NCBI RefSeq assembly: GCF_003634775.1
Contig: NZ_RBXB01000001.1
Coordinates: 1 to 64,000, forward strand
From: Chryseobacterium defluvii
GTDB lineage: Bacteria > Bacteroidota > Bacteroidia > Flavobacteriales > Weeksellaceae
Length of the DNA: 64,000 bases
Direction of reading: 5' to 3'
Shown here: piece after piece, positions 1-64,000 of the stretch
How positions within the stretch are numbered: position 1 is the first letter of the stretch
Layout of the letters: every line of letters starts with the position of its first letter
Translations under genes and position numbers: made by a program
Notes under the pieces: generated by a model
Database searches by the model: none
What the model was told of the DNA's origin: nothing
Seen by the model: only the letters and a program-made list of their open reading frames with translations

Positions 1-38
1 ATGGTACTGCGAAAGCGGGAGAGTAGGTCGCCGCCAGT
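1..38 (+). rRNA. rrf: 5S ribosomal RNA, 3' end (partial)
   Basis: The opening bases carry the conserved distal part of bacterial 5S rRNA: a short helix-loop (gtactgcgaaagcgggagag) followed by the gtaggtcgccgccag 3' strand that closes the molecule. Only about the last third is inside the window; the rest, and presumably the 16S-23S part of the operon, lies to the left. The exact 3' end (about 37-39) is estimated. A U-rich hairpin follows directly, as expected for the end of an rRNA operon. Confidence 0.85.
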
Positions 39-48
39 TTTTATTTTT

Positions 49-80
49 AAACCTCATACAGTAATGTGTGAGGTTTTTTT
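49..80 (+). terminator. Rho-independent terminator of the rRNA operon
   Basis: The sequence aacctcataca, a gtaa loop and tgtgtgaggtt form an 11-bp stem with one wobble pair, followed by a run of T. It lies about 10 bases after the 5S rRNA end. Confidence 0.85.
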
Positions 81-92
81 GTTTTATATCCA

Positions 93-185
93 TATGACTA
101 TGACTATGACTATACGTATAGGCACATGTGGTATCAGTGTATATTATACATAATACATAATACATTATACATTATACATTATACA
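93..185. repeat. Short tandem repeats (hexamer, then heptamer array)
   Basis: Bases 93-110 are three exact copies of tatgac, followed by a degenerate copy. Bases 144-185 are six head-to-tail heptamers: TTATACA, two TAATACA, then three TTATACA. The array sits between the rRNA terminator and the 3' end of the surface-protein operon. The remaining bases up to 272 hold nothing I can recognise. Confidence 0.85.
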
Positions 186-272
186 TATAGTACACCCTAT
201 GTATCATCTGCCCTCTACCCACCCGTCGGAAAGAGGTGATTAATCAGATTACCTCCATAGCCCGACAACTAC

Positions 273-800
273 TCAAAGGGCACTGATGGTAAAGACCATT
301 CTGCTTTGATAGCTACTGGCTGGAATCGTAACGGAAACACCGCTTAATTGTAACTGGATGGGAATATTACTATAGGAAGCAAGTGCTAAAACCGCCTGAA
401 TTCTGAATAATTCAATATCAGTTTGGGTAACTGTCTGATAAGTAGTTCCACCACTTATGCTGCAGAGAGCACAAAGAGTTGTTCCGTTTCCGGTTCTTCT
501 TACAGACAGTATAAGTGAATTATGCCATGTAGGGTTCGCCTCATAATGTACTGATACCTTTCCACTTCCTAATAGCAAAGGGACACTTGCTGTAAGAAGT
601 ATTTGATTGGTTGAACTTTCATATGTCCCCCCATAGTTGCTTCCAGCTTCAGTAATGGAAGGTACACTTACTGACCAATTACTGCCACTTACAGTTAATG
701 TTTGGCTATTTATAAGATGGGCAGCCGTCATTAACAAAGCAATGCATAGACATTTCCTCAGGAATATATTTTTTCTTTGAAAACAAGTATTCAATTTCAT
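273..800 (-). CDS. Small exported protein of a usher-like operon (possible minor subunit)
   Basis: 175 residues, last gene of the five-gene minus-strand operon, starting 9 bases after the stop of the preceding pilin-like gene. Residues 1-33 look like a signal peptide with an unusually long basic N-terminus; Met16 is not available, so the annotated start is kept. The mature part is rich in Ser, Thr, Gly and Val with alternating hydrophobic residues, suggesting a single beta-sandwich. It contains a CxxC pair (LCALC, around residue 110) and ends in a hydrophobic strand (RMVFTISAL). I do not recognise a family. By position it could be a minor or tip subunit of the system encoded upstream; that is inference. 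Its sequence is clearly different from the two pilin-like paralogs. Confidence 0.6.
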   Translation of the reverse strand: MKLNTCFQRKNIFLRKCLCIALLMTAAHLINSQTLTVSGSNWSVSVPSITEAGSNYGGTYESSTNQILLTASVPLLLGSGKVSVHYEANPTWHNSLILSVRRTGNGTTLCALCSISGGTTYQTVTQTDIELFRIQAVLALASYSNIPIQLQLSGVSVTIPASSYQSRMVFTISAL

Positions 801-809
801 TTCTCAATT

Positions 810-1346
810 TTATTCTGTGATAGTATAGGTGATAGCAACAGATGAATTATTAACAGCGGATAAATTAGAATAGTTATTAGGTGCAATTGTTATGGTAAGT
901 CTGTGACCATTATTGGTTCCGGTCCCCGTATAAGCCCCCCCAATTCCATTGATAATGGTTACCGGAGTTGTGGTAATTGTCAGCTGACCTGTAGGTGTCC
1001 CCAATGTACCGCCACCGGCCCCGGAAGCAGTGGCTGCTTGTATTTTGATGTCTACGCCCGGAATTGTTTGGTTAATGGATGCCGTTATTTGTCTGCTAAG
1101 CCCTCCGGGGGCAATGGCTGAAGTATAATTGATCCATTTGGATGTATTACCTGTCGGATTTACGATTGCTCTTCCTGCTTCGGTAGGGGCAGTAAAGTTC
1201 AGTGTGATAGTTCCAGCCGGCTCAACATCTAATAGCGTCACAACAGGTAGTGTCACAGAAACATTTCTATTTCCTGTAGTTTGAGAAAAGAGGGTGTTTG
1301 CGAAAAGTGAGCAGATAATAAATGATATATGGCAAATCGTTTTCAT
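810..1346 (-). CDS. Pilin-like exported protein B
   Basis: 178 residues with a clear signal peptide (about residues 1-21, ending LFSQ). The mature protein is a paralog of the product at 4992-5567. Both share, in the same order, a hydrophobic start (VTLPVVTLLDVEPAG), the phrase FTAPTEAG, a conserved W/L-x-NY-S segment, a PGVDIK segment, a Gly-rich stretch ending LGTP, a GIGxAYTGxGxNNGH segment and a C-terminal strand VAITYTITE. The size, alternating hydrophobic N-terminal strand and C-terminal strand resemble fimbrial subunits that work by donor-strand exchange, but this is structural inference and no named family was recognised. It starts one base after the stop of the usher-like gene. Confidence 0.6.
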   Translation of the reverse strand: MKTICHISFIICSLFANTLFSQTTGNRNVSVTLPVVTLLDVEPAGTITLNFTAPTEAGRAIVNPTGNTSKWINYTSAIAPGGLSRQITASINQTIPGVDIKIQAATASGAGGGTLGTPTGQLTITTTPVTIINGIGGAYTGTGTNNGHRLTITIAPNNYSNLSAVNNSSVAITYTITE

Positions 1347-1347
1347 T

Positions 1348-4098
1348 TTAATTTTTTATTTCATTATAGCCTACTTTTATGGGTTCCTGTTGATATTTAA
1401 TTTCTGTTTGCTGTTTTATTACATTAATGGTTATGTTTTTAGTTTCTGAAGGTTTTAAAATAACCTGAAAAGTATCTATGGGTATCTTATAGCGCTTGTC
1501 TAGTCCGTTTCTGTATATTTTTACCATCCAATTTCCCGGCCGCAGATAGGTGAAGTCAAAATTCTCTCCTATCATACATAGTTTCCGATAGGTTTGTTTT
1601 CCGTTAGAAACTTCTATAATAATATTGTCTTTTTTTCTTTTATCATTTTTTAAGGGAAATTGAGCAAAACGGGTCTGATTATCTATAAGCTCTTTAAGGC
1701 GGACACTTCCTTGAATATGAGCCGCCGTTGTTAAACCAAAATTAAAGATGTTCTCTTTCTTCATAAGACTTACCGCAGCTGGGAGTGGAATATCCGGAAT
1801 GTCATTAATTTCTGTAGTTGATCTGTCTATTTCAAGAAAATATTCGCCGGGAGCAATATTTTTAAATATAAAATTACCATCCTTGTCGGTAACGGACAGA
1901 TGATTACCAAGAATTAATCTGATACCATCGGTACGTTTAACACCAAGATTATTTATATTTCCTGATAATGTAGTATACTCCGCGATTTTTTTTACCGGAA
2001 CATTGAAACGCAATGTATACCGTAAAGAGAATATAAAATCTTTATTACCAAGTTCACCACGTTGTAAGGTATAACGTCCGGATACATCAAATTCGTGACC
2101 AGGAAGAAGCTGTTGATGGAAAAGAACTTCAAAGAGATTACGATCATTAAAATACTCTTCTGGAAGATAATTGTTCTGATAAAACAGGCTGAAGTAAGTT
2201 TTTTCAGAAAATCTGCTTATCAACCGGGCTCCATAATAAATCTGCTTCTGGTTTTGCATCAGATAACGGGATGTGATGGCATAGCTCCCATATAGATTAA
2301 AAGAGGTTTTAAATTTTTCAAAGCTGATATTGGCTGTATGAAAACTTGATTTTCCTGTAAAACCGGTAAGATGGTTTTCCGTTGTGCCAAACTGGCTTTG
2401 AAGATTAAGCTGAAATATTCCTATTTGCTGATCAAGGCTTATTTTAAAAAATGATTCATCATAATCAAATTGTTTCGGCTCCAGGCGATCTTCATATTTT
2501 TGATACCCATTGTAAAACATAAGAACTCCCTTTGTCATATACCTGTAACTGATGCCGTATTGAAAGAACTTTCTATAGGGGGCTGCCAACAATAAAGCAT
2601 CTCTTTGGAAATTCCTCGCATCTTCTATATAATGAGCCAGGATATTTATCTTTTTAGACAGTTTATACTGCAGATTCCCATTCAAAGTATTGGTATTCGT
2701 GAAATAGCCGGTAAACTGCGGACTTGCTCTCATATACATTATATTTCCGGTAAATTTTTTGTAATTTCCCTGAGCTTGTATCATAAAGGCATTTCCCTCA
2801 GTATGATTCGTTTTGCTATAGGCCAGCTCTCCTGAAATATCAAAGTTCTTATTCAATTGAAATTTTCCCGTCAAATAAGGAAGGTGTACCCGAGAATCCA
2901 ATGCAATATTATTAAAACTAAAGTTGCTTCCATCCTGTCTGGGAATTTTATGTAAATATCCTGCTGTAATTTCAGATTCTTTACCCACTTTCAGCCGGGA
3001 ATACACATTAAATTCATCTTTGATATCACGGAAAAATCTTGGATGATTGTAAAACCCACCTATGGTGATTCTTTTTAAATCAAAACGTATTTCCGCTCCC
3101 CGTCCATATCGTGCGAATTCAGTTAAGAACGATGAAGAATAGGTTTTGTCTCCCAAATGAATAAAAAAATTATTTCGTTTGTAATTGATAAAATATTCTT
3201 CATACTGTGTAAAAGAATTGAACTCAACAGGATTGGGTGTTACTGCCCGAAATTCAAGGAGGTCTTTGTTTTGTTCATTCAAACTTCCTTTACCATATAG
3301 CTCTCCCTGGAAACCATCATCATAGGCCCCCCTGTTTCGCATGCCGATAAATGACAAAGTTGCAGCAACCGGAAGACGATGAAATATATCCTCTTCAACA
3401 GGCTTTACCGGAATAATCTTGACGCTTGCATAGACTGTTTGAGGCTCTTTAAAAGTATCGGAGGAATAAGCCGTAAGATCAAGATTTTGAAATTCATTTT
3501 TTCCCAGATCGGGGTTGGTAGTTTTACGAATAGTAATAATTTTTGCCTCATCTGCAGAAAGACTGATTGTTGAACCTTCACTAATGGTGGCATTTTTACT
3601 TTCCAAAGTAATTTGTTGTGTACTATTTCCACTATTTTTTAGCAGAAAACTGGCCGTGATGGTTTCTCCTGCTTTTATGAATTCGGGGGAATCCAGGAGT
3701 GTGAATGAGAGTTTTTTACTTCCCAATACAGTTATTTCGGAAGACTGGGTAAAAATATTGTCACTGTTTTTTTCAGAAATATGTAATGTGATGATATATT
3801 TTCCTTGTGGTGCTTTTGCTGCAATACGCAGAGGAACTATATAAACACTGCTTTCACCGCCAGAAACTGTAAGTTCATTTTTAGATGATATCGGAATAAT
3901 ATGAAGATTTGAAGTTTCTACACGAATGTTATATATTTTTTGTTCCGCAGAAATGTTTTGTATTGTAAAAGAAATAGAAGTAGATGTTCCCGGCAGCAGA
4001 CTATCTTTTTTGTTGACAAAATCATGAGTTTGTTTCTGAGCAAAAATAAGTGCCGGGAAAAGAAGAATAAGATATAATAAAACCCAATTTTTAATCAT
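1348..4098 (-). CDS. Usher-like outer-membrane beta-barrel protein
   Basis: 916 residues with a signal peptide (1-20, ending IFAQ). Residues about 22-230 look like two Ig-like domains of the NEW3/COG1470 type (conserved phrases FTIQNIS, ASFLLKNSGNSTQQI). Residues about 235-705 are full of alternating aromatic/polar strands (YGKGSL, FFIHLGDKTY, YGISYRYM), typical of an outer-membrane barrel. Residues about 715-790 resemble a carboxypeptidase-regulatory or SdrB fold (TDKDGNFIFKNIAPGEY), followed by another small beta domain. This order, soluble Ig domains, barrel, then soluble C-terminal domains, recalls pilus ushers but is not the classical FimD order. The gene overlaps the chaperone-like gene by 8 bases and is flanked by pilin-like genes, which supports an export/assembly role. 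It is not a TonB-dependent receptor: no plug domain is visible. Confidence 0.6.
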   Translation of the reverse strand: MIKNWVLLYLILLFPALIFAQKQTHDFVNKKDSLLPGTSTSISFTIQNISAEQKIYNIRVETSNLHIIPISSKNELTVSGGESSVYIVPLRIAAKAPQGKYIITLHISEKNSDNIFTQSSEITVLGSKKLSFTLLDSPEFIKAGETITASFLLKNSGNSTQQITLESKNATISEGSTISLSADEAKIITIRKTTNPDLGKNEFQNLDLTAYSSDTFKEPQTVYASVKIIPVKPVEEDIFHRLPVAATLSFIGMRNRGAYDDGFQGELYGKGSLNEQNKDLLEFRAVTPNPVEFNSFTQYEEYFINYKRNNFFIHLGDKTYSSSFLTEFARYGRGAEIRFDLKRITIGGFYNHPRFFRDIKDEFNVYSRLKVGKESEITAGYLHKIPRQDGSNFSFNNIALDSRVHLPYLTGKFQLNKNFDISGELAYSKTNHTEGNAFMIQAQGNYKKFTGNIMYMRASPQFTGYFTNTNTLNGNLQYKLSKKINILAHYIEDARNFQRDALLLAAPYRKFFQYGISYRYMTKGVLMFYNGYQKYEDRLEPKQFDYDESFFKISLDQQIGIFQLNLQSQFGTTENHLTGFTGKSSFHTANISFEKFKTSFNLYGSYAITSRYLMQNQKQIYYGARLISRFSEKTYFSLFYQNNYLPEEYFNDRNLFEVLFHQQLLPGHEFDVSGRYTLQRGELGNKDFIFSLRYTLRFNVPVKKIAEYTTLSGNINNLGVKRTDGIRLILGNHLSVTDKDGNFIFKNIAPGEYFLEIDRSTTEINDIPDIPLPAAVSLMKKENIFNFGLTTAAHIQGSVRLKELIDNQTRFAQFPLKNDKRKKDNIIIEVSNGKQTYRKLCMIGENFDFTYLRPGNWMVKIYRNGLDKRYKIPIDTFQVILKPSETKNITINVIKQQTEIKYQQEPIKVGYNEIKN

Positions 4099-4891
4099 TT
4101 TTTACTTCTAATTCCACATTGAGGGCGAAAGCATTTTCGTCTTCATCTGTTGCAATGATGGCGGCATTGTATTTGTCCTGAGGCAGTTTGCTGATATCTA
4201 TATAAAACAACTTGGATGTTGAAGGCAATAAACCCATGGCCTGGCTTAAAAAAACTCCGGCTTTTTGTCCATTTTTACGGTTATATACCTCAACGGTTGC
4301 TGTTGGCTTGCAATAGAGATCTCCTCTGTTTGAAATGGCAATTTTTAAGATATGCTTGCCATCCTCTTTATCAATTTTTACACTTTCAAATGCAAGGTCA
4401 GGTTTGGCTCTTTCCGAATCATAATCCGTAATGACCTGAATGGCATACCTGACAATCGAGGTAATATTGATTCCCTCTTTGTTATTCGGTTGAATATCTT
4501 CTACCGGTTCAATAATAATAACACTCCAGTAGCTGCCGGCCTGATCAATTTGATCCGGAACCGTAATTTCATAGTAGAGTTCAGCCTTTTCTTTAGCTTT
4601 TAAAGTAAGCAGATTGGTATTGAGCTTTATCCAATCAGCATTGGTCTTTTTGTTGGTATGTGGAGTCGTGTAGTTGATTGAACCATCCGCTTTATAACTG
4701 AAATCCTGCAAATAGACTTTTATATTCTGGGGTGTATTGTCAGTATTTTCCATACTGATCTTCCCTTTATAAGCCTTTCCGCCTTCTACTTTATAATGGT
4801 GTGTAAGACCATTAAGAATTACAATACTTGCATGTAAGAAACCAATTTGTGACAACAGAACAACAAAAAACAAAAAACGCTTTATCATCAT
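4091..4891 (-). CDS. Periplasmic chaperone-like protein of the usher-like operon
   Basis: 266 residues, signal peptide 1-21 (LHAS). The mature part looks like two Ig-like domains: residues about 25-150 (NTDNTPQNIKVYLQDF, then KEKAELYYEITVPD) and 160-260 (HILKIAISNRGDLYCKPTATVEVYN). The first has the feel of PapD-type fimbrial chaperones and of the DUF916/WxL-interacting proteins of Gram-positive bacteria: both bind and protect surface subunits. No transmembrane anchor follows the second domain, unlike DUF916 proteins, so a soluble periplasmic role fits better. It is translationally coupled to the usher-like gene (8-base overlap) and lies 100 bases downstream of the first pilin-like gene. The family assignment is by structure and context, not by a diagnostic motif. 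Confidence 0.55.
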   Translation of the reverse strand: MMIKRFLFFVVLLSQIGFLHASIVILNGLTHHYKVEGGKAYKGKISMENTDNTPQNIKVYLQDFSYKADGSINYTTPHTNKKTNADWIKLNTNLLTLKAKEKAELYYEITVPDQIDQAGSYWSVIIIEPVEDIQPNNKEGINITSIVRYAIQVITDYDSERAKPDLAFESVKIDKEDGKHILKIAISNRGDLYCKPTATVEVYNRKNGQKAGVFLSQAMGLLPSTSKLFYIDISKLPQDKYNAAIIATDEDENAFALNVELEVKND

Positions 4892-4991
4892 TATAAAATT
4901 TACTATTAAAAATAAGGCAACAGAAAACTCGGAAGAAATTGATCATTCAGCTTCTTCCTGTGTTTAATATGAAAACTCTACTATTTTAAAG

Positions 4992-5567
4992 CTAGTTATC
5001 AGAAATTGTATACGTTACTGTAGCAACTGCAGTAGTAGTTGCTTCCAGGTCCGCATATGAAGCTACTGAACCGGAACCACTTCCCGGGGCTAGTGTATAA
5101 GTAAGATTATGCCCGTTATTAACACCATCTCCGGTATAAGCACTTCCAATGCCTGAAACTATGGTTTGATCTGCAGCACTTAAAATTAATTGAGCTGATG
5201 GGGTTCCCAATGTTCCTGCACCGGAGCCGGAAGCCGCCGCCGCAGTTACTTTGATATCTACACCCGGGATCAAGGCATTCAACTTTACAGAAACGGTACG
5301 GGTAGCATCTGCAACAGATTTTATCGAAGAATAGTTAAGCCAAAGAGTATTGTTAGTTCCGGTAAGTGTAATAGGCAAACCTGCTTCAGTAGGTGCGGTG
5401 AATCCCATAGTGATATTTTTACTTGCCGCAGGTTCTATATCTACCAATGCAACTTCAGGAATAGTTATTCCAATTGTATGATTATCTGTATTGGTGTCCT
5501 GAGCATTCATATGAATAGAGAAGGCTAAGGCAATTAGAGATAAAAAAGAAAGCTTGTGTTTTTTCAT
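4992..5567 (-). CDS. Pilin-like exported protein A
   Basis: 191 residues, first gene of the operon, with a signal peptide (1-22, ending MNAQ). It is a paralog of the product at 810-1346, sharing PEVALVDIEPA, FTAPTEAG, LNYSS, PGVDIKV, the Gly-rich LGTPSAQL segment, GIGSAYTGDGVNNGHNL and the final strand VATVTYTIS. Copy A has the insertion GSGSGSVASYAD near residue 160 and a slightly longer tail. Its place at the head of the operon, where the major subunit gene often sits, suggests it may be the abundant subunit; a 100-base gap follows it. No known Pfam family was recognised with certainty. Confidence 0.6.
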   Translation of the reverse strand: MKKHKLSFLSLIALAFSIHMNAQDTNTDNHTIGITIPEVALVDIEPAASKNITMGFTAPTEAGLPITLTGTNNTLWLNYSSIKSVADATRTVSVKLNALIPGVDIKVTAAAASGSGAGTLGTPSAQLILSAADQTIVSGIGSAYTGDGVNNGHNLTYTLAPGSGSGSVASYADLEATTTAVATVTYTISDN

Positions 5568-5621
5568 GGTATTTAAAGTTTAATAAAGTGAAAATAATAA
5601 TAATTGCAGAATTATGAAATA

Positions 5622-5657
5622 AAAATCAATAGTTTTTTTATATTGTTTATTGATTTT
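5622..5657. promoter_or_regulatory. Inverted repeat upstream of the pilin-like operon
   Basis: AAAATCAATA (5622-5631) and TATTGATTTT (5648-5657) form a perfect 10-bp inverted repeat with a 16-base spacer, 55-90 bases before the first gene of the operon. A further partial direct copy (TCAATAGTTTATTA) follows at 5658. It could be an operator or a leader hairpin. The surrounding 200 bases are extremely AT-rich and I found no clean TAnnTTTG element for the operon here. Confidence 0.35.
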
Positions 5658-5776
5658 CAATAGTTTATTATATATATTAAATAATTACTTATAAATTCAT
5701 TTTGTTAAAAAATATTTAAAATAATATTATTTTGCTTTGTGGCAGGATAATGATTAAACCTTTTCTATAAAAAAAT

Positions 5777-5810
5777 AAAAACCCTACATATTTTTATGTA
5801 AGGTTTTTTA
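5777..5810 (-). terminator. Terminator of the aroA/Omp85 transcription unit
   Basis: AAAACCcTACATA and TATGTAaGGTTTT pair with one internal mismatch around a T-rich loop, and the minus strand continues into a run of T. It lies 18 bases after the stop of the Omp85-family gene. Confidence 0.75.
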
Positions 5811-5827
5811 TGCTTTTTTAGGATAAA

Positions 5828-7432
5828 TCAGAATCTACTTAAAATTCCCCAATGGATTTTAATATCATTAAATTTAAAAGGGTTTCCGAATTCATTACCA
5901 TTTGAAAGCTGGAAGCTCATAAGCCCGAGGGGAATAAAGAAATTGAAGCCGAGGCCTACGCTATAAAGCTTGGGCTTTACATTCAGAGATTTATTGTTGA
6001 GCTGTCCATATTGCCCGAAAACGTCAAAGAAGGCCTGATTTCCGATCAGGTACCGGTATTCTAAGCTTCCGTAATAATAGAAATCTGCGGCCAGGGAGTT
6101 CTCATTGAAACCCCGCATAGAATTCCATCCCCCGAAACGGTATAATTCGTTGGCGGAAAATTCAATTTTAGAGTCCATCATGGCGCCTTCCGCTTTTATA
6201 TTGAGAAAGTGGTTGCCATTGATGTTATAATTATGTTCTCCAAAAAAGTAAAACTGGTTTTGTGGGGCTTTAATATGATCTTTGCTATAAGTGGTCATAA
6301 GATAATCGTAGCCCCCATTGATTTTCGTTTTATAGAGGAAAAGGTCAATATCGCTGGGTTCTATCATTTCAAACCAGATCCCGATCCCTTGCTTATTATA
6401 GTCTTTACCCTGTACATATAAGGTATCGATAATGCTTGAACTTTCAAAAGTGCCCCGAAGGCCGATTTTATTTCGGGTATTGAGATGGTAATAAAGAGCA
6501 GGTAGCGCCTTCACATTCGCGAAAGTGGAATCCTGCCTGAAGATATTCACCTTCATATTCAATCCTACATTGGATTTAAAAAGATAAGGAATATCCGTTG
6601 CCAAATCAAAAGTCTGCCCTTTATCAGGGTTTCTCTGCCAATATAAATTAATGGTTTCAAACCCGTTGAACATATTCCTGAAATTGACGTTCAGGGTACC
6701 GTTTAAAGTAAACTTATCCGTTTTATCATTCCCAAAACCAATAACCCCGTCAAAAGTATTGGTCTTTTTTTTCTCCATGAAAAGATAGATCCGGGTAGAA
6801 TCTTTTGTAAATAAGGTTTGCGGCGGACGTTCTAACGTAACGAAGGGATGGCTTTGGAAACTCTTATTGATGGCGATAAGATTCCTGTCATCATACGTTT
6901 TGCCTTTGAAATCCTTTTCAAGGTTTTTAACGAATCTTTTCGGAACCCTTTCATAGCCTTTTACTACGAAGCCGTCAATAGTCCTTTTATCATTTTTATT
7001 GATATCAAGCTCCACTACGGGATACCCGTTTTTCTGACCCTTATATTTGGATTTTATACGGCTGAAAGAATATCCCTCATCAATATATTTTTTATTGATG
7101 CTCTTTTTGGTGGAATCTAAATTTTTGGTGAAAAATTCTTTCTGGGCCTTTGTTTTTTGAACAATGGAATCGGACAGGTCTACATACGTTTCATTGAAAT
7201 TTTTGCCTTTATCATAAATAATTTCCGTACTGTCTCCTTTTATTTTTATTTCCTTAAGCTCCGTGAAAAAATAATTGTTTTGGGCCAATGAATCCAGGAA
7301 TTTTACGGCAGAGGCAGAATCCTTAACTTTTTTCTTGACGTTCGTTTGTGAATCTATAAGCCAATACTGTTTCTTCTGTGCCTGAATAAAAACACAGAAC
7401 AATACAAAAAATATTTTCAAAAACAGCTTCAA
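5828..7432 (-). CDS. Omp85/TamA-like outer-membrane protein
   Basis: 534 residues with a signal peptide (1-18, FIQAQ). Residues about 20-230 are periplasmic and fit POTRA-type domains (GYSFSRIKSKY; RTIDGFVVKGYERVPKRFVKNL). Residues about 240-534 are a 16-strand-type barrel that includes the Omp85 signature WNSMRGFNENSL, with the conserved arginine in RGF that reaches into the barrel lumen, and it ends in Phe as expected for an outer-membrane protein. It is shorter than BamA (about 750-850 residues) and fits the single- or double-POTRA BamA/TamA family common in Flavobacteriia. Its client is unknown. It is the last gene of a six-gene unit and begins 19 bases after the SDR gene. Confidence 0.85.
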   Translation of the reverse strand: MKLFLKIFFVLFCVFIQAQKKQYWLIDSQTNVKKKVKDSASAVKFLDSLAQNNYFFTELKEIKIKGDSTEIIYDKGKNFNETYVDLSDSIVQKTKAQKEFFTKNLDSTKKSINKKYIDEGYSFSRIKSKYKGQKNGYPVVELDINKNDKRTIDGFVVKGYERVPKRFVKNLEKDFKGKTYDDRNLIAINKSFQSHPFVTLERPPQTLFTKDSTRIYLFMEKKKTNTFDGVIGFGNDKTDKFTLNGTLNVNFRNMFNGFETINLYWQRNPDKGQTFDLATDIPYLFKSNVGLNMKVNIFRQDSTFANVKALPALYYHLNTRNKIGLRGTFESSSIIDTLYVQGKDYNKQGIGIWFEMIEPSDIDLFLYKTKINGGYDYLMTTYSKDHIKAPQNQFYFFGEHNYNINGNHFLNIKAEGAMMDSKIEFSANELYRFGGWNSMRGFNENSLAADFYYYGSLEYRYLIGNQAFFDVFGQYGQLNNKSLNVKPKLYSVGLGFNFFIPLGLMSFQLSNGNEFGNPFKFNDIKIHWGILSRF

Positions 7433-7451
7433 ACTCTTTTAAAAACTAAAA

Positions 7452-8252
7452 CTAGTCCAGTTTATTATATTTCTTCATTAGATTTTCATAAGTTCCCTGA
7501 GGAAGGATCCATTTTAACGGAACTCCTATTTTCTGCCCGAATTTACCAAAATAATAATGAGCTTTCCATTTATTTTTACTCAAGAGGGATTCAATGTATC
7601 CGGCCACTTCCAAAGGTTCTGTTCCATCACCTACATGAGCATTCATTAAAGAATACACTTTTTCAAAGACACTTCGGTAAGGCTCAGACACTTTTGTTCT
7701 CACCCTGTTCTCTGCAATATTGGTTTTAATGTCACCTAAATGAAGAGAGCAAACATCAATATTCCAGGGATAAACTTCATATCTCATAGCTTCAGTTACT
7801 TTGTCCAAAGCTGATTTGGAAGCAGAATAGAATCCACGGAAAGGTAATCCCATTTCGCTTCCGATACTGGAAATATTAATGATCTTTCCGAACCGATTTT
7901 CACGCATTTTGGGTAAAACAGCGCTCATCATCTGAACGGCACCTACCAGATTCAGATTGAATAATTTCAGAATATCTTCTTTTGTAGAATCCTCCACGGC
8001 ACCTACCATTCCCATTCCTGCATTATTAATCAATATATCAATTCGTGTTTCAGTTTTTAAAACTTCCGCAATAGCATTTTGTACCGCTGAATGATCCGTA
8101 ATATCAGTAGGAATGGATTTGAAATATTGATTTTCCATCATTTTCCTGCTTAATCCATATACTTTATGGCCTTTCTTTCCGAAATATTCAGCTAAAACGA
8201 AGCCGATTCCGGAGGATGTTCCTGTGATAATAATAACCTGAGCGTTGTTCAT
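7452..8252 (-). CDS. SDR family NAD(P)-dependent oxidoreductase
   Basis: 266 residues from the chosen ATG at 8252. A longer in-frame start at 8291 would overlap aroA by 37 bases and put extra residues before the Rossmann strand, so the shorter form, which begins two bases after the aroA stop, is preferred. Classical short-chain dehydrogenase features: dinucleotide-binding TGTSSGIG at residues 10-17, NNAG at 76-79, catalytic Ser around 128-129 and YxxxK (Tyr142, Lys146). The substrate cannot be read from the sequence. Its position directly after aroA suggests co-transcription, not necessarily a shikimate role. Confidence 0.9.
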   Translation of the reverse strand: MNNAQVIIITGTSSGIGFVLAEYFGKKGHKVYGLSRKMMENQYFKSIPTDITDHSAVQNAIAEVLKTETRIDILINNAGMGMVGAVEDSTKEDILKLFNLNLVGAVQMMSAVLPKMRENRFGKIINISSIGSEMGLPFRGFYSASKSALDKVTEAMRYEVYPWNIDVCSLHLGDIKTNIAENRVRTKVSEPYRSVFEKVYSLMNAHVGDGTEPLEVAGYIESLLSKNKWKAHYYFGKFGQKIGVPLKWILPQGTYENLMKKYNKLD

Positions 8253-8254
8253 AA

Positions 8255-9481
8255 TTAGTTTTTTACTAAAATAGTTTGAAGATCTTCCCAAAACACCGGA
8301 TAGGATTTTTCCACAACATATTCATCTTCAATATTGAGCTCTTTTATAAGACAGAACGGGGCAAAACTCATTGCCATTCTATGATCCTGATATGTTTTAA
8401 TGGAAATATTTTCTTCGGCTTCTCCGAAACTTACAGATTGAATAGTTGACTCTGTAATTTCTGTTTCAGCACCTATTTTTTTCAATTCATTATATAAGGC
8501 GAGTAGCCTGTCAGTTTCCTTTACCCTTAATGTTCCCAATCCGGAAATTTCAAATGGAATCTGAAGTGCGGAAGCGGTTACGCAAAGAGTTTGTGCAATG
8601 TCCGGGCAATTATTCATATCCAGAACGATCTTTGCCGGAAATGAAAAATTCGGATCAGGCTGTAATGTTATTTTGTGATCATCTGCTGAGAAAATGGTTT
8701 TGATTCCAAAAAAATCTTCATAAATTCTTGCAATGGCAGAATCTCCCTGAGTAGATTCCTGATAAAAACTTTTCAGATGAATGGTTTGTCTTCCTAAGGC
8801 ACAAAACGAATAAAAATAGGAAGCGGAACTCCAGTCACTTTCTACTTCATAACTCACATCCGCAGGTTCATCATGGGTTTCAAAAGGAGCTACTTTAATC
8901 GTATTTCCGTTAAAACTATTTTTAATGCCCAATCTGGTTAAAATATCCAGTGTCATTTCGATGTATGATCTTGAAGTGATTTCACCTACCAGATTAATTT
9001 CCAGGCCGTTTTCCAGTTTGCCTGCAATAAGCAACAAAGAAGTTATGAACTGACTTGAAATATTCGCAGGAACATTCACCTTACTTTTTGTGATTTTTTT
9101 TCCGGTAATTTTTAGGGGAGGAAACCCCTCGTTTTCCAGGTATTCTATATCCGCACCTAAATCCTTTAAAGCATTTACAAGATCCTTAACAGGTCTTTCC
9201 TTCATTCTTCCTGAACCGGTAAGAATGGTGGTTTTAGCATCAAAAATGGAAAAATAAGAGGTAAGGAAACGCATAGCCGTACCCGCATGGTGAATATCCA
9301 CCGTTTCTGAACTTTCAGAAAGCGCCTTTCTTAATAATTGGGTATCCTGGGAATTGGACAGATTGCCCATTTTTATACTATTGAACAAACTTTCCAAAAT
9401 CAACAAACGATTCGAAATACTTTTCGAACCGCTGATCTGTATGGTTTTGTTGTCTGCTAATTGTGATTTTTCTAGCTTCAT
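8255..9481 (-). CDS. aroA: 3-phosphoshikimate 1-carboxyvinyltransferase (EPSP synthase)
   Basis: 408 residues, a little shorter than the usual 420-440. It joins shikimate-3-phosphate and phosphoenolpyruvate in the sixth step of aromatic amino acid synthesis. Visible signatures: GSKSISNR (residues 18-25; Lys20, Ser21 and Arg25 bind substrate), AGTAMRFLT (66-74), GSGRMKERP (89-97) and the catalytic/PEP-binding KETDR motif in the C-terminal half, followed by a conserved DHRMAM. The GSKSISNR opening fits a Bacteroidota form. No other shikimate-pathway gene is nearby; the gene is embedded in a six-gene unit with unrelated neighbours (WG-repeat protein upstream by 16 bases, SDR downstream by 2 bases). 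Confidence 0.95.
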   Translation of the reverse strand: MKLEKSQLADNKTIQISGSKSISNRLLILESLFNSIKMGNLSNSQDTQLLRKALSESSETVDIHHAGTAMRFLTSYFSIFDAKTTILTGSGRMKERPVKDLVNALKDLGADIEYLENEGFPPLKITGKKITKSKVNVPANISSQFITSLLLIAGKLENGLEINLVGEITSRSYIEMTLDILTRLGIKNSFNGNTIKVAPFETHDEPADVSYEVESDWSSASYFYSFCALGRQTIHLKSFYQESTQGDSAIARIYEDFFGIKTIFSADDHKITLQPDPNFSFPAKIVLDMNNCPDIAQTLCVTASALQIPFEISGLGTLRVKETDRLLALYNELKKIGAETEITESTIQSVSFGEAEENISIKTYQDHRMAMSFAPFCLIKELNIEDEYVVEKSYPVFWEDLQTILVKN

Positions 9482-9497
9482 TTTTATATTAACTTCA

Positions 9498-10721
9498 TTA
9501 TTTATAATACATTACTCCATCTTGGTTGGCATAGCAGAACAGGTTTCCGTCCTTATCATACAACTCTACAAGATGAAAGCCGTCTTTTCCGTAATTTCTT
9601 TTTACAAGAACAGGAATCATGGGATAATCCCCTTTAAATGGGGTAAGCTTATTATCCGGTCCTGTTTCCAGAATTTTATATATTCCTCCTTTTTTTACTA
9701 CAAATACATCACAGTTTCCACAGGTAGAGTGAGAGGTCATGATCTCATCATATTCTGCCGGAATGATCCATTGTTTTTTTCGGGTATCCATATATCCTAT
9801 CTTTCCGTTTTCCTTAATAAGAGCAAAATACTCTGTTAATAATTTTTTTGAATTTACTGAAAGGACGGGAATATTATAAGGCTGTGTGTATTTTTTTGAA
9901 TTTGAAATATCTTTCATTTCTGCAATAACATGATCTGCAATCTTCACAGGGGGTTGTTTTATACCTTCCATATCATAGGTAGGCATTACGTCATAACTTC
10001 CTGATGAAGAACGAGATTGAGAAGAATAAGGGTCTAGGGACTGAATATTTTCCGTAGTCTGCTTAGCCAGCTTCCCGTTTTCAAAATTCAAAATCAACCT
10101 CTTTCCGCTGAGATCCGTCTCATAATAATCTATGGAAAAAACTGCCGGAAATTTTTCATAGTGGGTTTTAACTTCATCCGCCCCTTCAAAAAAAGTTTTA
10201 GAAACTTTTAATGTTTTAGTATTCAGTAAATACAATGAATTCTTTGCTTTCTGATCATTGGCCAGAACGAGAATTTCATTGGTAAGGGGCTTTTTTTCGT
10301 CTTCAATAAAATTAACGTATCTGAAAGACTGTTCAAAAACTTTTTGGCCACTCAAAGAATATACGTCTGTAGAGCTATAACTTGGAGATCCGTTAGACAT
10401 ATAATATTGCTGCAGATCTTTTATCCTGGTTGCAATGATAAACCCGCTGTCCATACCGAAATAATTGTAATCAGTGTCTTGTAATACGGGTTTGTTTTTA
10501 ACTATATAAGTTGTTTTAAAAACGTTGCCACTCAATTGTTTTGTTGCCGTGAATTCACCGGGGTACATCAGCACATCAATGATATCATAATTTGCGGGAA
10601 TGATTATCTTTCCGGATTCATCAGAGATCCCATACTTATTTCCTGTTCTGTAAGGAACAGTTATCTGGCAAAAATATAATATACAGGTAAAAAAGAATAT
10701 AAATGTGAGCTGTTTTTTCAT
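9498..10721 (-). CDS. Exported WG-repeat protein
   Basis: 407 residues with a signal peptide (1-19, LYFCQ). Two clear WG-type repeats are present: KYGISDESGKIIIPANYD near residues 28-45, and KIGYMDTRKKQWIIPAEYD near 305-323, with weaker copies likely between them. The middle has a low-complexity Ser patch (SSQSRSSSG). WG repeats form beta-rich binding surfaces of unknown ligand and are common in Bacteroidota. The start codon shares one base with the stop of the MazG-like gene (TAATG), so the two are translationally coupled. Confidence 0.75.
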   Translation of the reverse strand: MKKQLTFIFFFTCILYFCQITVPYRTGNKYGISDESGKIIIPANYDIIDVLMYPGEFTATKQLSGNVFKTTYIVKNKPVLQDTDYNYFGMDSGFIIATRIKDLQQYYMSNGSPSYSSTDVYSLSGQKVFEQSFRYVNFIEDEKKPLTNEILVLANDQKAKNSLYLLNTKTLKVSKTFFEGADEVKTHYEKFPAVFSIDYYETDLSGKRLILNFENGKLAKQTTENIQSLDPYSSQSRSSSGSYDVMPTYDMEGIKQPPVKIADHVIAEMKDISNSKKYTQPYNIPVLSVNSKKLLTEYFALIKENGKIGYMDTRKKQWIIPAEYDEIMTSHSTCGNCDVFVVKKGGIYKILETGPDNKLTPFKGDYPMIPVLVKRNYGKDGFHLVELYDKDGNLFCYANQDGVMYYK

Positions 10722-11047
10722 TATCTCAACTTCTCGTTGTTCTGGTGACGATCTTTGTCACGGTCAGTTTTCACTTTCATTTTTCTGTCAAATGCTTCCT
10801 GCAGATTTACTCCGGTCTGATTGGCTAAACATAAAGTAACAAATAATACATCTGCAAGTTCTTCTCCTAAATCTTTATTCTTGTCACTTTCTTTTTCACT
10901 TTGCTCTCCATATCTCCGTGCAATAATTCTGGCCACTTCGCCTACTTCCTCCGTAAGCATGGCCATATTGGTAAGCTCATTAAAATACCGGACTCCAATG
11001 GTTTTGATCCATTCGTCTACCTGCTGTTGCAAATTCGTAATTTCCAT
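10721..11047 (-). CDS. MazG-like nucleotide pyrophosphohydrolase
   Basis: 108 residues, the size of a single MazG-fold domain. The all-alpha NTP-PPase signature is complete: EExxE at residues 33-37 (EEVGE) and ExxD at 63-66 (EELAD), the acidic residues that bind magnesium. Enzymes of this type hydrolyse nucleotides to monophosphate and pyrophosphate, often as house-cleaning of aberrant (d)NTPs. It is shorter than E. coli MazG, which has two domains. The start overlaps the stop of the upstream lipoprotein gene by one base, and its own stop overlaps the next start in the same way. Confidence 0.85.
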   Translation of the reverse strand: MEITNLQQQVDEWIKTIGVRYFNELTNMAMLTEEVGEVARIIARRYGEQSEKESDKNKDLGEELADVLFVTLCLANQTGVNLQEAFDRKMKVKTDRDKDRHQNNEKLR

Positions 11048-12450
11048 TATTGATAAGCTCCAAGGGTAGGATTAGACGTTCTGGATACGTTGACGATATC
11101 AAAAGGAACCGTTCCGGCAACGGTAACATTTCCTTTATTTCTAGCAGGTGAAGTTGCTTTTACTCTTAAATTCAGGTGGGCTGTAAAATAATTAACAAAT
11201 TGCGGGTCTTCATTTTTAAAACTCTGAACCACATCTGTATGATCAAACTGGAATCCTGCATCAGAAGTATTTGAATATTTCAGCAAACAGTTTTGGATGA
11301 GAAAATTAAATAGCTGGTTAGGGGTTTGTTCAAAATTCACGGCATTATCCCTGTCGGAATAGAAAATACTGTTTCTCATATTAAGATGAAGGGCTCCCAA
11401 TTCAGTTTGCCCCGATTCATTTTTCCATTCATTGGTGGCAAAAAGGCTCAGTCTGTTTAAAGAACTCATTATTTCAGAATAATTCGCAATCGTAGAGTGG
11501 GTATAGCTATGATTACCGCCTTTAAAAATACCTATACAGGATTCTCCGCAGTTATTCATCACAAGATTATTGGCATTCACGGTAGAGTTTACGGCATAAA
11601 TACCAAATTCATAGAAAGTATGAATAAATGAGTTGGTAATAGTAGCGTTGGTTTGCTTCATTTCAAGCCCTCTCGTTCCTCCAAAAAGCCTTGCATAATT
11701 CATATTCAGTGTCGAGTTGGCTTCCATTGTAATAGAATTCCAGTTTTTAGGAATCGTATCATACTTAGGGTCGTTTCTGTCACCACGGATAACAACTTCA
11801 TCATTCAGGGCTCCATTAATATTCAGGGTGGCTCCGGATGATACTTTCATTCCACTGTTTTTATGGAAATAAACTTTAGTACCCGGCTGTATATCTAAAG
11901 TGACATTAGGATTAATAGTCAGATTTCCGTAAATGATTTTGGCCTTATTATTGGTCCAGGTGGTATGATTGCTGATAACATTAGGATTAGTCGGAGTTTC
12001 TATGAAAAATTCAGCATCCTGTACCACAGAAAATAAAGTTACATGCTGTTGTCCGGCAGGGCTAGAGAATATGATTTTATCTTCTGCAATAGCTTCAGGT
12101 CCTGAAGCTTCCGGAGCGATTTCAACGAAAATATAAAGACTGTCTTTTTTTCTTAGCGGAACATTCTGGAAATCATACCCCGGTTTTCCGTCCACATTGA
12201 TTCTGTAAAGAGATGTTGCTCCCTTTTCGAGACTGATTCTCGGGATTAAAATATCCTTATCTTCATTATTATATACTTTCACCGCATACGTTTCAGAACG
12301 GATCTGATGATACACCGTGTCGCAGAATACAGTATCCTTTGAAAAGCTTAATGACTGAGAAGGAGGGTCAAATGTAATATCATCCTTATTACATGATAGC
12401 GTTACAAGAAGCATCCAAAAGGAAAAAGCCAGTAATAATTTGAATTTCAT
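11047..12450 (-). CDS. Surface lipoprotein with right-handed beta-helix
   Basis: 467 residues. The N-terminus is a lipoprotein signal with Cys20 followed by NKDD, which fits the acidic export signal that sends Bacteroidota lipoproteins to the cell surface. Residues about 25-150 look like an Ig/Spy-type beta domain; residues about 165-430 repeat short turns rich in Asn, Thr and Ile (LTINPNVTLDIQPGTKVYF, ATITNSFIHTF, STVNANNLVMNNC), as in parallel beta-helix proteins. No catalytic carbohydrate-lyase residues can be named. It is the first gene of a six-gene unit and has a TACATTTG -7 element 24 bases upstream of the start. Confidence 0.75.
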   Translation of the reverse strand: MKFKLLLAFSFWMLLVTLSCNKDDITFDPPSQSLSFSKDTVFCDTVYHQIRSETYAVKVYNNEDKDILIPRISLEKGATSLYRINVDGKPGYDFQNVPLRKKDSLYIFVEIAPEASGPEAIAEDKIIFSSPAGQQHVTLFSVVQDAEFFIETPTNPNVISNHTTWTNNKAKIIYGNLTINPNVTLDIQPGTKVYFHKNSGMKVSSGATLNINGALNDEVVIRGDRNDPKYDTIPKNWNSITMEANSTLNMNYARLFGGTRGLEMKQTNATITNSFIHTFYEFGIYAVNSTVNANNLVMNNCGESCIGIFKGGNHSYTHSTIANYSEIMSSLNRLSLFATNEWKNESGQTELGALHLNMRNSIFYSDRDNAVNFEQTPNQLFNFLIQNCLLKYSNTSDAGFQFDHTDVVQSFKNEDPQFVNYFTAHLNLRVKATSPARNKGNVTVAGTVPFDIVNVSRTSNPTLGAYQ

Positions 12451-12474
12451 CGAAATTAAAGTTTAAACAGATTT

Positions 12475-12482
12475 CAAATGTA
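12475..12482 (-). promoter_or_regulatory. -7 element of the aroA/Omp85 unit promoter
   Basis: Minus-strand TACATTTG fits the flavobacterial TAnnTTTG consensus, 24 bases before the lipoprotein start. No clean -33 TTTG is seen. Confidence 0.5.
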
Positions 12483-12531
12483 ACGAAAATACTTTAAATT
12501 TCTTATCAATTAAAAATTATTGACTTATCGA

Positions 12532-12562
12532 TTTGGAAATTAGAAAAAATGTTGTATTTTTG
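12532..12562 (+). promoter_or_regulatory. Promoter of rpmE2 (flavobacterial consensus)
   Basis: TTTG (12532-12535), exactly 19 bases, then TATTTTTG (12555-12562): a perfect match to the Bacteroidota housekeeping promoter. Transcription should start near 12568, giving a leader of about 69 bases before L31. Confidence 0.85.
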
Positions 12563-12636
12563 CAGCCTAAAATTAGCAGAGAAATATCCATTACTATTTC
12601 GAAAGCAAAAACTTTAATTTTTTTAAAAATTGTATT

Positions 12637-12888
12637 ATGAAAAACGGAATTCACCCAGAAAATTATAGACTTGTTGTTTTCAAAGATATGAGTAACGACG
12701 AGGTGTTTCTTTGCAAATCTACTGCAGAAACTAAAGATACTATCGTATACGAAGGACAAGAGTACCCTCTAATCAAAATGGAAATCTCTTCAACGTCTCA
12801 CCCTTTCTATACTGGAAAAGTGAAGTTGGTAGACACTGCAGGTAGAGTAGATAAGTTCATGAACAAATACAAAAAATTCGCTAAGTAA
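12637..12888 (+). CDS. rpmE2: 50S ribosomal protein L31, type B
   Basis: 83 residues, the usual length for type B L31. The sequence starts [10 protein letters not shown] and has the family's conserved [10 protein letters not shown] and [11 protein letters not shown] segments. It has only one Cys and lacks the four-cysteine zinc site of type A L31, so it is the zinc-independent form; in many bacteria that form replaces the zinc form when zinc is scarce, but here it may be the only copy. It is a single-gene unit with a consensus promoter and its own terminator. Confidence 0.95.
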
Positions 12889-12911
12889 TTTTTTGCTACT
12901 ACAACATATAA

Positions 12912-12940
12912 AGTCTTTCGGTTTCCGGAAGACTTTTTTT
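12912..12940 (+). terminator. Terminator of rpmE2
   Basis: AGTCTTtCGG, TTT loop, CCGgAAGACT (one G-T wobble), then a run of T. Confidence 0.85.
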
Positions 12941-12994
12941 ATTCTTTTAATGGAGAAATTATAAGGCAGGGTCAGAAATTAGTTTTACTATTTG

Positions 12995-13002
12995 TATTTT
13001 TG
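12995..13002 (+). promoter_or_regulatory. -7 element upstream of the GlmU-like gene
   Basis: TATTTTTG matches TAnnTTTG, 100 bases before the start codon. No -33 TTTG at the right distance, so this is a partial promoter call. A 7-base-periodic repeat lies in the resulting leader. Confidence 0.5.
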
Positions 13003-13010
13003 CTTAGATA

Positions 13011-13091
13011 GAAATTAGAAGCCAGAAGTTTGTATAAAAAATATAAAGACTTCCATCTTCTAGCTTCTGACCTCTAACCTCTAACTTCTTA
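13011..13091. repeat. Heptamer-periodic inverted repeat
   Basis: Left arm 13011-13031 reads as three heptamers (GAAATTA GAAGCCA GAAGTTT); right arm 13057-13091 as five (CTTCTAG CTTCTGA CCTCTAA CCTCTAA CTTCTTA). AGAAGCCAGAAG (13017-13028) pairs with CTTCTAGCTTCT (13057-13068) with one mismatch, so the region can fold into a hairpin with a 28-base loop. It fills the leader of the GlmU-like gene. Confidence 0.75.
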
Positions 13092-13101
13092 TACAATTAC
13101 A

Positions 13102-14262
13102 ATGCAGATCGTATTTTCAGATGCACAATATTGGGAAGATTTTCTTCCCCTTACTTTTACCCGTCCCGTTGCAGAAATGCGATGCGGAATCCTTACTTTT
13201 TCAGAAAGATGGCAGAAAATATTAGGTGAAACGGAAATTTCTTATTTCACCGAAAATTATCTGCAGGAAAAATTCAGAAGTCCTGAAGAAAAGGAAGGAC
13301 TTTTTTTAGTGCCTAATTTTATCCCGACTGAAAATGTAATTCAGCAGATCAGGGAACTCAGACAAGGAGAGGCATTGGTCTACGAAGATGAGCTCATTGC
13401 CGCCCATATCAATATGAAAGGATTTTCCTTAAGCCAGATTGAAAAAATGACAGATATTAAGGAAGAGCTGGTATTTTTTAAAACTCCAAAAGATTTATTT
13501 ACCTATAACCATAAGGCAATCGATTTTGACTTTGAGTTGCTTACCCGGGGAAGAATATCTCAGGAACTTTCCTCTACCAATGGATTTATTGGAGATAAAA
13601 AGGATTTGTTTATAGAAGAAGGAGCTTATGTAGAATTCTCCACACTCAATACAAAGACCGGAAAAATTTATATCGGTAAAAATGCAGAAGTGATGGAAGG
13701 CTGTCATCTCCGTGGCCCGATTACACTGGGAGAAAATTCCAAATTCAATTTAGGAGCTAAAATTTACGGAGCTACAACAATCGGTCCTCAATGTAAAGTC
13801 GGGGGTGAGGTCAACAATATTATTATTTTCGGCTATTCAAGCAAAGGACATGACGGGTTTATTGGAAACTCTGTGATTGGTGAATGGTGTAATTTCGGAG
13901 CAGACACCAATTCCTCGAACATGAAAAACAATTACGGAAACGTAAGATTCTGGAATTACAGAACGAAAGCATTTCAAGATACGGGATTGCAATTTGCAGG
14001 TTTAATTATGGGCGATCATTCTAAGACAGCTATTAATACCCAATTGAATACAGGAACTGTTGTGGGGGTAGCTTCTAATATTTTTAAAGAAGGCTTTCCT
14101 CCGAATCTTGTGGAGAATTTTTCTTGGGGCGGATTTAAAGATGATGAAAGGTTTAAGCTGGATAAAGCCTACGAAGTAGCAGAAAGAGCTATGGCAAGAA
14201 GAAATGTGGCTTTAACGGATGAAGATAAAGCGATCTTAAAACATATTTTTGATACGTATTAA
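13102..14262 (+). CDS. GlmU-like putative nucleotidyltransferase/acyltransferase
   Basis: 386 residues. The C-terminal half (about 190-320) is a left-handed beta-helix with hexapeptide turns (IYIGKNAEVMEGCHL, ITLGENSKFNLGAKI, FIGNSVIGEWCNFGADTN). The N-terminal half corresponds to the sugar nucleotidyltransferase domain but begins MQIVFSDAQYWEDFLPLTF and lacks the LAAGxGTRM pyrophosphorylase loop, so activity of that half is uncertain. This two-domain family is widespread in Bacteroidota and annotated as GlmU-like; a role in making or modifying nucleotide sugars is likely but unproven. It is transcribed alone: repeat-filled leader upstream, terminator downstream. Confidence 0.8.
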   Translation: MQIVFSDAQYWEDFLPLTFTRPVAEMRCGILTFSERWQKILGETEISYFTENYLQEKFRSPEEKEGLFLVPNFIPTENVIQQIRELRQGEALVYEDELIAAHINMKGFSLSQIEKMTDIKEELVFFKTPKDLFTYNHKAIDFDFELLTRGRISQELSSTNGFIGDKKDLFIEEGAYVEFSTLNTKTGKIYIGKNAEVMEGCHLRGPITLGENSKFNLGAKIYGATTIGPQCKVGGEVNNIIIFGYSSKGHDGFIGNSVIGEWCNFGADTNSSNMKNNYGNVRFWNYRTKAFQDTGLQFAGLIMGDHSKTAINTQLNTGTVVGVASNIFKEGFPPNLVENFSWGGFKDDERFKLDKAYEVAERAMARRNVALTDEDKAILKHIFDTY

Positions 14263-14276
14263 GTATAATATAAATG

Positions 14277-14303
14277 AACTTCAAAATTTTTTGAAGTTTT
14301 TTT
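14277..14303 (+). terminator. Terminator of the GlmU-like gene
   Basis: AACTTCAAAA and TTTTGAAGTT form a 10-bp stem followed by T residues, 14 bases after the stop codon. Confidence 0.7.
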
Positions 14304-14360
14304 ATTTCCGGATGTAATGGATTTCATTTTTTAATTGTCTTATTAATAGAAACAAAACTT

Positions 14361-14870
14361 ATGACCCAAGAGACCTTTAAGAATACGGTGTTTATTCTCA
14401 AAAATGAGATGTATCGTTTTGCGAAAAGGTTCGTTATGAGCAGTGATGAAGCAGAAGATGTTGTGCAGGACCTTATGATTAAGTTTTGGCAGAAAAAAGA
14501 TGAGCTGGAACAATTCGGGAATTTAAAATCCTATGCGTTGAAAGCCGTCCGGAACGAATGCCTGAACAGGCTGAAGCACCACGATGTAAAATTAGGCTTT
14601 GCAGATATGCAGCTACATCGGTCTGAGCTGTACAGCATGGAAGTCAATAATCTTAAAGAACAGATTATCGGTTTTATCAACCAGCTTCCTGAGAAACAAA
14701 GAATGGTCATCCATTTGAAAGATGTAGAAGAATATGAAGTGTCGGAAATTTCTGAACTTCTGGAAATGGAAGAAAACGCAGTAAGGGTAAACCTTATGCG
14801 GGCAAGACAAAAAGTAAAAGAACAAATTTCACAACTGATGAGCTATGAACAAAGATCAATTTCAAAATAA
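14361..14870 (+). CDS. ECF-type RNA polymerase sigma factor
   Basis: 169 residues. Region 2 (about 20-85) includes DEAEDVVQDLMIKFW, the helix that opens the -10 region; region 4 (about 110-160) includes LPEKQRMVIHLKDVEEY and a helix-turn-helix ending VRVNLMRARQKVKEQ. No other domains, as in group 4 sigma factors. Its last 26 bases overlap the start of the next gene, which encodes a one-TM protein of the anti-sigma type, so the pair is likely co-regulated. The set of promoters it reads is unknown; the two DUF4252 genes behind it are natural candidates as part of the same unit. Confidence 0.95.
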   Translation: MTQETFKNTVFILKNEMYRFAKRFVMSSDEAEDVVQDLMIKFWQKKDELEQFGNLKSYALKAVRNECLNRLKHHDVKLGFADMQLHRSELYSMEVNNLKEQIIGFINQLPEKQRMVIHLKDVEEYEVSEISELLEMEENAVRVNLMRARQKVKEQISQLMSYEQRSISK

Positions 14871-15507
14871 ATACGATGAAATCTTCCAGACTTTAAAGGA
14901 AGATAAAATGGATTGGGATTTTGAAGATTTTCTTCAAAAAGCTGAAGGCAAAAATGAAAATGCAAAAATAATCCCTCTCGAAAAGAAACAACCGTCATTC
15001 CCGAAATGGTTCTGGATGGCTGCAGGTTTCATATTAATCTTTAGTGTAGGTTTCCTTTTTAACTATAATAATCAGGAGACAGATGGTAATGATCGGGCAA
15101 AACTGGTTCAGACTGAAGTTTTAAAACAAAAAAATGATTTCATCAACGAAAATCATACACTTCAGAACCAGGTAGCCGTCAATCATACAGATTCTATTTC
15201 CGGGGCCAGGAAAGATTCCATTTTCGAAGATAAGGCTATGGCGGAAAAAGATGTTTTAGATGAGATCCTTCCCAAAAGAGGAAGACTGAAAAAAGAAGCC
15301 AAACCAAGATTTGTGGATAATTCTTCCTATAAAAATAAAATTTCTACGGATTCTACAGGTTATAAAGACTCTTATGTTATTGTAAACGGAAAGAGGATCG
15401 ATAACGTGGAAGAAGCTATTAATGTAACTAAATATTCATTCCAGATATTGGCCAACAACGTTAGTGAAACACTGGCACAACCTAAAGTAATGAATGACGA
15501 TTATTAA
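14845..15507 (+). CDS. Probable anti-sigma factor (single-pass membrane protein)
   Basis: 220 residues. An acidic cytoplasmic head (1-50; MDWDFEDFLQKAEG) precedes one transmembrane helix at about 54-73 (FPKWFWMAAGFILIFSVGFL), then a charged periplasmic tail rich in Lys, Asp and Asn. The topology, N-in with a short head, and the 26-base overlap with the ECF sigma gene fit an anti-sigma factor. The zinc motif HxxxCxxC of ZAS anti-sigma factors is absent. Assignment rests on context and topology. Confidence 0.7.
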   Translation: MNKDQFQNKYDEIFQTLKEDKMDWDFEDFLQKAEGKNENAKIIPLEKKQPSFPKWFWMAAGFILIFSVGFLFNYNNQETDGNDRAKLVQTEVLKQKNDFINENHTLQNQVAVNHTDSISGARKDSIFEDKAMAEKDVLDEILPKRGRLKKEAKPRFVDNSSYKNKISTDSTGYKDSYVIVNGKRIDNVEEAINVTKYSFQILANNVSETLAQPKVMNDDY

Positions 15508-15564
15508 AATAAAGATGCTCCTGATCAGGCACTAATAATCAAACTAAACAATTAAAATTGACTC

Positions 15565-16845
15565 ATGAAAAAAACACTGATAATATTCGCACTTGCCTTC
15601 TCACATTTTTTTAATATGTATGGGCAGGAAGACAAATTTGATAAGCTTTTTGACAAGTATCAGGAAGTAGAAGGAGTAACCTCTATTAAAATTGCAAAAC
15701 CGATGTTCGGAATGCTGAGCAGCCTGAATATTGATGATTCCCAGCTTGATCAGATCAAACCGTTTTTATCAAAAATTAATGGATTGAAGGTTTTGATCAC
15801 GGAAAGCCCGGAAGATGCCAACAGTGCAGATGCTCTGAAAGTCCAGAGTAACCTTTCGCAACTAAGTAAAGATATTTCTTCGTATCTGAAAAATCTTAAT
15901 TACAGCGAAATTATGACGGTAAATAATTCCGGTGCTAAAATAAAATTTCTTTCCTCAAAGGCAATTGACGGAATGGTTGATGATCTCCTGTTAAGTATAA
16001 ATGCAGGCGGAGGAGAAAATATTCTGGTAAAACTGGACGGGAAACTTTCAATGGATGATGTCAATAAGATCATCAATTCCAGTGAAACCAAAAATAATCC
16101 GACAAGTAATACAAGAAGTAATCTGACATCTGAAAATACATCTTCCTATTTGAGCGGTGAATCCAGAAATGTAGGTGAGTTCTCAGGAATTCAGGTGAGC
16201 ACAGGCGTGAGCGTGGTTTTTAAACAGGAAAGTCCTACGAATGTAAAAGTAATTGCTGATGCGGACAAGCTGCAATATGTAATTACCAAAGTGGAAAGCG
16301 GAGTTTTGAAAGTATATGTGGATAACAAAGGAACAAAAAACTTAAAATTCAAGAATTTAAGTGTAAATGTTTCTTCTCCAAAAATGAATAATATCAAAAT
16401 TTCATCCGGATCAAGCTTTACGACTGTGAATTCTGTGAATGAGAACGATCTGGTTCTGGATGCTTCATCGGGAGGAATAATTAAAGGGAAATTTAATATC
16501 TCTCGGAATACCCGGGTTGAAGCTACATCAGGGGCTGTTGTCAAAGCGAATATGAATGTTAAAGATATTGTTGTGAAAGGCTCAAGCGGATCCAATACAA
16601 CTATTGAAGGTCAAGCCGGTACGGCAGTATTCGATATCAACAGCGGCGCACTTTGTAAAGCGGATCAATTAAAAGTAAATAATGCTGAAGCGGAATCTAC
16701 TTCCGGGGGAAATCTTTCAGTGAACGTAGTAGATAAGTTTAAAGCGAAAGCTTCATCGGGAGGAGTGATAAAATATAAAGGAAATCCTGAAATTGATTCT
16801 GATATCAGTAAAGTTTCAGGGGGAAGCTTAAAACCCATCAACTAA
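15565..16845 (+). CDS. DUF4252-GIN (DUF2807) fusion protein, exported
   Basis: 426 residues with a signal peptide (1-20, FNMYGQ). Residues about 20-165 match DUF4252 (FDKYQEVEGVTSIKIAKPMF; LKVLITESPED). A Ser/Asn/Thr-rich linker (about 175-195) leads to a GIN/DUF2807 head domain (about 200-415), a right-handed beta-solenoid with repeated Ser-Ser-Gly-Gly turns (DASSGGIIKGKF, EATSGAVVKANM, KASSGGVIKYKG). DUF2807 is described as a putative adhesin-like head domain. DUF4252 and GIN are usually in separate proteins. It is the third gene of the sigma-factor cluster, 57 bases after the anti-sigma gene. Confidence 0.8.
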   Translation: MKKTLIIFALAFSHFFNMYGQEDKFDKLFDKYQEVEGVTSIKIAKPMFGMLSSLNIDDSQLDQIKPFLSKINGLKVLITESPEDANSADALKVQSNLSQLSKDISSYLKNLNYSEIMTVNNSGAKIKFLSSKAIDGMVDDLLLSINAGGGENILVKLDGKLSMDDVNKIINSSETKNNPTSNTRSNLTSENTSSYLSGESRNVGEFSGIQVSTGVSVVFKQESPTNVKVIADADKLQYVITKVESGVLKVYVDNKGTKNLKFKNLSVNVSSPKMNNIKISSGSSFTTVNSVNENDLVLDASSGGIIKGKFNISRNTRVEATSGAVVKANMNVKDIVVKGSSGSNTTIEGQAGTAVFDINSGALCKADQLKVNNAEAESTSGGNLSVNVVDKFKAKASSGGVIKYKGNPEIDSDISKVSGGSLKPIN

Positions 16846-16857
16846 AAATTAATAGCC

Positions 16858-17355
16858 ATGAAAATTTTGAATAATGTCTTTCTGTTGATTTGTACCATGT
16901 TTCTGCTACAGTCATGCGTTTCTCACAGACCGAATATGGCCTTCTTTACAGATTCTGAATATGATTTTAAAGGAGCAAAATTTGTAAGTATGAATGTTCC
17001 GCTATTTTTAGCAAAACCATACATCAAAAAAGCATTAAGAGAAGACGGCGAAGATGAAGAAGTAATAAGACTGGTCAGAAAGGTTTCAAAGATAAAAATA
17101 CTGACGGTTGAGAACGGAAATAAAGACATGTTAAAAGAATATGCCCGCTATTTAAATGATAATAATTATGAAGATTGGGCAACGATAAAACATGATGGAG
17201 ATGACGTAAACGTAAGAGTGAAACAAAAGGGGAATGCCGTTAAAAATATGCTTATCACGGTAAATTCAGATAAAGATCTTGTTTTTGTAGATGTAAAAGG
17301 GAATTTTACGGCAGATGATATATCAAAAATGATCAGTTCCGTTTCGGATAAATAG
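16858..17355 (+). CDS. DUF4252 lipoprotein
   Basis: 165 residues. Lipoprotein signal with lipobox LLQSC (Cys20). The rest is one DUF4252 domain, paralogous to the N-terminal domain of the preceding protein (KFVSMNVPLFLAKPYIKKAL; SKIKILTVENGNKDM; FTADDISKMISSVSDK resembles MDDVNKIINSSE in the fusion). It starts 12 bases after the fusion gene and is followed by the cluster's terminator, so it completes a four-gene unit. Function unknown; DUF4252 genes are often found next to ECF sigma factors in Flavobacteriia. Confidence 0.85.
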   Translation: MKILNNVFLLICTMFLLQSCVSHRPNMAFFTDSEYDFKGAKFVSMNVPLFLAKPYIKKALREDGEDEEVIRLVRKVSKIKILTVENGNKDMLKEYARYLNDNNYEDWATIKHDGDDVNVRVKQKGNAVKNMLITVNSDKDLVFVDVKGNFTADDISKMISSVSDK

Positions 17356-17406
17356 CACAAGCTATTAAAGGCAAGTAACTTCATATACTAAATTATTTTG
17401 TAGATC

Positions 17407-17434
17407 ACCGCTCTCATTCAGGAGCGGTTTTTCG
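17407..17434 (+). terminator. Terminator of the sigma-factor cluster
   Basis: ACCGCTC, an 8-base loop and GAGCGGT form a GC-rich stem followed by TTTTTC. Confidence 0.8.
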
Positions 17435-17481
17435 ATTTAAGTTATTGATTATTAAATTTTATGTAAACTATCAAAAAGAAT

Positions 17482-17512
17482 TTTCATATCTCACCAAAAT
17501 AGCCTAATTTTG
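17482..17512 (+). promoter_or_regulatory. Promoter of guaB
   Basis: TTTC (17482-17485, one mismatch to TTTG), 19 bases, TAATTTTG (17505-17512). The -7 element ends 14 bases before the ATG, so the leader is very short. Confidence 0.75.
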
Positions 17513-17526
17513 CAAAGAAAGTAAAG

Positions 17527-18987
17527 ATGTCTATTCATAACAAAATTGTAGAGACAGCCATCACTTTCGATGACGTTCTTCTAGTCCCTTCTTACTCAGA
17601 AGTTTTACCTAACCAGGTTTCATTAAAATCAAGACTTACCGACAAAATTACGCTGAATGTTCCGATAGTTTCTGCTGCAATGGACACAGTTACTGAAGGC
17701 GATCTGGCAATTGCTCTTGCAAGAGTCGGAGGCTTAGGCTTCATTCACAAAAATATGCCGATCGCGGAACAGGCTGCACAGGTAAACCGTGTAAAACGTT
17801 CGGAAAATGGCATGATTTCCGATCCTGTTACCCTTTCAAAAGATCATACGTTAGGACAGGCTAAAGAGATGATGGCCAAATATAAAATTTCAGGTCTGCC
17901 TGTGGTAGATCCGGATAACATTTTAATCGGAATCATCACCAACAGAGATGTAAAGTATCAGGAAAACCTTGATATGAAAGTGGAGGAGATCATGACGAAA
18001 GAAAAGCTTATTACCTCCGATAAAGATACCAACCTTGAAAAAGCAAAAGAAATCCTTCTTAAAAACAGAGTTGAAAAACTTCCTATCGTTGATAAAGACA
18101 ATAAGTTGGTTGGATTAATTACTATTAAAGATATTGATAATCAACTAGAATATCCCAATGCCAATAAAGATAAAAACGGTCGCCTTATCGTGGGAGCTGG
18201 AGTTGGAGTTGGAGAAGATACTTTAGATAGAATCGCTGCACTAGTTCAGGCAGGGGTGGATATTATCGGTATCGATTCCGCACACGGACATTCTAAAGGA
18301 GTATTGGATAAAATTGCAGAGATCAGAAAAACTTATCCTGATTTGGATATCGTTGGAGGAAATATCGTAACGGCAGAAGCTGCAAAAGACCTGATCAAAG
18401 CAGGCGCCAATGTTCTTAAAGTAGGGGTTGGCCCGGGGTCTATCTGTACCACCAGGGTGGTTGCCGGAGTTGGGGTTCCTCAGTTGTCAGCCATTTATAA
18501 CGTATATGAATATGCTAAATCTAAAAATGTAACGGTAATTGCAGACGGAGGAATCAAGCTTTCAGGAGATATCGTGAAAGCTATTGCCAGTGGGGCAGGA
18601 GCTGTAATGTTGGGTTCTCTATTAGCAGGAACAGATGAAGCACCGGGAGAAGAAATTATCTTCCAGGGAAGAAAATTCAAATCGTATCAGGGAATGGGAA
18701 GCCTTTCTGCAATGAAAAGAGGAGGAAAAGAAAGATACTTCCAGAGTGAAGCCAAAAAATTCGTTCCGGAAGGAATTGAAGGAAGAGTGCCGCACAAAGG
18801 AAAATTAGAAGATGTGATCTTCCAGTTGACGGGTGGTTTAAGAGCCGGAATGGGATACTGTGGTGCAAAAGACATTGAAGCTCTACAGAAAGACACGAAA
18901 ATGGTGAGAATTACGGGAAGCGGATTGAAAGAATCTCATCCGCATGATGTCATCATCACTCAAGAGGCCCCGAATTATTCTTTATAA
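17527..18987 (+). CDS. guaB: Inosine-5'-monophosphate dehydrogenase
   Basis: 486 residues, normal length. It oxidises IMP to XMP with NAD, the committed step to GMP. The (beta/alpha)8 barrel is interrupted by two CBS domains (about residues 95-205; [19 protein letters not shown], then [18 protein letters not shown]). The catalytic loop is [18 protein letters not shown] with the nucleophilic Cys, and the mobile flap carries [11 protein letters not shown]. The barrel start [15 protein letters not shown] is also typical. Single-gene unit with promoter and terminator. Confidence 0.98.
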
Positions 18988-19011
18988 AAGAAAATACATA
19001 TATAGTATGGT

Positions 19012-19039
19012 AAGCTCACGGGATTCTGTGAGCTTTTTT
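19012..19039 (+). terminator. Terminator of guaB
   Basis: AAGCTCAC, 8-base loop, GTGAGCTT, then T residues. Its end touches the stop codon of the convergent KTSC gene at 19038. Confidence 0.85.
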
Positions 19040-19235
19040 ATTCAACCCTGCGGAACTTGAATCCCGGCTTGATGACTTTGTTTAAGAATTTGCCTTTAGA
19101 CTGTGCTGCACGGAAATTATCCAGAATTTTTTGAGGGACATTCAAATAATCATACACGGCCCCCGACTGATATATAATACGCAATATTTCAGTTTCAGGA
19201 AAATATAAATAATGATGTATCACTGAAGAAGGCAT
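19038..19235 (-). CDS. KTSC domain protein
   Basis: 65 residues. The whole protein fits the KTSC domain: a strand-rich start (SSVIHHYLYFPETEILRIIYQSG), YDYLNVPQKILDNF, and the motif region AAQSKGKFLNKVIKP, where the family name-giving Lys-Thr-Ser-Cys is not strictly kept. KTSC domains occur alone or fused to lysyl-tRNA synthetase-like proteins; the function is not known. It is convergent to guaB and shares its terminator region. Confidence 0.75.
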   Translation of the reverse strand: MPSSVIHHYLYFPETEILRIIYQSGAVYDYLNVPQKILDNFRAAQSKGKFLNKVIKPGFKFRRVE

Positions 19236-19270
19236 ATAAGATGATATGCAAAAAATATTCCTTACAAATT

Positions 19271-19299
19271 AAAAAGCTTTCGGATTCCGAAAGCTTTTT
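19271..19299. terminator. Bidirectional-looking terminator hairpin
   Basis: AAAAAGCTTTCGG, ATT loop, CCGAAAGCTTTTT: a perfect 13-bp stem with A on one side and T on the other. It follows the minus-strand T9SS gene (stop at 19313). Confidence 0.85.
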
Positions 19300-19312
19300 A
19301 CTGTAGAGTATT

Positions 19313-20002
19313 TTATTTTTTTACAAACTTGAATTCATAGGTCTCAGAATCTTTCATAATGATTTTTAAAACATACATTCCTGAAGAAAGTTGAGAAACA
19401 TTCACTTTTTGTTCGAAAACTTCAGATAAGGCCAATTGTCCGGAAATATTGTAAATCTGGATAAGCCTACCATTATCAATACCTGAAATGGTAATAAAAT
19501 CAGAAACAGGGTTAGGGAAAATTTGAATCTTTCTTTTTACCGCTTCGGATATGGCAAGAGTGGTCGTATGTACATCACCTGTCATAGTAGAATTGGCGGC
19601 AGTCAGATTTCCACCGCATCCTCCCGCCTGTTGAGTGAAGGTGGTATTTTCCACCCAGGTTCCAACAGTATTGCTTGGCGGATTAAGTGCAGCATTGTTT
19701 CCTGTGGAATTATAATAAACCAATGAAGGCGAAGTAAAGGTTCCATATCCCTCATCTGCAAGGAACTCCCATCTTGTGAGGGTATTGTTCCATTGAAGTT
19801 TAAACTCACAGCTTCCAAGTCCGCTGCACGACTGTCCGTCTATAGGGGTGGTCATGTAAATGTTCTTCCCATGGGGATCTACTCCGGTTTTCGTAAAGGT
19901 ATAGGTCTGGTTGTCGAATATATTATAACATCCTTTAAATGTTATGGTTTGTGCGGAAATAACACTTCCGAAAGCCAAACACAATAAGTATAAAGATTTC
20001 AT
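19313..20002 (-). CDS. Secreted protein with T9SS type A sorting domain
   Basis: 229 residues. Signal peptide (1-17, SVISAQ). Residues about 18-145 are a Cys-containing domain (CYNIFDN, GQSCSGLGSCEFKLQW, GGCGGN) that I do not recognise. Residues about 158-229 are a type A T9SS C-terminal domain: IQIFPNPVSDFITISG, YNISGQLALSE, LSSGMYVLKI and a basic end FKFVKK. The protein should cross the outer membrane by the type IX system and be anchored or released. The gene lies 6 bases after the tail-collar gene and is probably co-transcribed. Confidence 0.85.
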   Translation of the reverse strand: MKSLYLLCLAFGSVISAQTITFKGCYNIFDNQTYTFTKTGVDPHGKNIYMTTPIDGQSCSGLGSCEFKLQWNNTLTRWEFLADEGYGTFTSPSLVYYNSTGNNAALNPPSNTVGTWVENTTFTQQAGGCGGNLTAANSTMTGDVHTTTLAISEAVKRKIQIFPNPVSDFITISGIDNGRLIQIYNISGQLALSEVFEQKVNVSQLSSGMYVLKIIMKDSETYEFKFVKK

Positions 20003-20008
20003 AACTTA

Positions 20009-20599
20009 TTAATTAAAAGATGGATAAATACCTTGTAAAGCAATAATGCATCTTAATGTAACAAACGGTGGTCTGTTTTCGTGTGGCTGACTTCCTCCTG
20101 TAGGAGAAATCATGGTTCCTTTCAAGGTTGTATTTGCTGCTGCGTCAGAATATTCCTTGTCCAATCCTTTCGTATCGGCGGGAAGATTATTTGTAGGAGA
20201 GTTTTGGTTTCCTTCAGCACTTACTGCATTCACAGTATGAGTATGGGCAGGCATTTGTTGGGTGGTTAAAGTAACCGTTTCCGCACCGCCTATTTCTCCA
20301 ATTATATAAGGGCTTAATCCAGGTCCTTGTCCTTGAGAGATAAGAACTCTTCCCCTCATATCGGGTAACGCAAAAGTAGTGGTTCCATTTCCTCCGTAAG
20401 TAGTCCCTAATAAAGAAAAAAGAGCTTGATTTTGTGCAATGGATAACAATTGCCCGTTACAATCGGCCCAGCCATTAGGAGCTTTGTTATAAGGAACGAA
20501 TGCGATTTGTCCAAGAAATGGTTCAGCAGCTTGTGCTTGTAGAGCTGATGCACATACACTGCAGATCAGCAGGGTACATGCTAAGAATGTTTTTTTCAT
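20009..20599 (-). CDS. Exported tail-collar (microcystin-dependent protein-like) protein
   Basis: 196 residues. Signal peptide (1-24, LQAQAAEP). Residues about 27-85 are the phage tail collar domain: FLGQIAFVPYNKAPNGWADC, LLSIAQNQALFSLLGTTYGG and FALPDMRGRV are classic. The rest has QMPAHTHTVNA and ends ENRPPFVTLRCIIALQG, the usual C-terminal motif. Homologs without phage neighbours, often called MdpB-like, are common in bacteria. The signal peptide and the adjacent T9SS gene point to a secreted role, not a prophage. Confidence 0.85.
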   Translation of the reverse strand: MKKTFLACTLLICSVCASALQAQAAEPFLGQIAFVPYNKAPNGWADCNGQLLSIAQNQALFSLLGTTYGGNGTTTFALPDMRGRVLISQGQGPGLSPYIIGEIGGAETVTLTTQQMPAHTHTVNAVSAEGNQNSPTNNLPADTKGLDKEYSDAAANTTLKGTMISPTGGSQPHENRPPFVTLRCIIALQGIYPSFN

Positions 20600-20645
20600 G
20601 ATAGTTAGTTTAGGATTACTAAGTTAAGTAATATTTCAACGATAA

Positions 20646-20679
20646 AACAAAAAAACCTTTCAGGATTTACTGAAAGGTT
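20646..20679 (-). terminator. Terminator of the DUF4407 gene
   Basis: On the minus strand AACCTTTCAG, TAAATC loop, CTGAAAGGTT is followed by TTTTTGTTTT, 22 bases after the stop. Confidence 0.85.
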
Positions 20680-20700
20680 AATTATGTTGAAATACGAGAT

Positions 20701-21771
20701 TTAATTCCGGAGATTATTTTTGAAATCCTCAATCCGGTAATCCGTTAGGGCGTTGCCTTTTTCGATTTTCTCTTTTGAATACAAACGGAAGTCATTTTCT
20801 GTTTTTTCCAAAAGATAGTCATAAGGTCCTATTGAAGAAATAAGCTTTACCAACACCGGTGAAATTTCAAGACAGATAAACAGTCCCATAATAAAGGCAG
20901 CGGCTAAGCCTATAATGGCCGAGTTTTTCCCCAACTCATCCAAAGCCTGTAATCTGGCTGCAAAACCGTTAAATTTATCTTCAAAAGTTTCTGTAGACTT
21001 TCTTTCTGTTTCCAGGTTGGTATACACTTTTGAAATTTCTTTATCCAGATATTCCAATCTTGGTGCAGACTGTTTTTGGAAGCTCTCCAGATCCTGTCGC
21101 CTTTGTTCCTTAAGCTCCTGCTTACGCTTCGCATTTGGTCCAAAGCCTTCTTTTCCGCTCGTTAATCCGGATTGTTTTCCCAAAATTTCTTTTTCCAGTT
21201 CTACGGATGCGGAGTCATAAGATTTCTGATATTGAGCTATTTTATCTGAAATTTGTTTTTTCTCCGTTTCAAACGGACCGCTTTGCTGTAGTATCCGTCC
21301 GCTCATTTCTGCCTGAAGTTGCTTTTTATTTCTCTGGATAATGGTATTAAGTTGTTTGTTCACCTCTTTCTCGAAAATTTTAAGCTCAAGAGGTTTAGAA
21401 ATGATAATTCCTAAAAAAGTAGCCAAAACCAACCTCGGAATAGCCATTAAAACCTGATTTCCCCAACTTCCGGTTTTCTTTATTGAAGACACAATATACC
21501 GGTCAAGATTAAAGATCATTAATCCCCATAAAATTCCAAAGCCAACCGATGCCCAGATATTATCAAATACAGTGTACATGGCATAGCCTGCGGAAAGTGT
21601 AGCAAAAACAGCTGTAAAAAGAACAATTCCCCCGATTCCGGCAAACTTGTTCCATTCACTAGGTGTCTTCCTTAAAATATGGATGTTTCCTCCGGAGCAT
21701 ACCAGCAGAAACTTCTGAAACCAATTCATAGAATGATTTACCTGATTTATAGTTTGTTGAGTATTTTTCAT
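20701..21771 (-). CDS. DUF4407 membrane protein
   Basis: 356 residues. Transmembrane segments at about 45-64, 70-88 and 107-125, a long Lys/Gln/Glu-rich coiled coil (about 135-275), and a fourth segment at about 285-312 (AIIGLAAAFIMGLFICLEIS). The opening LLVCSGGNIHILRKTPSEWNKFAGIG and NLDRYIV are family signatures of DUF4407. Such proteins sit in the inner membrane with a large soluble coiled-coil loop; the function is unknown. Single-gene unit, divergent from the M43 peptidase gene. Confidence 0.9.
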   Translation of the reverse strand: MKNTQQTINQVNHSMNWFQKFLLVCSGGNIHILRKTPSEWNKFAGIGGIVLFTAVFATLSAGYAMYTVFDNIWASVGFGILWGLMIFNLDRYIVSSIKKTGSWGNQVLMAIPRLVLATFLGIIISKPLELKIFEKEVNKQLNTIIQRNKKQLQAEMSGRILQQSGPFETEKKQISDKIAQYQKSYDSASVELEKEILGKQSGLTSGKEGFGPNAKRKQELKEQRRQDLESFQKQSAPRLEYLDKEISKVYTNLETERKSTETFEDKFNGFAARLQALDELGKNSAIIGLAAAFIMGLFICLEISPVLVKLISSIGPYDYLLEKTENDFRLYSKEKIEKGNALTDYRIEDFKNNLRN

Positions 21772-21939
21772 GCAATGAAAATTTATACAAAAGTAATACT
21801 AAAAATCGTACCATTGTTAAAGATAGTATTATGTTTTGCCAAGTATGTATTTTGCTTTGTGTAAATCATTGAAAATCAATTATTTTAATTTTTAATTGAA
21901 ACTTAGTTTACTTTTTTTTAATATTTTATGACTTCTAAT

Positions 21940-21970
21940 TTTAGTTTTCTTTAAAAAAGTGATAGGTTTG
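21940..21970 (+). promoter_or_regulatory. Promoter of the M43 peptidase gene
   Basis: TTTA (21940-21943), 19 bases, TAGGTTTG (21963-21970). The -7 element is a full match; the -33 has one mismatch. The start codon follows 30 bases later. Confidence 0.7.
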
Positions 21971-21999
21971 CACGAAATTTTTTAAAAAAAAGTAAATAA

Positions 22000-23889
22000 A
22001 TGAAAAGAATCAGTACAATTTTTCTATTAATGTTTTTTATTAATGCATTTTCTCAGGATTCGCATGGTAAAGAATGTGGATTTGATATTCTGATGAGAAA
22101 AATGGATGACAGAAATCCTGATTTTAAAAAGAGAAGATTAGAAGCGGATACCCACATCAGTAATTTGGATAAGCAATCTTATCTTAATAAGGTTGGAGCA
22201 ACTTCTTCATGGAATGGGCTGTATACAGGGCAAACCTATGAAATTCCTGTTGTAGTCCACGTTATTGAATCTACGGCAGCAGCAAACAGTAACCTGACTG
22301 TAACAGATCAGGAAATCAAAGACTGGATTGCAAGAGCCAACAGCATGTATGCAACAACTTACGGGAATGGTTTTTATCCTGAAGGATCAGGGCCAACGGG
22401 TGGGGCCGTAATGCCATTTAAACTTGTTTTGGCTAAAAGATCTCCCAACTGTTTACCAACAACCGGGATTATCAGATATAACGGAAGTACGATGCCATTA
22501 TACGATACAAGAGGGGTGAAAATGTCCAGCTCAAGTGGTGTAAATGATTATGATATTAAAAATCAGCTTGCCCCGCACTGGCCGGAGAATTCATACTTTA
22601 ATATTTATGTCGTTATCGGGTTTGACGGACAGCAGCAGCTATCTTACGGTTTAATGGGATATGCGATGTTTCCTACTGCATATGACTACGATTATGAAAG
22701 CTTTATGAAAGTAGCAACCATTAAAAATCAAAATGATACTACACTTACTCACGAATTAGGCCATGCTTTTGGATTATACCATACCTTCCAGGGAGTAGCT
22801 TATACGAACCAGACAAGTTGTCCGGTAAATAATAACTGTGCTACAGATGGAGATTTGGTTTGTGATACATCACCTTCAAGAAGTATGTATGGCGTTAGCG
22901 TACCTAGTAATTCTAGCATTGATCCATGTACGGGGCAAAACTTCGATGGTACACAATATAACATTATGAATTACACAAGCGTGGAACGTAAGTTTACGGA
23001 AGGACAAAGGGACAGGGCTGTCTTAATGATGATGGATTACAGAAAAAATCTTCTTAATTCTTTAGGGGCTAAAGATCCTGCTGCCATAATCCCGTCTCCG
23101 GTTACTGTAATTCCTGCTCAATGTAATCCGGCCGGAATCGTGAATGATATCAATAATAATTATGCAATAGGACCATACAGAGTTGTTTTCGGAACAATAA
23201 ACAGTATGAGCAACGGATATGATTCTGATGAGGCTTCCCCTATTTATTATGCTGATTATGCTAATGCAACCTGTATTAGACCTGCTTATTACACAGATAT
23301 TTCAGCTACATCTACGACACCGTTGAAAATTTCATTCATGAACGGATTTCCGCAAGCGGATAAATTCAGAATAAAAGTTTGGATTGACTATAATAACAAT
23401 GGAGCTTTTGAAGCTGGTGAGTTAGTTACCAATACCGTATCTTCGAATTTAAATGCAGGATCTGCAGTAACACTTACAAGTAATATAACTCCTCCGTCTT
23501 CAGCAGTGAAAAACACTTATTTAAGAATGAGGGTGGCAGTGGATGCGGCAACTTTCAACGCTGTTATGCTTCCTGACTTCGATGCTTGTTCTCAGTTACA
23601 GTACGGGCAAATGGAAGATTATGCTGTAAAAGTACTAGACGTATTGTCGACTTCTGAAGTAAAAGGAAAATCCGACACTAAAATCGTTTATGTGAAGGGA
23701 GAAAATAAACTTAAACTGGTTGGAAACGGAAATGAGACTTTTGGAGATTACCAAATCTTCGATATGAGTGGAAAACTGATCCAAAAAGGTGAATCCAGAT
23801 CAAATGAAGTTCAGATCACCAATGAATTGCCGAGAGGCACTTATATCATCAATTATTCTAAAGGCTCAAAGAAGTTCTTAAATAACTAA
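22000..23889 (+). CDS. Secreted zinc metallopeptidase, M43 (pappalysin) family, with GEVED and T9SS domains
   Basis: 629 residues. Signal peptide (1-18, NAFSQ). The catalytic domain (about 75-350) carries HELGHAFGLYH at 251-261: HExxHxxGxxH with zinc ligands His251, His255 and His261 and catalytic Glu252. A met-turn region IMNYTS follows about 70 residues later. The many Cys after the motif (TSCPVNNNCATDGDLVCDT) fit the M43 family. Residues about 400-545 are a GEVED domain (DKFRIKVWIDYNNNGAFE; LQYGQMEDYAVKV), and about 560-629 a T9SS C-terminal domain (YQIFDMSGKLIQKGE; LPRGTYIINY). Secreted proteolysis is the likely role. Confidence 0.92.
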   Translation: MKRISTIFLLMFFINAFSQDSHGKECGFDILMRKMDDRNPDFKKRRLEADTHISNLDKQSYLNKVGATSSWNGLYTGQTYEIPVVVHVIESTAAANSNLTVTDQEIKDWIARANSMYATTYGNGFYPEGSGPTGGAVMPFKLVLAKRSPNCLPTTGIIRYNGSTMPLYDTRGVKMSSSSGVNDYDIKNQLAPHWPENSYFNIYVVIGFDGQQQLSYGLMGYAMFPTAYDYDYESFMKVATIKNQNDTTLTHELGHAFGLYHTFQGVAYTNQTSCPVNNNCATDGDLVCDTSPSRSMYGVSVPSNSSIDPCTGQNFDGTQYNIMNYTSVERKFTEGQRDRAVLMMMDYRKNLLNSLGAKDPAAIIPSPVTVIPAQCNPAGIVNDINNNYAIGPYRVVFGTINSMSNGYDSDEASPIYYADYANATCIRPAYYTDISATSTTPLKISFMNGFPQADKFRIKVWIDYNNNGAFEAGELVTNTVSSNLNAGSAVTLTSNITPPSSAVKNTYLRMRVAVDAATFNAVMLPDFDACSQLQYGQMEDYAVKVLDVLSTSEVKGKSDTKIVYVKGENKLKLVGNGNETFGDYQIFDMSGKLIQKGESRSNEVQITNELPRGTYIINYSKGSKKFLNN

Positions 23890-23916
23890 TCTTTTATAGA
23901 TTTCTAAAACAATATC

Positions 23917-23950
23917 AAAAAGCCGTAAAATTTCACTTTTACGGCTTTTT
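23917..23950 (+). terminator. Terminator of the M43 peptidase gene
   Basis: AAAAGCCGTAAAA, short loop, TTTTACGGCTTTT: a perfect stem of at least 13 bp with a T run. Confidence 0.9.
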
Positions 23951-24029
23951 ATTTTATTGGTAAACAGGGAGTTATTTCATTTATTAAAATAGTCTTATCT
24001 TTAATATCCAATTATAAAATATTTGAGTT

Positions 24030-24440
24030 ATGAAACATGTAATAAGATTTTCAGTAGTGACTATCCTGTTATTTTTCTTTTCATGTAAAAAAGAAAAAAC
24101 AGTAGATATGGAACTTAAGGAAGCTGCTGCCAGTATGAATAAGCTTACTCCGCAGACTCTTAACGATATGATCCGCTTAGACAGTGTTTCTTCAGAGCCT
24201 GATAAAATTTTTAAATACAATTATACTTTATTGGGAGATGTGAAAGAAAATGTTTCCGAAGAACAAATCAATGATTTTAAAAAAGAAGCTAAACAGGAAG
24301 CGATAAATGCCATAAAAACATCTGAAGATCTGAAGGAATTCAGAGACAATGATGTAACATTGAAATATATTTATTATGATAAGAACGGCAAACGTACAGC
24401 CGATTTTACCGTTACGCCTTCTGAATATAAAAGTAAATAA
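24030..24440 (+). CDS. Small hypothetical lipoprotein
   Basis: 136 residues. Lipoprotein signal with FFFSC (Cys19) followed by KKEK; the basic residues after Cys do not fit the surface-export signal, so periplasmic orientation is more likely. The mature part is charged and mostly helical (EEQINDFKKEAKQEAINAI) with a final beta segment (LKYIYYDKNGKRTADF). The helical half resembles small lipoproteins of Bacteroidota of unknown role. It is followed by a terminator that lies inside the 3' end of ruvC. Confidence 0.7.
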   Translation: MKHVIRFSVVTILLFFFSCKKEKTVDMELKEAAASMNKLTPQTLNDMIRLDSVSSEPDKIFKYNYTLLGDVKENVSEEQINDFKKEAKQEAINAIKTSEDLKEFRDNDVTLKYIYYDKNGKRTADFTVTPSEYKSK

Positions 24441-24450
24441 TGAAAAGAAG

Positions 24451-24486
24451 TCCGGATCCGTGTTATTTTATCCGATCCGGATTTTG
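24451..24486 (+). terminator. Terminator overlapping the ruvC 3' end
   Basis: TCCGGATC and GATCCGGA pair around a 15-base loop, then TTTTG. The stop codon of the minus-strand ruvC (24463) lies in the loop, so the structure ends the lipoprotein transcript within the convergent gene. Confidence 0.65.
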
Positions 24487-25017
24487 TTTCAGAAAGCTGT
24501 CCCAGCCTGAATATGATTTTGATTCTGCAATCATTCCTGAATTGAAATGGTGACAAACTGCTACTGCCAGTCCATCTGATGCGTCCAGGTATTTAGTAGG
24601 GAACTCCTTTAGGTTTAAAAGATTTTGCAACATTCCCGCAACCTGTTCCTTACTCGCATTTCCGTTGCCGGTAATTGCCATTTTTATTTTTTTGGGAGAA
24701 TACTCTGTAATGGGAATATTTCTGTGTAAGCTGGCAGCCATTGCTACTCCCTGAGCTCGACCCAGTTTCAGCATACTTTGTACATTTTTTCCATAAAATG
24801 GGGCTTCCAATGCCACTTCATCAGGGTGAAATTCATCAATCAGAGCCAGTGTCTTATCAAAAATATATTTAAGTTTGGTTTCATGGTTCGGATATTTTTT
24901 TAACATAAGCTCATGAATGGAAACCATTTCCATTTTCCCTTTTTTAATGGAAATAATACCAAAACCCATTATAGTAGTTCCGGGATCAATTCCTAATATA
25001 ATCTTCTCTGAAATCAT
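24463..25017 (-). CDS. ruvC: Crossover junction endodeoxyribonuclease RuvC
   Basis: 184 residues from the chosen ATG at 25017 (an upstream in-frame ATG at 25047 adds ten residues that are not part of the fold and would lie upstream of a possible promoter element). RuvC cuts Holliday junctions made by RuvAB. The four acidic catalytic positions are present: Asp11 in LGIDPGTT, Glu71 in ALEAPFYGKN, and Asp145/Asp148 in LDASDGLAVAVCHH. Length is normal. ruvA and ruvB are not nearby, the usual case in this phylum. Confidence 0.96.
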   Translation of the reverse strand: MISEKIILGIDPGTTIMGFGIISIKKGKMEMVSIHELMLKKYPNHETKLKYIFDKTLALIDEFHPDEVALEAPFYGKNVQSMLKLGRAQGVAMAASLHRNIPITEYSPKKIKMAITGNGNASKEQVAGMLQNLLNLKEFPTKYLDASDGLAVAVCHHFNSGMIAESKSYSGWDSFLKQNPDRIK

Positions 25018-25022
25018 TGGTC

Positions 25023-25030
25023 CAAAGATA
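25023..25030 (-). promoter_or_regulatory. Possible -7 element of ruvC
   Basis: Minus-strand TATCTTTG matches TAnnTTTG and ends only five bases before the chosen ruvC start, which would give a leaderless or nearly leaderless mRNA. No -33 element is seen; it could be chance. Confidence 0.35.
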
Positions 25031-25118
25031 TAACTTTCCTCATTCACTTACCGGAAGAAAAAATAATAAAACGAATCTGTTTTTCAGAAAAACTTCTTAA
25101 CTTCAAGAAAAAATTAAC

Positions 25119-25607
25119 ATGAAAAATCTATTATGCTTTTTTATTCTTCCCGTTTTTGTGTTAGGTAATTCGTTGCCAGTTAATTATTTAGGGAAAAAAC
25201 AAGGAGTTGAAGCCGAAAGCTACTTTGAAAAAGACAGTCAGATTGTATATCTTTTCTTTAAAGTGGAAAAAAGCAATTCCGGTCAGGAAAAAATAACCTT
25301 ACAAGGTAAAAAAATGTCACCCGGGAAACTCAAGCTTGAGCCTGCTTTTGACAGAGGTTCAGCCAATGTCGGAGATTATATTATTTCTTTGCATGATTCA
25401 AGCGGAAAAGAAGTTGGAAAACAGTTGATAAAAGACCCGTTGCATCCCGAAATGGAAGTTTATGAAGACGGAATCAGCAGAAATAAAATGACTCTTCAAA
25501 ATGCTGAATTCAGTATAAGATATTCTCATTCAGGAAGTATTGCCATGGTAAAAATTGAGAAAATCACTAAAGGAGGAACCCAATTACTATTCACACAAAA
25601 ACTTTAA
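25119..25607 (+). CDS. Small exported protein paired with an M64 peptidase
   Basis: 162 residues, signal peptide (1-16, VLGNS). The mature protein is beta-rich with many Lys/Glu (EKDSQIVYLFFKVEKSNSGQEK; IISLHDSSGKEVGKQLIKDP; FSIRYSHSGSIAMVKIEK) and no Cys. I do not recognise a family. It ends two bases before the M64 peptidase gene starts, so both are surely co-transcribed. It may assist, inhibit or dock the peptidase, but nothing in the sequence shows which. Confidence 0.65.
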   Translation: MKNLLCFFILPVFVLGNSLPVNYLGKKQGVEAESYFEKDSQIVYLFFKVEKSNSGQEKITLQGKKMSPGKLKLEPAFDRGSANVGDYIISLHDSSGKEVGKQLIKDPLHPEMEVYEDGISRNKMTLQNAEFSIRYSHSGSIAMVKIEKITKGGTQLLFTQKL

Positions 25608-25609
25608 TC

Positions 25610-26971
25610 ATGAAAAAAACTATATTTTGTTTACTGCTCAGTAGCTTTTGTTTCTCTCAGACTTTTGAAACGGTAGCTCTTTTACAAAACGGAAGCAATG
25701 ACAAGAGAATTAATATTGCGGTTTTAGGAGACGGTTTTACAGCTGCACAATTACCCAATTTTGTCACTTCTGCACAGAATACGGTCAATTACCTTTTTAC
25801 AAAAAGCCCTTATACAGAATATAAAAATTACTTTAATGCATATGCTATCAAGGTGATTTCTAATGAAACAGGAGTAAAGCACCCGGGAACGGCAACAGAT
25901 GTCGCAGAGCCTGTAATTCCGGTTACCAATCCTAATAATTATTTAGGATCAAGTTTTGATTTCGGTGTTCACCGTTGCATCTACAGTAATACAACTAATA
26001 CTGTGGCACAAGTGCTTGCCGCCAACCTTCCCGATTATGACATTACTTATATACTTGGAAATTCTACGGAGTACGGCGGTTGTGGGGGAACTTATGCCTT
26101 TGCCTCTTTAAATGCTTCGGCCAATGAGATTGTAGTCCATGAATTGGGGCATTCTTTTGGAAAGCTTGCTGATGAATACTGGTTTTCGGGGTCAGGAGAA
26201 TCAGCTAATAAAACCCAGAATTCAAATCCGGCTACTATTAAATGGAAAAACTGGGTGGGCACAAATAATGTTGGTATTTATCCTCATGCAGAAAGCCCTG
26301 CCTGGTTCCGCCCGCATCAGAGTTGTGAGATGAGGTATCTTAACCAGCAATTCTGCTCTGTATGCAAAGAAGCTATTATTGAGAAGATACATACATTAGT
26401 ATCGCCTGTAGATTCTTTCACTCCTGCCAATAGCAGCACGGTAAATGCCAATGCCGATGTTACTTTTACAGTTAATGAAATACTGCCAATCCCAAATACA
26501 TTAGTCAATAGCTGGACATTGAACGGAACAACGCTTGCCGGAACAGGAAATTCAATTACCATTACGCCAAGTCAGTTGAATACGGGAAATAATACCTTAC
26601 TCTTTTCTGTAACCGATAACAATCCTTTATTATTAGTTACTAATCACAGTACCGTTCACTTTACCAATGTTACCTGGACTCTGAATAAATCTACTCTTGG
26701 AACTTCTGAGATCAAAGCTGAAGAAAGAAGATTCAGTATTTATCCGAATCCAACCAACGGGGAATTGTATATAAAAGGGAAAAAAGATTTTTCAAAGAAT
26801 GTGAAAGTTTCTCTGTATGATGGGTCCGGAAAAATGATTCCGGTAAGGTTTGAGATGAAAGATTCATCAACATTATTTGTAGATATAAATAATCTGACTC
26901 CCGGAGCCTACACATTGGGAGTAACCGAAAATAAAGAACTTATTATTTCTCATAAAATAGTTAAAGAATAA
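25610..26971 (+). CDS. Secreted M64 family metallopeptidase with T9SS domain
   Basis: 453 residues, signal peptide (1-17, FCFSQ). The catalytic domain (about 20-265) starts with the family hallmark INIAVLGDGFTAAQL and carries HELGHSFGKLADEY at 177-190: zinc ligands His177 and His181, catalytic Glu178, and the D/E further on typical of M64 (IgA-peptidase family). Cys pairs follow (QSCEMRYL; FCSVCKEA). An Ig-like domain (about 270-365) is followed by a type A T9SS sorting domain (FSIYPNPTNGELYIKG; LTPGAYTLGV; end SHKIVKE). The substrate is unknown; the IgA activity of Clostridium M64 enzymes cannot be assumed. Confidence 0.92.
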   Translation: MKKTIFCLLLSSFCFSQTFETVALLQNGSNDKRINIAVLGDGFTAAQLPNFVTSAQNTVNYLFTKSPYTEYKNYFNAYAIKVISNETGVKHPGTATDVAEPVIPVTNPNNYLGSSFDFGVHRCIYSNTTNTVAQVLAANLPDYDITYILGNSTEYGGCGGTYAFASLNASANEIVVHELGHSFGKLADEYWFSGSGESANKTQNSNPATIKWKNWVGTNNVGIYPHAESPAWFRPHQSCEMRYLNQQFCSVCKEAIIEKIHTLVSPVDSFTPANSSTVNANADVTFTVNEILPIPNTLVNSWTLNGTTLAGTGNSITITPSQLNTGNNTLLFSVTDNNPLLLVTNHSTVHFTNVTWTLNKSTLGTSEIKAEERRFSIYPNPTNGELYIKGKKDFSKNVKVSLYDGSGKMIPVRFEMKDSSTLFVDINNLTPGAYTLGVTENKELIISHKIVKE

Positions 26972-26992
26972 GTAAAAGTGATTAAATAAGGA

Positions 26993-27017
26993 AAATCGGC
27001 TTCGGGCCGATTTTTTT
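26993..27017 (+). terminator. Terminator of the M64 peptidase unit
   Basis: AAATCGGC, TTCGG loop, GCCGATTT followed by T residues. Confidence 0.9.
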
Positions 27018-27028
27018 ATGGGTAATAA

Positions 27029-27556
27029 TTAGTTTCCGGTTAATTTTTTCTCAGCAATCTGAATCCAATTTCCTTCATGGCGAAGAAGTGAAATTTTATC
27101 AACTAAAAATTTAGTTTTGTATTCCTTGTCCTTATAGTTCTCCATTGCCTTTAAGTAATTATCAAATGTCAGATTCCGGTATCCAATTGTCATATGAGGA
27201 TTAAAAGAGTACTTCCCGAATTTGAATTGCTGCTTCACTCTATGAAAAAGATCCTTCAACGGGTCACTAATTTCAGGTTTTATATACAGAACAGGATTCT
27301 CTTTATTGGGAAACCCATCGAAACCGTTAAGGATAATTTCAAAAGGAGGAATATTGGTGTCGATTTTTTCAAAAGCTGCAAGAATATCATTTTCCAGTTC
27401 GAGTTCACGTGAAAAGGGCGGAAATAAAGTTATATGCGCTTCATTTTTTAATGCCTTGGAATTATTATAATGCAAAGCGAGATCTGCTTTAAAAACCCTT
27501 ACCTCATCAATGATAGATTGAGGTGGATAAATAGCGATGAAATATAACTTTGTCAT
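27029..27556 (-). CDS. 2'-5' RNA ligase family (2H phosphoesterase) protein
   Basis: 175 residues. Two HxTx motifs typical of the 2H superfamily: HITL at 41-44 and HMTI at 121-124, spaced as usual. The opening LYFIAIYPPQSIIDEV is also typical. Members cut or join 2'-5' phosphodiester bonds or cyclic phosphates in RNA or nucleotides; the specific substrate cannot be given. It starts 9 bases after nothing but follows the serine hydrolase gene with only a 9-base gap in the minus direction reversed: the hydrolase gene lies downstream of it, from 28717 to 27566, so this gene is transcribed after it. Confidence 0.85.
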   Translation of the reverse strand: MTKLYFIAIYPPQSIIDEVRVFKADLALHYNNSKALKNEAHITLFPPFSRELELENDILAAFEKIDTNIPPFEIILNGFDGFPNKENPVLYIKPEISDPLKDLFHRVKQQFKFGKYSFNPHMTIGYRNLTFDNYLKAMENYKDKEYKTKFLVDKISLLRHEGNWIQIAEKKLTGN

Positions 27557-27565
27557 AAGATAAAG

Positions 27566-28717
27566 TTACGAAGATTGCTCTTTACCGGCAGGCTTGTTTT
27601 TGTCTTTTTTCATACCCGCTACGGCGTTTTCAAGGGCATCTGTAATTTTCTTTATTTCAACATACGGTTTGAAGGCATTTCCTTTTTCTTCATCTGCAAT
27701 ATTGGATAAAATAATCACTGAAGTTTTATCTTCAGGATAATAAATATTGAGAGAAGGGGAGCCTTTTATGTATCCGCTGTGAAAATAAACGGTAGGCTCT
27801 CCGATATTCGTCATGATTCCGTAGCCATATCCCATTTTACCAAAAACCGGATGATGTCTTTCAGCACTTTTAGAAATAAACTTTTGAAAAGTGTCAGGTT
27901 TTAATATTTTCCCTCCATAAAGGGCCTGATTCCAGATATGCAAATCCTGAATTCCCGAAAGAATGCCTCCTGCCGGAATTCCGATTTCTTTATTGCCTAA
28001 TCTTTTCGGCATGTTCTGTATTTTTTCAAATTTCTTTGCACTTCCGATATAGGCGCCGGCAAAATCAGTCCCTTCAAATAGAGTTCCCGTAGAAGAATGA
28101 TTCATGCCAGTTTTTTTGAAAAGGTCCATTACATTTTCATCATAGCTTTTCCCGGAAGTTTTTTCTATTATTCTACCTAATGTATTAAACCCGTCATTAG
28201 AGTAGTAAAAATCTGTTCCGCTTTTAAACATGAGCTTTCCCCCAATAGTATTAAGCCCCGAAGTGTGATTCAAAAGCTGGTGGATGGTAATATCTTTATA
28301 TTCTTTAGTTTGAAATTCCTTTATATAGTTTGAAACTTTATCATTTAGGTTCAGCTTTCCCTGTTCCATCTGAAGCAGTAGTAAAACGGCTGTAAATTGT
28401 TTACTTACCGAACCGATCGCAAAAATGGTATTGTTGTCAATCTGCGTTTTATTTTTAAAATCGGAATATCCGTTTACTTTTCGGTATAATTCAACAGAGT
28501 CTTTGAAAACAGCGACACTTCCGTTAAAATTATATTTTTTGAACACGGAATCGATTTGCTGTTCCAGAAGCTTTTTTTCAAAAGCGGTAACGGTAGAATC
28601 CACGACAGCATTTCTGTCGATAACTTTTTGAGGAGCGGATGTGTATGGGTTTTTACACGCAGTTATACCTGTGATAATAAATAATAAAGTCAGGGTTTGA
28701 ATAATATTTTTCTGCAT
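27566..28717 (-). CDS. Serine hydrolase (class C beta-lactamase-like) lipoprotein
   Basis: 383 residues. Lipoprotein signal with ITACK (Cys21). Beta-lactamase/D-Ala-D-Ala-peptidase fold: SxxK at SVSK (in FAIGSVSKQFTAV), YxN at YSN (in FYYSNDGFNTLG) and a C-terminal HSG (in VYFHSGYIKG), the class C arrangement. It may act on cell-wall peptides or esters; it is not evidence of antibiotic resistance. The C-terminus is basic and low-complexity (KKDKNKPAGKEQ). Nine bases separate its stop from the start of the 2H phosphoesterase gene, so the two form an operon. Confidence 0.9.
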   Translation of the reverse strand: MQKNIIQTLTLLFIITGITACKNPYTSAPQKVIDRNAVVDSTVTAFEKKLLEQQIDSVFKKYNFNGSVAVFKDSVELYRKVNGYSDFKNKTQIDNNTIFAIGSVSKQFTAVLLLLQMEQGKLNLNDKVSNYIKEFQTKEYKDITIHQLLNHTSGLNTIGGKLMFKSGTDFYYSNDGFNTLGRIIEKTSGKSYDENVMDLFKKTGMNHSSTGTLFEGTDFAGAYIGSAKKFEKIQNMPKRLGNKEIGIPAGGILSGIQDLHIWNQALYGGKILKPDTFQKFISKSAERHHPVFGKMGYGYGIMTNIGEPTVYFHSGYIKGSPSLNIYYPEDKTSVIILSNIADEEKGNAFKPYVEIKKITDALENAVAGMKKDKNKPAGKEQSS

Positions 28718-28822
28718 TTGTAGATAGATTATGCTAAAAATAGTGAAAAAGGATAAAATTTGAAAGGGAGATTAATTAAAATTCTCTAAAGACATTTCTT
28801 GGGTAAAAAATTGAATGGTTAA

Positions 28823-28860
28823 AAAAACTGAAGCCATCTGATCAGATGGCTTCAGTTTTT
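28823..28860 (-). terminator. Long perfect-palindrome terminator of the C1 peptidase gene
   Basis: The 38 bases are a perfect palindrome (stem of 18-19 bp centred on GATC), with A residues on one side and T on the other, 20 bases after the C1 peptidase stop. It could stop transcription in both directions. Confidence 0.85.
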
Positions 28861-28879
28861 CCGCTTGTAAGAGGTCAAT

Positions 28880-29755
28880 TTATTGAACGTAAGCTACGTA
28901 AGATTCATTAATAGCTCCTTTCTGGGTTTTTGCAAAGAAGGAATAATCTATCCAGAAATATCCATTTTGCCCCCAGGAAGTTCCCCAAGAGTTTTGCACC
29001 TTAAATGCCTGCTTAGCATCATCGTATCCTATCACACAAATGGCATGTCCTCCGTAAGTTCTGCCGGAATGAGCTTTCCATATCCATCCCGTTGACGCCA
29101 TATTATAGAAACTGGTGTCTACTGTTACTGCAATAATAACCGGAAGATTCATGCTAAGAAGAGTTTTTACACCGGTAATATCAGATTTGTTTACCGTTGC
29201 CCAGTTAGTAAATTTATGAGTACTGGCAGCACTTTTTTGAGTAGTATTGGGTTGGGTGGAACATTCTACATCAGTATAAGGCATTTCGTTCCAACTGCAT
29301 ACACCCTGGCTTTTAATCAGGTTAAGCGCGTCTTTAACATAGGAACCATCGGAACAAGCCCCCACTTTTATCTGATTATAAACATATTCCGGGCTTCTGG
29401 ACTCTGTAACTCCTTTATAATTAAGTTCAAGAGCACTGGTGGCAGCATAGGCAGTAGCCCAGGCTACGCATGAACCTTCATTTCCCTGGTCTCCAACGGA
29501 TGATCCTGTGATAGTATAGCTTCCCGGAAGACTGGTTTTTGCTTCTGAAAGACTTTTTCCCTTTAATTGAAGGGTTAAGGCCTCAATATCCACTTTTTGA
29601 AATGAGTTGTAAGTATTTTCATCCACTAGCTTGGCTCCTAAAGAATAATGTTTTTGAGGTTCCTGCTCCTGATTTTCAGGTGTTGTGATGTTTTCATCAG
29701 AACAGGAAAAAAGAAGTAATACTCCTAAAGATAATACTGATAATTTTGTTTTCAT
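28880..29755 (-). CDS. C1 (papain-like) cysteine peptidase, lipoprotein
   Basis: 291 residues from the ATG at 29755; a longer start at 29806 adds a second hydrophobic stretch and would hide the lipoprotein signal, so the shorter start is used. Lipobox FSCSDEN with Cys18 followed by acidic residues (surface-export type). After a short pro-like region, the papain triad is complete: Cys96 (GSCVAWATA, with oxyanion Gln90 in GDQGNEG), His237 (GGHAICVIGYDD) and Asn255 (VQNSWGTSWGQNG). Extra Cys (134, 153, 165) may form disulfides. Surface proteolysis is likely. Large T-rich intergenic space follows upstream. Confidence 0.92.
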   Translation of the reverse strand: MKTKLSVLSLGVLLLFSCSDENITTPENQEQEPQKHYSLGAKLVDENTYNSFQKVDIEALTLQLKGKSLSEAKTSLPGSYTITGSSVGDQGNEGSCVAWATAYAATSALELNYKGVTESRSPEYVYNQIKVGACSDGSYVKDALNLIKSQGVCSWNEMPYTDVECSTQPNTTQKSAASTHKFTNWATVNKSDITGVKTLLSMNLPVIIAVTVDTSFYNMASTGWIWKAHSGRTYGGHAICVIGYDDAKQAFKVQNSWGTSWGQNGYFWIDYSFFAKTQKGAINESYVAYVQ

Positions 29756-30053
29756 AATAAGTATTTTATTTGTTATAAGTAAGACAAATATAAAGATATA
29801 AATCAAAAAATGAATAAAAATTTTTTTATGTTAAATGATTGATTTTTAATGTATTAATACTTACTTGTGCGGTACTATTTTTTTCCTAAATAGGGAAATA
29901 TTTGAACTTCCGGGATGGGATGTTTTTATTGAAATTAAATTATAAATTTCAATAAAAAATGAAATTTATAATTCTTATTTTGATATAAGGTTTAAAAATC
30001 AAAAATAGTATTTCCTGATGTCTGGTTTATAACCAGGGAAAATTTTTCAGTTA
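29756..30053. other. Intergenic stretch (no gene)
   Basis: 298 AT-rich bases between the C1 peptidase start and the Dph6-like gene's stop. It holds a perfect inverted repeat (see 29938-29973) and a G-rich patch (cgggatggga near 29912-29921). I found no gene and no clear TAnnTTTG element for the peptidase. Confidence 0.7.
29938..29973. repeat. 14-bp perfect inverted repeat
   Basis: AATTATAAATTTCA (29938-29951) and TGAAATTTATAATT (29960-29973) pair perfectly around the 8-base loop ATAAAAAA. There is no T run after it on either strand, so it is not an ordinary terminator. It could be a protein-binding site or RNA hairpin. Confidence 0.7.
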
Positions 30054-30764
30054 TTATTTTGAAATCAGATCACAAAACCAGAAGACATAATCTTCCTCTT
30101 GTTCATCATTATCTGATTTGGGTCTCGGATACATTTTCTTTACGGTTTCCCCTATTGCAAACCGGACAGGTTTTTTAAAAATTGGGCCATCAAAAGTAAA
30201 CGTATGAAATTCCCCGTTTTCCCCACAAGGATCGACATTTTCAGGTAAATCAGCAATGAAATCTTTGTCAATGATTCTTCCTGCAAAACTTTTATCAAGA
30301 TAAGCTTCATTAACGCAGGTAACAATAGTTTTAAAACCAAGGTCTAAAAATTCATGAATGAGGTTTATTGTATTTTGTTTCCAAAGCGGGAAAACAGCTT
30401 CCATCCTTATTTTCCTTAACTGTTCTTCACGATAAGCACGCAAATCTTCCAGAAAAATATCTCCAAAAATAGAGTGAGTAACACCCTCAGATTGTATAGA
30501 GTACATTGTTTTACTCATGATCTCACGATATTCATCCATGGAAGGTTCTTTGGGAAGCTCCATTTTAATTAAAGGGATTCCCAGACTTGAAGCCTGCTTT
30601 TCCAACAACGAAACATGAACACCGTGCATAGAAATTCTTTGAAATTCCTTATTAATGCTTGTCAGCAAAGATGTAACTTCAAATTTTTCCTCTTGTAAAG
30701 TTTTGTATAATGCAAGTGCAGAATCTTTTCCGCTGCTCCAGTTGAAGATGGCTTTTGGTTTCAT
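30054..30764 (-). CDS. Dph6-related ATP pyrophosphatase (diphthine-ammonia ligase family)
   Basis: 236 residues. N-terminal PP-loop SGKDSALALY (11-20) binds ATP. The DUF71/Dph6 signature GDIFLEDLRAYREEQ and the C-terminal DPCGENGEFHTF are both present, so this is a full-length family member. Eukaryotic Dph6 amidates diphthine on elongation factor 2; bacteria lack diphthamide, so the bacterial homolog must have another, unknown substrate. Genes around it give no hint. Single gene. Confidence 0.88.
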   Translation of the reverse strand: MKPKAIFNWSSGKDSALALYKTLQEEKFEVTSLLTSINKEFQRISMHGVHVSLLEKQASSLGIPLIKMELPKEPSMDEYREIMSKTMYSIQSEGVTHSIFGDIFLEDLRAYREEQLRKIRMEAVFPLWKQNTINLIHEFLDLGFKTIVTCVNEAYLDKSFAGRIIDKDFIADLPENVDPCGENGEFHTFTFDGPIFKKPVRFAIGETVKKMYPRPKSDNDEQEEDYVFWFCDLISK

Positions 30765-30783
30765 TGAGGTAATTGTTCTGCGA

Positions 30784-30826
30784 AAATAAGTAAATCTCTC
30801 ATTGCTATTAAGAGATTTGCTTATTT
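30784..30826 (-). terminator. Terminator at the end of the Cys-domain protein gene
   Basis: AAATAAGTAAATCTCT and AGAGATTTGCTTATTT pair over 16 bases with one wobble, and the minus strand continues TTTTCG. It overlaps the last codon of the gene ending at 30825. Confidence 0.65.
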
Positions 30827-31691
30827 AATCGGTGTATGATAAAATAACACCATCATCTAGATTGTATTCTTCACCTAATATTTCCCGGGCATACAATTCG
30901 GACAGAAAATAAGATTTTATGTGAGAATTGTTTTTTCGTTTTTCATATTCCTCTTGTGAAATTTCTTCACCATTTAAAAAATATAAAGGCCTTTTATCCT
31001 TGGATCTAAATTCCGTTTTTCTTGCTTTGTCTAGGTTGATCTCTAAAGTATTGTCTTCCGTTATCTTATTTTTGTTAATAATAAAGAAGAATTGATTGTT
31101 ATTGTACCCGGTTTGATCTTTTGGGGTTTCAAGAACAAAAATATTTTTTAATCCTAAATAATCTTCGGGCACATCAATATAATTACCTGAATAATCCGAA
31201 CTGTATTTTTTTGAAAGTGTAAGCATACTCATAAAATAATATTGTCCCAGTATATCATTACTTCCTGAATATCTAAATTGTATTTGTTTCTTTTTGGATC
31301 GGTAATAGTCCGTATCTTCACGAGGGGTCGGGATAACGGCAACAATTCCCATGATCTCTTGGGAACGCATTGTATCTTTTTTCTGTTGAGCGTTCAGATT
31401 TGAAGTAAACATAGCCGCTAAAAAAATTCCACTGGCCATTTTCCTGAATGGAAATTGGGAAAAGTTATAATTGGGCTTTAATTTTTCCTGATGAGTGTAT
31501 AATCTCGTTGACTGTATTTTTCCACAAATTGCTTCATTGGATTCTAATATGGATTGAATTTCTTCATCTGTTTTATCAGTAAGATCATAAACCTTCTTGG
31601 AGCATAGATCACAGAACCTGCCCCCGGAGACACTTTGCATGGCATTCCATGATTCTTCGCAAGGACTTTGGATCTGAATTTCTTTTTTCAT
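30825..31691 (-). CDS. Protein with N-terminal Cys domain, TM segment and exported part (unknown)
   Basis: 288 residues. Residues 8-60 hold four Cys (11, 27, 30, 56): CEESWNAMQSVSGGRFCDLC and EAICGKI, a zinc-ribbon-like pattern I have seen as the leading domain of many uncharacterised Bacteroidota proteins. A hydrophobic segment at about 84-100 (RKMASGIFLAAMFTSNLNAQ) looks like an internal signal/anchor, so the Cys domain should stay in the cytoplasm and the remaining 185 residues be periplasmic. The periplasmic part is Lys/Asn/Tyr-rich (ITEDNTLEINLDKA) and unassigned. Single-gene unit with terminators on both sides. Confidence 0.65.
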   Translation of the reverse strand: MKKEIQIQSPCEESWNAMQSVSGGRFCDLCSKKVYDLTDKTDEEIQSILESNEAICGKIQSTRLYTHQEKLKPNYNFSQFPFRKMASGIFLAAMFTSNLNAQQKKDTMRSQEIMGIVAVIPTPREDTDYYRSKKKQIQFRYSGSNDILGQYYFMSMLTLSKKYSSDYSGNYIDVPEDYLGLKNIFVLETPKDQTGYNNNQFFFIINKNKITEDNTLEINLDKARKTEFRSKDKRPLYFLNGEEISQEEYEKRKNNSHIKSYFLSELYAREILGEEYNLDDGVILSYTD

Positions 31692-31724
31692 GGTTATGAT
31701 GAATTTTCATTGAAAATAAAAATA

Positions 31725-31757
31725 CGAAAAAACCTCAAAAGAAAATTCCTTGAGGTT
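31725..31757 (-). terminator. Terminator of icmF
   Basis: On the minus strand AACCTCAA, 11-base loop, TTGAGGTT is followed by TTTTCG, 26 bases after the icmF stop. Confidence 0.75.
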
Positions 31758-31782
31758 TAATTTATATATGTTCTACTATAGA

Positions 31783-34700
31783 TTACATATTTCTTCTGTA
31801 CTTACCACCCACTTCAAATAAAGCATTGGTAATTTGTCCCAAAGAGCAGTATTTCACGGCATCCATCATCACCTCAAATAAGTTCTGCTGGTTGATGGCT
31901 GCATGCTGAAGTTTTCTAAGCGCCTGTTCAGATTTACCTTCATTAGCTTTTTGGAAGTTGTGAAGCGTATCAATCTGAGCTTGTTTTTCTTCTTCCGTAG
32001 AACGGATCACTTCTCCAGGCAATACCGTTGGTGAACCGTCTTTTCCTAAGAATGTATTCACCCCGATAATAGGATATTCTCCGGTATGCTTCAACCATTC
32101 GTAATGCATAGATTCTTCCTGGATTTTGGAACGCTGATACATGGTTTCCATCGCTCCAAGAACACCGCCTCTTTCCGTAATTCTGTCGAATTCTGCATAA
32201 ACCGCTTCTTCCACCAAATCCGTTAACTCTTCAATGATGAATGACCCCTGAAGCGGATTTTCATTTTTAGCCAATCCTAATTCTTTATTGATGATCAACT
32301 GGATCGCCATTGCTCTTCTTACAGATTCTTCCGTAGGTGTTGTAATCGCTTCATCGTATGCATTGGTATGAAGAGAGTTACAGTTATCATAAATCGCATA
32401 TAATGCCTGAAGTGTAGTTCTGATGTCGTTGAAATCAATTTCCTGAGCGTGAAGGGAACGTCCGGAAGTCTGGATGTGGTATTTCAACATCTGGCTTCTT
32501 TCATCGGCACCGTATTTAAGCTTCATAGCTTTTGCCCAGATTCTCCTTGCGACACGTCCGATTACTGAATATTCAGGATCGATACCGTTGGAGAAGAAGA
32601 AAGACAAGTTAGGTGCGAAATCATTGATGTCCATTCCGCGGCTTAGGTAATATTCCACATATGTGAAACCATTCGCCAATGTAAATGCCAGCTGAGAAAC
32701 AGGGTTTGCTCCTGCTTCAGCAATATGGTATCCTGAAATGGAAACAGAGTAGAAGTTTCTTACTTTTTCTTTAATGAAATATTCCTGAACATCACCCATT
32801 AAACGAAGTGCAAATTCAGTAGAGAAAATACAGGTATTCTGTGCCTGATCTTCTTTTAAAATATCTGCCTGAACCGTACCACGAACCGTGGCGATGGTTT
32901 TGGCTTTAATTTCAGCATAAGCATCTGCCGGAATGATTTCATCTCCGGTGATTCCTAATAATTTCAGCCCTAAACCATTATTGGATGGCGGAAGTTCTCC
33001 GTTATATTTTGGTCTTTCCAACCCTTTGTCATCAAACTTTGCCTTTAAAACAGCTTCAACTTTATCCTCAAGCTTGTTTTCAATAATATATTTTTCAACA
33101 TTCTGATCGATGGCTGCATTCATGAAGAAAGCTAATAACATTGGTGCAGGTCCGTTGATTGTCATCGAAACAGAAGTCAATGCATTCACCAGGTCAAATC
33201 CTGAATAGAGTTTTTTAGCATCATCCAACGTAGCGATAGAAACCCCTGCATTTCCGATTTTACCATAAATATCCGGTGGTAAGGCAGGATCCTGTCCATA
33301 CAATGTTACAGAGTCGAAAGCTGTGGATAAACGTTTTGCAGGCATTTCTGCAGAAACATAGTGGAATCTTCTGTTGGTTCTTTCAGGGCCTCCTTCTCCG
33401 GCAAACATCCTTGTCGGATCTTCACCTGTTCTTTTGAAAGGATAAATTCCTGCCGTATAAGGGAAGCTTCCAGGTAGGTTTTCCTGTCCTTTCCATTTGA
33501 TCAGGTCTCCCCAATCGTTATATTTAGGTAGAGCAATCTTTGGAATTCTTAAGTGAGATAAAGATTCCGTTGAGGTTTCAACTTTAATTTCCTTTCCGCG
33601 AACGAAATAGGAATAAAACTCGGAATGGAATGCTTTTTTAGTGTCTTCCCAGTTTCTAAGGAAATCGATGTTTTCCTGCTGAAGCTCTTTCTCCGCTTTT
33701 TGATATTCGGCTTCCAGAATTTCTCCTGAAATGAAATTCTTTACTCCTTCAATATGGTACATTTTTCTGGCCAGTTCAGCCTGCTTTTCTACGGTTGCAT
33801 CATATTGTCTGTTGTTTTCAACAATTTCAGACAGGTAACGGACTCTTTTTGGAGGAATGATCGTTACTTCCTCATTGATTTCCTGTTCAACAAAATTTTG
33901 CAGGTCTAATCCCGGGAACTTTTCATTCACTTTTGAAACTAATCTGTTGTAAAGCTCAGTAGTTCCGTGGTCATTGAATTGAGAAGCTTTTGTGGCATAT
34001 ACCGGCATATCTTCCAATTGATTTTCCCACAAAAGATGGTTTCTCTGGAACTGCTTTCTTACGGCTTGTAGCGCATCTAAAGCTCCCCGTTTATCAGACT
34101 TGTTTAAAGCTACCAGGTCTGCATAATCCAACATGTCAATTTTTTCCAACTGTGTGGAAGCTCCATATTCAGGAGTCATTACATACATGGAAACATCTGC
34201 AAAATCTGAAACTTCCGAACCGGATTGTCCAATACCTGAAGTTTCAAGAATGATTACATCCGGATGAGCCAGTTTCAACACATTCAAAGCTGAATGAATG
34301 AAAGGGGAAACGGACACGTTGTTCTCTCTGGTCGCCATAGAGCGCATATACACTCTTGGGTCATTGATTGCGTTCATACGGATTCTGTCTCCCAAAAGTG
34401 CACCTCCTGTTTTCTTTTTAGAAGGGTCAATAGAAATGATGGCAATTTTTTTATCTGTATTGGAGCGTAAGAAACGTCTTACCAATTCGTCTGTTAATGA
34501 AGATTTTCCTGCACCACCTGTACCTGTGATACCGATAATCGGGATTGTTAAATCTTTTGATTTTTCGTCAATAGCTTTTACCAGTTCAGGTTTTTCGTCT
34601 GAAAAGTTTTCTACTGCTGAAATGATTTGAGCGATACTTGTCGGGTTTTCAAATTGGATTGAATCCAGGTCTTTTGCAGTAACATCTTGGCCTGTAGCAA

Positions 34701-35130
34701 AATCTGATCTTTTAACCAAATCATCAATCATTCCCTGAAGCCCTAATTCTCTTCCGTCATCCGGAGAATAAATTCTGTCGATACCATAAGACATCAAATC
34801 TTTGATTTCTTCAGGCAGGATAACACCGCCTCCGCCGCCAAAGATTTTAATCTGTGGAGAGTTTTTCTCTCTCAGAAGATCATAAATATATTTGAAATAT
34901 TCGTTATGCCCGCCCTGATACGAGGTTAGGGCTATCGCATTAGCATCTTCCTGAATTGCTGTATTTACAACTTCCTCTGCTGATTTATCGTGTCCAAGAT
35001 GGATCACTTCGCATCCTGTTCCCTGGATCACACGACGCATAATATTGATGGCTGCATCATGACCGTCAAATAACGATGCTGCTGTTACAATCCTTACTTT
35101 GTTTTTAGGAGTATATTTTTGGGTTTCCAT
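31783..35130 (-). CDS. icmF: Fused isobutyryl-CoA mutase (IcmF) or related fused acyl-CoA mutase
   Basis: 1115 residues from ATG 35130 (the upstream 35169 start adds residues with no homology and would precede the -7 element). Domain order is that of IcmF: B12-binding domain with DGHDAA at 22-27 (the DxHxxG signature of base-off cobalamin), a MeaI-type G-protein chaperone with P-loop GTGGAGKSS at 203-211, and the TIM-barrel mutase (about 550-1100; [34 protein letters not shown]). IcmF interconverts isobutyryl- and n-butyryl-CoA, and some forms act on pivalyl- or isovaleryl-CoA; the substrate range is not readable here. It is a single-gene unit, not next to mutAB. Confidence 0.92.
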
Positions 35131-35157
35131 AAAAAATCTAGAAAATTTCTGAATTCC

Positions 35158-35165
35158 CAAATATA
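35158..35165 (-). promoter_or_regulatory. -7 element of icmF
   Basis: Minus-strand TATATTTG, 27 bases before the chosen ATG at 35130; it lies downstream of the alternative upstream start at 35169 and so supports the shorter protein. Confidence 0.5.
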
Positions 35166-35265
35166 ACAATAAAATAGCAACCTTTAGTTTTAGTATAAAA
35201 TATTGATTCTTATGTGTTTATATTAAATTAATTCATGGGCTGTTTATCCAATGAACCAACATTCA

Positions 35266-35296
35266 TTTAGAATGATAACTAAATTCTTTATTTTTG
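35266..35296 (+). promoter_or_regulatory. Promoter of the small membrane protein gene
   Basis: TTTA (35266-35269), 19 bases, TATTTTTG (35289-35296), start codon 18 bases later. Confidence 0.65.
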
Positions 35297-35314
35297 CCTC
35301 ATATTATATAGGGT

Positions 35315-35647
35315 ATGAAAAAAGCGCTGTTATATTTTGCATTAGGGACGGTTTTAAGTTTTTTGATTAATTATTTCTTTTACAGTTCAGAAAATATAGG
35401 GCTTGATCTATATTATGCCATCGCTTTCGGTTTTGCCTGGGGAGTTGCTTACTATCTGGATACGCCCAACTTCACGCTGCCACAAAAATTAGGTTTGTCT
35501 TTTGTAGCCATGGGAATTTTAGTTCTGATCGGGGCCTTATTATTTAATCTTGAATTGGCAATTCCTTCCGTGCTGAAATTTTCCACGGTTTTTGTAGCCT
35601 ATTATTTAATTGCAAGCTTTAGAGCAAATAAGACACTGCGGGATTAA
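35315..35647 (+). CDS. Small four-helix membrane protein (unknown)
   Basis: 110 residues, almost entirely hydrophobic. Likely transmembrane helices at about 4-22 (LLYFALGTVLSFLINYFFY), 30-46, 60-80 (LGLSFVAMGILVLIGALLF) and 85-103. It ends with basic residues (SFRANKTLRD). No family recognised and no catalytic motif. It is convergent with the DUF3667 gene and overlaps its 3' end by 4 bases. Confidence 0.7.
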   Translation: MKKALLYFALGTVLSFLINYFFYSSENIGLDLYYAIAFGFAWGVAYYLDTPNFTLPQKLGLSFVAMGILVLIGALLFNLELAIPSVLKFSTVFVAYYLIASFRANKTLRD

Positions 35648-36750
35648 TGCATCATCATGAAGCTTATATATACCAGAATAAGAAGCATGATTAATAATCC
35701 AATAAAATTGATTACAAATAAAAATAATCCTTTGAAAATGCTTGCACTTCTTGAGCTTTCGTATACTCTGTGATGGGCTACAAAGAAATAGAAGGACATA
35801 TAAAGAAGGGATGCTAAATAAATTAATATAATTAAGAGGTTCAAGACAGAAAAATCAGGTAAAAAATCCGTTATCCAATCAAAACATATTAAAATAAGAG
35901 TTCCTAATAACAAAAAGGAGAAATAATGGAGCGTGAAAATTCCATGGTCAAAAAACCACCATTTCTTTTTATTATGAAAAATCCAAAGAAAGAAGGCGAA
36001 AATCGGAAGATAAACAAACAAGGCTTTTGGAAGGGTATGTACAAGTGTTTCCTGGAATTTATCGAAAATCTGATCTTTATTCATGCCCTGTTCCTGCATA
36101 TGAAATACCTTTTTGGCAAAGGGTCTCATGAAATCAAAAACACGTTGATCGTTAATACTCTTAGCATACAGTGAATCAAATTGTTTCATATTTGTTGCTC
36201 CGAGGACACCTATCTTTCCGTCTTTAGTTTCGCCGAATGTATCAATTTCAATATCATTTCCATTGATCTCGGTGACTTTTAAATCTTTATCAGCTTTCTT
36301 ATCTTTTTTTAACTGTTCTTTAGAAAGTTCCTGTTTCAAACTATCTGTGAATTGAGCAACCTGTGCTTTCTTTTTTTCTTTTTCAATTTCTTTAGAAGCA
36401 TGTGTTTTGTCTTGCTCTTTAGTTTCTTCTTCAGAGCTCACAAGTAGGGAAGGGAGGAAAAAAGTAATAAAACTTACAAAAATATACAGTTTCACGGGAG
36501 CAACATAAGCTTGTCTTTTTCCGGCAAGATATTCTCTGGTAAGCTTTCCGGGGCGGAACAATAAATATTTGATGGTTTTCCAGAACTGACCGTCGTAATG
36601 TGTAAAATCTTCAATGAAGTGAGTAAACAGGTAATAAAAAGGTTGTTTAGGCTGAATATTTTCCTGCCCGCAGTGAGGGCAGAATCTTTCCTCTACATGA
36701 TGTCCGCAGTTAAGACATGTCTTATCTTCCCGTATTTTTCCGTGGCTCAT
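35644..36750 (-). CDS. DUF3667 membrane protein with N-terminal zinc ribbon
   Basis: 368 residues. N-terminal zinc ribbon with Cys12, Cys15, Cys24 and Cys27 (CLNCGHHVEERFCPHCGQEN), then the DUF3667 core (FIEDFTHYDGQFWKTIKYLL; RPGKLTREYLAGKRQAYVAP) leading into a first TM helix (about 90-108). A charged Lys/Glu-rich cytoplasmic loop (about 113-180) follows, then four or so TM helices in the C-terminal 150 residues. Function unknown, widely conserved in Bacteroidota. -7 element TATATTTG lies at 36771-36778. Confidence 0.9.
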   Translation of the reverse strand: MSHGKIREDKTCLNCGHHVEERFCPHCGQENIQPKQPFYYLFTHFIEDFTHYDGQFWKTIKYLLFRPGKLTREYLAGKRQAYVAPVKLYIFVSFITFFLPSLLVSSEEETKEQDKTHASKEIEKEKKKAQVAQFTDSLKQELSKEQLKKDKKADKDLKVTEINGNDIEIDTFGETKDGKIGVLGATNMKQFDSLYAKSINDQRVFDFMRPFAKKVFHMQEQGMNKDQIFDKFQETLVHTLPKALFVYLPIFAFFLWIFHNKKKWWFFDHGIFTLHYFSFLLLGTLILICFDWITDFLPDFSVLNLLIILIYLASLLYMSFYFFVAHHRVYESSRSASIFKGLFLFVINFIGLLIMLLILVYISFMMMH

Positions 36751-36997
36751 AGTTTTATAAGGATTTGTAGCAAATATAATTATTTCATGAAAAAAATGAG
36801 ATTTTTGAAATTAAATTAATTTAATTTCTGTCATAATATTATGATATAAATAAGTTGTTCAAAAAGGAATTCTCACTTGTTTGTTACGTTTAGACCTTTG
36901 AAATATTTATAAATCTTAGTATCAGGGAATTATTATAGATAAAGACTATTAGAATGCCATCATTTAGCCTGTCTTCAAGAGATTAAATAAAATATGT

Positions 36998-37028
36998 TTT
37001 CCTATTCCAAAAATTATTTATACCTTTG
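36998..37028 (+). promoter_or_regulatory. Promoter of rplM-rpsI(-rpsB)
   Basis: TTTC (36998-37001), 19 bases, TACCTTTG (37021-37028). Same -33 variant and spacing as the guaB promoter. Transcription should start close to 37034, giving a leader of about 40 bases. Confidence 0.75.
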
Positions 37029-37050
37029 CACACCCTTTTAGGGGAAAATT

Positions 37051-37065
37051 ATGTTTAATCTTTAA
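37051..37065 (+). other. Four-codon open reading frame in the rplM leader
   Basis: ATG TTT AAT CTT TAA, in the same frame as rplM and ending 9 bases before its GTG start. It may be translated as a leader peptide, or be chance. Its in-frame stop proves that rplM cannot start at this ATG. Confidence 0.35.
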
Positions 37066-37074
37066 CTAAAACGT

Positions 37075-37530
37075 GTGAATACATTAAGTTACAAAACTGT
37101 TTCAGCGAACAAAGCTACTGCTAATAAAGAATGGGTTGTGGTAGACGCTGAAGGACAACCGTTAGGAAGACTGGCTTCTACGGTTGCAAAGATTTTGAGA
37201 GGTAAGCACAAGACGAACTTTACACCCCATGTAGATTGTGGTGATAACGTAATCGTTTTGAACGCTGGGAAAGTTACCCTTTCCGGAAATAAGTGGGCTG
37301 ACAAGACTTACATCTGGCATACAGGATATCCTGGAGGTCAAAAGTCTATGACTGCTGCTGAACTTCAAAAGAAAGATTCTTTAAAAGTATTGGAAAAATC
37401 CGTAAAAGGAATGCTTCCAAAAAACAGATTAGGATCTGCATTGCTTAAAAACCTTTATCTATATGAAGGAACTGAGCATAAGCATGAAGCTCAACAGCCT
37501 AAAACAATTAATGTTAACGAATTTAAATAA
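37075..37530 (+). CDS. rplM: 50S ribosomal protein L13
   Basis: 151 residues, normal length. The sequence [37 protein letters not shown] and [11 protein letters not shown] are typical of L13, which binds 23S rRNA early in 50S assembly. The start is GTG: the only in-frame ATG upstream (37051) is closed by TAA at 37063, and the residues from the GTG on align with the usual L13 N-terminus of this group. First gene of rplM-rpsI; five bases separate it from rpsI. Confidence 0.97.
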
Positions 37531-37535
37531 TTAAT

Positions 37536-37922
37536 ATGTCTATAGTTCACAAAATCGGAAGAAGAAAAACCTCTGTAGCAAGAGTTTATGTAAAGCCAGG
37601 AACTGGTAACATTACAGTAAACGGTAAAGATGCTAAAGAATATTTCTCTACAGACGTGATGGTTTACAAATTGAACCAACCGTTCATCCTTTCTGAAACT
37701 GTTGGTCAGTATGACGTTACCGTAAATGTTTTCGGTGGTGGAAATACAGGTCAGGCAGAAGCTATCAGATTAGGTGTTTCAAGAGCTTTATGCGAAATCA
37801 ATGCTGAGTTCAGATTAGCATTGAAGCCTGCTGGTTTACTTACAAGAGATGCAAGAATGGTTGAAAGAAAGAAACCGGGTCAGAAGAAAGCAAGAAAGAG
37901 ATTCCAGTTCTCTAAACGTTAA
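37536..37922 (+). CDS. rpsI: 30S ribosomal protein S9
   Basis: 128 residues. Starts [19 protein letters not shown] and ends with the basic tail [11 protein letters not shown] that reaches the decoding region of the ribosome (the usual Lys/Arg C-terminus). [20 protein letters not shown] is the conserved S9 core. Translated from the rplM transcript. Confidence 0.98.
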
Positions 37923-37929
37923 AATGCGT

Positions 37930-37957
37930 TTGGCTATTGGCATTATGCTATTAGCTT
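37930..37957. repeat. Degenerate heptamer array after rpsI
   Basis: Four 7-base units in a row: TTGGCTA, TTGGCAT, TATGCTA, TTAGCTT. Seven bases after the rpsI stop. The rest of the 203-base gap to rpsB (37923-38125) has no terminator; it may hold a leader for rpsB, and a weak -7-like CAACTTTG lies near 38029-38036. Confidence 0.5.
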
Positions 37958-38125
37958 ACATGAAAAATTTAAATTTTATTTTAACAAAACGCTGGAAAGC
38001 TTATTGTTAACTACAAAAGCCGACAGCAACTTTGCCCGTTACGTTTAGCATCCAAACACTTCTCCCATCTAAAGAAGTTGTTGATTGCCTAAAAAGCGGA
38101 AAGTAAACTAACAAAAACAGAAAAC

Positions 38126-38887
38126 ATGGCAAAAGCAAATGTAAAAGACCTTTTAGAGGCTGGTGTACACTTCGGTCACATGACGAGAAAGTGGAACCCA
38201 AATATGGCTCCATACATTTTTATGGAGAAAAATGGTATTCACATTGTAGACTTACATAAAACAGCGGTTAAATTGGATGAAGCTTGTAGCGCTTTGGAAA
38301 AATTAACTTCTGCAGGTAAAAAAGTTCTTTTCGTAGCTACTAAGAAGCAGGCGAAAGAAGTAGTTGCAAAACACGCTTCTGAACTTAATATGCCTTATAT
38401 TACAGAAAGATGGCCGGGAGGTATGTTAACGAATTTCGTTACGATCAGAAAGGCTGTAAAGAAAATGAACTCTATCGACAAAATGAAAAAAGACGGTACG
38501 TTCGAAACTTTATCTAAAAAAGAAAGACTTCAGGTAGACAGACAAAGAGCTAACCTAGAGAAGAACTTAGGTTCTATTGCGGACATGGTTCGTCTTCCTT
38601 CTGCAGTATTCGTAGTAGATATCTTAAGAGAGCATATCGCTGTAACAGAAGCTAAGAAACTTGGTATTCCTGTTTTTGGTATTGTTGATACGAATTCTGA
38701 TCCTAGAAAAGTAGATTTCGTTATCCCAGGAAACGATGATGCTTCCAAGTCTATTGATATGATTTTAAGCGTTGTTGCTGAATCTATCAAAGAAGGACAG
38801 TCTCAAAGAAAAGCAGACAAAGAAAAATCTAAAGAAGAAGGAGAGAAGGTATCTGCTGATACAGATGCTGACTTCGATGCTGAATAA
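38126..38887 (+). CDS. rpsB: 30S ribosomal protein S2
   Basis: 253 residues. S2 core signatures: LLEAGVHFGHMTRKWNPNM, VLFVATKKQAKEVV, ERWPGGMLTNF, and FGIVDTNSDPRKVDFVIPGNDD. The C-terminal tail is acidic/charged (KEEGEKVSADTDADFDAE), common in Bacteroidota. In most bacteria tsf follows directly; here a terminator follows and tsf lies 17 kb away on the other strand. Confidence 0.98.
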   Translation: MAKANVKDLLEAGVHFGHMTRKWNPNMAPYIFMEKNGIHIVDLHKTAVKLDEACSALEKLTSAGKKVLFVATKKQAKEVVAKHASELNMPYITERWPGGMLTNFVTIRKAVKKMNSIDKMKKDGTFETLSKKERLQVDRQRANLEKNLGSIADMVRLPSAVFVVDILREHIAVTEAKKLGIPVFGIVDTNSDPRKVDFVIPGNDDASKSIDMILSVVAESIKEGQSQRKADKEKSKEEGEKVSADTDADFDAE

Positions 38888-38912
38888 TTGAAGATTTTAT
38901 CTTAACAATAAG

Positions 38913-38944
38913 AAAACCGCTAAACTTGTTTAGCGGTTTTTTAT
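38913..38944 (+). terminator. Terminator of the rplM-rpsI-rpsB unit
   Basis: AAAACCGCTAAA, CTTG loop, TTTAGCGGTTTT, then T. Perfect 12-bp stem. Confidence 0.92.
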
Positions 38945-38986
38945 TTTAATATGGTAAGGACACTTTAAAAATATAATTGTCTTTAC

Positions 38987-39445
38987 TTAATTCGAAAGCT
39001 TTATACTATAGTGAGAGGTAATAAATTTTGTTTTTTGATAGACCGAATTGCAAATCATTCCGGAGAGATTATAATTTTGATTTTTTAAAACCATTGCACT
39101 TCCTATTTTGTTAGCTCCAATCGGGATTTTTTTGAAATAATTATTACCGCTTATCGTCAAAACCATATTACAGCGGGAATTATTTTCCACTGTAATGGAT
39201 GTTTTCGGGCTGTCTGAAGAGTCGTTCAACAAATCGGTTAAAACCTCTGCCGTTTCCGGCTTATACGTTTTTATTAAAGTCTGATATTCTCTTTCTACCT
39301 GAGCTGCAGGAGTAGTGCTGCTTCCTGTATTGAATGACGGGGAAGATGGTTTTCTTTCCGGATATTTTGTATTGTAGTTTACGCTTCCACAGCTATCCAA
39401 TAGTAAGGTAATAAGAGCTAAGGAAAAAGGAAATAGCTTTTTCAT
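38987..39445 (-). CDS. Small exported protein, four-member family (copy 1)
   Basis: 152 residues from the ATG at 39445 (an ATG two codons upstream is possible). Lipoprotein-like signal LLLDSCGS (Cys18-19 region). C-terminal domain shared with the products at 39479, 41062 and 56903: NNSRCNMVLTISGNNYFKKIP, then a second conserved Cys (GMICNSVY). This copy is the most divergent and lacks the N-terminal PDDPRRSVLKPK segment. I recall this family being annotated as DUF6759 in Chryseobacterium but cannot verify it here. Function unknown. Confidence 0.7.
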   Translation of the reverse strand: MKKLFPFSLALITLLLDSCGSVNYNTKYPERKPSSPSFNTGSSTTPAAQVEREYQTLIKTYKPETAEVLTDLLNDSSDSPKTSITVENNSRCNMVLTISGNNYFKKIPIGANKIGSAMVLKNQNYNLSGMICNSVYQKTKFITSHYSIKLSN

Positions 39446-39478
39446 ATTCATACTTTGTTAAACGTAAAAGTAGTCTTT

Positions 39479-40129
39479 TTATTTTTTTCCTAAGATTGTT
39501 TTGTTCCCCGGTATGGGGTTGTTAATGGTTAAAACAATACTCTTTTTAATATCTTTTTTAGAAGAGTATAAAACATCACAAACGTTACTCGTTAAAGTAT
39601 ATGCTCCTTTGTTGATTACCACAAAATTTTCACCTTTGGCCGGAACTGCCATATGATAGAAATCTTTTCCCTGAATTCTTACGACTAAATTACAATCCGA
39701 CTGGTTTTTAAATAAAAGAATAACTTCTTTACTGGTGATGTCTTCGTTAAACATAGCATTCAGAAGTTTTACTGTTTTATCCTTATGTTCTTTTGATGTT
39801 GAGGCAATAAGCCGCTTAAATTCTTCCGCTTCTGCCGGATTGGTATTTCTTTTTGCGTTGATTGGAATCTCAGAAATAACAGGCCTCGCTTCCATCGGTT
39901 TGGCATTTTTCTTACCTTTTGTCCATTCCAGATTTTTTAAAGCGATCAGTTTAGGCTTTAAAACACTTCTTCTCGGATCATCGGGAGGTGAGGTCTCCAG
40001 GAATTTTTCGATTTCCTGAATGTTTTTACTTTCCAGGATATTGTCAGAGTTTTTGGTGATATTATTCGTATTCGTTTTACATGAAATCAACATGAGTACT
40101 AATGAAATGATCAGAGAACTTTTTTTCAT
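39479..40129 (-). CDS. Small exported protein, four-member family (copy 2)
   Basis: 216 residues, lipoprotein signal (MLISCKT, Cys17). N-terminal part: IEKFLETSPPDDPRRSVLKPK, nearly identical in copy 3. Middle: AEEFKRLIASTSKEHKDKTVKLLNAMFNED. C-terminal domain with two invariant Cys: SDCNLVVRIQGKDFYHMAVP and SNVCDVLYSS. The pattern Cys ... VPAxxxNFxxxxKGxY ... VC suggests a small disulfide-linked beta domain. Gap to copy 1 is 33 bases, so the two may be co-transcribed. Function unknown. Confidence 0.75.
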   Translation of the reverse strand: MKKSSLIISLVLMLISCKTNTNNITKNSDNILESKNIQEIEKFLETSPPDDPRRSVLKPKLIALKNLEWTKGKKNAKPMEARPVISEIPINAKRNTNPAEAEEFKRLIASTSKEHKDKTVKLLNAMFNEDITSKEVILLFKNQSDCNLVVRIQGKDFYHMAVPAKGENFVVINKGAYTLTSNVCDVLYSSKKDIKKSIVLTINNPIPGNKTILGKK

Positions 40130-40189
40130 AAATAATCGTTTTATATAAAATCCTTATTTTTTATTTGTGTTTTATAGGAATATACAGAA

Positions 40190-40212
40190 AAGGGGTTGTA
40201 AAATTACAACCC
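40190..40212 (-). terminator. Probable terminator of trmB
   Basis: GGGTTGTAA, AA, TTACAACCC, and the minus strand continues CCTTTTCTG. The T run is short. Confidence 0.5.
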
Positions 40213-40306
40213 GTATCTTTTTAGTGAAGTTTCACCTAGTCTGTAAGTTTTGTACTGAAATTTTTTTTAGAAGTTGAAAATAATTTTATCATCATTGTTG
40301 TGTTTA

Positions 40307-40984
40307 TTATTTAATTCGAAATTTTATATAGGTTATTGTTTTTCCTTTAGCAGAGAACAGCTCTTCATAGTACGTTTTAATGTCTCTGAGATGCGGAGTG
40401 TCCGGATCATATTCCGGGGCACCATAAATGTCGTGATGTGCAGTGATAATTTCGTAACCAGCCCCCTGCAGATAGCCCAGCGTATAACCATGTAGGAACT
40501 CAGAATCTGTCTTTAAGTGAATAATTCCCCCTGGTTTAAGGAATTTTTTATAGCGGTTTAAAAAATCGGGATGGGTCAGCCTGTGTTTTGTGCGCTTGTA
40601 TTTTATTTGCGGATCAGGAAAGGTAATCCAGATTTCATCTACCTCATTTTCATCAAAAAAGCAGTCTACCAATTCTATTTGTGTTCTTAAGAATGCCACA
40701 TTAGTCATGTTGTTTTCTACTGCTTCTTTGGCTCCAAACCAAAATCTGGCCCCTTTAATATCGATCCCGATAAAATTCTTTTCAGGAAATGTTTTGGCAA
40801 GTCCTACAGAATATTCTCCTTTTCCACATCCTAATTCAAGAACGATAGGATTGTTATTTTTAAAGAAATCAGATCTCCACTTTCCCTTAAGTTCAAAGCC
40901 CTTTAGTGCCTCTTCTCTTGTAGGTTGAATAACGTTTGGAAGTAATTTATTTTCTGCGAATCTTGCTAATTTATTTTTACCCAT
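40307..40984 (-). CDS. trmB: tRNA (guanine-N7-)-methyltransferase
   Basis: 225 residues. SAM-binding VLELGCGKGEYSVGLAKTFP, then the TrmB signature DEIWITFPDPQIKYKRTKHRL with PDP and the KxRH-like basic run, followed by FLKPGGIIHLKTDSE. The enzyme makes 7-methylguanosine at position 46 of tRNA. Normal length. A TATTTTTG -7 element sits at 41005-41012, 20 bases before the start, so it is probably transcribed by itself between family copies 2 and 3. Confidence 0.97.
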   Translation of the reverse strand: MGKNKLARFAENKLLPNVIQPTREEALKGFELKGKWRSDFFKNNNPIVLELGCGKGEYSVGLAKTFPEKNFIGIDIKGARFWFGAKEAVENNMTNVAFLRTQIELVDCFFDENEVDEIWITFPDPQIKYKRTKHRLTHPDFLNRYKKFLKPGGIIHLKTDSEFLHGYTLGYLQGAGYEIITAHHDIYGAPEYDPDTPHLRDIKTYYEELFSAKGKTITYIKFRIK

Positions 40985-41004
40985 GAATAAGTTATAAAAT
41001 GCTG

Positions 41005-41012
41005 CAAAAATA
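41005..41012 (-). promoter_or_regulatory. -7 element of trmB
   Basis: Minus-strand TATTTTTG, 20 bases before the ATG. Confidence 0.5.
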
Positions 41013-41061
41013 GGAAAAAATAACCTATATGCCTCATTTTTAATTCAGAGTAGGAAGGGTA

Positions 41062-41841
41062 TTATTTTCCTGAAGATCCCAAAGCTACCATAAGAGGCTT
41101 TTGAATGGTCTTCTGGGAAGCATACTGAGCACCACAAACAAGACTCGTGAAAAGATAATCTCCTTTCTGTACCACAATAGAGTTATCATTATGGGCAGGA
41201 ACAGCCAGTCTGTATTTCGTATTTCCTACACCTTCCATTCTTACAATGATATTGCAATCGGATTTGTTTTCAATGAGGACGATACATTCTTTGCTGTACG
41301 GATCGTTATCAAATAAGGAGTTGAGGATTTTCACTGTCTTATTCTTGTGCTCCACAGGAGAAACACTCATCAGCATATTGAATTCTTCGGCTTCAGCATC
41401 CGGAATGGCTGCCGTACTGGAAGTAGAGGCAGTATTAGCTACAAAAACATTCTGTGCATTGCTTGGTGTATATTGCACGGTAGACTGTTTTGCTGCTAAT
41501 TCTGCTTTATATTTAGCGATCTGCTTTTGTTTGATAATGGCATTCATTTCATCAAAAGTGATCTTTGTGGAAGGTCTTCTTTTTAATAAAGCAAGCATTT
41601 CCTGCATCTGTTTTACTTTTTGATCGGCAGGATGGGCTGTTTTGATGTACTCTTTCATCATATCCATCACTTTTGGCTTGAGCACAGACCTGCGTGGGTC
41701 ATCCGGATGGGCATCCCTTAAAAAAGCATTGATCTCATAAATGTTCTTGCTTTTTAAAATGTTACTGTAATCTTTATCCTTTTTCTGGGCAGAAAGATTA
41801 AAGAATAAAATGGTACTAAAGAGTAAAACTAGTTTTTTCAT
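41062..41841 (-). CDS. Small exported protein, four-member family (copy 3)
   Basis: 259 residues. Signal peptide 1-18 (LFFNLSAQ); unlike copies 1 and 2, no lipobox Cys. Contains INAFLRDAHPDDPRRSVLKPK as in copy 2, then a Lys/Gln-rich helical insert (about 85-145: MNAIIKQKQIAKYKAELAAK) absent from the others, AEEFNMLMSVSPVEHKNKTV, and the shared C-terminal domain (SDCNIIVRMEGVGNTKYRLAVP ... LVCGAQYAS). The insert makes it the longest member. Function unknown. Confidence 0.75.
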   Translation of the reverse strand: MKKLVLLFSTILFFNLSAQKKDKDYSNILKSKNIYEINAFLRDAHPDDPRRSVLKPKVMDMMKEYIKTAHPADQKVKQMQEMLALLKRRPSTKITFDEMNAIIKQKQIAKYKAELAAKQSTVQYTPSNAQNVFVANTASTSSTAAIPDAEAEEFNMLMSVSPVEHKNKTVKILNSLFDNDPYSKECIVLIENKSDCNIIVRMEGVGNTKYRLAVPAHNDNSIVVQKGDYLFTSLVCGAQYASQKTIQKPLMVALGSSGK

Positions 41842-42043
41842 TCACTAATATCTAAGTTAAAAATAGAGCCTTTTTTCTCTAATTGGTGTTTTGGTTATTA
41901 GTGTTTACCTCTAAACGAGATTATTTTATTTTTATTTTAAACACTTATAGATGAGATAGGAAATATATATGTTTTTTTACTTTTTTTGAAGAAAATATAC
42001 TGTAATAAATCGTTATTTTTCTCCTTCAGACAACATATGCATA

Positions 42044-42835
42044 TTATTGATTTATAACCTCTTGAAGATGGGAGTTTCTGAGCCGTTTCTGATAAATAGG
42101 TAAATATTTTTCAATAGGGATTTTTATGGCCTCAAAATTACCTGCAACAATATAAGGTTGTATGTTTTCCGATGTATAAACAAATTGAAGGAAATTGTCA
42201 ATCAGGTTTTCAGGGATTTTAAATTTCAAGAAATACTCCTTCCCCAGATAGTTTTTAATCTGAATGATGGAGCTGCTCATTTTTTCATAAGCAACATATC
42301 GCTGTTTTTTCTTGCGCTCACCCGATAAAATATCATAAATACTTTCGATACTTATAGTCAATCCTCCATCTCTCAATCCGGCAACAGGAAGTTCCGGCGG
42401 CGTACCGTCACCTTTTGGCTCCGGAAGACCGATTACTTTTTTAATAGCCAGCCCTTTGTCTTCTTTTTTCAGTGAATTTACATCATATCTTAAGTTACCG
42501 GTAGGCTTAAATCTACTGATTACGACTTCCTGAATTTCCTGATAGGCAACTTTTAACTCAATAAAATTCCGGACTCCGAACATGGGTGCAGAAAGTTTAA
42601 TGTCTTTCCTTTCAGTAACAATGGAAGTAAAACGGATAATGTCGCCCGGACCGGCCTGAATAGTAAAGCTCCCGTTATAGTCCGTTAAAACTGTTTTCTG
42701 AGTATTAAGATTGGTAACATATACCTGGTTAAGATATAAAGTGGAGTTATCCCTTAGAAATACTTCACCGGAGTATATTTGTGCATTGATCTTTGCTATA
42801 AAAACCAATAGAAAAAGAGTTATAAGTTTCTTCAT
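42044..42835 (-). CDS. Exported protein with carboxypeptidase-regulatory-like domain
   Basis: 263 residues, signal peptide (1-18, KINAQ). Residues about 19-95 match the CarboxypepD_reg-like fold seen in front of TonB-dependent receptors: YSGEVFLRDNSTLYLNQVYV, TDYNGSFTIQAGPGDIIRFT. Residues 95-263 are mixed alpha/beta without a named family (VISRFKPTGNLRYDVNSLKK; YGSGERKKKQRY-like segment). No barrel follows, so it is a soluble periplasmic or surface protein. TAATTTTG -7 element at 42845-42852. Confidence 0.75.
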   Translation of the reverse strand: MKKLITLFLLVFIAKINAQIYSGEVFLRDNSTLYLNQVYVTNLNTQKTVLTDYNGSFTIQAGPGDIIRFTSIVTERKDIKLSAPMFGVRNFIELKVAYQEIQEVVISRFKPTGNLRYDVNSLKKEDKGLAIKKVIGLPEPKGDGTPPELPVAGLRDGGLTISIESIYDILSGERKKKQRYVAYEKMSSSIIQIKNYLGKEYFLKFKIPENLIDNFLQFVYTSENIQPYIVAGNFEAIKIPIEKYLPIYQKRLRNSHLQEVINQ

Positions 42836-42844
42836 ATATTAGGG

Positions 42845-42852
42845 CAAAATTA
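42845..42852 (-). promoter_or_regulatory. -7 element of the carboxypeptidase-regulatory-like gene
   Basis: Minus-strand TAATTTTG, 9 bases before the start codon; a leader of only a few bases would result. Confidence 0.4.
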
Positions 42853-42968
42853 CACAGAATACCCCAATTTATGCATATTCACGTTATTTGTAAGTGGTTA
42901 AAATTATATTAAACTTTTTCCGGAATTGTTAAGGAATGTTATAATTTCATTCATCGGCTACCCGAACT

Positions 42969-45900
42969 CTAATTATTTCTGTTTTTTACTAATAGCCAGC
43001 TGGTATATTTTATGGAAGTATTAGTCCCGAATTCAGTCCAGCTTATAAAATACCAGTAGGTTGCAGTATATACATGCCTTCCGCCAACTCTTCCGTCCCA
43101 CGTATATCTATTGGATGGCGTTCCTCTGAAAATTTCCGCTCCATATCTGTCAAATATTCTAAACTCAAGATTATTGTTATCCATGAGAGCCGAATAATCG
43201 ATATCGTCATTATGCCCGTCATCATTAGGGGTAATCGTGTTGATCAGGTTAATAAGGACGAATGGTTTTTCAATGACGGCGCAATTTTTAGAGTCTCTTA
43301 CATACGCGATGTAGCTTCCTCTCGGTACATTATAAAATACAGCTGAGCTTTGCCATGTTACTCCGTCTATAGAATATTCATATGGAGGATTCCCACCGCT
43401 TGCTCCGATGGTAACGGTAGAACCATTGATTTCAATAGAGGTGATCGCCGGGAGTGGGGATTCGGAAACACTTACATGTTGTCTGTATACACAACCGTTG
43501 AAGGTAAGGTCTACCCAATAATTTCCAATACCTACATTCGTGATGGAAGGAGTGGTTGCTCCTGTACTCCATAAATAGCTTTGGAAACCCGGTCCTGCAT
43601 CTAAAGTAGTGGTCATCTTGGCACAGATAACTTTGTCCGTAAGAATATCCGATTTTTTAGGTGTTTTGATATTGATACGAAGTGTGCCTACTTCCGGGCA
43701 GACTCCTGGTTTTTCAAATCTTACATAAATCGTTTGGGCTGTATTGATACTTAAAGGGCTCGTTAAAGGATTTATATCATTCTGGGCATCGGCTAAACTG
43801 GCATGGAAACTAAATGTTACGTTAGGATCTGCTGTAAACAGATTCATGAACTGAAGTAAATCCACCAGCAAAATCCCGTCAAGATCATTATCACAAATAC
43901 TTTGTACCACAGAACTTGTAATCAGGGGAATTTTGGCGCCAATGCTGAAGTTTAAAGGCTTAATTACTGTAGCACATCCGTCAGGAGAATCCACTCTAAT
44001 GTAAATAGTAGTAGGAGCGGTATAACTCCAGTTATTAGGAAGTGTATTTGCATTTCCTGCATTTGCATCCGTCAAACTTGCATAATACCTTACATTGGTA
44101 AAATAAGTTGGATTATTAAGAACGATAGGAGTGATGTTTGATAAAATAATATTAACTACACCATCCAGGTTATCATCACAGAAAACACCATTATAATTAT
44201 CTACTACAATTGCCAGATTGTATAGATTGAGAGTAATCTGGGCAATACTTTTACAACCGAGAGCATTTTTTACTACTGCATAAACAATGGTGCCATTCGG
44301 AGCTGTATATGTTGTAGGAGTAGTGATTAATGCACCGGGATTTTCAGTTTGGGCGTCTGCCAGAGTAGGATAGTAGGTAATCGTAACAGGTGAACTGGTA
44401 GTAACATTTGCTGTGGTAAGATTAAACGTTCCCTGTCCATTTATATTACAGGCGTTGAGTGTGACATTTTGAACCGGAATGGACTGAATGTTAATGGTTA
44501 CTGTTACTATTTCACAGTCAGGAAAATCGGGATTATTTCCACAGAATGAATAAACAAAGGTATCTGTTCCGGAAGTTCCCGGATTGGTAACGGTATAGGT
44601 GATTACTCCGGTAGCCGGATTTACAACAGCTGTTCCTAAGGTAGGTTGTGTTGTCACGGCAACGGTTGAGGCAACAGGGGTCTGTGTGGAACTGCTAAAG
44701 ACGGGAGTAATTGTCTGTGAGGTACATACGTTGTAAGAAGCCGTACTTTGTTTTGTGCAATTTAAAACTTTAAACTGTTCTGTTAGTAAAGGGGCACAGC
44801 TTCCCATGGTTACTGAACATGTATAATAACCGGATTGGGTAGGAGTATAAGATGCTCCGGTAGCTCCAGGAATTAGGTTCCCATTTACGTACCATTGATA
44901 TGTATCATAAATGATAGGGTCTACTGTGAGTATAATTCCCGGAATACAGTCTCCTCCTGATTTCAGGATAACTGGCTGTGTGGGAAATCCTGCGAAGAAT
45001 CCTCCGTATCCCACGGCATCACTTCCTGCGTTGATTCCCGCCATAATGGCTTTACTTGAAACTACGGTAATTGTTCCTGATACGTTCGGAATTCCATAGG
45101 TTACCCAGTTATTGGTTCCTGTCATATTAAAAGGTCCGGTAGTAGCCGGAGGTACTCCTCCGTTTACTGTAACAATAGCTCCCTTTTCAGTAATAAGGTT
45201 TAATTTTGTCGGAATATTCAGGATTCCCGAAGGGTTGTTGTTGGAGTGGACAAAGTTTTCATCAATAAAACCGAGCTCATTGATTTGTTTGGGCAAATAA
45301 CAGTTCAGAGCAGGTATAAAATTGAAGCCACCTGTTGCTACCTCATTTCCGGTGGTTGCAGCCCCTGCAAGTATTTGGTAAACATACGCATTTTTAGAGG
45401 TTTTCATATACAGGTTATAATGTCCTGTGGTTCCCTGTAAAAGAAATTTAGTATCGGGAACTACAAAATATTGTCCTGTATTTAAAGTGGCGATGGGAGG
45501 AATTTCATTATTTACAAAAACCTGTGTATTATCTTCTGTGGCAATAATCAATGCTCCTTCCATATTGGATCCGATATTACCATTTCCTTTTACTAAGGCG
45601 AATTCAGTTCCTAATCTTTCAACAGGAACAGCCTGGTCCATCAGAATATCTGAACTTGTAACAAAGTTTCCTGCATATTGACCATTAAAATTTCCATTGG
45701 TGATATTGACTGCTTTGTTCGCCGTGATTTTTGCTCCAATAAAACCATCAAAATTACCTGTGATGTTTCCAACTCCTTCGATGATGTATGACTGGCCTTT
45801 ATTTAAAGTAAAAGTTATTGTTGGATTGGTTGCTCCTGTTGTTCCGTTGGAAAACTGAACAGTCGGTTTATAGCCTGAGACGGTTACTGTTGTATTGTCT

Positions 45901-46376
45901 TCTGTAGCTAAAATACTCGTCATGAAATTGAGTATGCCATTGTTGGCTGTAATGGGAGCATGGGCTGCATAAAAGTTTTTTCCTGTAGAAGGAATACCTT
46001 TCGAGGTAATAATTTCTGCGTGATTAAATACCGAGAACCTTAAGTTAGCATAAAAAGGAAATTCTGCTTTCAGGTAGAGTCCTTTAGTGGTAGGAGTAAA
46101 TAAATCTGTTTGTTGGGTAGTGATGATATAGTTCCTTAATACATCAAATTTCTGAGGATTATTCTTACTGATGATTACGGTACCAATCAGGATATTGTTA
46201 TTATAAATGTTTACGGGAAAGGGAGTTGTTCTGTTAGTAGATAAATAAAGATTCTGATATGGATTTGGATTATTAGTTCTGTCCATCATCGGGGCAAACC
46301 AGTGCTCACGGTCCAGCTGTGCAAAAGTGGAGGTGAAGATGTAAAATATAAATAAAAAAGATAGAATTTTCTTCAT
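42969..46376 (-). CDS. Giant T9SS type B surface protein 1 (IgGFc-binding-like N-terminus)
   Basis: 1135 residues, signal peptide 1-19. Residues about 22-470 resemble the IgGFc-binding N-terminal domain (HWFAPMMDRTNN; TPFPVNIYNNNILIGTVII; ILATEDNTTVTVSGY; ILMDQAVPVERLGTEFALVKG). An Ig-like segment (QWYVNGNLIPGATGASYTPT) and a tandem-95-like segment (FVYSFCGNNPDFPDCE) follow, then two CDDN/CDND modules (about 735-905) that only this copy and copy 4 have. The end (ITPNDDGHNDDIDYSALMD; RIFDRYGAEIFRG; YWYFISWTEFG; LLVKNRNN) is the type B sorting domain of gliding-motility-associated proteins. Probably a secreted adhesin; ligand unknown. Confidence 0.85.
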   Translation of the reverse strand: MKKILSFLFIFYIFTSTFAQLDREHWFAPMMDRTNNPNPYQNLYLSTNRTTPFPVNIYNNNILIGTVIISKNNPQKFDVLRNYIITTQQTDLFTPTTKGLYLKAEFPFYANLRFSVFNHAEIITSKGIPSTGKNFYAAHAPITANNGILNFMTSILATEDNTTVTVSGYKPTVQFSNGTTGATNPTITFTLNKGQSYIIEGVGNITGNFDGFIGAKITANKAVNITNGNFNGQYAGNFVTSSDILMDQAVPVERLGTEFALVKGNGNIGSNMEGALIIATEDNTQVFVNNEIPPIATLNTGQYFVVPDTKFLLQGTTGHYNLYMKTSKNAYVYQILAGAATTGNEVATGGFNFIPALNCYLPKQINELGFIDENFVHSNNNPSGILNIPTKLNLITEKGAIVTVNGGVPPATTGPFNMTGTNNWVTYGIPNVSGTITVVSSKAIMAGINAGSDAVGYGGFFAGFPTQPVILKSGGDCIPGIILTVDPIIYDTYQWYVNGNLIPGATGASYTPTQSGYYTCSVTMGSCAPLLTEQFKVLNCTKQSTASYNVCTSQTITPVFSSSTQTPVASTVAVTTQPTLGTAVVNPATGVITYTVTNPGTSGTDTFVYSFCGNNPDFPDCEIVTVTINIQSIPVQNVTLNACNINGQGTFNLTTANVTTSSPVTITYYPTLADAQTENPGALITTPTTYTAPNGTIVYAVVKNALGCKSIAQITLNLYNLAIVVDNYNGVFCDDNLDGVVNIILSNITPIVLNNPTYFTNVRYYASLTDANAGNANTLPNNWSYTAPTTIYIRVDSPDGCATVIKPLNFSIGAKIPLITSSVVQSICDNDLDGILLVDLLQFMNLFTADPNVTFSFHASLADAQNDINPLTSPLSINTAQTIYVRFEKPGVCPEVGTLRINIKTPKKSDILTDKVICAKMTTTLDAGPGFQSYLWSTGATTPSITNVGIGNYWVDLTFNGCVYRQHVSVSESPLPAITSIEINGSTVTIGASGGNPPYEYSIDGVTWQSSAVFYNVPRGSYIAYVRDSKNCAVIEKPFVLINLINTITPNDDGHNDDIDYSALMDNNNLEFRIFDRYGAEIFRGTPSNRYTWDGRVGGRHVYTATYWYFISWTEFGTNTSIKYTSWLLVKNRNN

Positions 46377-46395
46377 TTAGGGCTGGCTTTTATCA

Positions 46396-46403
46396 CAAAT
46401 TTA
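46396..46403 (-). promoter_or_regulatory. -7 element of surface protein 1
   Basis: Minus-strand TAAATTTG, 19 bases before the start. Confidence 0.45.
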
Positions 46404-46440
46404 ATAATAAAAAGTATTAATTGCTTGAAAAAATAATAAA

Positions 46441-46468
46441 AAAACCACGATTTTAAAATCGTGGTTTT
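46441..46468 (-). terminator. Terminator of surface protein 2
   Basis: AAAACCACGATTTTAAAATC and the mirrored half form a perfect 28-base palindrome with T on the minus strand, 21 bases after the stop at 46490. The core ACCACGA is repeated in the terminator of surface protein 3. Confidence 0.85.
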
Positions 46469-46489
46469 CTTTAAATATGATAAAGCGTA

Positions 46490-49303
46490 TTATTCTCTGT
46501 TTTTCACCAAAATCCAGCCGGTATATTTTATTGGCGTTTGTTTGCTGTTCGGCTCATTCCATCCGATTTCAAACCAATAGTTTCCGGTAGATAATCTCTT
46601 GGTTCCATTGCTGGTACCATTCCACTTATAGCCATTAGATTTATCAGCCTGATAGATTTTACTTCCATATCTGTCGAAGATGTTGAAGACTAAATTATTT
46701 TTAGTTGCTAATGCAGAATAATCAACAAAATCATTAATACCATCTTCGTTTGGAGTAATTACGTTAATCAGGTTAGGAATTGTAATGGCAATATCAATGG
46801 GTTCACAATCGTAAGCGTCTTTTACATATACCGTAACATCACCTCTTGCAACATCTGTGAATACATTAGAGTCCTGCCAGTTAATATTATCAATTGAATA
46901 TTTATAAGGAGCAGTTCCTCCAACTACTGTTACAGTTACAGTTGTATTCGAGATATCAATATTTGAAATTACAGGTTGTTCAGCCGGGTAAACTTTTACC
47001 GTCTGGGTAGTGAAACATTCTCCTGTTTTTAATTTAACCCAGTAGGTCCCGACTCCCACATTGTTGATAGATTGTGTAGTTGCTCCGGTACTCCATAGGT
47101 AAGATACAAATCCGGGACCTGCATCTAAAGTTGTTTTATCTTCAATACAGATAATTTTATCTTCTAACACAGTAGATTTTACCGGAGGTAAAACTGTAAG
47201 CGTTATTTCTGCGATTTTATAACATCCGTTTGCGTTGATCACTTTTACATAAGCAACACCGGTAGGAGCAATATAGTTGTTCGGGTTTGTAATCTGGTTT
47301 GTTCCGTTTACAGCATCTGTAGGAGACGGATAGTATTCTTTGGTAACCCCTGTTTCTGAAGTTACTGTAGCTACCGTAAGATTAAATAATGCCGTTGCAG
47401 GATTAGATTCAATGAAACAAGATCTTATATTGGCGTTATTGACAACCGGGCTTTTGGAAACCGTTAAATTTAATGTAATCTGTTCACAATCCACAAATTC
47501 TGGCGCGTTACCACAAAACTTATAGACAATAGAGTCAGGCCCGAAATATCCAAAGTTCGGAGTATAGTTGATTGCACCCGTAACCGGATCCAATGTTGCC
47601 GTGCCATTAGTTGGAGGCGTTACAATTGTTACAGTTCCCGGTACATATGTCTGGGTAGAATTACTGAACTCAGGAACAATTGTCTGATAACCTTCACATA
47701 CCGTAAGTGTACTTGTACTTTCAAATAAACACGTGAATACCTTATATACAGGCGTTATTGCAGGAGGGCAGCTTCCTACTGTAATTCTTGCGGTATAATT
47801 ACCCGCCTGTGTAGGGGTGTAAGAGTTGCTTGTTGCTCCCGGAATAGGATTCCCATTTAAAAACCACTGATAAGTATCATAACTATCATCAACTTCTAGT
47901 ACAATTCCAGGGATACAATCTCCTGTTTGCTTCGAAATTAACGGAATAGAAGAGAATCCGGCAAAGTACCCCCCATATCCGGCTGTACTATATCCTCCGT
48001 TAATACCTGCTGTTACAGCCTTAGTGGAAGTAACTGCAACGTTTCCGGTGATTCCCTGAATTGCATAGGTAACCCATTGGTTATTTCCGGTAAGCGGGAA
48101 AGGTCCCTGTGCAGCTGTAGGAGTTACACCATTCACGGTTACAGCAGCACCAGCTTCCGTTAAGATGTTAAGTTTTAACGTGATAGCTGATGTAATAGTT
48201 GGCATCTCATTGATCTTGCCAATCTCGTCGATTTTTCTAGGTAAGAAACAGTTCAACGGCGGTATATAGTTATAACCTCCCGTATTATTGGCAGATCCGG
48301 AACCAATTAATTGATATAGGTATACATTTTTAGTAGTACGGATATACATGTTGGAATGTCCACCTGCCTGTGTCGCATAGGCATTTGCTAAAATTCGATA
48401 ATAATCTCCTTCATTAATGGTGGCCACCGGAGTTGTACCGTTGTTAATATAAATTTCAGTATTGTTGTCAGTGGCAACAATAATTCCACCTTCCATATTA
48501 CCCGTACTGGTGGAAATACTTTTTACCATGGCAAATTCATTTCCAAGACGGTCGGTTGGAACAGATTGGTCCATAATAAGGTCGGAACCGTCGTTACTAC
48601 CCGTCGCATAGAATCCATTGGCATTACCATTGGTAACGGAAATAGGCTTGTTAGATTCGATTTTAGCTCCTATAAAACCTGTTTGGTTGGCAACAATGTT
48701 TGCTAAACCCGCCAAAATATAGGATTGTCCTTTATTTAAGGTCACTGTAAGAGTTAATGGAGTGGGAGTAGATACATTAATGAACTGTACATTCGGATCA
48801 TACCCTGAAACAGTAACAGTGGTATTGTCTTCCGTTGCCATGATTCCGGTAGTGAAATTATTGGCAGTTGAGCTATACATCAAAGGAGTGGCAGCCGCAT
48901 AGAACTTTGTTCCGATACCTGCTTTTCCTTTACTTGTTACAATTTCACCGTGTGCACTTTGTGCGATCCTCAAGCTACAGAAATAAGGTTTATCCCCTTT
49001 AGTGTAAACTCCGATATTGGCAGGAATGGCAGCACTTGAAGCGGCAGTAGTCTGAATAAAGGCTCCTCCCAGCGTGAAAGATTGTGGAGCTCCTTTACTA
49101 ATGGTTACAGCTCCAATTTGAGTATTATTGCTGTAAATTTTCACCTCAAAAGGTGTGGTAGAATCTGTTGAAAAATACAATGCATGATTATAGCCTGAGG
49201 TAGATGCATAATAGGGTGCAAACCAATGATCTGTATCTCTTTGGGCAAATAATGTACTGCATGTTACTAAAATTAATACAAAAGAGAGTAGAAATTTTTT
49301 CAT
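46490..49303 (-). CDS. Giant T9SS type B surface protein 2 (IgGFc-binding-like N-terminus)
   Basis: 937 residues from the ATG at 49303; the ATG two codons upstream (49309) is possible but paralogs start MKKFLLS/MKRFLLS here. Signal peptide 1-18. Same order as copy 1: IgGFc-binding-like domain (about 20-440; GVYTKGDKPYFCSLRIA; ATEDNTTVTVSGYDP; LIMDQSVPTDRLGNEF), Ig-like segment (QWFLNGNPIPGATSNSYTPT), tandem-95-like segment (GPDSIVYKFCGNAPEFVDCE), then directly the terminal half. The two CDND modules of copies 1 and 4 are absent. Type B sorting domain at the end (VITPNEDGINDFVDYSALAT; FDRYGSKIYQ; YTGWILVKNRE). Closest to copy 3. Confidence 0.85.
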   Translation of the reverse strand: MKKFLLSFVLILVTCSTLFAQRDTDHWFAPYYASTSGYNHALYFSTDSTTPFEVKIYSNNTQIGAVTISKGAPQSFTLGGAFIQTTAASSAAIPANIGVYTKGDKPYFCSLRIAQSAHGEIVTSKGKAGIGTKFYAAATPLMYSSTANNFTTGIMATEDNTTVTVSGYDPNVQFINVSTPTPLTLTVTLNKGQSYILAGLANIVANQTGFIGAKIESNKPISVTNGNANGFYATGSNDGSDLIMDQSVPTDRLGNEFAMVKSISTSTGNMEGGIIVATDNNTEIYINNGTTPVATINEGDYYRILANAYATQAGGHSNMYIRTTKNVYLYQLIGSGSANNTGGYNYIPPLNCFLPRKIDEIGKINEMPTITSAITLKLNILTEAGAAVTVNGVTPTAAQGPFPLTGNNQWVTYAIQGITGNVAVTSTKAVTAGINGGYSTAGYGGYFAGFSSIPLISKQTGDCIPGIVLEVDDSYDTYQWFLNGNPIPGATSNSYTPTQAGNYTARITVGSCPPAITPVYKVFTCLFESTSTLTVCEGYQTIVPEFSNSTQTYVPGTVTIVTPPTNGTATLDPVTGAINYTPNFGYFGPDSIVYKFCGNAPEFVDCEQITLNLTVSKSPVVNNANIRSCFIESNPATALFNLTVATVTSETGVTKEYYPSPTDAVNGTNQITNPNNYIAPTGVAYVKVINANGCYKIAEITLTVLPPVKSTVLEDKIICIEDKTTLDAGPGFVSYLWSTGATTQSINNVGVGTYWVKLKTGECFTTQTVKVYPAEQPVISNIDISNTTVTVTVVGGTAPYKYSIDNINWQDSNVFTDVARGDVTVYVKDAYDCEPIDIAITIPNLINVITPNEDGINDFVDYSALATKNNLVFNIFDRYGSKIYQADKSNGYKWNGTSNGTKRLSTGNYWFEIGWNEPNSKQTPIKYTGWILVKNRE

Positions 49304-49325
49304 ATACAAAGAATTAGGATTTATG

Positions 49326-49333
49326 CAAAAATA
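49326..49333 (-). promoter_or_regulatory. -7 element of surface protein 2
   Basis: Minus-strand TATTTTTG; a shared TTAGGATTT (49314-49322) lies next to it, also found before surface protein 3. Confidence 0.45.
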
Positions 49334-49388
49334 CTAGAATATTTAATATAATTTTCAAAAAAACACTATAAAGTATTAATAAAACAAA

Positions 49389-49415
49389 AAACCACGATTT
49401 TTATTATCGTGGTTT
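49389..49415 (-). terminator. Terminator of surface protein 3
   Basis: AAACCACGA, loop, TCGTGGTTT, then T on the minus strand, 19 bases after the stop at 49435. Stem core is the same as in the terminator at 46441. Confidence 0.85.
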
Positions 49416-49434
49416 GTAATATTTTTTTAAAAAA

Positions 49435-52269
49435 TTATTCTCTGTTCTTTACCAAGATCCAACCTGTATATTTGATTGGGGTCTTTTCCTTATTAGGTTC
49501 AGTCCAATTAATATGGTACCAATAAGTTCCGGTTTGAACTTTTTTGTTGGAATGTCTTCCATCCCACTTATAGTTATTAAACTTATCACCTACGAATATC
49601 AGGTTTCCATATCTGTCATAGATCATAAAGCTAAGATCAACTTTGTAAGATAGCTCACTGTAATCGATATAATCATTTACATTATCTCCATTCGGAGTGA
49701 TTGCATTAAGAAGGTTTGGCACCGTGATTTCAACCGAAATAGGAGTACAGTCATAAGCATCTTTCACATAGAATGTATGCTGACCTCTTGAAAGGTTAGT
49801 AAACACATTGGAATCCTGCCAGTTCGCTGTTCCGTCTACAGCATATTTGTAAGGTGCTTTACCTCCGCTTACAATTACAGTTGCCGTATTGTTGGAAATC
49901 TGGATTTCTGTGATTACAGGATCTTGAGATTTTCTTACATGTACAAATTGCTTGATAGAACATCCGTTGTTTTCAAGAATAACCCAGTATTCTCCAACTC
50001 CAACTCCCTGTATGGAAGATGTTGTAGCACCTGTATTCCATTCGTATGAGTTATAGCCAGGTCCTGCATTCAGAGTTGTTCTGTCATCAATACAGATGTA
50101 CTGGTCAACAAGAAGAGGCGACTTTTTGATAGGAAGCGCGATCAATTCAATTTTTGCAATGGCAGAACATCCTTCACTTGTTGTTACTCTTACATATACG
50201 AAGCCACCTGCTGAAGCATAGTGCGCCGGATCCATAATCTGATTGCTTCCTGCGTTCAGGTCAATCATACTAGGGTAGTACTTTTTAATAAATGTTACAC
50301 CCGGTACCGGATCAACAATATTGGCTGTTGTAAGGTCAAATAAAGCTGCAGGATCATTATCGTACTGACATGCCTTTAATACTGCATCTTTTACCACAAA
50401 AGGAACCACAGTCAGATTTAAAGTAACCTGCTCGCAATCAATAAACTCAGCGGCATTACCACAGAATTGATAAACAATCTGGTCAGAACCTAAATAATTG
50501 GTATTAGGAACATAGGTAATAGTACCTGTAACAGGATTAAGAGTTGCAGTACCGTGTGTTGGTGCTGTAATTATCGTTACTGTACTTGCTACTGGAGTTT
50601 GCGTAGAAGATGAGAATGCAGGGGTGATAACTTTAGTAGAACAAATGTTTAATGCAGTTGTTGTCTTCTTCAAACAAGTGTATACTTTATAAATAGGAGT
50701 TACTGCTGCCTGACATGTTCCCATTGTTACCTTCACGGTATAGTTACCTGCCTGTGTAGGAGTATATGTAGGAGAAGTGGCGCCAGGGATAGCCGCTCCG
50801 TTTAATTGCCATTGATATGTTTCATAACCATCATCTACTTCCAATGTGATTCCGGGAACACATTCTCCGGTTTTTTTCGCAATTACAGGGATCGAAGAGA
50901 AACCTGCAAAGTACCCTCCATATCCTGCTGTACTATATCCACCGTTAATACCGGCTGTTACAGCTTTTGTAGAAGTAATGGTTAGGTTTGCTATTGGTGC
51001 AGAGGGTATTGGAATTTCATAAGTTTGCCATTGGGTATTACCTGTTAGTGAATAAGGCCCCTGTGCGGCAGTTGGAGCTATACCATTTACTAAAACGGTA
51101 GCTCCTGTCTCGGTAACGATGTTTAATTTTAAATTAATAGCACCGGTAGAACCAGGCATTTCATTGATCTTACCGATTTCATCAATTTTTCTAGGTAGGA
51201 AACAGTTCAATGGTGGAATATAATTGAATCCCCCTGTGTTATTTTCCGTACCTACTCCAACAAGTTGGTATAAGTATACATTCTTCGAAGTAGAAATAAA
51301 CATGTTGAAATGGCCGCTTCCCGCTATCTGTTCAACATAGTTGGTTTCATTGATTCTGTACCATTGTCCGGCATTAATTGTAGCTAAAGGTGTTGTAGAA
51401 CCATTCACAAAGATCTGAGTATTGTCTTCGGTAGCGACAATAAGACCTCCTTCCATGTTCTCGCTTGGATCGGTTGATTTTGTTTTTACTATGGCGAAAG
51501 TATTTCCAAGCCTGTCAACAGGTACCGCCTGATCCAGAATGGCATCCGATCCTGATGAACCTCCAGCTCCAAAGTTACCGTTGACGCTTCCATTCGTAAG
51601 AGTTATAGGTTTATCAGAAACTACTTTGGCTCCGATAAATCCTGTGGCATTAGCTGCTGTGGCTGTAGTTCCCGTAAAAAGAAACGATTTACCTTTATTT
51701 AATACAAAGGTATGAGTGTTTCCTGTCGGGGTTCCTCCAACGAATACTAATCCCGGAGTTGTCCACGATACTGTTACGGTGGTGTTATCTTCTGTTGCCA
51801 GAAGCCCTGCGGTAAAATTATAACCGGTACCTGCAGAGTTAGGGCTTGATGCAACATGAAATGTTTTACCAATACCAGCTTTTCCTTTACTGGTAACAAC
51901 TTCGCCATGAGAACCGTTAGCCATTCTTAAGCTACAGTAAAAAGGCTTGTCTGCTTTAAGGTATAAACCCTTGCCGATTACCTGAAATGCATCTGCTGTA
52001 GTAGTCCCTGCAATATCAGTAGGAACAACGGTATAGGTTTGTGGGTTTCCCTTACTGATGATAATCGGTGCAGGGGTTATAATCTGAGTGTTATTGGTAT
52101 AAATCTTTACCTCAAACGGGACAGTAGAATCTGTAGACAGATAGATGGTATTCGTATACGAACCAGCAGACGTATAGTACGGTGCAATCCAGTGTTCTGT
52201 ATCCCTCTGAGCAAAGAGCGTATTAATTGTCAAAAAAACTAATACTAAACTAAGTAGAAATCTTTTCAT
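49435..52269 (-). CDS. Giant T9SS type B surface protein 3 (IgGFc-binding-like N-terminus)
   Basis: 944 residues, signal peptide 1-20 (INTLFAQ). Domain order as copy 2: IgGFc-binding-like (about 22-450; GLYLKADKPFYCSLRMANG; ATEDNTTVTVSW; AILDQAVPVDRLGNTFAIVK), Ig-like (QWQLNGAAIPGATSPTYTPT), tandem-95-like (GSDQIVYQFCGNAAEFIDCE), a module IELIALPIKKSPLLVDQYIC, and the sorting domain (AITPNGDNVNDYIDYSELSY; IYDRYGNLIFVGDK; YTGWILVKNRE). It lacks the extra CDND modules. Very close to copy 2 over its whole length. Likely a recent tandem duplicate. Confidence 0.85.
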   Translation of the reverse strand: MKRFLLSLVLVFLTINTLFAQRDTEHWIAPYYTSAGSYTNTIYLSTDSTVPFEVKIYTNNTQIITPAPIIISKGNPQTYTVVPTDIAGTTTADAFQVIGKGLYLKADKPFYCSLRMANGSHGEVVTSKGKAGIGKTFHVASSPNSAGTGYNFTAGLLATEDNTTVTVSWTTPGLVFVGGTPTGNTHTFVLNKGKSFLFTGTTATAANATGFIGAKVVSDKPITLTNGSVNGNFGAGGSSGSDAILDQAVPVDRLGNTFAIVKTKSTDPSENMEGGLIVATEDNTQIFVNGSTTPLATINAGQWYRINETNYVEQIAGSGHFNMFISTSKNVYLYQLVGVGTENNTGGFNYIPPLNCFLPRKIDEIGKINEMPGSTGAINLKLNIVTETGATVLVNGIAPTAAQGPYSLTGNTQWQTYEIPIPSAPIANLTITSTKAVTAGINGGYSTAGYGGYFAGFSSIPVIAKKTGECVPGITLEVDDGYETYQWQLNGAAIPGATSPTYTPTQAGNYTVKVTMGTCQAAVTPIYKVYTCLKKTTTALNICSTKVITPAFSSSTQTPVASTVTIITAPTHGTATLNPVTGTITYVPNTNYLGSDQIVYQFCGNAAEFIDCEQVTLNLTVVPFVVKDAVLKACQYDNDPAALFDLTTANIVDPVPGVTFIKKYYPSMIDLNAGSNQIMDPAHYASAGGFVYVRVTTSEGCSAIAKIELIALPIKKSPLLVDQYICIDDRTTLNAGPGYNSYEWNTGATTSSIQGVGVGEYWVILENNGCSIKQFVHVRKSQDPVITEIQISNNTATVIVSGGKAPYKYAVDGTANWQDSNVFTNLSRGQHTFYVKDAYDCTPISVEITVPNLLNAITPNGDNVNDYIDYSELSYKVDLSFMIYDRYGNLIFVGDKFNNYKWDGRHSNKKVQTGTYWYHINWTEPNKEKTPIKYTGWILVKNRE

Positions 52270-52291
52270 AAATATGGAGTTAGGATTTCTA

Positions 52292-52299
52292 CAAAATTA
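52292..52299 (-). promoter_or_regulatory. -7 element of surface protein 3
   Basis: Minus-strand TAATTTTG, with TTAGGATTT at 52280-52288 as before surface protein 2. No terminator separates this gene from surface protein 4 upstream, so read-through is possible. Confidence 0.45.
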
Positions 52300-52347
52300 A
52301 AATAAAATTTGAAATATTCTTAATAAAATCTAAAGAAAATTAAAAAA

Positions 52348-55300
52348 TCATTCTCTATTCTTAATTAAAAGCCAACCGGAATATGAAACTGTTAATTTTG
52401 TGTCGGGCTCCGTCCACTTCAAGAGATACCAGTAAGTTCCTGTAGGTAGATTTCTGCCTCCTGATTTTCCATCCCATGTATAGATTTTATCAGATGACCT
52501 GTAAACCGGAGCACCGTATCGGTCAACAACTTCTATACTCACATTCTGTTTAATCCTTAAATCGGAGTAATTGAGAACATCGTTAATGCCGTCACCATTA
52601 GGCGTAATAGCATTGATAAGGTTTAAAATCAGGAATTCTTTGGTAACGGGCATACAGCCGTCCGCTCCTAATACATATATTTTATGGATTCCTCTTGGTA
52701 GTCCTATAAATACGTTAGAAGATTGATAGTCAATTCCGTTTAAAGAATATTTATAAGGAGGTGTGCCTCCTGAAACATGAACGGTAATATTGGAACCAGA
52801 GGTTTCGATACTTGTGATGGTAGGACTTTGAGCTACAGTTACATTTACGTATTGGCGATATACACAGCCGTTGAATCCTAAGTCTATATAATAATTTCCT
52901 GCTCCCACTGATATGGTTGGTGTTGTTGCTCCCGTACTCCACAAATAGGAAGTAAATCCTGCACCAGGATCAAGAGTCACGTTTTCTCCGGGACAAATTA
53001 CCTGATCATGCAGAACATCAGATTTTTTTGGAGATTTTAAGGTTAAAGTTAAAACTCCGGTATTGGGACACTCTGTAGGACTCACAAATCTCACATAATA
53101 AGTATTTGTTGTTTGTAAAAGTTGGGTGGCAGGAATTGCATTGGTTGCTGTCTGTGCATTGGCCAATGTCGTGTAAAAAGTCAATGTTACATTAGGGTCA
53201 GTTGTGAAAAGCCCTTTGTAATCATTAAGATTAATACTTTCAGAACCGCTAATATCATTATCACATACATTTACGCTTACATTAGTGCTCAGTAAAGTAA
53301 TCTTGTTCCCAATTTTAAAGTTGATCTGTCCGAAAACGGTAGGGCATTCATTGGGAACAGCCGGATCTACTCTTACATAAACCGTTGTATTTGCGGTATA
53401 GGTCCAGTTCGCAGGAAGTGTATTATTATTTCCGGTATTGGCATCTGCCAGAACGAGGTAGTATCTTACATTGAAATTTGCAGAATTATTTACAATTTGA
53501 GGGGTAATCGCAGCAAAGTTAACATTAATGATCCCATCAAAATTATCGTCACAAAGATTGGCGTTAAAGTTATTGATATTGATGTTAGGAGCAGGGTTAG
53601 TCGTCAATGTTATCTGAGCTGTTTTAGAACACCCGAAAGCTGAAGTTACATTGGCATATACTGTTCCTGCCGGACCATTATAAGCGGCCGGGTTAGCAAT
53701 CTGTCCGGATAAATTAGAGTTGGTAAAATACGTAACAGTAGTTCCTGTGTCCGGAGTCATATTTGCACTTGTCAGGTTAAAAGTTCCATTACCATTGGCA
53801 TCTGTACAAGATGTTAGAGAAGCATTACTTACTTGTAAAACATCAATGTTGATAATGATTTTAAAATATTCAAAATCAGCGGGATTACCATTTCCTTCAA
53901 TATAATATACAAATGAATCTGTAGTATCTGTAGTAAGGCCCGGATTAGGAGTGTAGGTGATTTGTCCCGTCGTTGGATTTACTGTTGCAGTCCCTGATGC
54001 AGGCGGTGCAATGATACTCGTATTAGAAGGAATAATTGATTGTGTTGATGCCGTAAAAACCGGTGAAATTACTTTCGTATTACAAGAACCGATATTAAAT
54101 GTCGTTGTTGTAATAGGCGGACATACTGTATAGTTATAAGGATTGGTAAGCTTTGATTCACAATTGTTTTTGGTGATTAAGCAGGTATAAGCTCCTGCAC
54201 CATATAATTCCGGATTGATAGAATATGAGGTCGCTCCCGGAATAGGATTGCCATTCAAATACCATTGATAAGCATCATAGGTGTTATCCACCTGAAGCAA
54301 AACCCCGGTGTAGCAATCTCCTGTTTTGGAAATAGCGGGAACGGAAGAAAATCCGGCAAAATAGCCTCCGTAACCCACCGCACCGCTTCCTGCCGCAATT
54401 CCTGCTGTAACAGATTTGGTAGAGTTTACCGTAATGTTTCCGGAAACGTTCGCAACAGAGTAGCTTACCCAGTTCGGATTTCCCGTTACAGGATAAGGTC
54501 CGTCGGATGCCGAAATAGGAGTTCCGTTTAATGTGACTATTGCTCCGGTTTGGGTAATGATATTCAATTTTGTATTGAATGTCTGAGATCCAACCGTATT
54601 AATAAATCCGATTTCATCTATTTTATTAGGCATGAAACAACTCAGAGGCGGAATAAAATTAAAGCCACCTGCCGGATATTCATTTCCACCGGAAACTCCG
54701 GCTAATAATTGATATACATAGATGTTTTTGGTCGAGGAAATACTCATATTGTAATGTCCGTTTCCCTGGTCGATATAGCTGGAACTCGGCACCATATAAT
54801 ATTTTCCTGCATTGAGAGTAGTTCCTGTAGCTACCCCATTAATGGTAACAGGAGTGTTGTCTTCCGTAGCAATAATGAGCGCTCTTTCCATTTCGGAGGA
54901 AACAGATCCTTTTCCTTTCACCACTACAAAATCTTTTCCTAATCTTTCTACAGGAACAGCCTGATCCATCAGGATATCGTTATTGGTAAGGTTCAGATTG
55001 GTATAAATTCCATTGAAATTTCCGTTGGTTACAGAAATAGGTTTTGTAGCTACGATTTTAGCTCCTACTAATCCGTCCAGATTATTAAAGCTATCTGTAC
55101 TTACCGCATCTATGATGTAGGATTGCCCTTTATTCAGAGTAAATGTTTTGGCAGGAGAGGAGGTTCCGTCCGAGAAAATAACATTCGGATTATAATCTGA
55201 AACAACAACTGTGGTATTATCTTCCGTAGCCGTAATTCCTATCATTGAATTCACATAATATGCCGTTCCTGTAATGGGAGCCATTGCCGCATAAAAAGTA

Positions 55301-55695
55301 GTTCCAAGTCCGGCTAATCCTTTGGATGTGATGATTTCAGCATGGTTGGTGACTGAAAATCTGTAATTGGCAAAAAACTTTTTCGGACCTTTCACATATA
55401 TTCCCATAGTGTTAGGCGTAAACAGATCAGACTGAAGAGTTGCCAACATGAAATTACTGGGAATACTTACCTGCGCTGGACTTCCTTTAGCGACCTGTAC
55501 CGTAGTGAATAAAGTGTTGTTGTTATAAATCTGCACCGAAAAGGGTGTCGTTTCATTAGTAGATAGATACAGGTTGCTTTCAAGTCCGTTAATTCCGGAT
55601 CTTGCAGCCATAGGCGCAAACCAGTGGTCTGTATCTAACTGAGCATTGACAAATAAACAAAAAACTGTAAAAACAATCGATAGAATTTTTTTCAT
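52348..55695 (-). CDS. Giant T9SS type B surface protein 4 (IgGFc-binding-like N-terminus)
   Basis: 1115 residues, signal peptide 1-18 (FVNAQ). IgGFc-binding-like domain (about 20-440; GIYVKGPKKFFANYRFS; ATEDNTTVVVSDYNP; ILMDQAVPVERLGKDFVVVKG), Ig-like segment with the Cys pair (AGAYTCLITKNNCES), tandem-95-like segment (TDSFVYYIEGNGNPADFE), two CDDN/CDND modules (CDDNFDGIINVNF; VCDNDISGSESINL) and the type B sorting domain (AITPNGDGINDVLNYSDLRI; VDRYGAPVYRS; LLIKNRE). It is the first of the four in transcription order, with TAAATTTG (55715-55722) upstream. Most like copy 1. Confidence 0.85.
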   Translation of the reverse strand: MKKILSIVFTVFCLFVNAQLDTDHWFAPMAARSGINGLESNLYLSTNETTPFSVQIYNNNTLFTTVQVAKGSPAQVSIPSNFMLATLQSDLFTPNTMGIYVKGPKKFFANYRFSVTNHAEIITSKGLAGLGTTFYAAMAPITGTAYYVNSMIGITATEDNTTVVVSDYNPNVIFSDGTSSPAKTFTLNKGQSYIIDAVSTDSFNNLDGLVGAKIVATKPISVTNGNFNGIYTNLNLTNNDILMDQAVPVERLGKDFVVVKGKGSVSSEMERALIIATEDNTPVTINGVATGTTLNAGKYYMVPSSSYIDQGNGHYNMSISSTKNIYVYQLLAGVSGGNEYPAGGFNFIPPLSCFMPNKIDEIGFINTVGSQTFNTKLNIITQTGAIVTLNGTPISASDGPYPVTGNPNWVSYSVANVSGNITVNSTKSVTAGIAAGSGAVGYGGYFAGFSSVPAISKTGDCYTGVLLQVDNTYDAYQWYLNGNPIPGATSYSINPELYGAGAYTCLITKNNCESKLTNPYNYTVCPPITTTTFNIGSCNTKVISPVFTASTQSIIPSNTSIIAPPASGTATVNPTTGQITYTPNPGLTTDTTDSFVYYIEGNGNPADFEYFKIIINIDVLQVSNASLTSCTDANGNGTFNLTSANMTPDTGTTVTYFTNSNLSGQIANPAAYNGPAGTVYANVTSAFGCSKTAQITLTTNPAPNININNFNANLCDDNFDGIINVNFAAITPQIVNNSANFNVRYYLVLADANTGNNNTLPANWTYTANTTVYVRVDPAVPNECPTVFGQINFKIGNKITLLSTNVSVNVCDNDISGSESINLNDYKGLFTTDPNVTLTFYTTLANAQTATNAIPATQLLQTTNTYYVRFVSPTECPNTGVLTLTLKSPKKSDVLHDQVICPGENVTLDPGAGFTSYLWSTGATTPTISVGAGNYYIDLGFNGCVYRQYVNVTVAQSPTITSIETSGSNITVHVSGGTPPYKYSLNGIDYQSSNVFIGLPRGIHKIYVLGADGCMPVTKEFLILNLINAITPNGDGINDVLNYSDLRIKQNVSIEVVDRYGAPVYRSSDKIYTWDGKSGGRNLPTGTYWYLLKWTEPDTKLTVSYSGWLLIKNRE

Positions 55696-55714
55696 GCGTT
55701 CTTATAAAGGGGAG

Positions 55715-55722
55715 CAAATTTA
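55715..55722 (-). promoter_or_regulatory. -7 element of surface protein 4
   Basis: Minus-strand TAAATTTG, 19 bases before the start. Confidence 0.45.
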
Positions 55723-55873
55723 AGCATTAATAATCAAACTTTTATATTAAAAATTATAAGATAATTATGGAATGCTTACATTGTGACATTCCTAAAATAT
55801 ATTCACATACAATTCATATTCAGAAATCCTGATATGTACGGAGTCAGATGCAGAGATGAATGATTTTTTCCAC

Positions 55874-55908
55874 GCAAAAAAATCCCGGTGAAATTTTTCA
55901 CCGGGATT
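55874..55908 (-). terminator. Terminator of tsf
   Basis: AATCCCGGTGAAA and TTTCACCGGGATT form a perfect 13-bp stem; the minus strand continues TTTTTTG. 21 bases after the tsf stop. Confidence 0.92.
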
Positions 55909-55929
55909 ATATATTTGAAAATTATTTGA

Positions 55930-56757
55930 TTAAGCTAAGCTTACTCTGATAAATCCTGTAACTTTAAGATCTCCGTTTACAGATTTTACATAGTCAGCAA
56001 CAGATTGGTTTCCGTCTTTAATGAAAGCCTGGTGTACCAAAGTGTTCTCTTTGTAGAATTTCTGCATTTTACCTTTCAAGATGTTCTCGATGATGTTGGC
56101 AGGTTTTCCTTCTTTAGTCAAAAGTTCTCTTTCGATCTCTAATTCTTTGTCAATCGTTTCCTGAGAAACAGCAGTTTCGTCAAGAGCAATTGGGTTCATT
56201 GCAGCAACCTGCATAGAAACAGCTTTAGCAGCTTCATCAGCACCGTCTACTTTTCCGGAAAGAGCAGTGATTGCAGCAATTTTGTTTCCAGCGTGGATGT
56301 AAGCTCCTAAGAATGGTCCTTCGATTCTTTCGAAAGCACCGATCTCGATTTTCTCACCGATAACTCCTGTTTGCTCAACTAATTTCTCAGCAACAGTAAT
56401 TCCGTGGAAATCAGTAGCTAAAAGCTCTTCTTTTGAAGCAGCAAAGATAGCCATTTCAGCTAATTCGTAAGCCAACTCGATGAAAGCTTCATTTTTAGCA
56501 ACGAAGTCAGTCTCACAATTTAAAGAGATAATAGCTCCCAATGTGTTATCTTCGTTTACTCTAGCGATAACTGCACCTTCAGTAGATTCTCTGTCGGCTC
56601 TGTTCGCAGCAACTTTTTGTCCTTTTTTTCTAAGGATCTCGATTGCTTTTTCGAAATCTCCTTCAGCTTCAACCAAAGCTTTTTTGCAGTCCATCATACC
56701 TGCACCTGTTGTGTTTCTTAATTTTGCTACGTCTGCAGCCACTGGTGTATAAGACAT
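55930..56757 (-). CDS. tsf: Translation elongation factor Ts
   Basis: 275 residues. N-terminal UBA-like domain with VAKLRNTTGAGMMDCKKALVEAEGDFEKAIEILRKKG, the EF-Tu-contacting core, then coiled-coil and C-terminal parts (NCETDFVAKNEAFIELA). EF-Ts recycles EF-Tu by nucleotide exchange. tsf normally follows rpsB; here rpsB is 17 kb away and in the opposite direction, and tsf has its own promoter and terminator. Confidence 0.98.
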   Translation of the reverse strand: MSYTPVAADVAKLRNTTGAGMMDCKKALVEAEGDFEKAIEILRKKGQKVAANRADRESTEGAVIARVNEDNTLGAIISLNCETDFVAKNEAFIELAYELAEMAIFAASKEELLATDFHGITVAEKLVEQTGVIGEKIEIGAFERIEGPFLGAYIHAGNKIAAITALSGKVDGADEAAKAVSMQVAAMNPIALDETAVSQETIDKELEIERELLTKEGKPANIIENILKGKMQKFYKENTLVHQAFIKDGNQSVADYVKSVNGDLKVTGFIRVSLA

Positions 56758-56819
56758 AATATTTATTATTTTTTTTATTTAAAACTTAGTATTGATTTTT
56801 AGTTTATTTTTGAGCAGTG

Positions 56820-56850
56820 CAAAGATAATGATTTTAATGATAAACTAAAA
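56820..56850 (-). promoter_or_regulatory. Promoter of tsf
   Basis: Minus-strand TATCTTTG (56820-56827) and, 19 bases further, TTTT (56847-56850, one mismatch to TTTG). The leader is about 60 bases. This gives tsf an own promoter away from rpsB. Confidence 0.65.
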
Positions 56851-56902
56851 AATGACTTTTTACGTTATTTAGTTGTTTAATAAATTTTTTAATGTTTAGT
56901 TA

Positions 56903-57604
56903 ATGAAAAAAATATTTCTTCTTATATTTTTATGCATCTTTAGCCTTGGTTTTTCTCAAAAAAAGAAAAAAGCCAAGTCTAAAGCCGTTGTAGAAAAAGA
57001 AACGATGATCATCTACACGGAAACGGATGCGGAAAGTAGTAAGGAAGCAAGAGTGATTGCAGGATTTTTGAAACAAAATCCGAATCACCCTAAAACCGAC
57101 TATTTTAAGAGAAGACTCATGGAAATCATCATGGCGGATAATTCTCCGGAAGCAAAACCGACCATTACACCAATGAGCAAGAAAGAAGTGGAAAGAATGG
57201 TTAATAATAATGAATTGAATAATTCTAAAACGTTAGCTTCCAATACAAAAAGTACGACTCCTGAAAGAACGGTAAATTATGCAAGTGTAGGGACTGCAAG
57301 CAAAAAATCAGAGCCAAGCGAGAAAAATAAAAAAACGGCTGCCATGCTGACGCACATCTTTAATAATGACCCGATGGATAAAGAAGCTTATATTAACATC
57401 AAAAACAGATCAAAATGTAACCTGATTGTTAAAATAAGCGGTAAAAAATATTACAACCTGGATGTTCCGGCCAAAGGGCAGAACTTTATTCTGATAGATA
57501 AAGGAGAGTATATTTTGACGACAATGGTTTGCGATGCCAAATATTCTTCACTCAAGAAAATCAATAAGGATATTGAAATTGAACTGAATGTAAGTGAAGA
57601 TTAA
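56903..57604 (+). CDS. Small exported protein, four-member family (copy 4)
   Basis: 233 residues, signal peptide (1-18, LGFSQ) with a very basic stretch after it (KKKKAKSKAVVEKE). Shares IAGFLKQNPNHPKTDYFKRR with the DDPRRSVLKPK region of copies 2 and 3 in diverged form, and the C-terminal domain with two Cys (SKCNLIVKISGKKYYNLDVP ... MVCDAKYSS). It is the only member on the plus strand; copies 1-3 are 15-18 kb to the left on the minus strand. Function unknown. Confidence 0.75.
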   Translation: MKKIFLLIFLCIFSLGFSQKKKKAKSKAVVEKETMIIYTETDAESSKEARVIAGFLKQNPNHPKTDYFKRRLMEIIMADNSPEAKPTITPMSKKEVERMVNNNELNNSKTLASNTKSTTPERTVNYASVGTASKKSEPSEKNKKTAAMLTHIFNNDPMDKEAYINIKNRSKCNLIVKISGKKYYNLDVPAKGQNFILIDKGEYILTTMVCDAKYSSLKKINKDIEIELNVSED

Positions 57605-57626
57605 ATACAAAATAAGAGCAATAAAA

Positions 57627-57659
57627 AAACGGTAAAGAATTTTCTTAACCGTTTTTTTA
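57627..57659. terminator. Convergent terminator between copy 4 and accA
   Basis: AAACGGTaAAGAA and TTCTTAACCGTTT pair with one mismatch, with A and T runs on both sides; it can serve both the plus-strand gene and accA. Confidence 0.8.
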
Positions 57660-57661
57660 TT

Positions 57662-58618
57662 TTATCCTTTAAACTGCCCCATCGCAATAAATTTATCCTG
57701 TCTTTGGGTTTCAAGTTCCTGTCCCGTAAATTTAGAGAAGGCCTTGATGTTCTGTAAGATTGAATTTTTAAGATTAAGATAGGTGGTTTCCGGATCGTAA
57801 TGAGCACCACCAAGCGGTTCTTCAATAATACCGTCAATGAATTTTTCTCTTAAAGCATCTTTCGGAGTCAGGTTCAATGCATTGGCAGCATCTTCTTTAT
57901 GATCCCAGTTTCTCCATAGGATGGATGAGCAACTTTCCGGTGCAATTACCGTATACCATGTATTTTCTAACATATATACTTTATTTCCTACACCAATTCC
58001 TAAAGCCCCACCACTTGCTCCTTCACCAATGATGTAAGTAAAGATCGGAGTTTTAAGCTGAACCATTTCGAAAATGTTTCTTGCAATAGCTTCTCCCTGT
58101 CCTCTTTCTTCAGCCTCTAATCCCGGATAAGCTCCCGGTGTATCTACCAAAGTGATCACGGGAATATTGAATTTTTCAGCAAGCTTCATTAATCTTAAAG
58201 CTTTTCTGTATCCTTCAGGATTCGGCATTCCGAATCTTCTGTGCTGTCTTTCTTTGGTTGTTCTCCCTTTTTGAGTTCCTATAATCATTACTTTCTGACC
58301 GTCAAGAGTGGCTAAACCACCGATCATTGCCGGGTCATCAGCAAAATTTCTGTCTCCGTGAAGTTCCAGGAAGCTGCCTTTATCTACCATTCCGTTGATG
58401 TAGTCCAACGTATAAGGACGGTCTGGATGACGAGATAATTGTACTCTTTGCCAAGGGGTAAGATTTCCATAGATCTCTTTTTTCTTTTCTACAATCTTAT
58501 CCTCTATCTGGCTGCATGCTAATTTTACATCAACACCACTTTCTTCTCCTACTAAAGAACATGTCTGGTATTGATCCATTAATTCTTTGATAGGAAGTTC
58601 GAAACTTAAATATTCCAT
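57662..58618 (-). CDS. accA: Acetyl-CoA carboxylase carboxyltransferase subunit alpha
   Basis: 318 residues, the normal length. Starts with the coiled alpha-helical region, then the crotonase-like fold: [57 protein letters not shown] and [17 protein letters not shown], which form the oxyanion holes. It transfers carboxyl from biotin to acetyl-CoA with AccD in the first step of fatty acid synthesis. accD is not nearby. -7 element TAAATTTG at 58642-58649. Confidence 0.97.
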
Positions 58619-58641
58619 TTCTTGAAGTAAATTAAATCTTT

Positions 58642-58649
58642 CAAATTTA
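58642..58649 (-). promoter_or_regulatory. -7 element of accA
   Basis: Minus-strand TAAATTTG in the 49-base gap after gltX, 23 bases before the accA start. Confidence 0.45.
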
Positions 58650-58667
58650 TGAAAAATTAATGAAAAC

Positions 58668-60176
58668 TTATTTAAAATTATTTATAGCATTATGTATTCT
58701 CACTATACTTTCTTCTTTTCCAATGATTTCCAGAATATCCGGAACATCCGGTCCTTTAAGCTCACCCACTAAGGATAAACGGAGAGGCATCATTACTTTA
58801 CCCATTCCTAATCCTTTATTCTCTGCAAAATCATGAACCGTTTGCTTCAATGCTTCTGCCTGGAAATCTGCTGTTTCCAATGTGGATGCAAGTTCACCTA
58901 AAATTGCAGCGGTTTCTTCACTCCATGCTTTTTTAGCTGCTTTTTCATCATAAGATGTTGGAGCTTCAAAGAAAAATTTCCCGTTTTCGTAAATATCTTT
59001 CGGGAAAGTAGCTCTTTCTTTCATTAAATGAATGACTCTTAAAAGCTTTTCATCGGAAGCGTTAGATAAGTCAAGATCTGAATTTTTCAGAATCTGAAGC
59101 AATTCTTCATCCGATTTCATCTGAATATACTGATGGTTGAACCATTCTGATTTCTCTTTACTAAATCTTGCGCCGGCTTTATGAACTTTATGAAGATCGA
59201 ATTCTCTGGCCATTTCGTCAAGGGAAAGAATTTCTTTATCATCTGCTGGAGACCATCCCAATAGAGCAACCATATTGATGAAAGCTTCCGGAAGATATCC
59301 GTTTTCTCTGTATCCTTTGGAAACGATTCCTGTTGCAGGATCTTTGAAATCTAACGGGAATACCGGGAATCCGAATTTGTCTCCGTCTCTTTTGCTTAAT
59401 TTTCCTTTGCCTTCCGGTTTCAGGATCAAAGAAAGATGAGCGAACTGTGGAGCTTCCCAGCCCATAGCTTCATATAATAATGTATGTAATCCTAAAGATG
59501 GCAGCCATTCTTCACCACGGATGACGTGGGAGATTTCCATTTCATGGTCATCAATGATATTGGCAAAATGGTAAGTCGGCATTCCGTCATTTTTAACTAG
59601 AACTTTATCATCTAAAGTATTGGTATTTACGGAAAATTTTCCACGAATGATGTCTTCAAGGTTTAAAGTCCTGTCAACAGGCATTTTAAATCTTACCACA
59701 TACGGAGTTTTTTCATCCAGTAACTTCTGAACTTCTTCTTCAGAAAGGGCAAGACTATTTCTTAAACGGTTTCTGGATTTATTATCATAAGAAAAAACAT
59801 CGCCTTTTGCTTCATATTCTGCACGGATGGCATCCAGTTCCTCAGGAGTATCAAATGCAAGATAAGCATAATCCGTTTTTAGGATCTGCTCTGTATATCT
59901 GTCATAGATGTCTCTTCTTTCAGATTGTCTGTAAGGAGCATATTTTCCTCCTTTTGTAGGGCTTTCATCTGGAATAATGCCGCACCATTCCAAGGCTTCT
60001 TCGATATATTCTTCAGCTCCTTCCACATACCTTGCTGTATCTGTATCTTCAATTCTCAATACAAAGTCACCACCCTGGTTTTTAGCAAAAAGATAATCAT
60101 ATAATGCGGTTCTTACGCCTCCCAAATGTAAAGGTCCCGTAGGACTTGGAGCAAAACGTACTCTTACTTTCTCCAT
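58668..60176 (-). CDS. gltX: Glutamyl-tRNA synthetase
   Basis: 502 residues, normal length. Class I signatures: [19 protein letters not shown] (HIGH-like HLGG) and KLSKRDG (KMSKS-like). [11 protein letters not shown] is the conserved glutamate-binding region. The C-terminal anticodon-binding part includes the [17 protein letters not shown] segment. It charges tRNA-Glu, possibly also needing GatCAB for tRNA-Gln if no GlnRS exists. Followed by accA after 49 bases. Confidence 0.98.
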
Positions 60177-60195
60177 TGTAAATAAAATTTTGGTG

Positions 60196-60203
60196 CAAAT
60201 TTA
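60196..60203 (-). promoter_or_regulatory. -7 element of gltX
   Basis: Minus-strand TAAATTTG, 19 bases before the ATG. Confidence 0.45.
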
Positions 60204-60246
60204 CTTAAAAATATCAGGTTTTTCATGATGTTTTGGCACCGTATTA

Positions 60247-60277
60247 TTGGCTTTTTTGATCTTAATCTTTACTTTTG
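60247..60277 (+). promoter_or_regulatory. Promoter of the GT87-like gene
   Basis: TTG (60247-60249), 20 bases, TACTTTTG (60270-60277), 64 bases before the start codon. Confidence 0.6.
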
Positions 60278-60341
60278 TGTCCATTAGAACAAACCCACAC
60301 TCTGTTGGAAACAGGAAACACCACTTCGTAAGAAGATAAAT

Positions 60342-61562
60342 ATGACAGATAATAATAAGGCTTTACTGGCAGGATTGAAAAAAGATCTCAGAATATATTA
60401 CGTATTGGCGTTATTTATATTCCTGCTGGTGTTTGACTATGACCAGTATTGGTATATATTCAAATCATATATAACTTTTAATTCCTGGTCGGTGTATGGT
60501 GATCTCCGTCTTCTTTTAAAAGGGACAGATTTGTATAGTGTGGGAAAAGATCCGTTCAAAGAACATTATGAGCCTCCGTATAATTATCCTTCATTTTGGA
60601 GATTCTTTTCCTATATCAAAGGTTTTGATGCTGCTCATTACAAAGTCATAGGCTCTCTGCTTGTTTTCTTTACGCAAAGTATGTTTTTATGGGCAACAGG
60701 AAGCTGGGATCCTAAAAAAGCTTTTTATTATATACTCTTATTGCTTTCACCGGTATCGCTTTTAATTTTTGAGAGGGGGAATAACGACCTGGTTATATTT
60801 TTACTCCTACTATTTCCGGTTCTGGTTTTTCCTAAAAGTAAAATAGTATATATTCTATTTTTTTTGCTTGCTTTTATGTTAAAGCTTTACCCGATAGGAG
60901 CGGGGTTGTTGCTTCTTTATCTATATAGAGAAATCAATTTCAAAAGCGTTGCCGTGTTAGCAGGAGTTGGAGCTGTTATACTGTGCTATATCGGACTGAA
61001 TTACGAGGAGATTATCATGATTCGTGAAAGAACCCCGATATCTGTTTCTGAGTTTAGCTTTGGTTTTCAGGTCCCGTTAGAAAACATTATGTCTCACAAC
61101 CGCAAAATGTATAAAGTAGAAGAAGTATATTGGACGGGATATATTGTGTTGTGGATTTCCATTATTTTTCTGCTGTTTAAGGTATTTAAAAATAAATGGA
61201 ATCAAGCTGACCTGATGAATATTAAAAGTCAGGAGATACACCTCTTCTTAATTGGGGGCGGAGTTTTCCTATTCAGCTTTTTCCTGTCTGTCAGTTGGGA
61301 ATACAGATTGTTTTTTCTGGTATTATGCGTACCTGCAATGATTAGCTGGATGAAGAGCGATCAGTTTGGAGCAAAATACCTGATTATTGTTTTACCCATC
61401 ATTTTATGGAATCAGACTTTCAGAAAAGTTGCTGAATCCGTTTTTTCAGGAAACTCTAATGCCGTTTTTATTATCAACCAGCTATTGATCGCTTCTGTGG
61501 CTGTGGTTTTAATGGTTTATATTATTCTGATACTGAAAAAATCGTTGAAGCTGATCAAATAA
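60342..61562 (+). CDS. GT87/DUF2029-like membrane glycosyltransferase
   Basis: 406 residues with about ten hydrophobic helices (for example LALFIFLLVFDYDQYWYIF near 17-35 and LLFPVLVFPKSKIVYILFFLLAFML near 150-178). The long first periplasmic loop contains GTDLYSVGKDPFKEHYEPPYNYPS, where aspartates early in the loop fit the GT-C catalytic site, and RGNNDLVIFLLLL is a family-typical stretch. GT87 enzymes use polyprenyl-phosphate sugars to build surface glycans. The sugar is unknown. It faces the GT2 genes convergently with a hairpin at its stop codon. Confidence 0.8.
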   Translation: MTDNNKALLAGLKKDLRIYYVLALFIFLLVFDYDQYWYIFKSYITFNSWSVYGDLRLLLKGTDLYSVGKDPFKEHYEPPYNYPSFWRFFSYIKGFDAAHYKVIGSLLVFFTQSMFLWATGSWDPKKAFYYILLLLSPVSLLIFERGNNDLVIFLLLLFPVLVFPKSKIVYILFFLLAFMLKLYPIGAGLLLLYLYREINFKSVAVLAGVGAVILCYIGLNYEEIIMIRERTPISVSEFSFGFQVPLENIMSHNRKMYKVEEVYWTGYIVLWISIIFLLFKVFKNKWNQADLMNIKSQEIHLFLIGGGVFLFSFFLSVSWEYRLFFLVLCVPAMISWMKSDQFGAKYLIIVLPIILWNQTFRKVAESVFSGNSNAVFIINQLLIASVAVVLMVYIILILKKSLKLIK

Positions 61563-61569
61563 TCAGCTT
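61548..61569. terminator. Hairpin at the GT87-like stop codon
   Basis: AAGCTGAT, CAAATA loop, ATCAGCTT; the stop TAA is inside. Only a weak T run follows, so termination is uncertain. Confidence 0.4.
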
Positions 61570-62455
61570 ATTTTGATTTGAAAAATGATTTAAGTCTTGT
61601 TAATAAATCCCTTTTTAAGATGTTTCCTGAAAGCCCATCTACTTTCCAAGTATTTTTGTGGAGGGTATAATTTTTAAAAAGCATTTCATTTTTATACAAT
61701 AGGGCACTTCTTTTTTTCAGTTCCTTTTCATTAAGACTTACCGTATTATTTAAGGATGATTTTCTACGATAGTGATTCTGATGCAAGACAATTTCATTAT
61801 CGATGATCTCAATCTGCATCTTCTTCAGTTTTATCCTGTGCAGGAATTCATTATCATCATAAGCCACTCCTTCCGCATAAGCCGGATCAAATCCTCCCAG
61901 ATCAAACAAATCTTCTCTGGTAATGGCACAGCAAAAATGATAAGCAACCGGCCTTATAACAGAATGATTATACCAGCTATTGCTTCCGTCCTGCGTATTT
62001 TCCACATTGTTTTCCTGAATAAGCTTTTCCATTTTTTCAGGATGGCTGATGTATCCGTCGATATTATCGGTAGGTTCTTCATCCAAGGAATAGCATCCGA
62101 AACTCAGATACTTATTGTTAACAAGGTTTTCGCTTGTATATTTTAGAATGTTGCCAAAATGCAGGCATTCAGGGTTTTGTAATATGATTAAATCTCCTTT
62201 GGAAGCTTTAAAACCCACATTAAAAGGAATACATGAGTTTTTGTACCACTTGTTCTTTTTTTTCAGACGGATTATTTTTAAGAACGGAAATTCACCAACA
62301 AGATCTTCCAGTCTTTCTTCCTCATTGCTTGCATCATCTACAGCGATCAATTCAAGATCAAAATCATGATCTTTCAATTGCCGTTGAATGCTTTCAAGAG
62401 TTTTGATAAATAATGCTTTACGGTTGTAATAAGCGGTTACTATTGAGATTTTCAT
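61568..62455 (-). CDS. Family 2 glycosyltransferase (galactosyltransferase-like C-terminus)
   Basis: 295 residues, GT-A fold. Opens ISIVTAYYNRKALFIKTLES; ELIAVDDASNEEERLEDL contains the nucleotide-binding Asp pair; the usual DxD region reads LIILQNPE, so the metal site is atypical. The acceptor side AEGVAYDDNEFLHRIKLKK is like the domain that follows GT2 in galactosyltransferase-like proteins. Likely adds sugars to a surface polysaccharide or LPS. Twelve bases separate it from the next GT2 gene, same strand, so one operon. Confidence 0.85.
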   Translation of the reverse strand: MKISIVTAYYNRKALFIKTLESIQRQLKDHDFDLELIAVDDASNEEERLEDLVGEFPFLKIIRLKKKNKWYKNSCIPFNVGFKASKGDLIILQNPECLHFGNILKYTSENLVNNKYLSFGCYSLDEEPTDNIDGYISHPEKMEKLIQENNVENTQDGSNSWYNHSVIRPVAYHFCCAITREDLFDLGGFDPAYAEGVAYDDNEFLHRIKLKKMQIEIIDNEIVLHQNHYRRKSSLNNTVSLNEKELKKRSALLYKNEMLFKNYTLHKNTWKVDGLSGNILKRDLLTRLKSFFKSK

Positions 62456-62467
62456 GAATTACAGTTA

Positions 62468-63304
62468 TTAAAATTGGCGATAGATTTCGTTGAACTTTTT
62501 GGGTTTAAAAAGCTTATAGGTCAGCTTTCTATACCAAACATTATAATATTTTTTTTTGTATAGGTTCCTATTAAGGATCATGTAGCTGATGTTGCTGAAA
62601 TCAAACCCGTGCTTCTCATATAGCGGATAATGCTTTTGATAGATAAGAAGTCTGTTCTGTGCTATTTTCTCTTCCTGTTGAGTGCTTACATTGGTAAGAG
62701 AGTTATCATGATGTCTGATTCTGTAAAAAAATAAATACTCAGGAATTCTGTATACTTTACCTCCATTTTCTATGATTGAAATCCATAGATCCCAGTCTTC
62801 AAAATACGTTAAGTTTTCGTCGAAACCATTGGCTTTGATAAAGTCTTCTTTATAGAGTAACGCGGAAATAGGAATGCAATTGGCAAAAAGAAAATCTTTG
62901 ATTTCAAAATCGGGTAAAAACCATTCTGTGTTTTCTTTTTCAAAATATTGGCCTTTGGTGTAGCAAACCCTTATTTCAGGATTGGAAGTTAATACACTAT
63001 ATGTTTTTTCCAGGAATTCAGGAGCAATTTTATCATCACAATCCACAAACAGGATGTATTGGCCTTGTGCAATTTCAACTCCTTTATTTCTTGCCACTGA
63101 TTGGCCTTTATTTTCCTGATGGTATACAATAAGATCAGGATATTTATTTGCTTTTAGGTGGTCCAGGAACTCTTCCGGCGATCCGTCATTAATTACAATA
63201 ACCTCAATATTCTTGAAGGTTTGACCATATATACTGTCAAGACATTCTTCAATATAGTCTTCCCCTTTATAATACGGTACAATTACAGAAACCAAATCGC
63301 TCAT
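62468..63304 (-). CDS. Family 2 glycosyltransferase
   Basis: 278 residues. Classical GT2: VSVIVPYYKGEDYIEECLDS, VIVINDGSPEEF, GQSVARNKGVEIAQGQYILF and DxD in VDCDDK (about 94-99); the catalytic acidic region is ENLTYFEDWDLWISI. Co-directional and close to both neighbours (12 bases to the next gene, 22 to the preceding one). Sugar and acceptor unknown. Confidence 0.9.
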   Translation of the reverse strand: MSDLVSVIVPYYKGEDYIEECLDSIYGQTFKNIEVIVINDGSPEEFLDHLKANKYPDLIVYHQENKGQSVARNKGVEIAQGQYILFVDCDDKIAPEFLEKTYSVLTSNPEIRVCYTKGQYFEKENTEWFLPDFEIKDFLFANCIPISALLYKEDFIKANGFDENLTYFEDWDLWISIIENGGKVYRIPEYLFFYRIRHHDNSLTNVSTQQEEKIAQNRLLIYQKHYPLYEKHGFDFSNISYMILNRNLYKKKYYNVWYRKLTYKLFKPKKFNEIYRQF

Positions 63305-63326
63305 AGTGTTTATATATCAGTTGAGG

Positions 63327-64000
63327 TTATTTAATAATCTCTTTAATCCAGCTGCTAAAACTATATTGTTGTATAATTTCTTCAGGTAACGGATGATAAG
63401 GAGTTTTTAAAAACTGCTCAATATTTTTATAATTATCATTTTCTACGACAAATATATTGTCAGAATGGTAAAAGTCATAATTTTTTACCATAATATTATC
63501 TGTAATCACTTTTTTACCATAATACATTCCTTCAAAAAAACGGATAGATAGTCCGTCATGCAGCGGGTCAACAAAGTCTAAAAGGACATCGGAGTTTTTG
63601 ACCCGCTCAAGATTTTCCTTAAATGTGATCCTGTCTGAAATATATTTGATCTTAGGATTTTTTCGTTCAGGTTCCTGAAAATATTGAATAAAAATATTGA
63701 GGTCAACCGGAAAAGCGGAAACCTCTTCAATGAATTTGTCAATCTTTTCCTCACGGCTTTTCCAGTATAGCCCAACAAAATAAAGTACGGGTTTTTTTGT
63801 GTTGTATTCTTTATGATAAGGCGGAAGGTGATCGAAATAAAAATTGGTAATGGAATGTATATTGTGCTCTGACTCTACCTTTTCAAAACAAAAGAAGGTA
63901 TCAAAAAGCCCAAAATAGTTTTTAATTTCCGGAAATTTTTCAATACCGTCCCACTGATAGGCGATCAGTTTTTTGGTTCTCTTTTTTAGATTCTGAACAA
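63327..64000 (-). CDS. Glycosyltransferase-like protein, N-terminus cut by the window edge
   Basis: I translated this frame from the window end: it is open without a stop from 64000 down to the TAA at 63327, about 223 residues, so the start is outside. Short ATG-started frames listed inside it are either pieces of it or shadows. Recognisable phrases: KKLIAYQWDGIEKFPEI, FGLFDTFFCFEKVESE, KPVLYFVGLYWKSREEK, VKNSDVLLDFVDPLHDGLSI and RFFEGMYYGKKVITDN. The last two resemble the donor-binding part of GT-B enzymes (conserved E in FEGMYYGKKVIT, as in GT4/CgeB-type proteins). Probably part of the same surface-glycan operon as the two GT2 genes. Specific function unknown. Confidence 0.75.
   Translation of the reverse strand, partial: VQNLKKRTKKLIAYQWDGIEKFPEIKNYFGLFDTFFCFEKVESEHNIHSITNFYFDHLPPYHKEYNTKKPVLYFVGLYWKSREEKIDKFIEEVSAFPVDLNIFIQYFQEPERKNPKIKYISDRITFKENLERVKNSDVLLDFVDPLHDGLSIRFFEGMYYGKKVITDNIMVKNYDFYHSDNIFVVENDNYKNIEQFLKTPYHPLPEEIIQQYSFSSWIKEIIK

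Follow-up and report, generated by a model that had tools for sequence, protein, structure and literature searches.

A candidate divergent chaperone-usher pathway encoded by a conserved five-gene cluster of Chryseobacterium

A cluster of five genes at the start of a 64,000-nucleotide stretch of Chryseobacterium defluvii DNA (contig NZ_RBXB01000001.1; hereafter the window) is best explained as a divergent chaperone-usher pathway, unrecognised at the level of sequence, that would assemble donor-strand-complemented fibres (probability of roughly 0.78). Chaperone/usher logic had been proposed in an original prediction made from the DNA alone, and this is now supported by the conservation of the genes, the homology of the chaperone, the fold-level similarity of the usher and the presence of adhesin-pilin proteins in sister clusters. 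No description of the five-gene system was found in the open-licence papers that were searched.

As predicted, five co-directional open reading frames (ORFs) for exported proteins are present on the minus strand from 5567 to 273, and the chaperone gene shares 8 bases with the usher gene. The features of the locus are as follows:

4992..5567, minus strand: pilA, an exported pilin-like subunit (ORF, 191 aa)
4091..4891, minus strand: chap, a two-Ig-domain periplasmic chaperone homologue (ORF, 266 aa)
1348..4098, minus strand: usher-like outer-membrane protein (ORF, 916 aa)
4091..4098, minus strand: 8-base overlap of the chaperone and usher genes, defined by the ORF ends and found in 78 of 80 loci
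810..1346, minus strand: pilB, a second pilin-like subunit (ORF, 178 aa)
273..800, minus strand: small, an exported protein with a conserved CxxC (ORF, 175 aa)
5777..5808, minus strand: terminator-like stem-loop upstream of pilA (consensus match only)

The sequence motifs originally noted are also in place: FTAPTEAG, PGVDIK and GIGxAYTGxGxNNGH each occur in both pilin-like proteins, and the CxxC of the small protein reads CALC. The stem-loop at 5808-5777 probably belongs to the gene preceding pilA and separates it from the cluster, so the five genes probably form their own transcription unit; terminator-like sites in the region are about as numerous as in shuffled sequences. The contig begins at base 1 of the window, which places the gene following small out of view. 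No tRNA or Rfam family was found within the window. An inverted repeat upstream of pilA was considered as a regulatory or invertible element and rejected, as it is not conserved in relatives.

The five-gene arrangement is conserved far beyond chance. An alignment of the usher was used to find 80 loci in Chryseobacterium, two Elizabethkingia and Sphingobacterium gobiense, and these retain the order pilA, chap, usher, pilB, small in 76 cases and the 8-base overlap in 78, while the CxxC is kept in all 78 homologues of the small protein. Among further loci examined, all 20 from the genus and one from another family of the order carry the five genes in the same order. Relatives identified with the usher were overwhelmingly Chryseobacterium, the best being C. 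daecheongense with 79% identity. When 39 relatives were searched with the chaperone, a strong match (E of 1e-48 or below) was obtained in 23 of 24 genomes from the genus, one of these 23 matches being partial, with two or three chaperone paralogues in several of them. Co-occurrence of the genes in other genomes, a check that had been set beforehand, is therefore wide, and it also extends across the phylum.

In the phylum, the chaperone is present in 32 of 247 sampled genomes (25 of 121 genera), and in 44 of 296 genomes of the order; most genomes of the genus that were examined contain the family, with up to three clusters each. Within 20 phylum neighbourhoods, a recognised usher homologue is adjacent to the chaperone or one gene away in 14, a co-directional neighbour of 1237-1491 aa is present in two more, one is at the end of its contig, and the remaining three, all from one genus, are orphans. 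Many weak usher matches covered only the carboxypeptidase-regulatory-like domain, and these were left out of this survey. The chaperone was also identified on two Deinococcus plasmids. D. deserti encodes pilin, chaperone, barrel and pilin in the same order as the window cluster. Its pilins are recognised by the pilin profile, and the C-terminus of its barrel protein weakly matches CooC_C (E=0.27). As a separate observation, the 1237-aa chaperone neighbour contains SPOR domains and weakly matches a carboxypeptidase-regulatory domain.

Signal peptides are present on PilA, PilB and the small protein. The absence of lipoprotein precursors, which was part of the original prediction, was confirmed by the lack of a Cys at the cleavage site of all three proteins in the window; the PilA signal peptide ends in NAQ and has no lipobox. 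A lipobox-like motif was found in 0 of 79 PilA homologues, while the matches obtained for PilB (7 of 80) and the small protein (9 of 78) are raw counts of a regular expression. The C-termini are also conserved: PilA ends in YTISDN, with ISDN retained in 71 of 79 homologues, and TITE is found at the end of PilB in 72 of 80. Profile comparisons with hhalign following removal of signal peptides related the pilins of the window family (type 1) to those of paralogous clusters in the genus (types 2 and 3; 92%) and to those of another lineage of the Bacteroidota phylum (97%), although no Pfam family was matched by the type 1 pilins. The small protein has the TEAG motif and the C-terminal strand pattern in common with the pilins and is probably a minor subunit; its status as a demonstrated third pilin paralogue was rejected, as profile comparison gave under 1%. 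In two species, C. taiwanense (locus L110) and C. tagetis (locus L104), pilB and small are a single uninterrupted ORF with no internal signal peptide, which suggests that PilB and the small protein act together. An AlphaFold2 model of this natural fusion was of moderate confidence (pLDDT 71) and had no significant Foldseek match in the PDB; among the 50 matches listed, the only high-probability single-domain match was to CfaB of CFA/I pili (4y2l, probability 0.90, E=0.08).

Pfam analysis of the single chaperone sequence indicated WxLIP_HBD (1.2e-5) and WxLIP_PGBD (2.5e-5) domains in the right order, both just below the curated cut-off. A search of the whole PDB with the chaperone family profile returned EfmWxLIP1 (9i25, 9i1y) as its sole match (E=2e-16), spanning both domains (profile positions 41-265). 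The proposed resemblance to DUF916 proteins is therefore retained, with the correction that it involves DUF916 plus DUF3324, which make up WxLIP, in the same order. With signal peptides removed, hhalign relates type 1 chaperones to those of types 2/3 at 99.6%, and the type 2/3 chaperones to seven E. coli FimC-type chaperones at 90% (E=1.5e-6, 190 columns). In the latter alignment, SPPRVYF lines up with ATRVIY (strand A, including the anchoring Arg), and IKVSIRSGIKLFHK lines up with LQLAIISRIKLYYR (donor strand G1, including its Lys). This type 2/3 subset was picked for carrying an SPxR motif after a mixed chaperone alignment had failed: its 85% match to FimC-type chaperones (95% with the pair reversed) was discarded because it fell to 0.9% without signal peptides, which had therefore driven it. 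Once signal peptides were removed, hhalign gave no significant similarity between the type 1 chaperone alone and FimC, and the TR motif of strand A is absent from type 1. Pfam PapD_N was matched by 5 of 15 chaperones, with a best E of 9e-4 and the first listed member below the cut-off, while PF00345 had no match in the window's genome. As type 1 is similar to both WxLIP and type 2/3, and type 2/3 is similar to FimC-type chaperones, these profile comparisons place the chaperone family between WxLIP and FimC.

The 916-aa protein was modelled with AlphaFold2 using 32 homologues (pLDDT 77, pTM 0.51). The model features two N-terminal Ig domains (strands at about 39-229), a barrel of about 26 strands (244-698) and two C-terminal beta-sandwich domains (727-802 and 825-895). 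This agrees with the claim that two Ig-like domains precede an outer-membrane barrel; the carboxypeptidase-regulatory-like domain expected after the barrel needs amending, as two beta-sandwich domains, and not just one such domain, are found there. Foldseek analysis against the PDB ranked FimD/PapC usher chains in all of the first nine positions (E=1.5e-13 to 6e-11), with the FimD chain 3rfz_E at the top (1.5e-13). Porin-type and TonB-receptor barrels scored lower, at about 1e-7 to 1e-6, with MOMP at 1.7e-7 and the TonB-dependent receptors starting at about 4e-7. The TM-scores to ushers are low, at about 0.3, so this match reflects overall architecture and not close superposition. Even with these low scores, the better ranking of usher chains over porin-type and TonB-receptor barrels favours the view that the protein is not simply a porin.

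Sequence-based searches did not identify this protein as an usher. PF00577 had no match in the window's genome or in 38 relatives, with a positive E. coli control, and hhalign comparisons with six FimD-type ushers and EcpC, whole and by domain, were not significant, so an assignment as usher by sequence profile was rejected. In addition, the model contains no plug domain: the longest inter-strand loop in the barrel (244-698) is about 18 residues, which leaves no room for the plug of a classical usher. With both the PF00577 sequence and the plug missing, the system is classed as a variant that stands apart from classical chaperone-usher membership. The N-terminal Ig domains are WxLIP/FixG_C-like, and the tandem aligns with the chaperone family (hhalign, 93%), which is a lead only because Ig families of this type are widely alike.

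Two further clusters, types 2 and 3, were identified in the genus. The type 2 cluster of the window's own genome (G000:C1:1349850) encodes one or more pilins, the chaperone, a 341-aa protein and a 933-aa usher, with an AraC-type regulator nearby, while type 3 clusters encode several tandem pilins, some of them nearly identical, alongside the chaperone, a 934-aa usher and a 478-aa protein. Eight such large proteins, taken from the genus and from other lineages, were analysed, and in all eight the last 130 or so residues constitute a pilin domain (E of 1e-15 to 1e-27 against a small database whose reversed decoys scored 0.1 or worse; hhalign 97-99%), while the N-terminal 200-340 residues are largely unrelated. 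The two-domain tip adhesins FimH and CfaE likewise consist of an N-terminal domain and a C-terminal pilin domain. By their sequences, the large proteins of the paralogous clusters follow this two-domain plan, which is the strongest functional argument for chaperone-usher logic. The window cluster encodes no adhesin-pilin protein as such, except for the fusion of pilB and small seen in two species.

In the proposed pathway, signal peptides would direct PilA, PilB and the small protein with the CxxC into the periplasm. The two-Ig-domain chaperone, for which we infer a subunit-binding groove from sequence relationships, would then bind the subunits one by one, most probably by donating a beta-strand that completes their unfinished fold, and would carry them to the 916-aa outer-membrane barrel acting as usher. 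There, the N-terminal Ig domains and C-terminal beta-sandwiches could receive and hand over the chaperone-subunit complexes, and subunits would exit through the barrel as a linear fibre in which each fills the groove of its neighbour. The small protein may be a minor or tip subunit positioned next to PilB. Strand exchange of this kind has been described for the chaperone-usher pathway (PMC4133393).

The cluster shares pilins and a two-Ig-domain chaperone with the classical chaperone-usher pili (FimC/FimD/FimA-H and PapC/PapD), as well as a large outer-membrane barrel with soluble N- and C-terminal domains whose top fold match is FimD, and the paralogous clusters share the adhesin plan. It differs in that the Chryseobacterium genome has no PF00577 or PF00345 match and its pilins belong to no Pfam family. 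The barrel is also distinct, with about 26 predicted strands compared with the 24 known for FimD and PapC, with two WxLIP/FixG_C-like N-terminal Ig domains, and with no plug in the model, whereas classical ushers carry a plug in the barrel. Could this barrel instead be an unrelated porin or receptor-type channel, with the small exported proteins independent and merely co-transcribed? The similarity of the barrel by itself is generic, with matches to TonB-dependent receptors and MOMP at about 1e-7 to 1e-6; the TM-scores to ushers are about as low, and no sequence match to ushers was obtained. We nevertheless consider this very improbable, given that order and overlap are fixed in 76-78 of 80 loci, that the genes co-occur across the phylum and in D. 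deserti, that Ig and beta-sandwich domains flank the barrel in the AlphaFold2 model, and that adhesin-pilin proteins are encoded in the paralogous clusters. The type V pili of Bacteroidia (FimA/Mfa1) are likewise a surface polymer of a Bacteroidota host, as is proposed here from the genes, but they are built from lipoprotein precursors that the window subunits lack, the subunits match none of the corresponding Pfam families and type V pili are not known to possess an usher barrel.

One sub-case of the chaperone-usher reading would place the system within the known alpha clade (class 5, CS1-like), as a strongly diverged member and not on a separate branch; this is rather unlikely. The operon order does resemble that of E. 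coli ecpABCDE, Foldseek gives CfaB as the best single-domain match for the pilin and the D. deserti barrel leans weakly towards CooC_C, but the CfaB match is itself weak (E=0.08), hhalign gave no significant match to EcpA, EcpB/E or EcpC, and the pilins match no Pfam family. It is unlikely, too, that the cluster encodes a WxL-like surface complex instead of a fibre, in which the two-Ig protein would stay bound to PilA, PilB or the small protein as a structural partner, the role proposed for WxLIP towards WxL, and the barrel would anchor or export a short complex. No other sequence relationship of the chaperone is as strong as the one to WxLIP, and WxLIP proteins occur in clusters with two WxL proteins (PMC10599100), just as two paralogous partners are encoded here. 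However, WxLIP proteins of Gram-positive WxL clusters have a C-terminal transmembrane helix, whereas the Chryseobacterium chaperone ends in a charged strand, VELEVKND, with no such helix, and Pfam analysis detected no WxL domain in the pilins or the small protein. The host here is a diderm, and across the genus the chaperone adjoins an outer-membrane barrel with usher-like architecture. The near-identical pilin arrays and adhesin-pilin fusions of the paralogous clusters also suit a polymer.

Few bacterial fibres have been studied as closely as chaperone-usher pili, which are best known from E. coli. Their chaperones complete the pilin fold with the G1 strand, much as is predicted for the WxLIP strand in WxL proteins. 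In published AlphaFold models (PMC10599100), a hairpin strand of WxLIP becomes ordered and inserts in parallel to complete the WxL beta-sandwich; donor-strand complementation by a chaperone has this same geometry. The proposed link between WxLIP and FimC-type chaperones has the widest implications of any point in this analysis. More tentatively, at what we judge to be below even odds, the family may represent a deep donor-strand branch, combining an usher that lacks a plug with a chaperone of the WxLIP type, that spans much of the Bacteroidota plus Deinococcota and links chaperone-usher systems to WxL/WxLIP, with WxLIP as a relative of donor-strand chaperones. The family supplies intermediates that join FimC-type chaperones with WxLIP, making the idea of donor-strand complementation by WxLIP directly testable. 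As the standard usher search was blank in the window's genome and 38 relatives, the family suggests that sequence models miss a large branch, and the cluster provides candidate adhesive pili for Chryseobacterium and Elizabethkingia. A link between type 1 pilins and DUF4402 was rejected, since hhalign was not significant without signal peptides; DUF4402 pilins are present in distant clusters.

Immediately upstream of the system, the window carries the following gene:

5828-7432, minus strand: BamA/POTRA-like outer-membrane protein of 534 aa (TIGR03303, E = 5.6e-8)

Since this gene is present in only 18 of the 80 loci found by usher similarity, within the stretch fetched for each, it was ruled out as a component and is placed outside the system. 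Within the system, the second pilin gene (pilB) and the gene for the small CxxC protein occur as a single natural ORF in two relatives:

L110:9754-10791: pilB-small protein fusion, C. taiwanense
L104:9754-10800: pilB-small protein fusion, C. tagetis

The genome from which the window derives (G000) also contains a diverged second copy of the system:

G000:C1:1349820-1350617 (L042): pilins, chaperone, a 341-aa adhesin-like protein, a 933-aa usher-like protein and an AraC-type regulator

In type 3 clusters, one of two paralogous kinds in the genus, four or five pilin genes are arrayed ahead of the chaperone gene (L050:2512-11049 and L052). Several pilins within these arrays are nearly identical to one another, and the arrays are reminiscent of antigenic or dosage amplification.

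Among neighbourhoods from other lineages of the phylum, two small exported pilin-like proteins adjoining distant chaperone genes (L178 and L180) match DUF4402 above the curated cut-off, which suggests that DUF4402 may be a pilin domain. SPOR domains, which may tether the barrel to peptidoglycan, are present at the C-terminus of the usher-like proteins at L171:7832-11488 (E = 3e-15) and L178:7810-11523 (E = 3e-25). Three loci from a single genus of the phylum (L170, L175 and L177) have an orphan chaperone homologue, with no usher neighbour within the stretch fetched; at L170 and L175 it is flanked by unrelated conserved genes.
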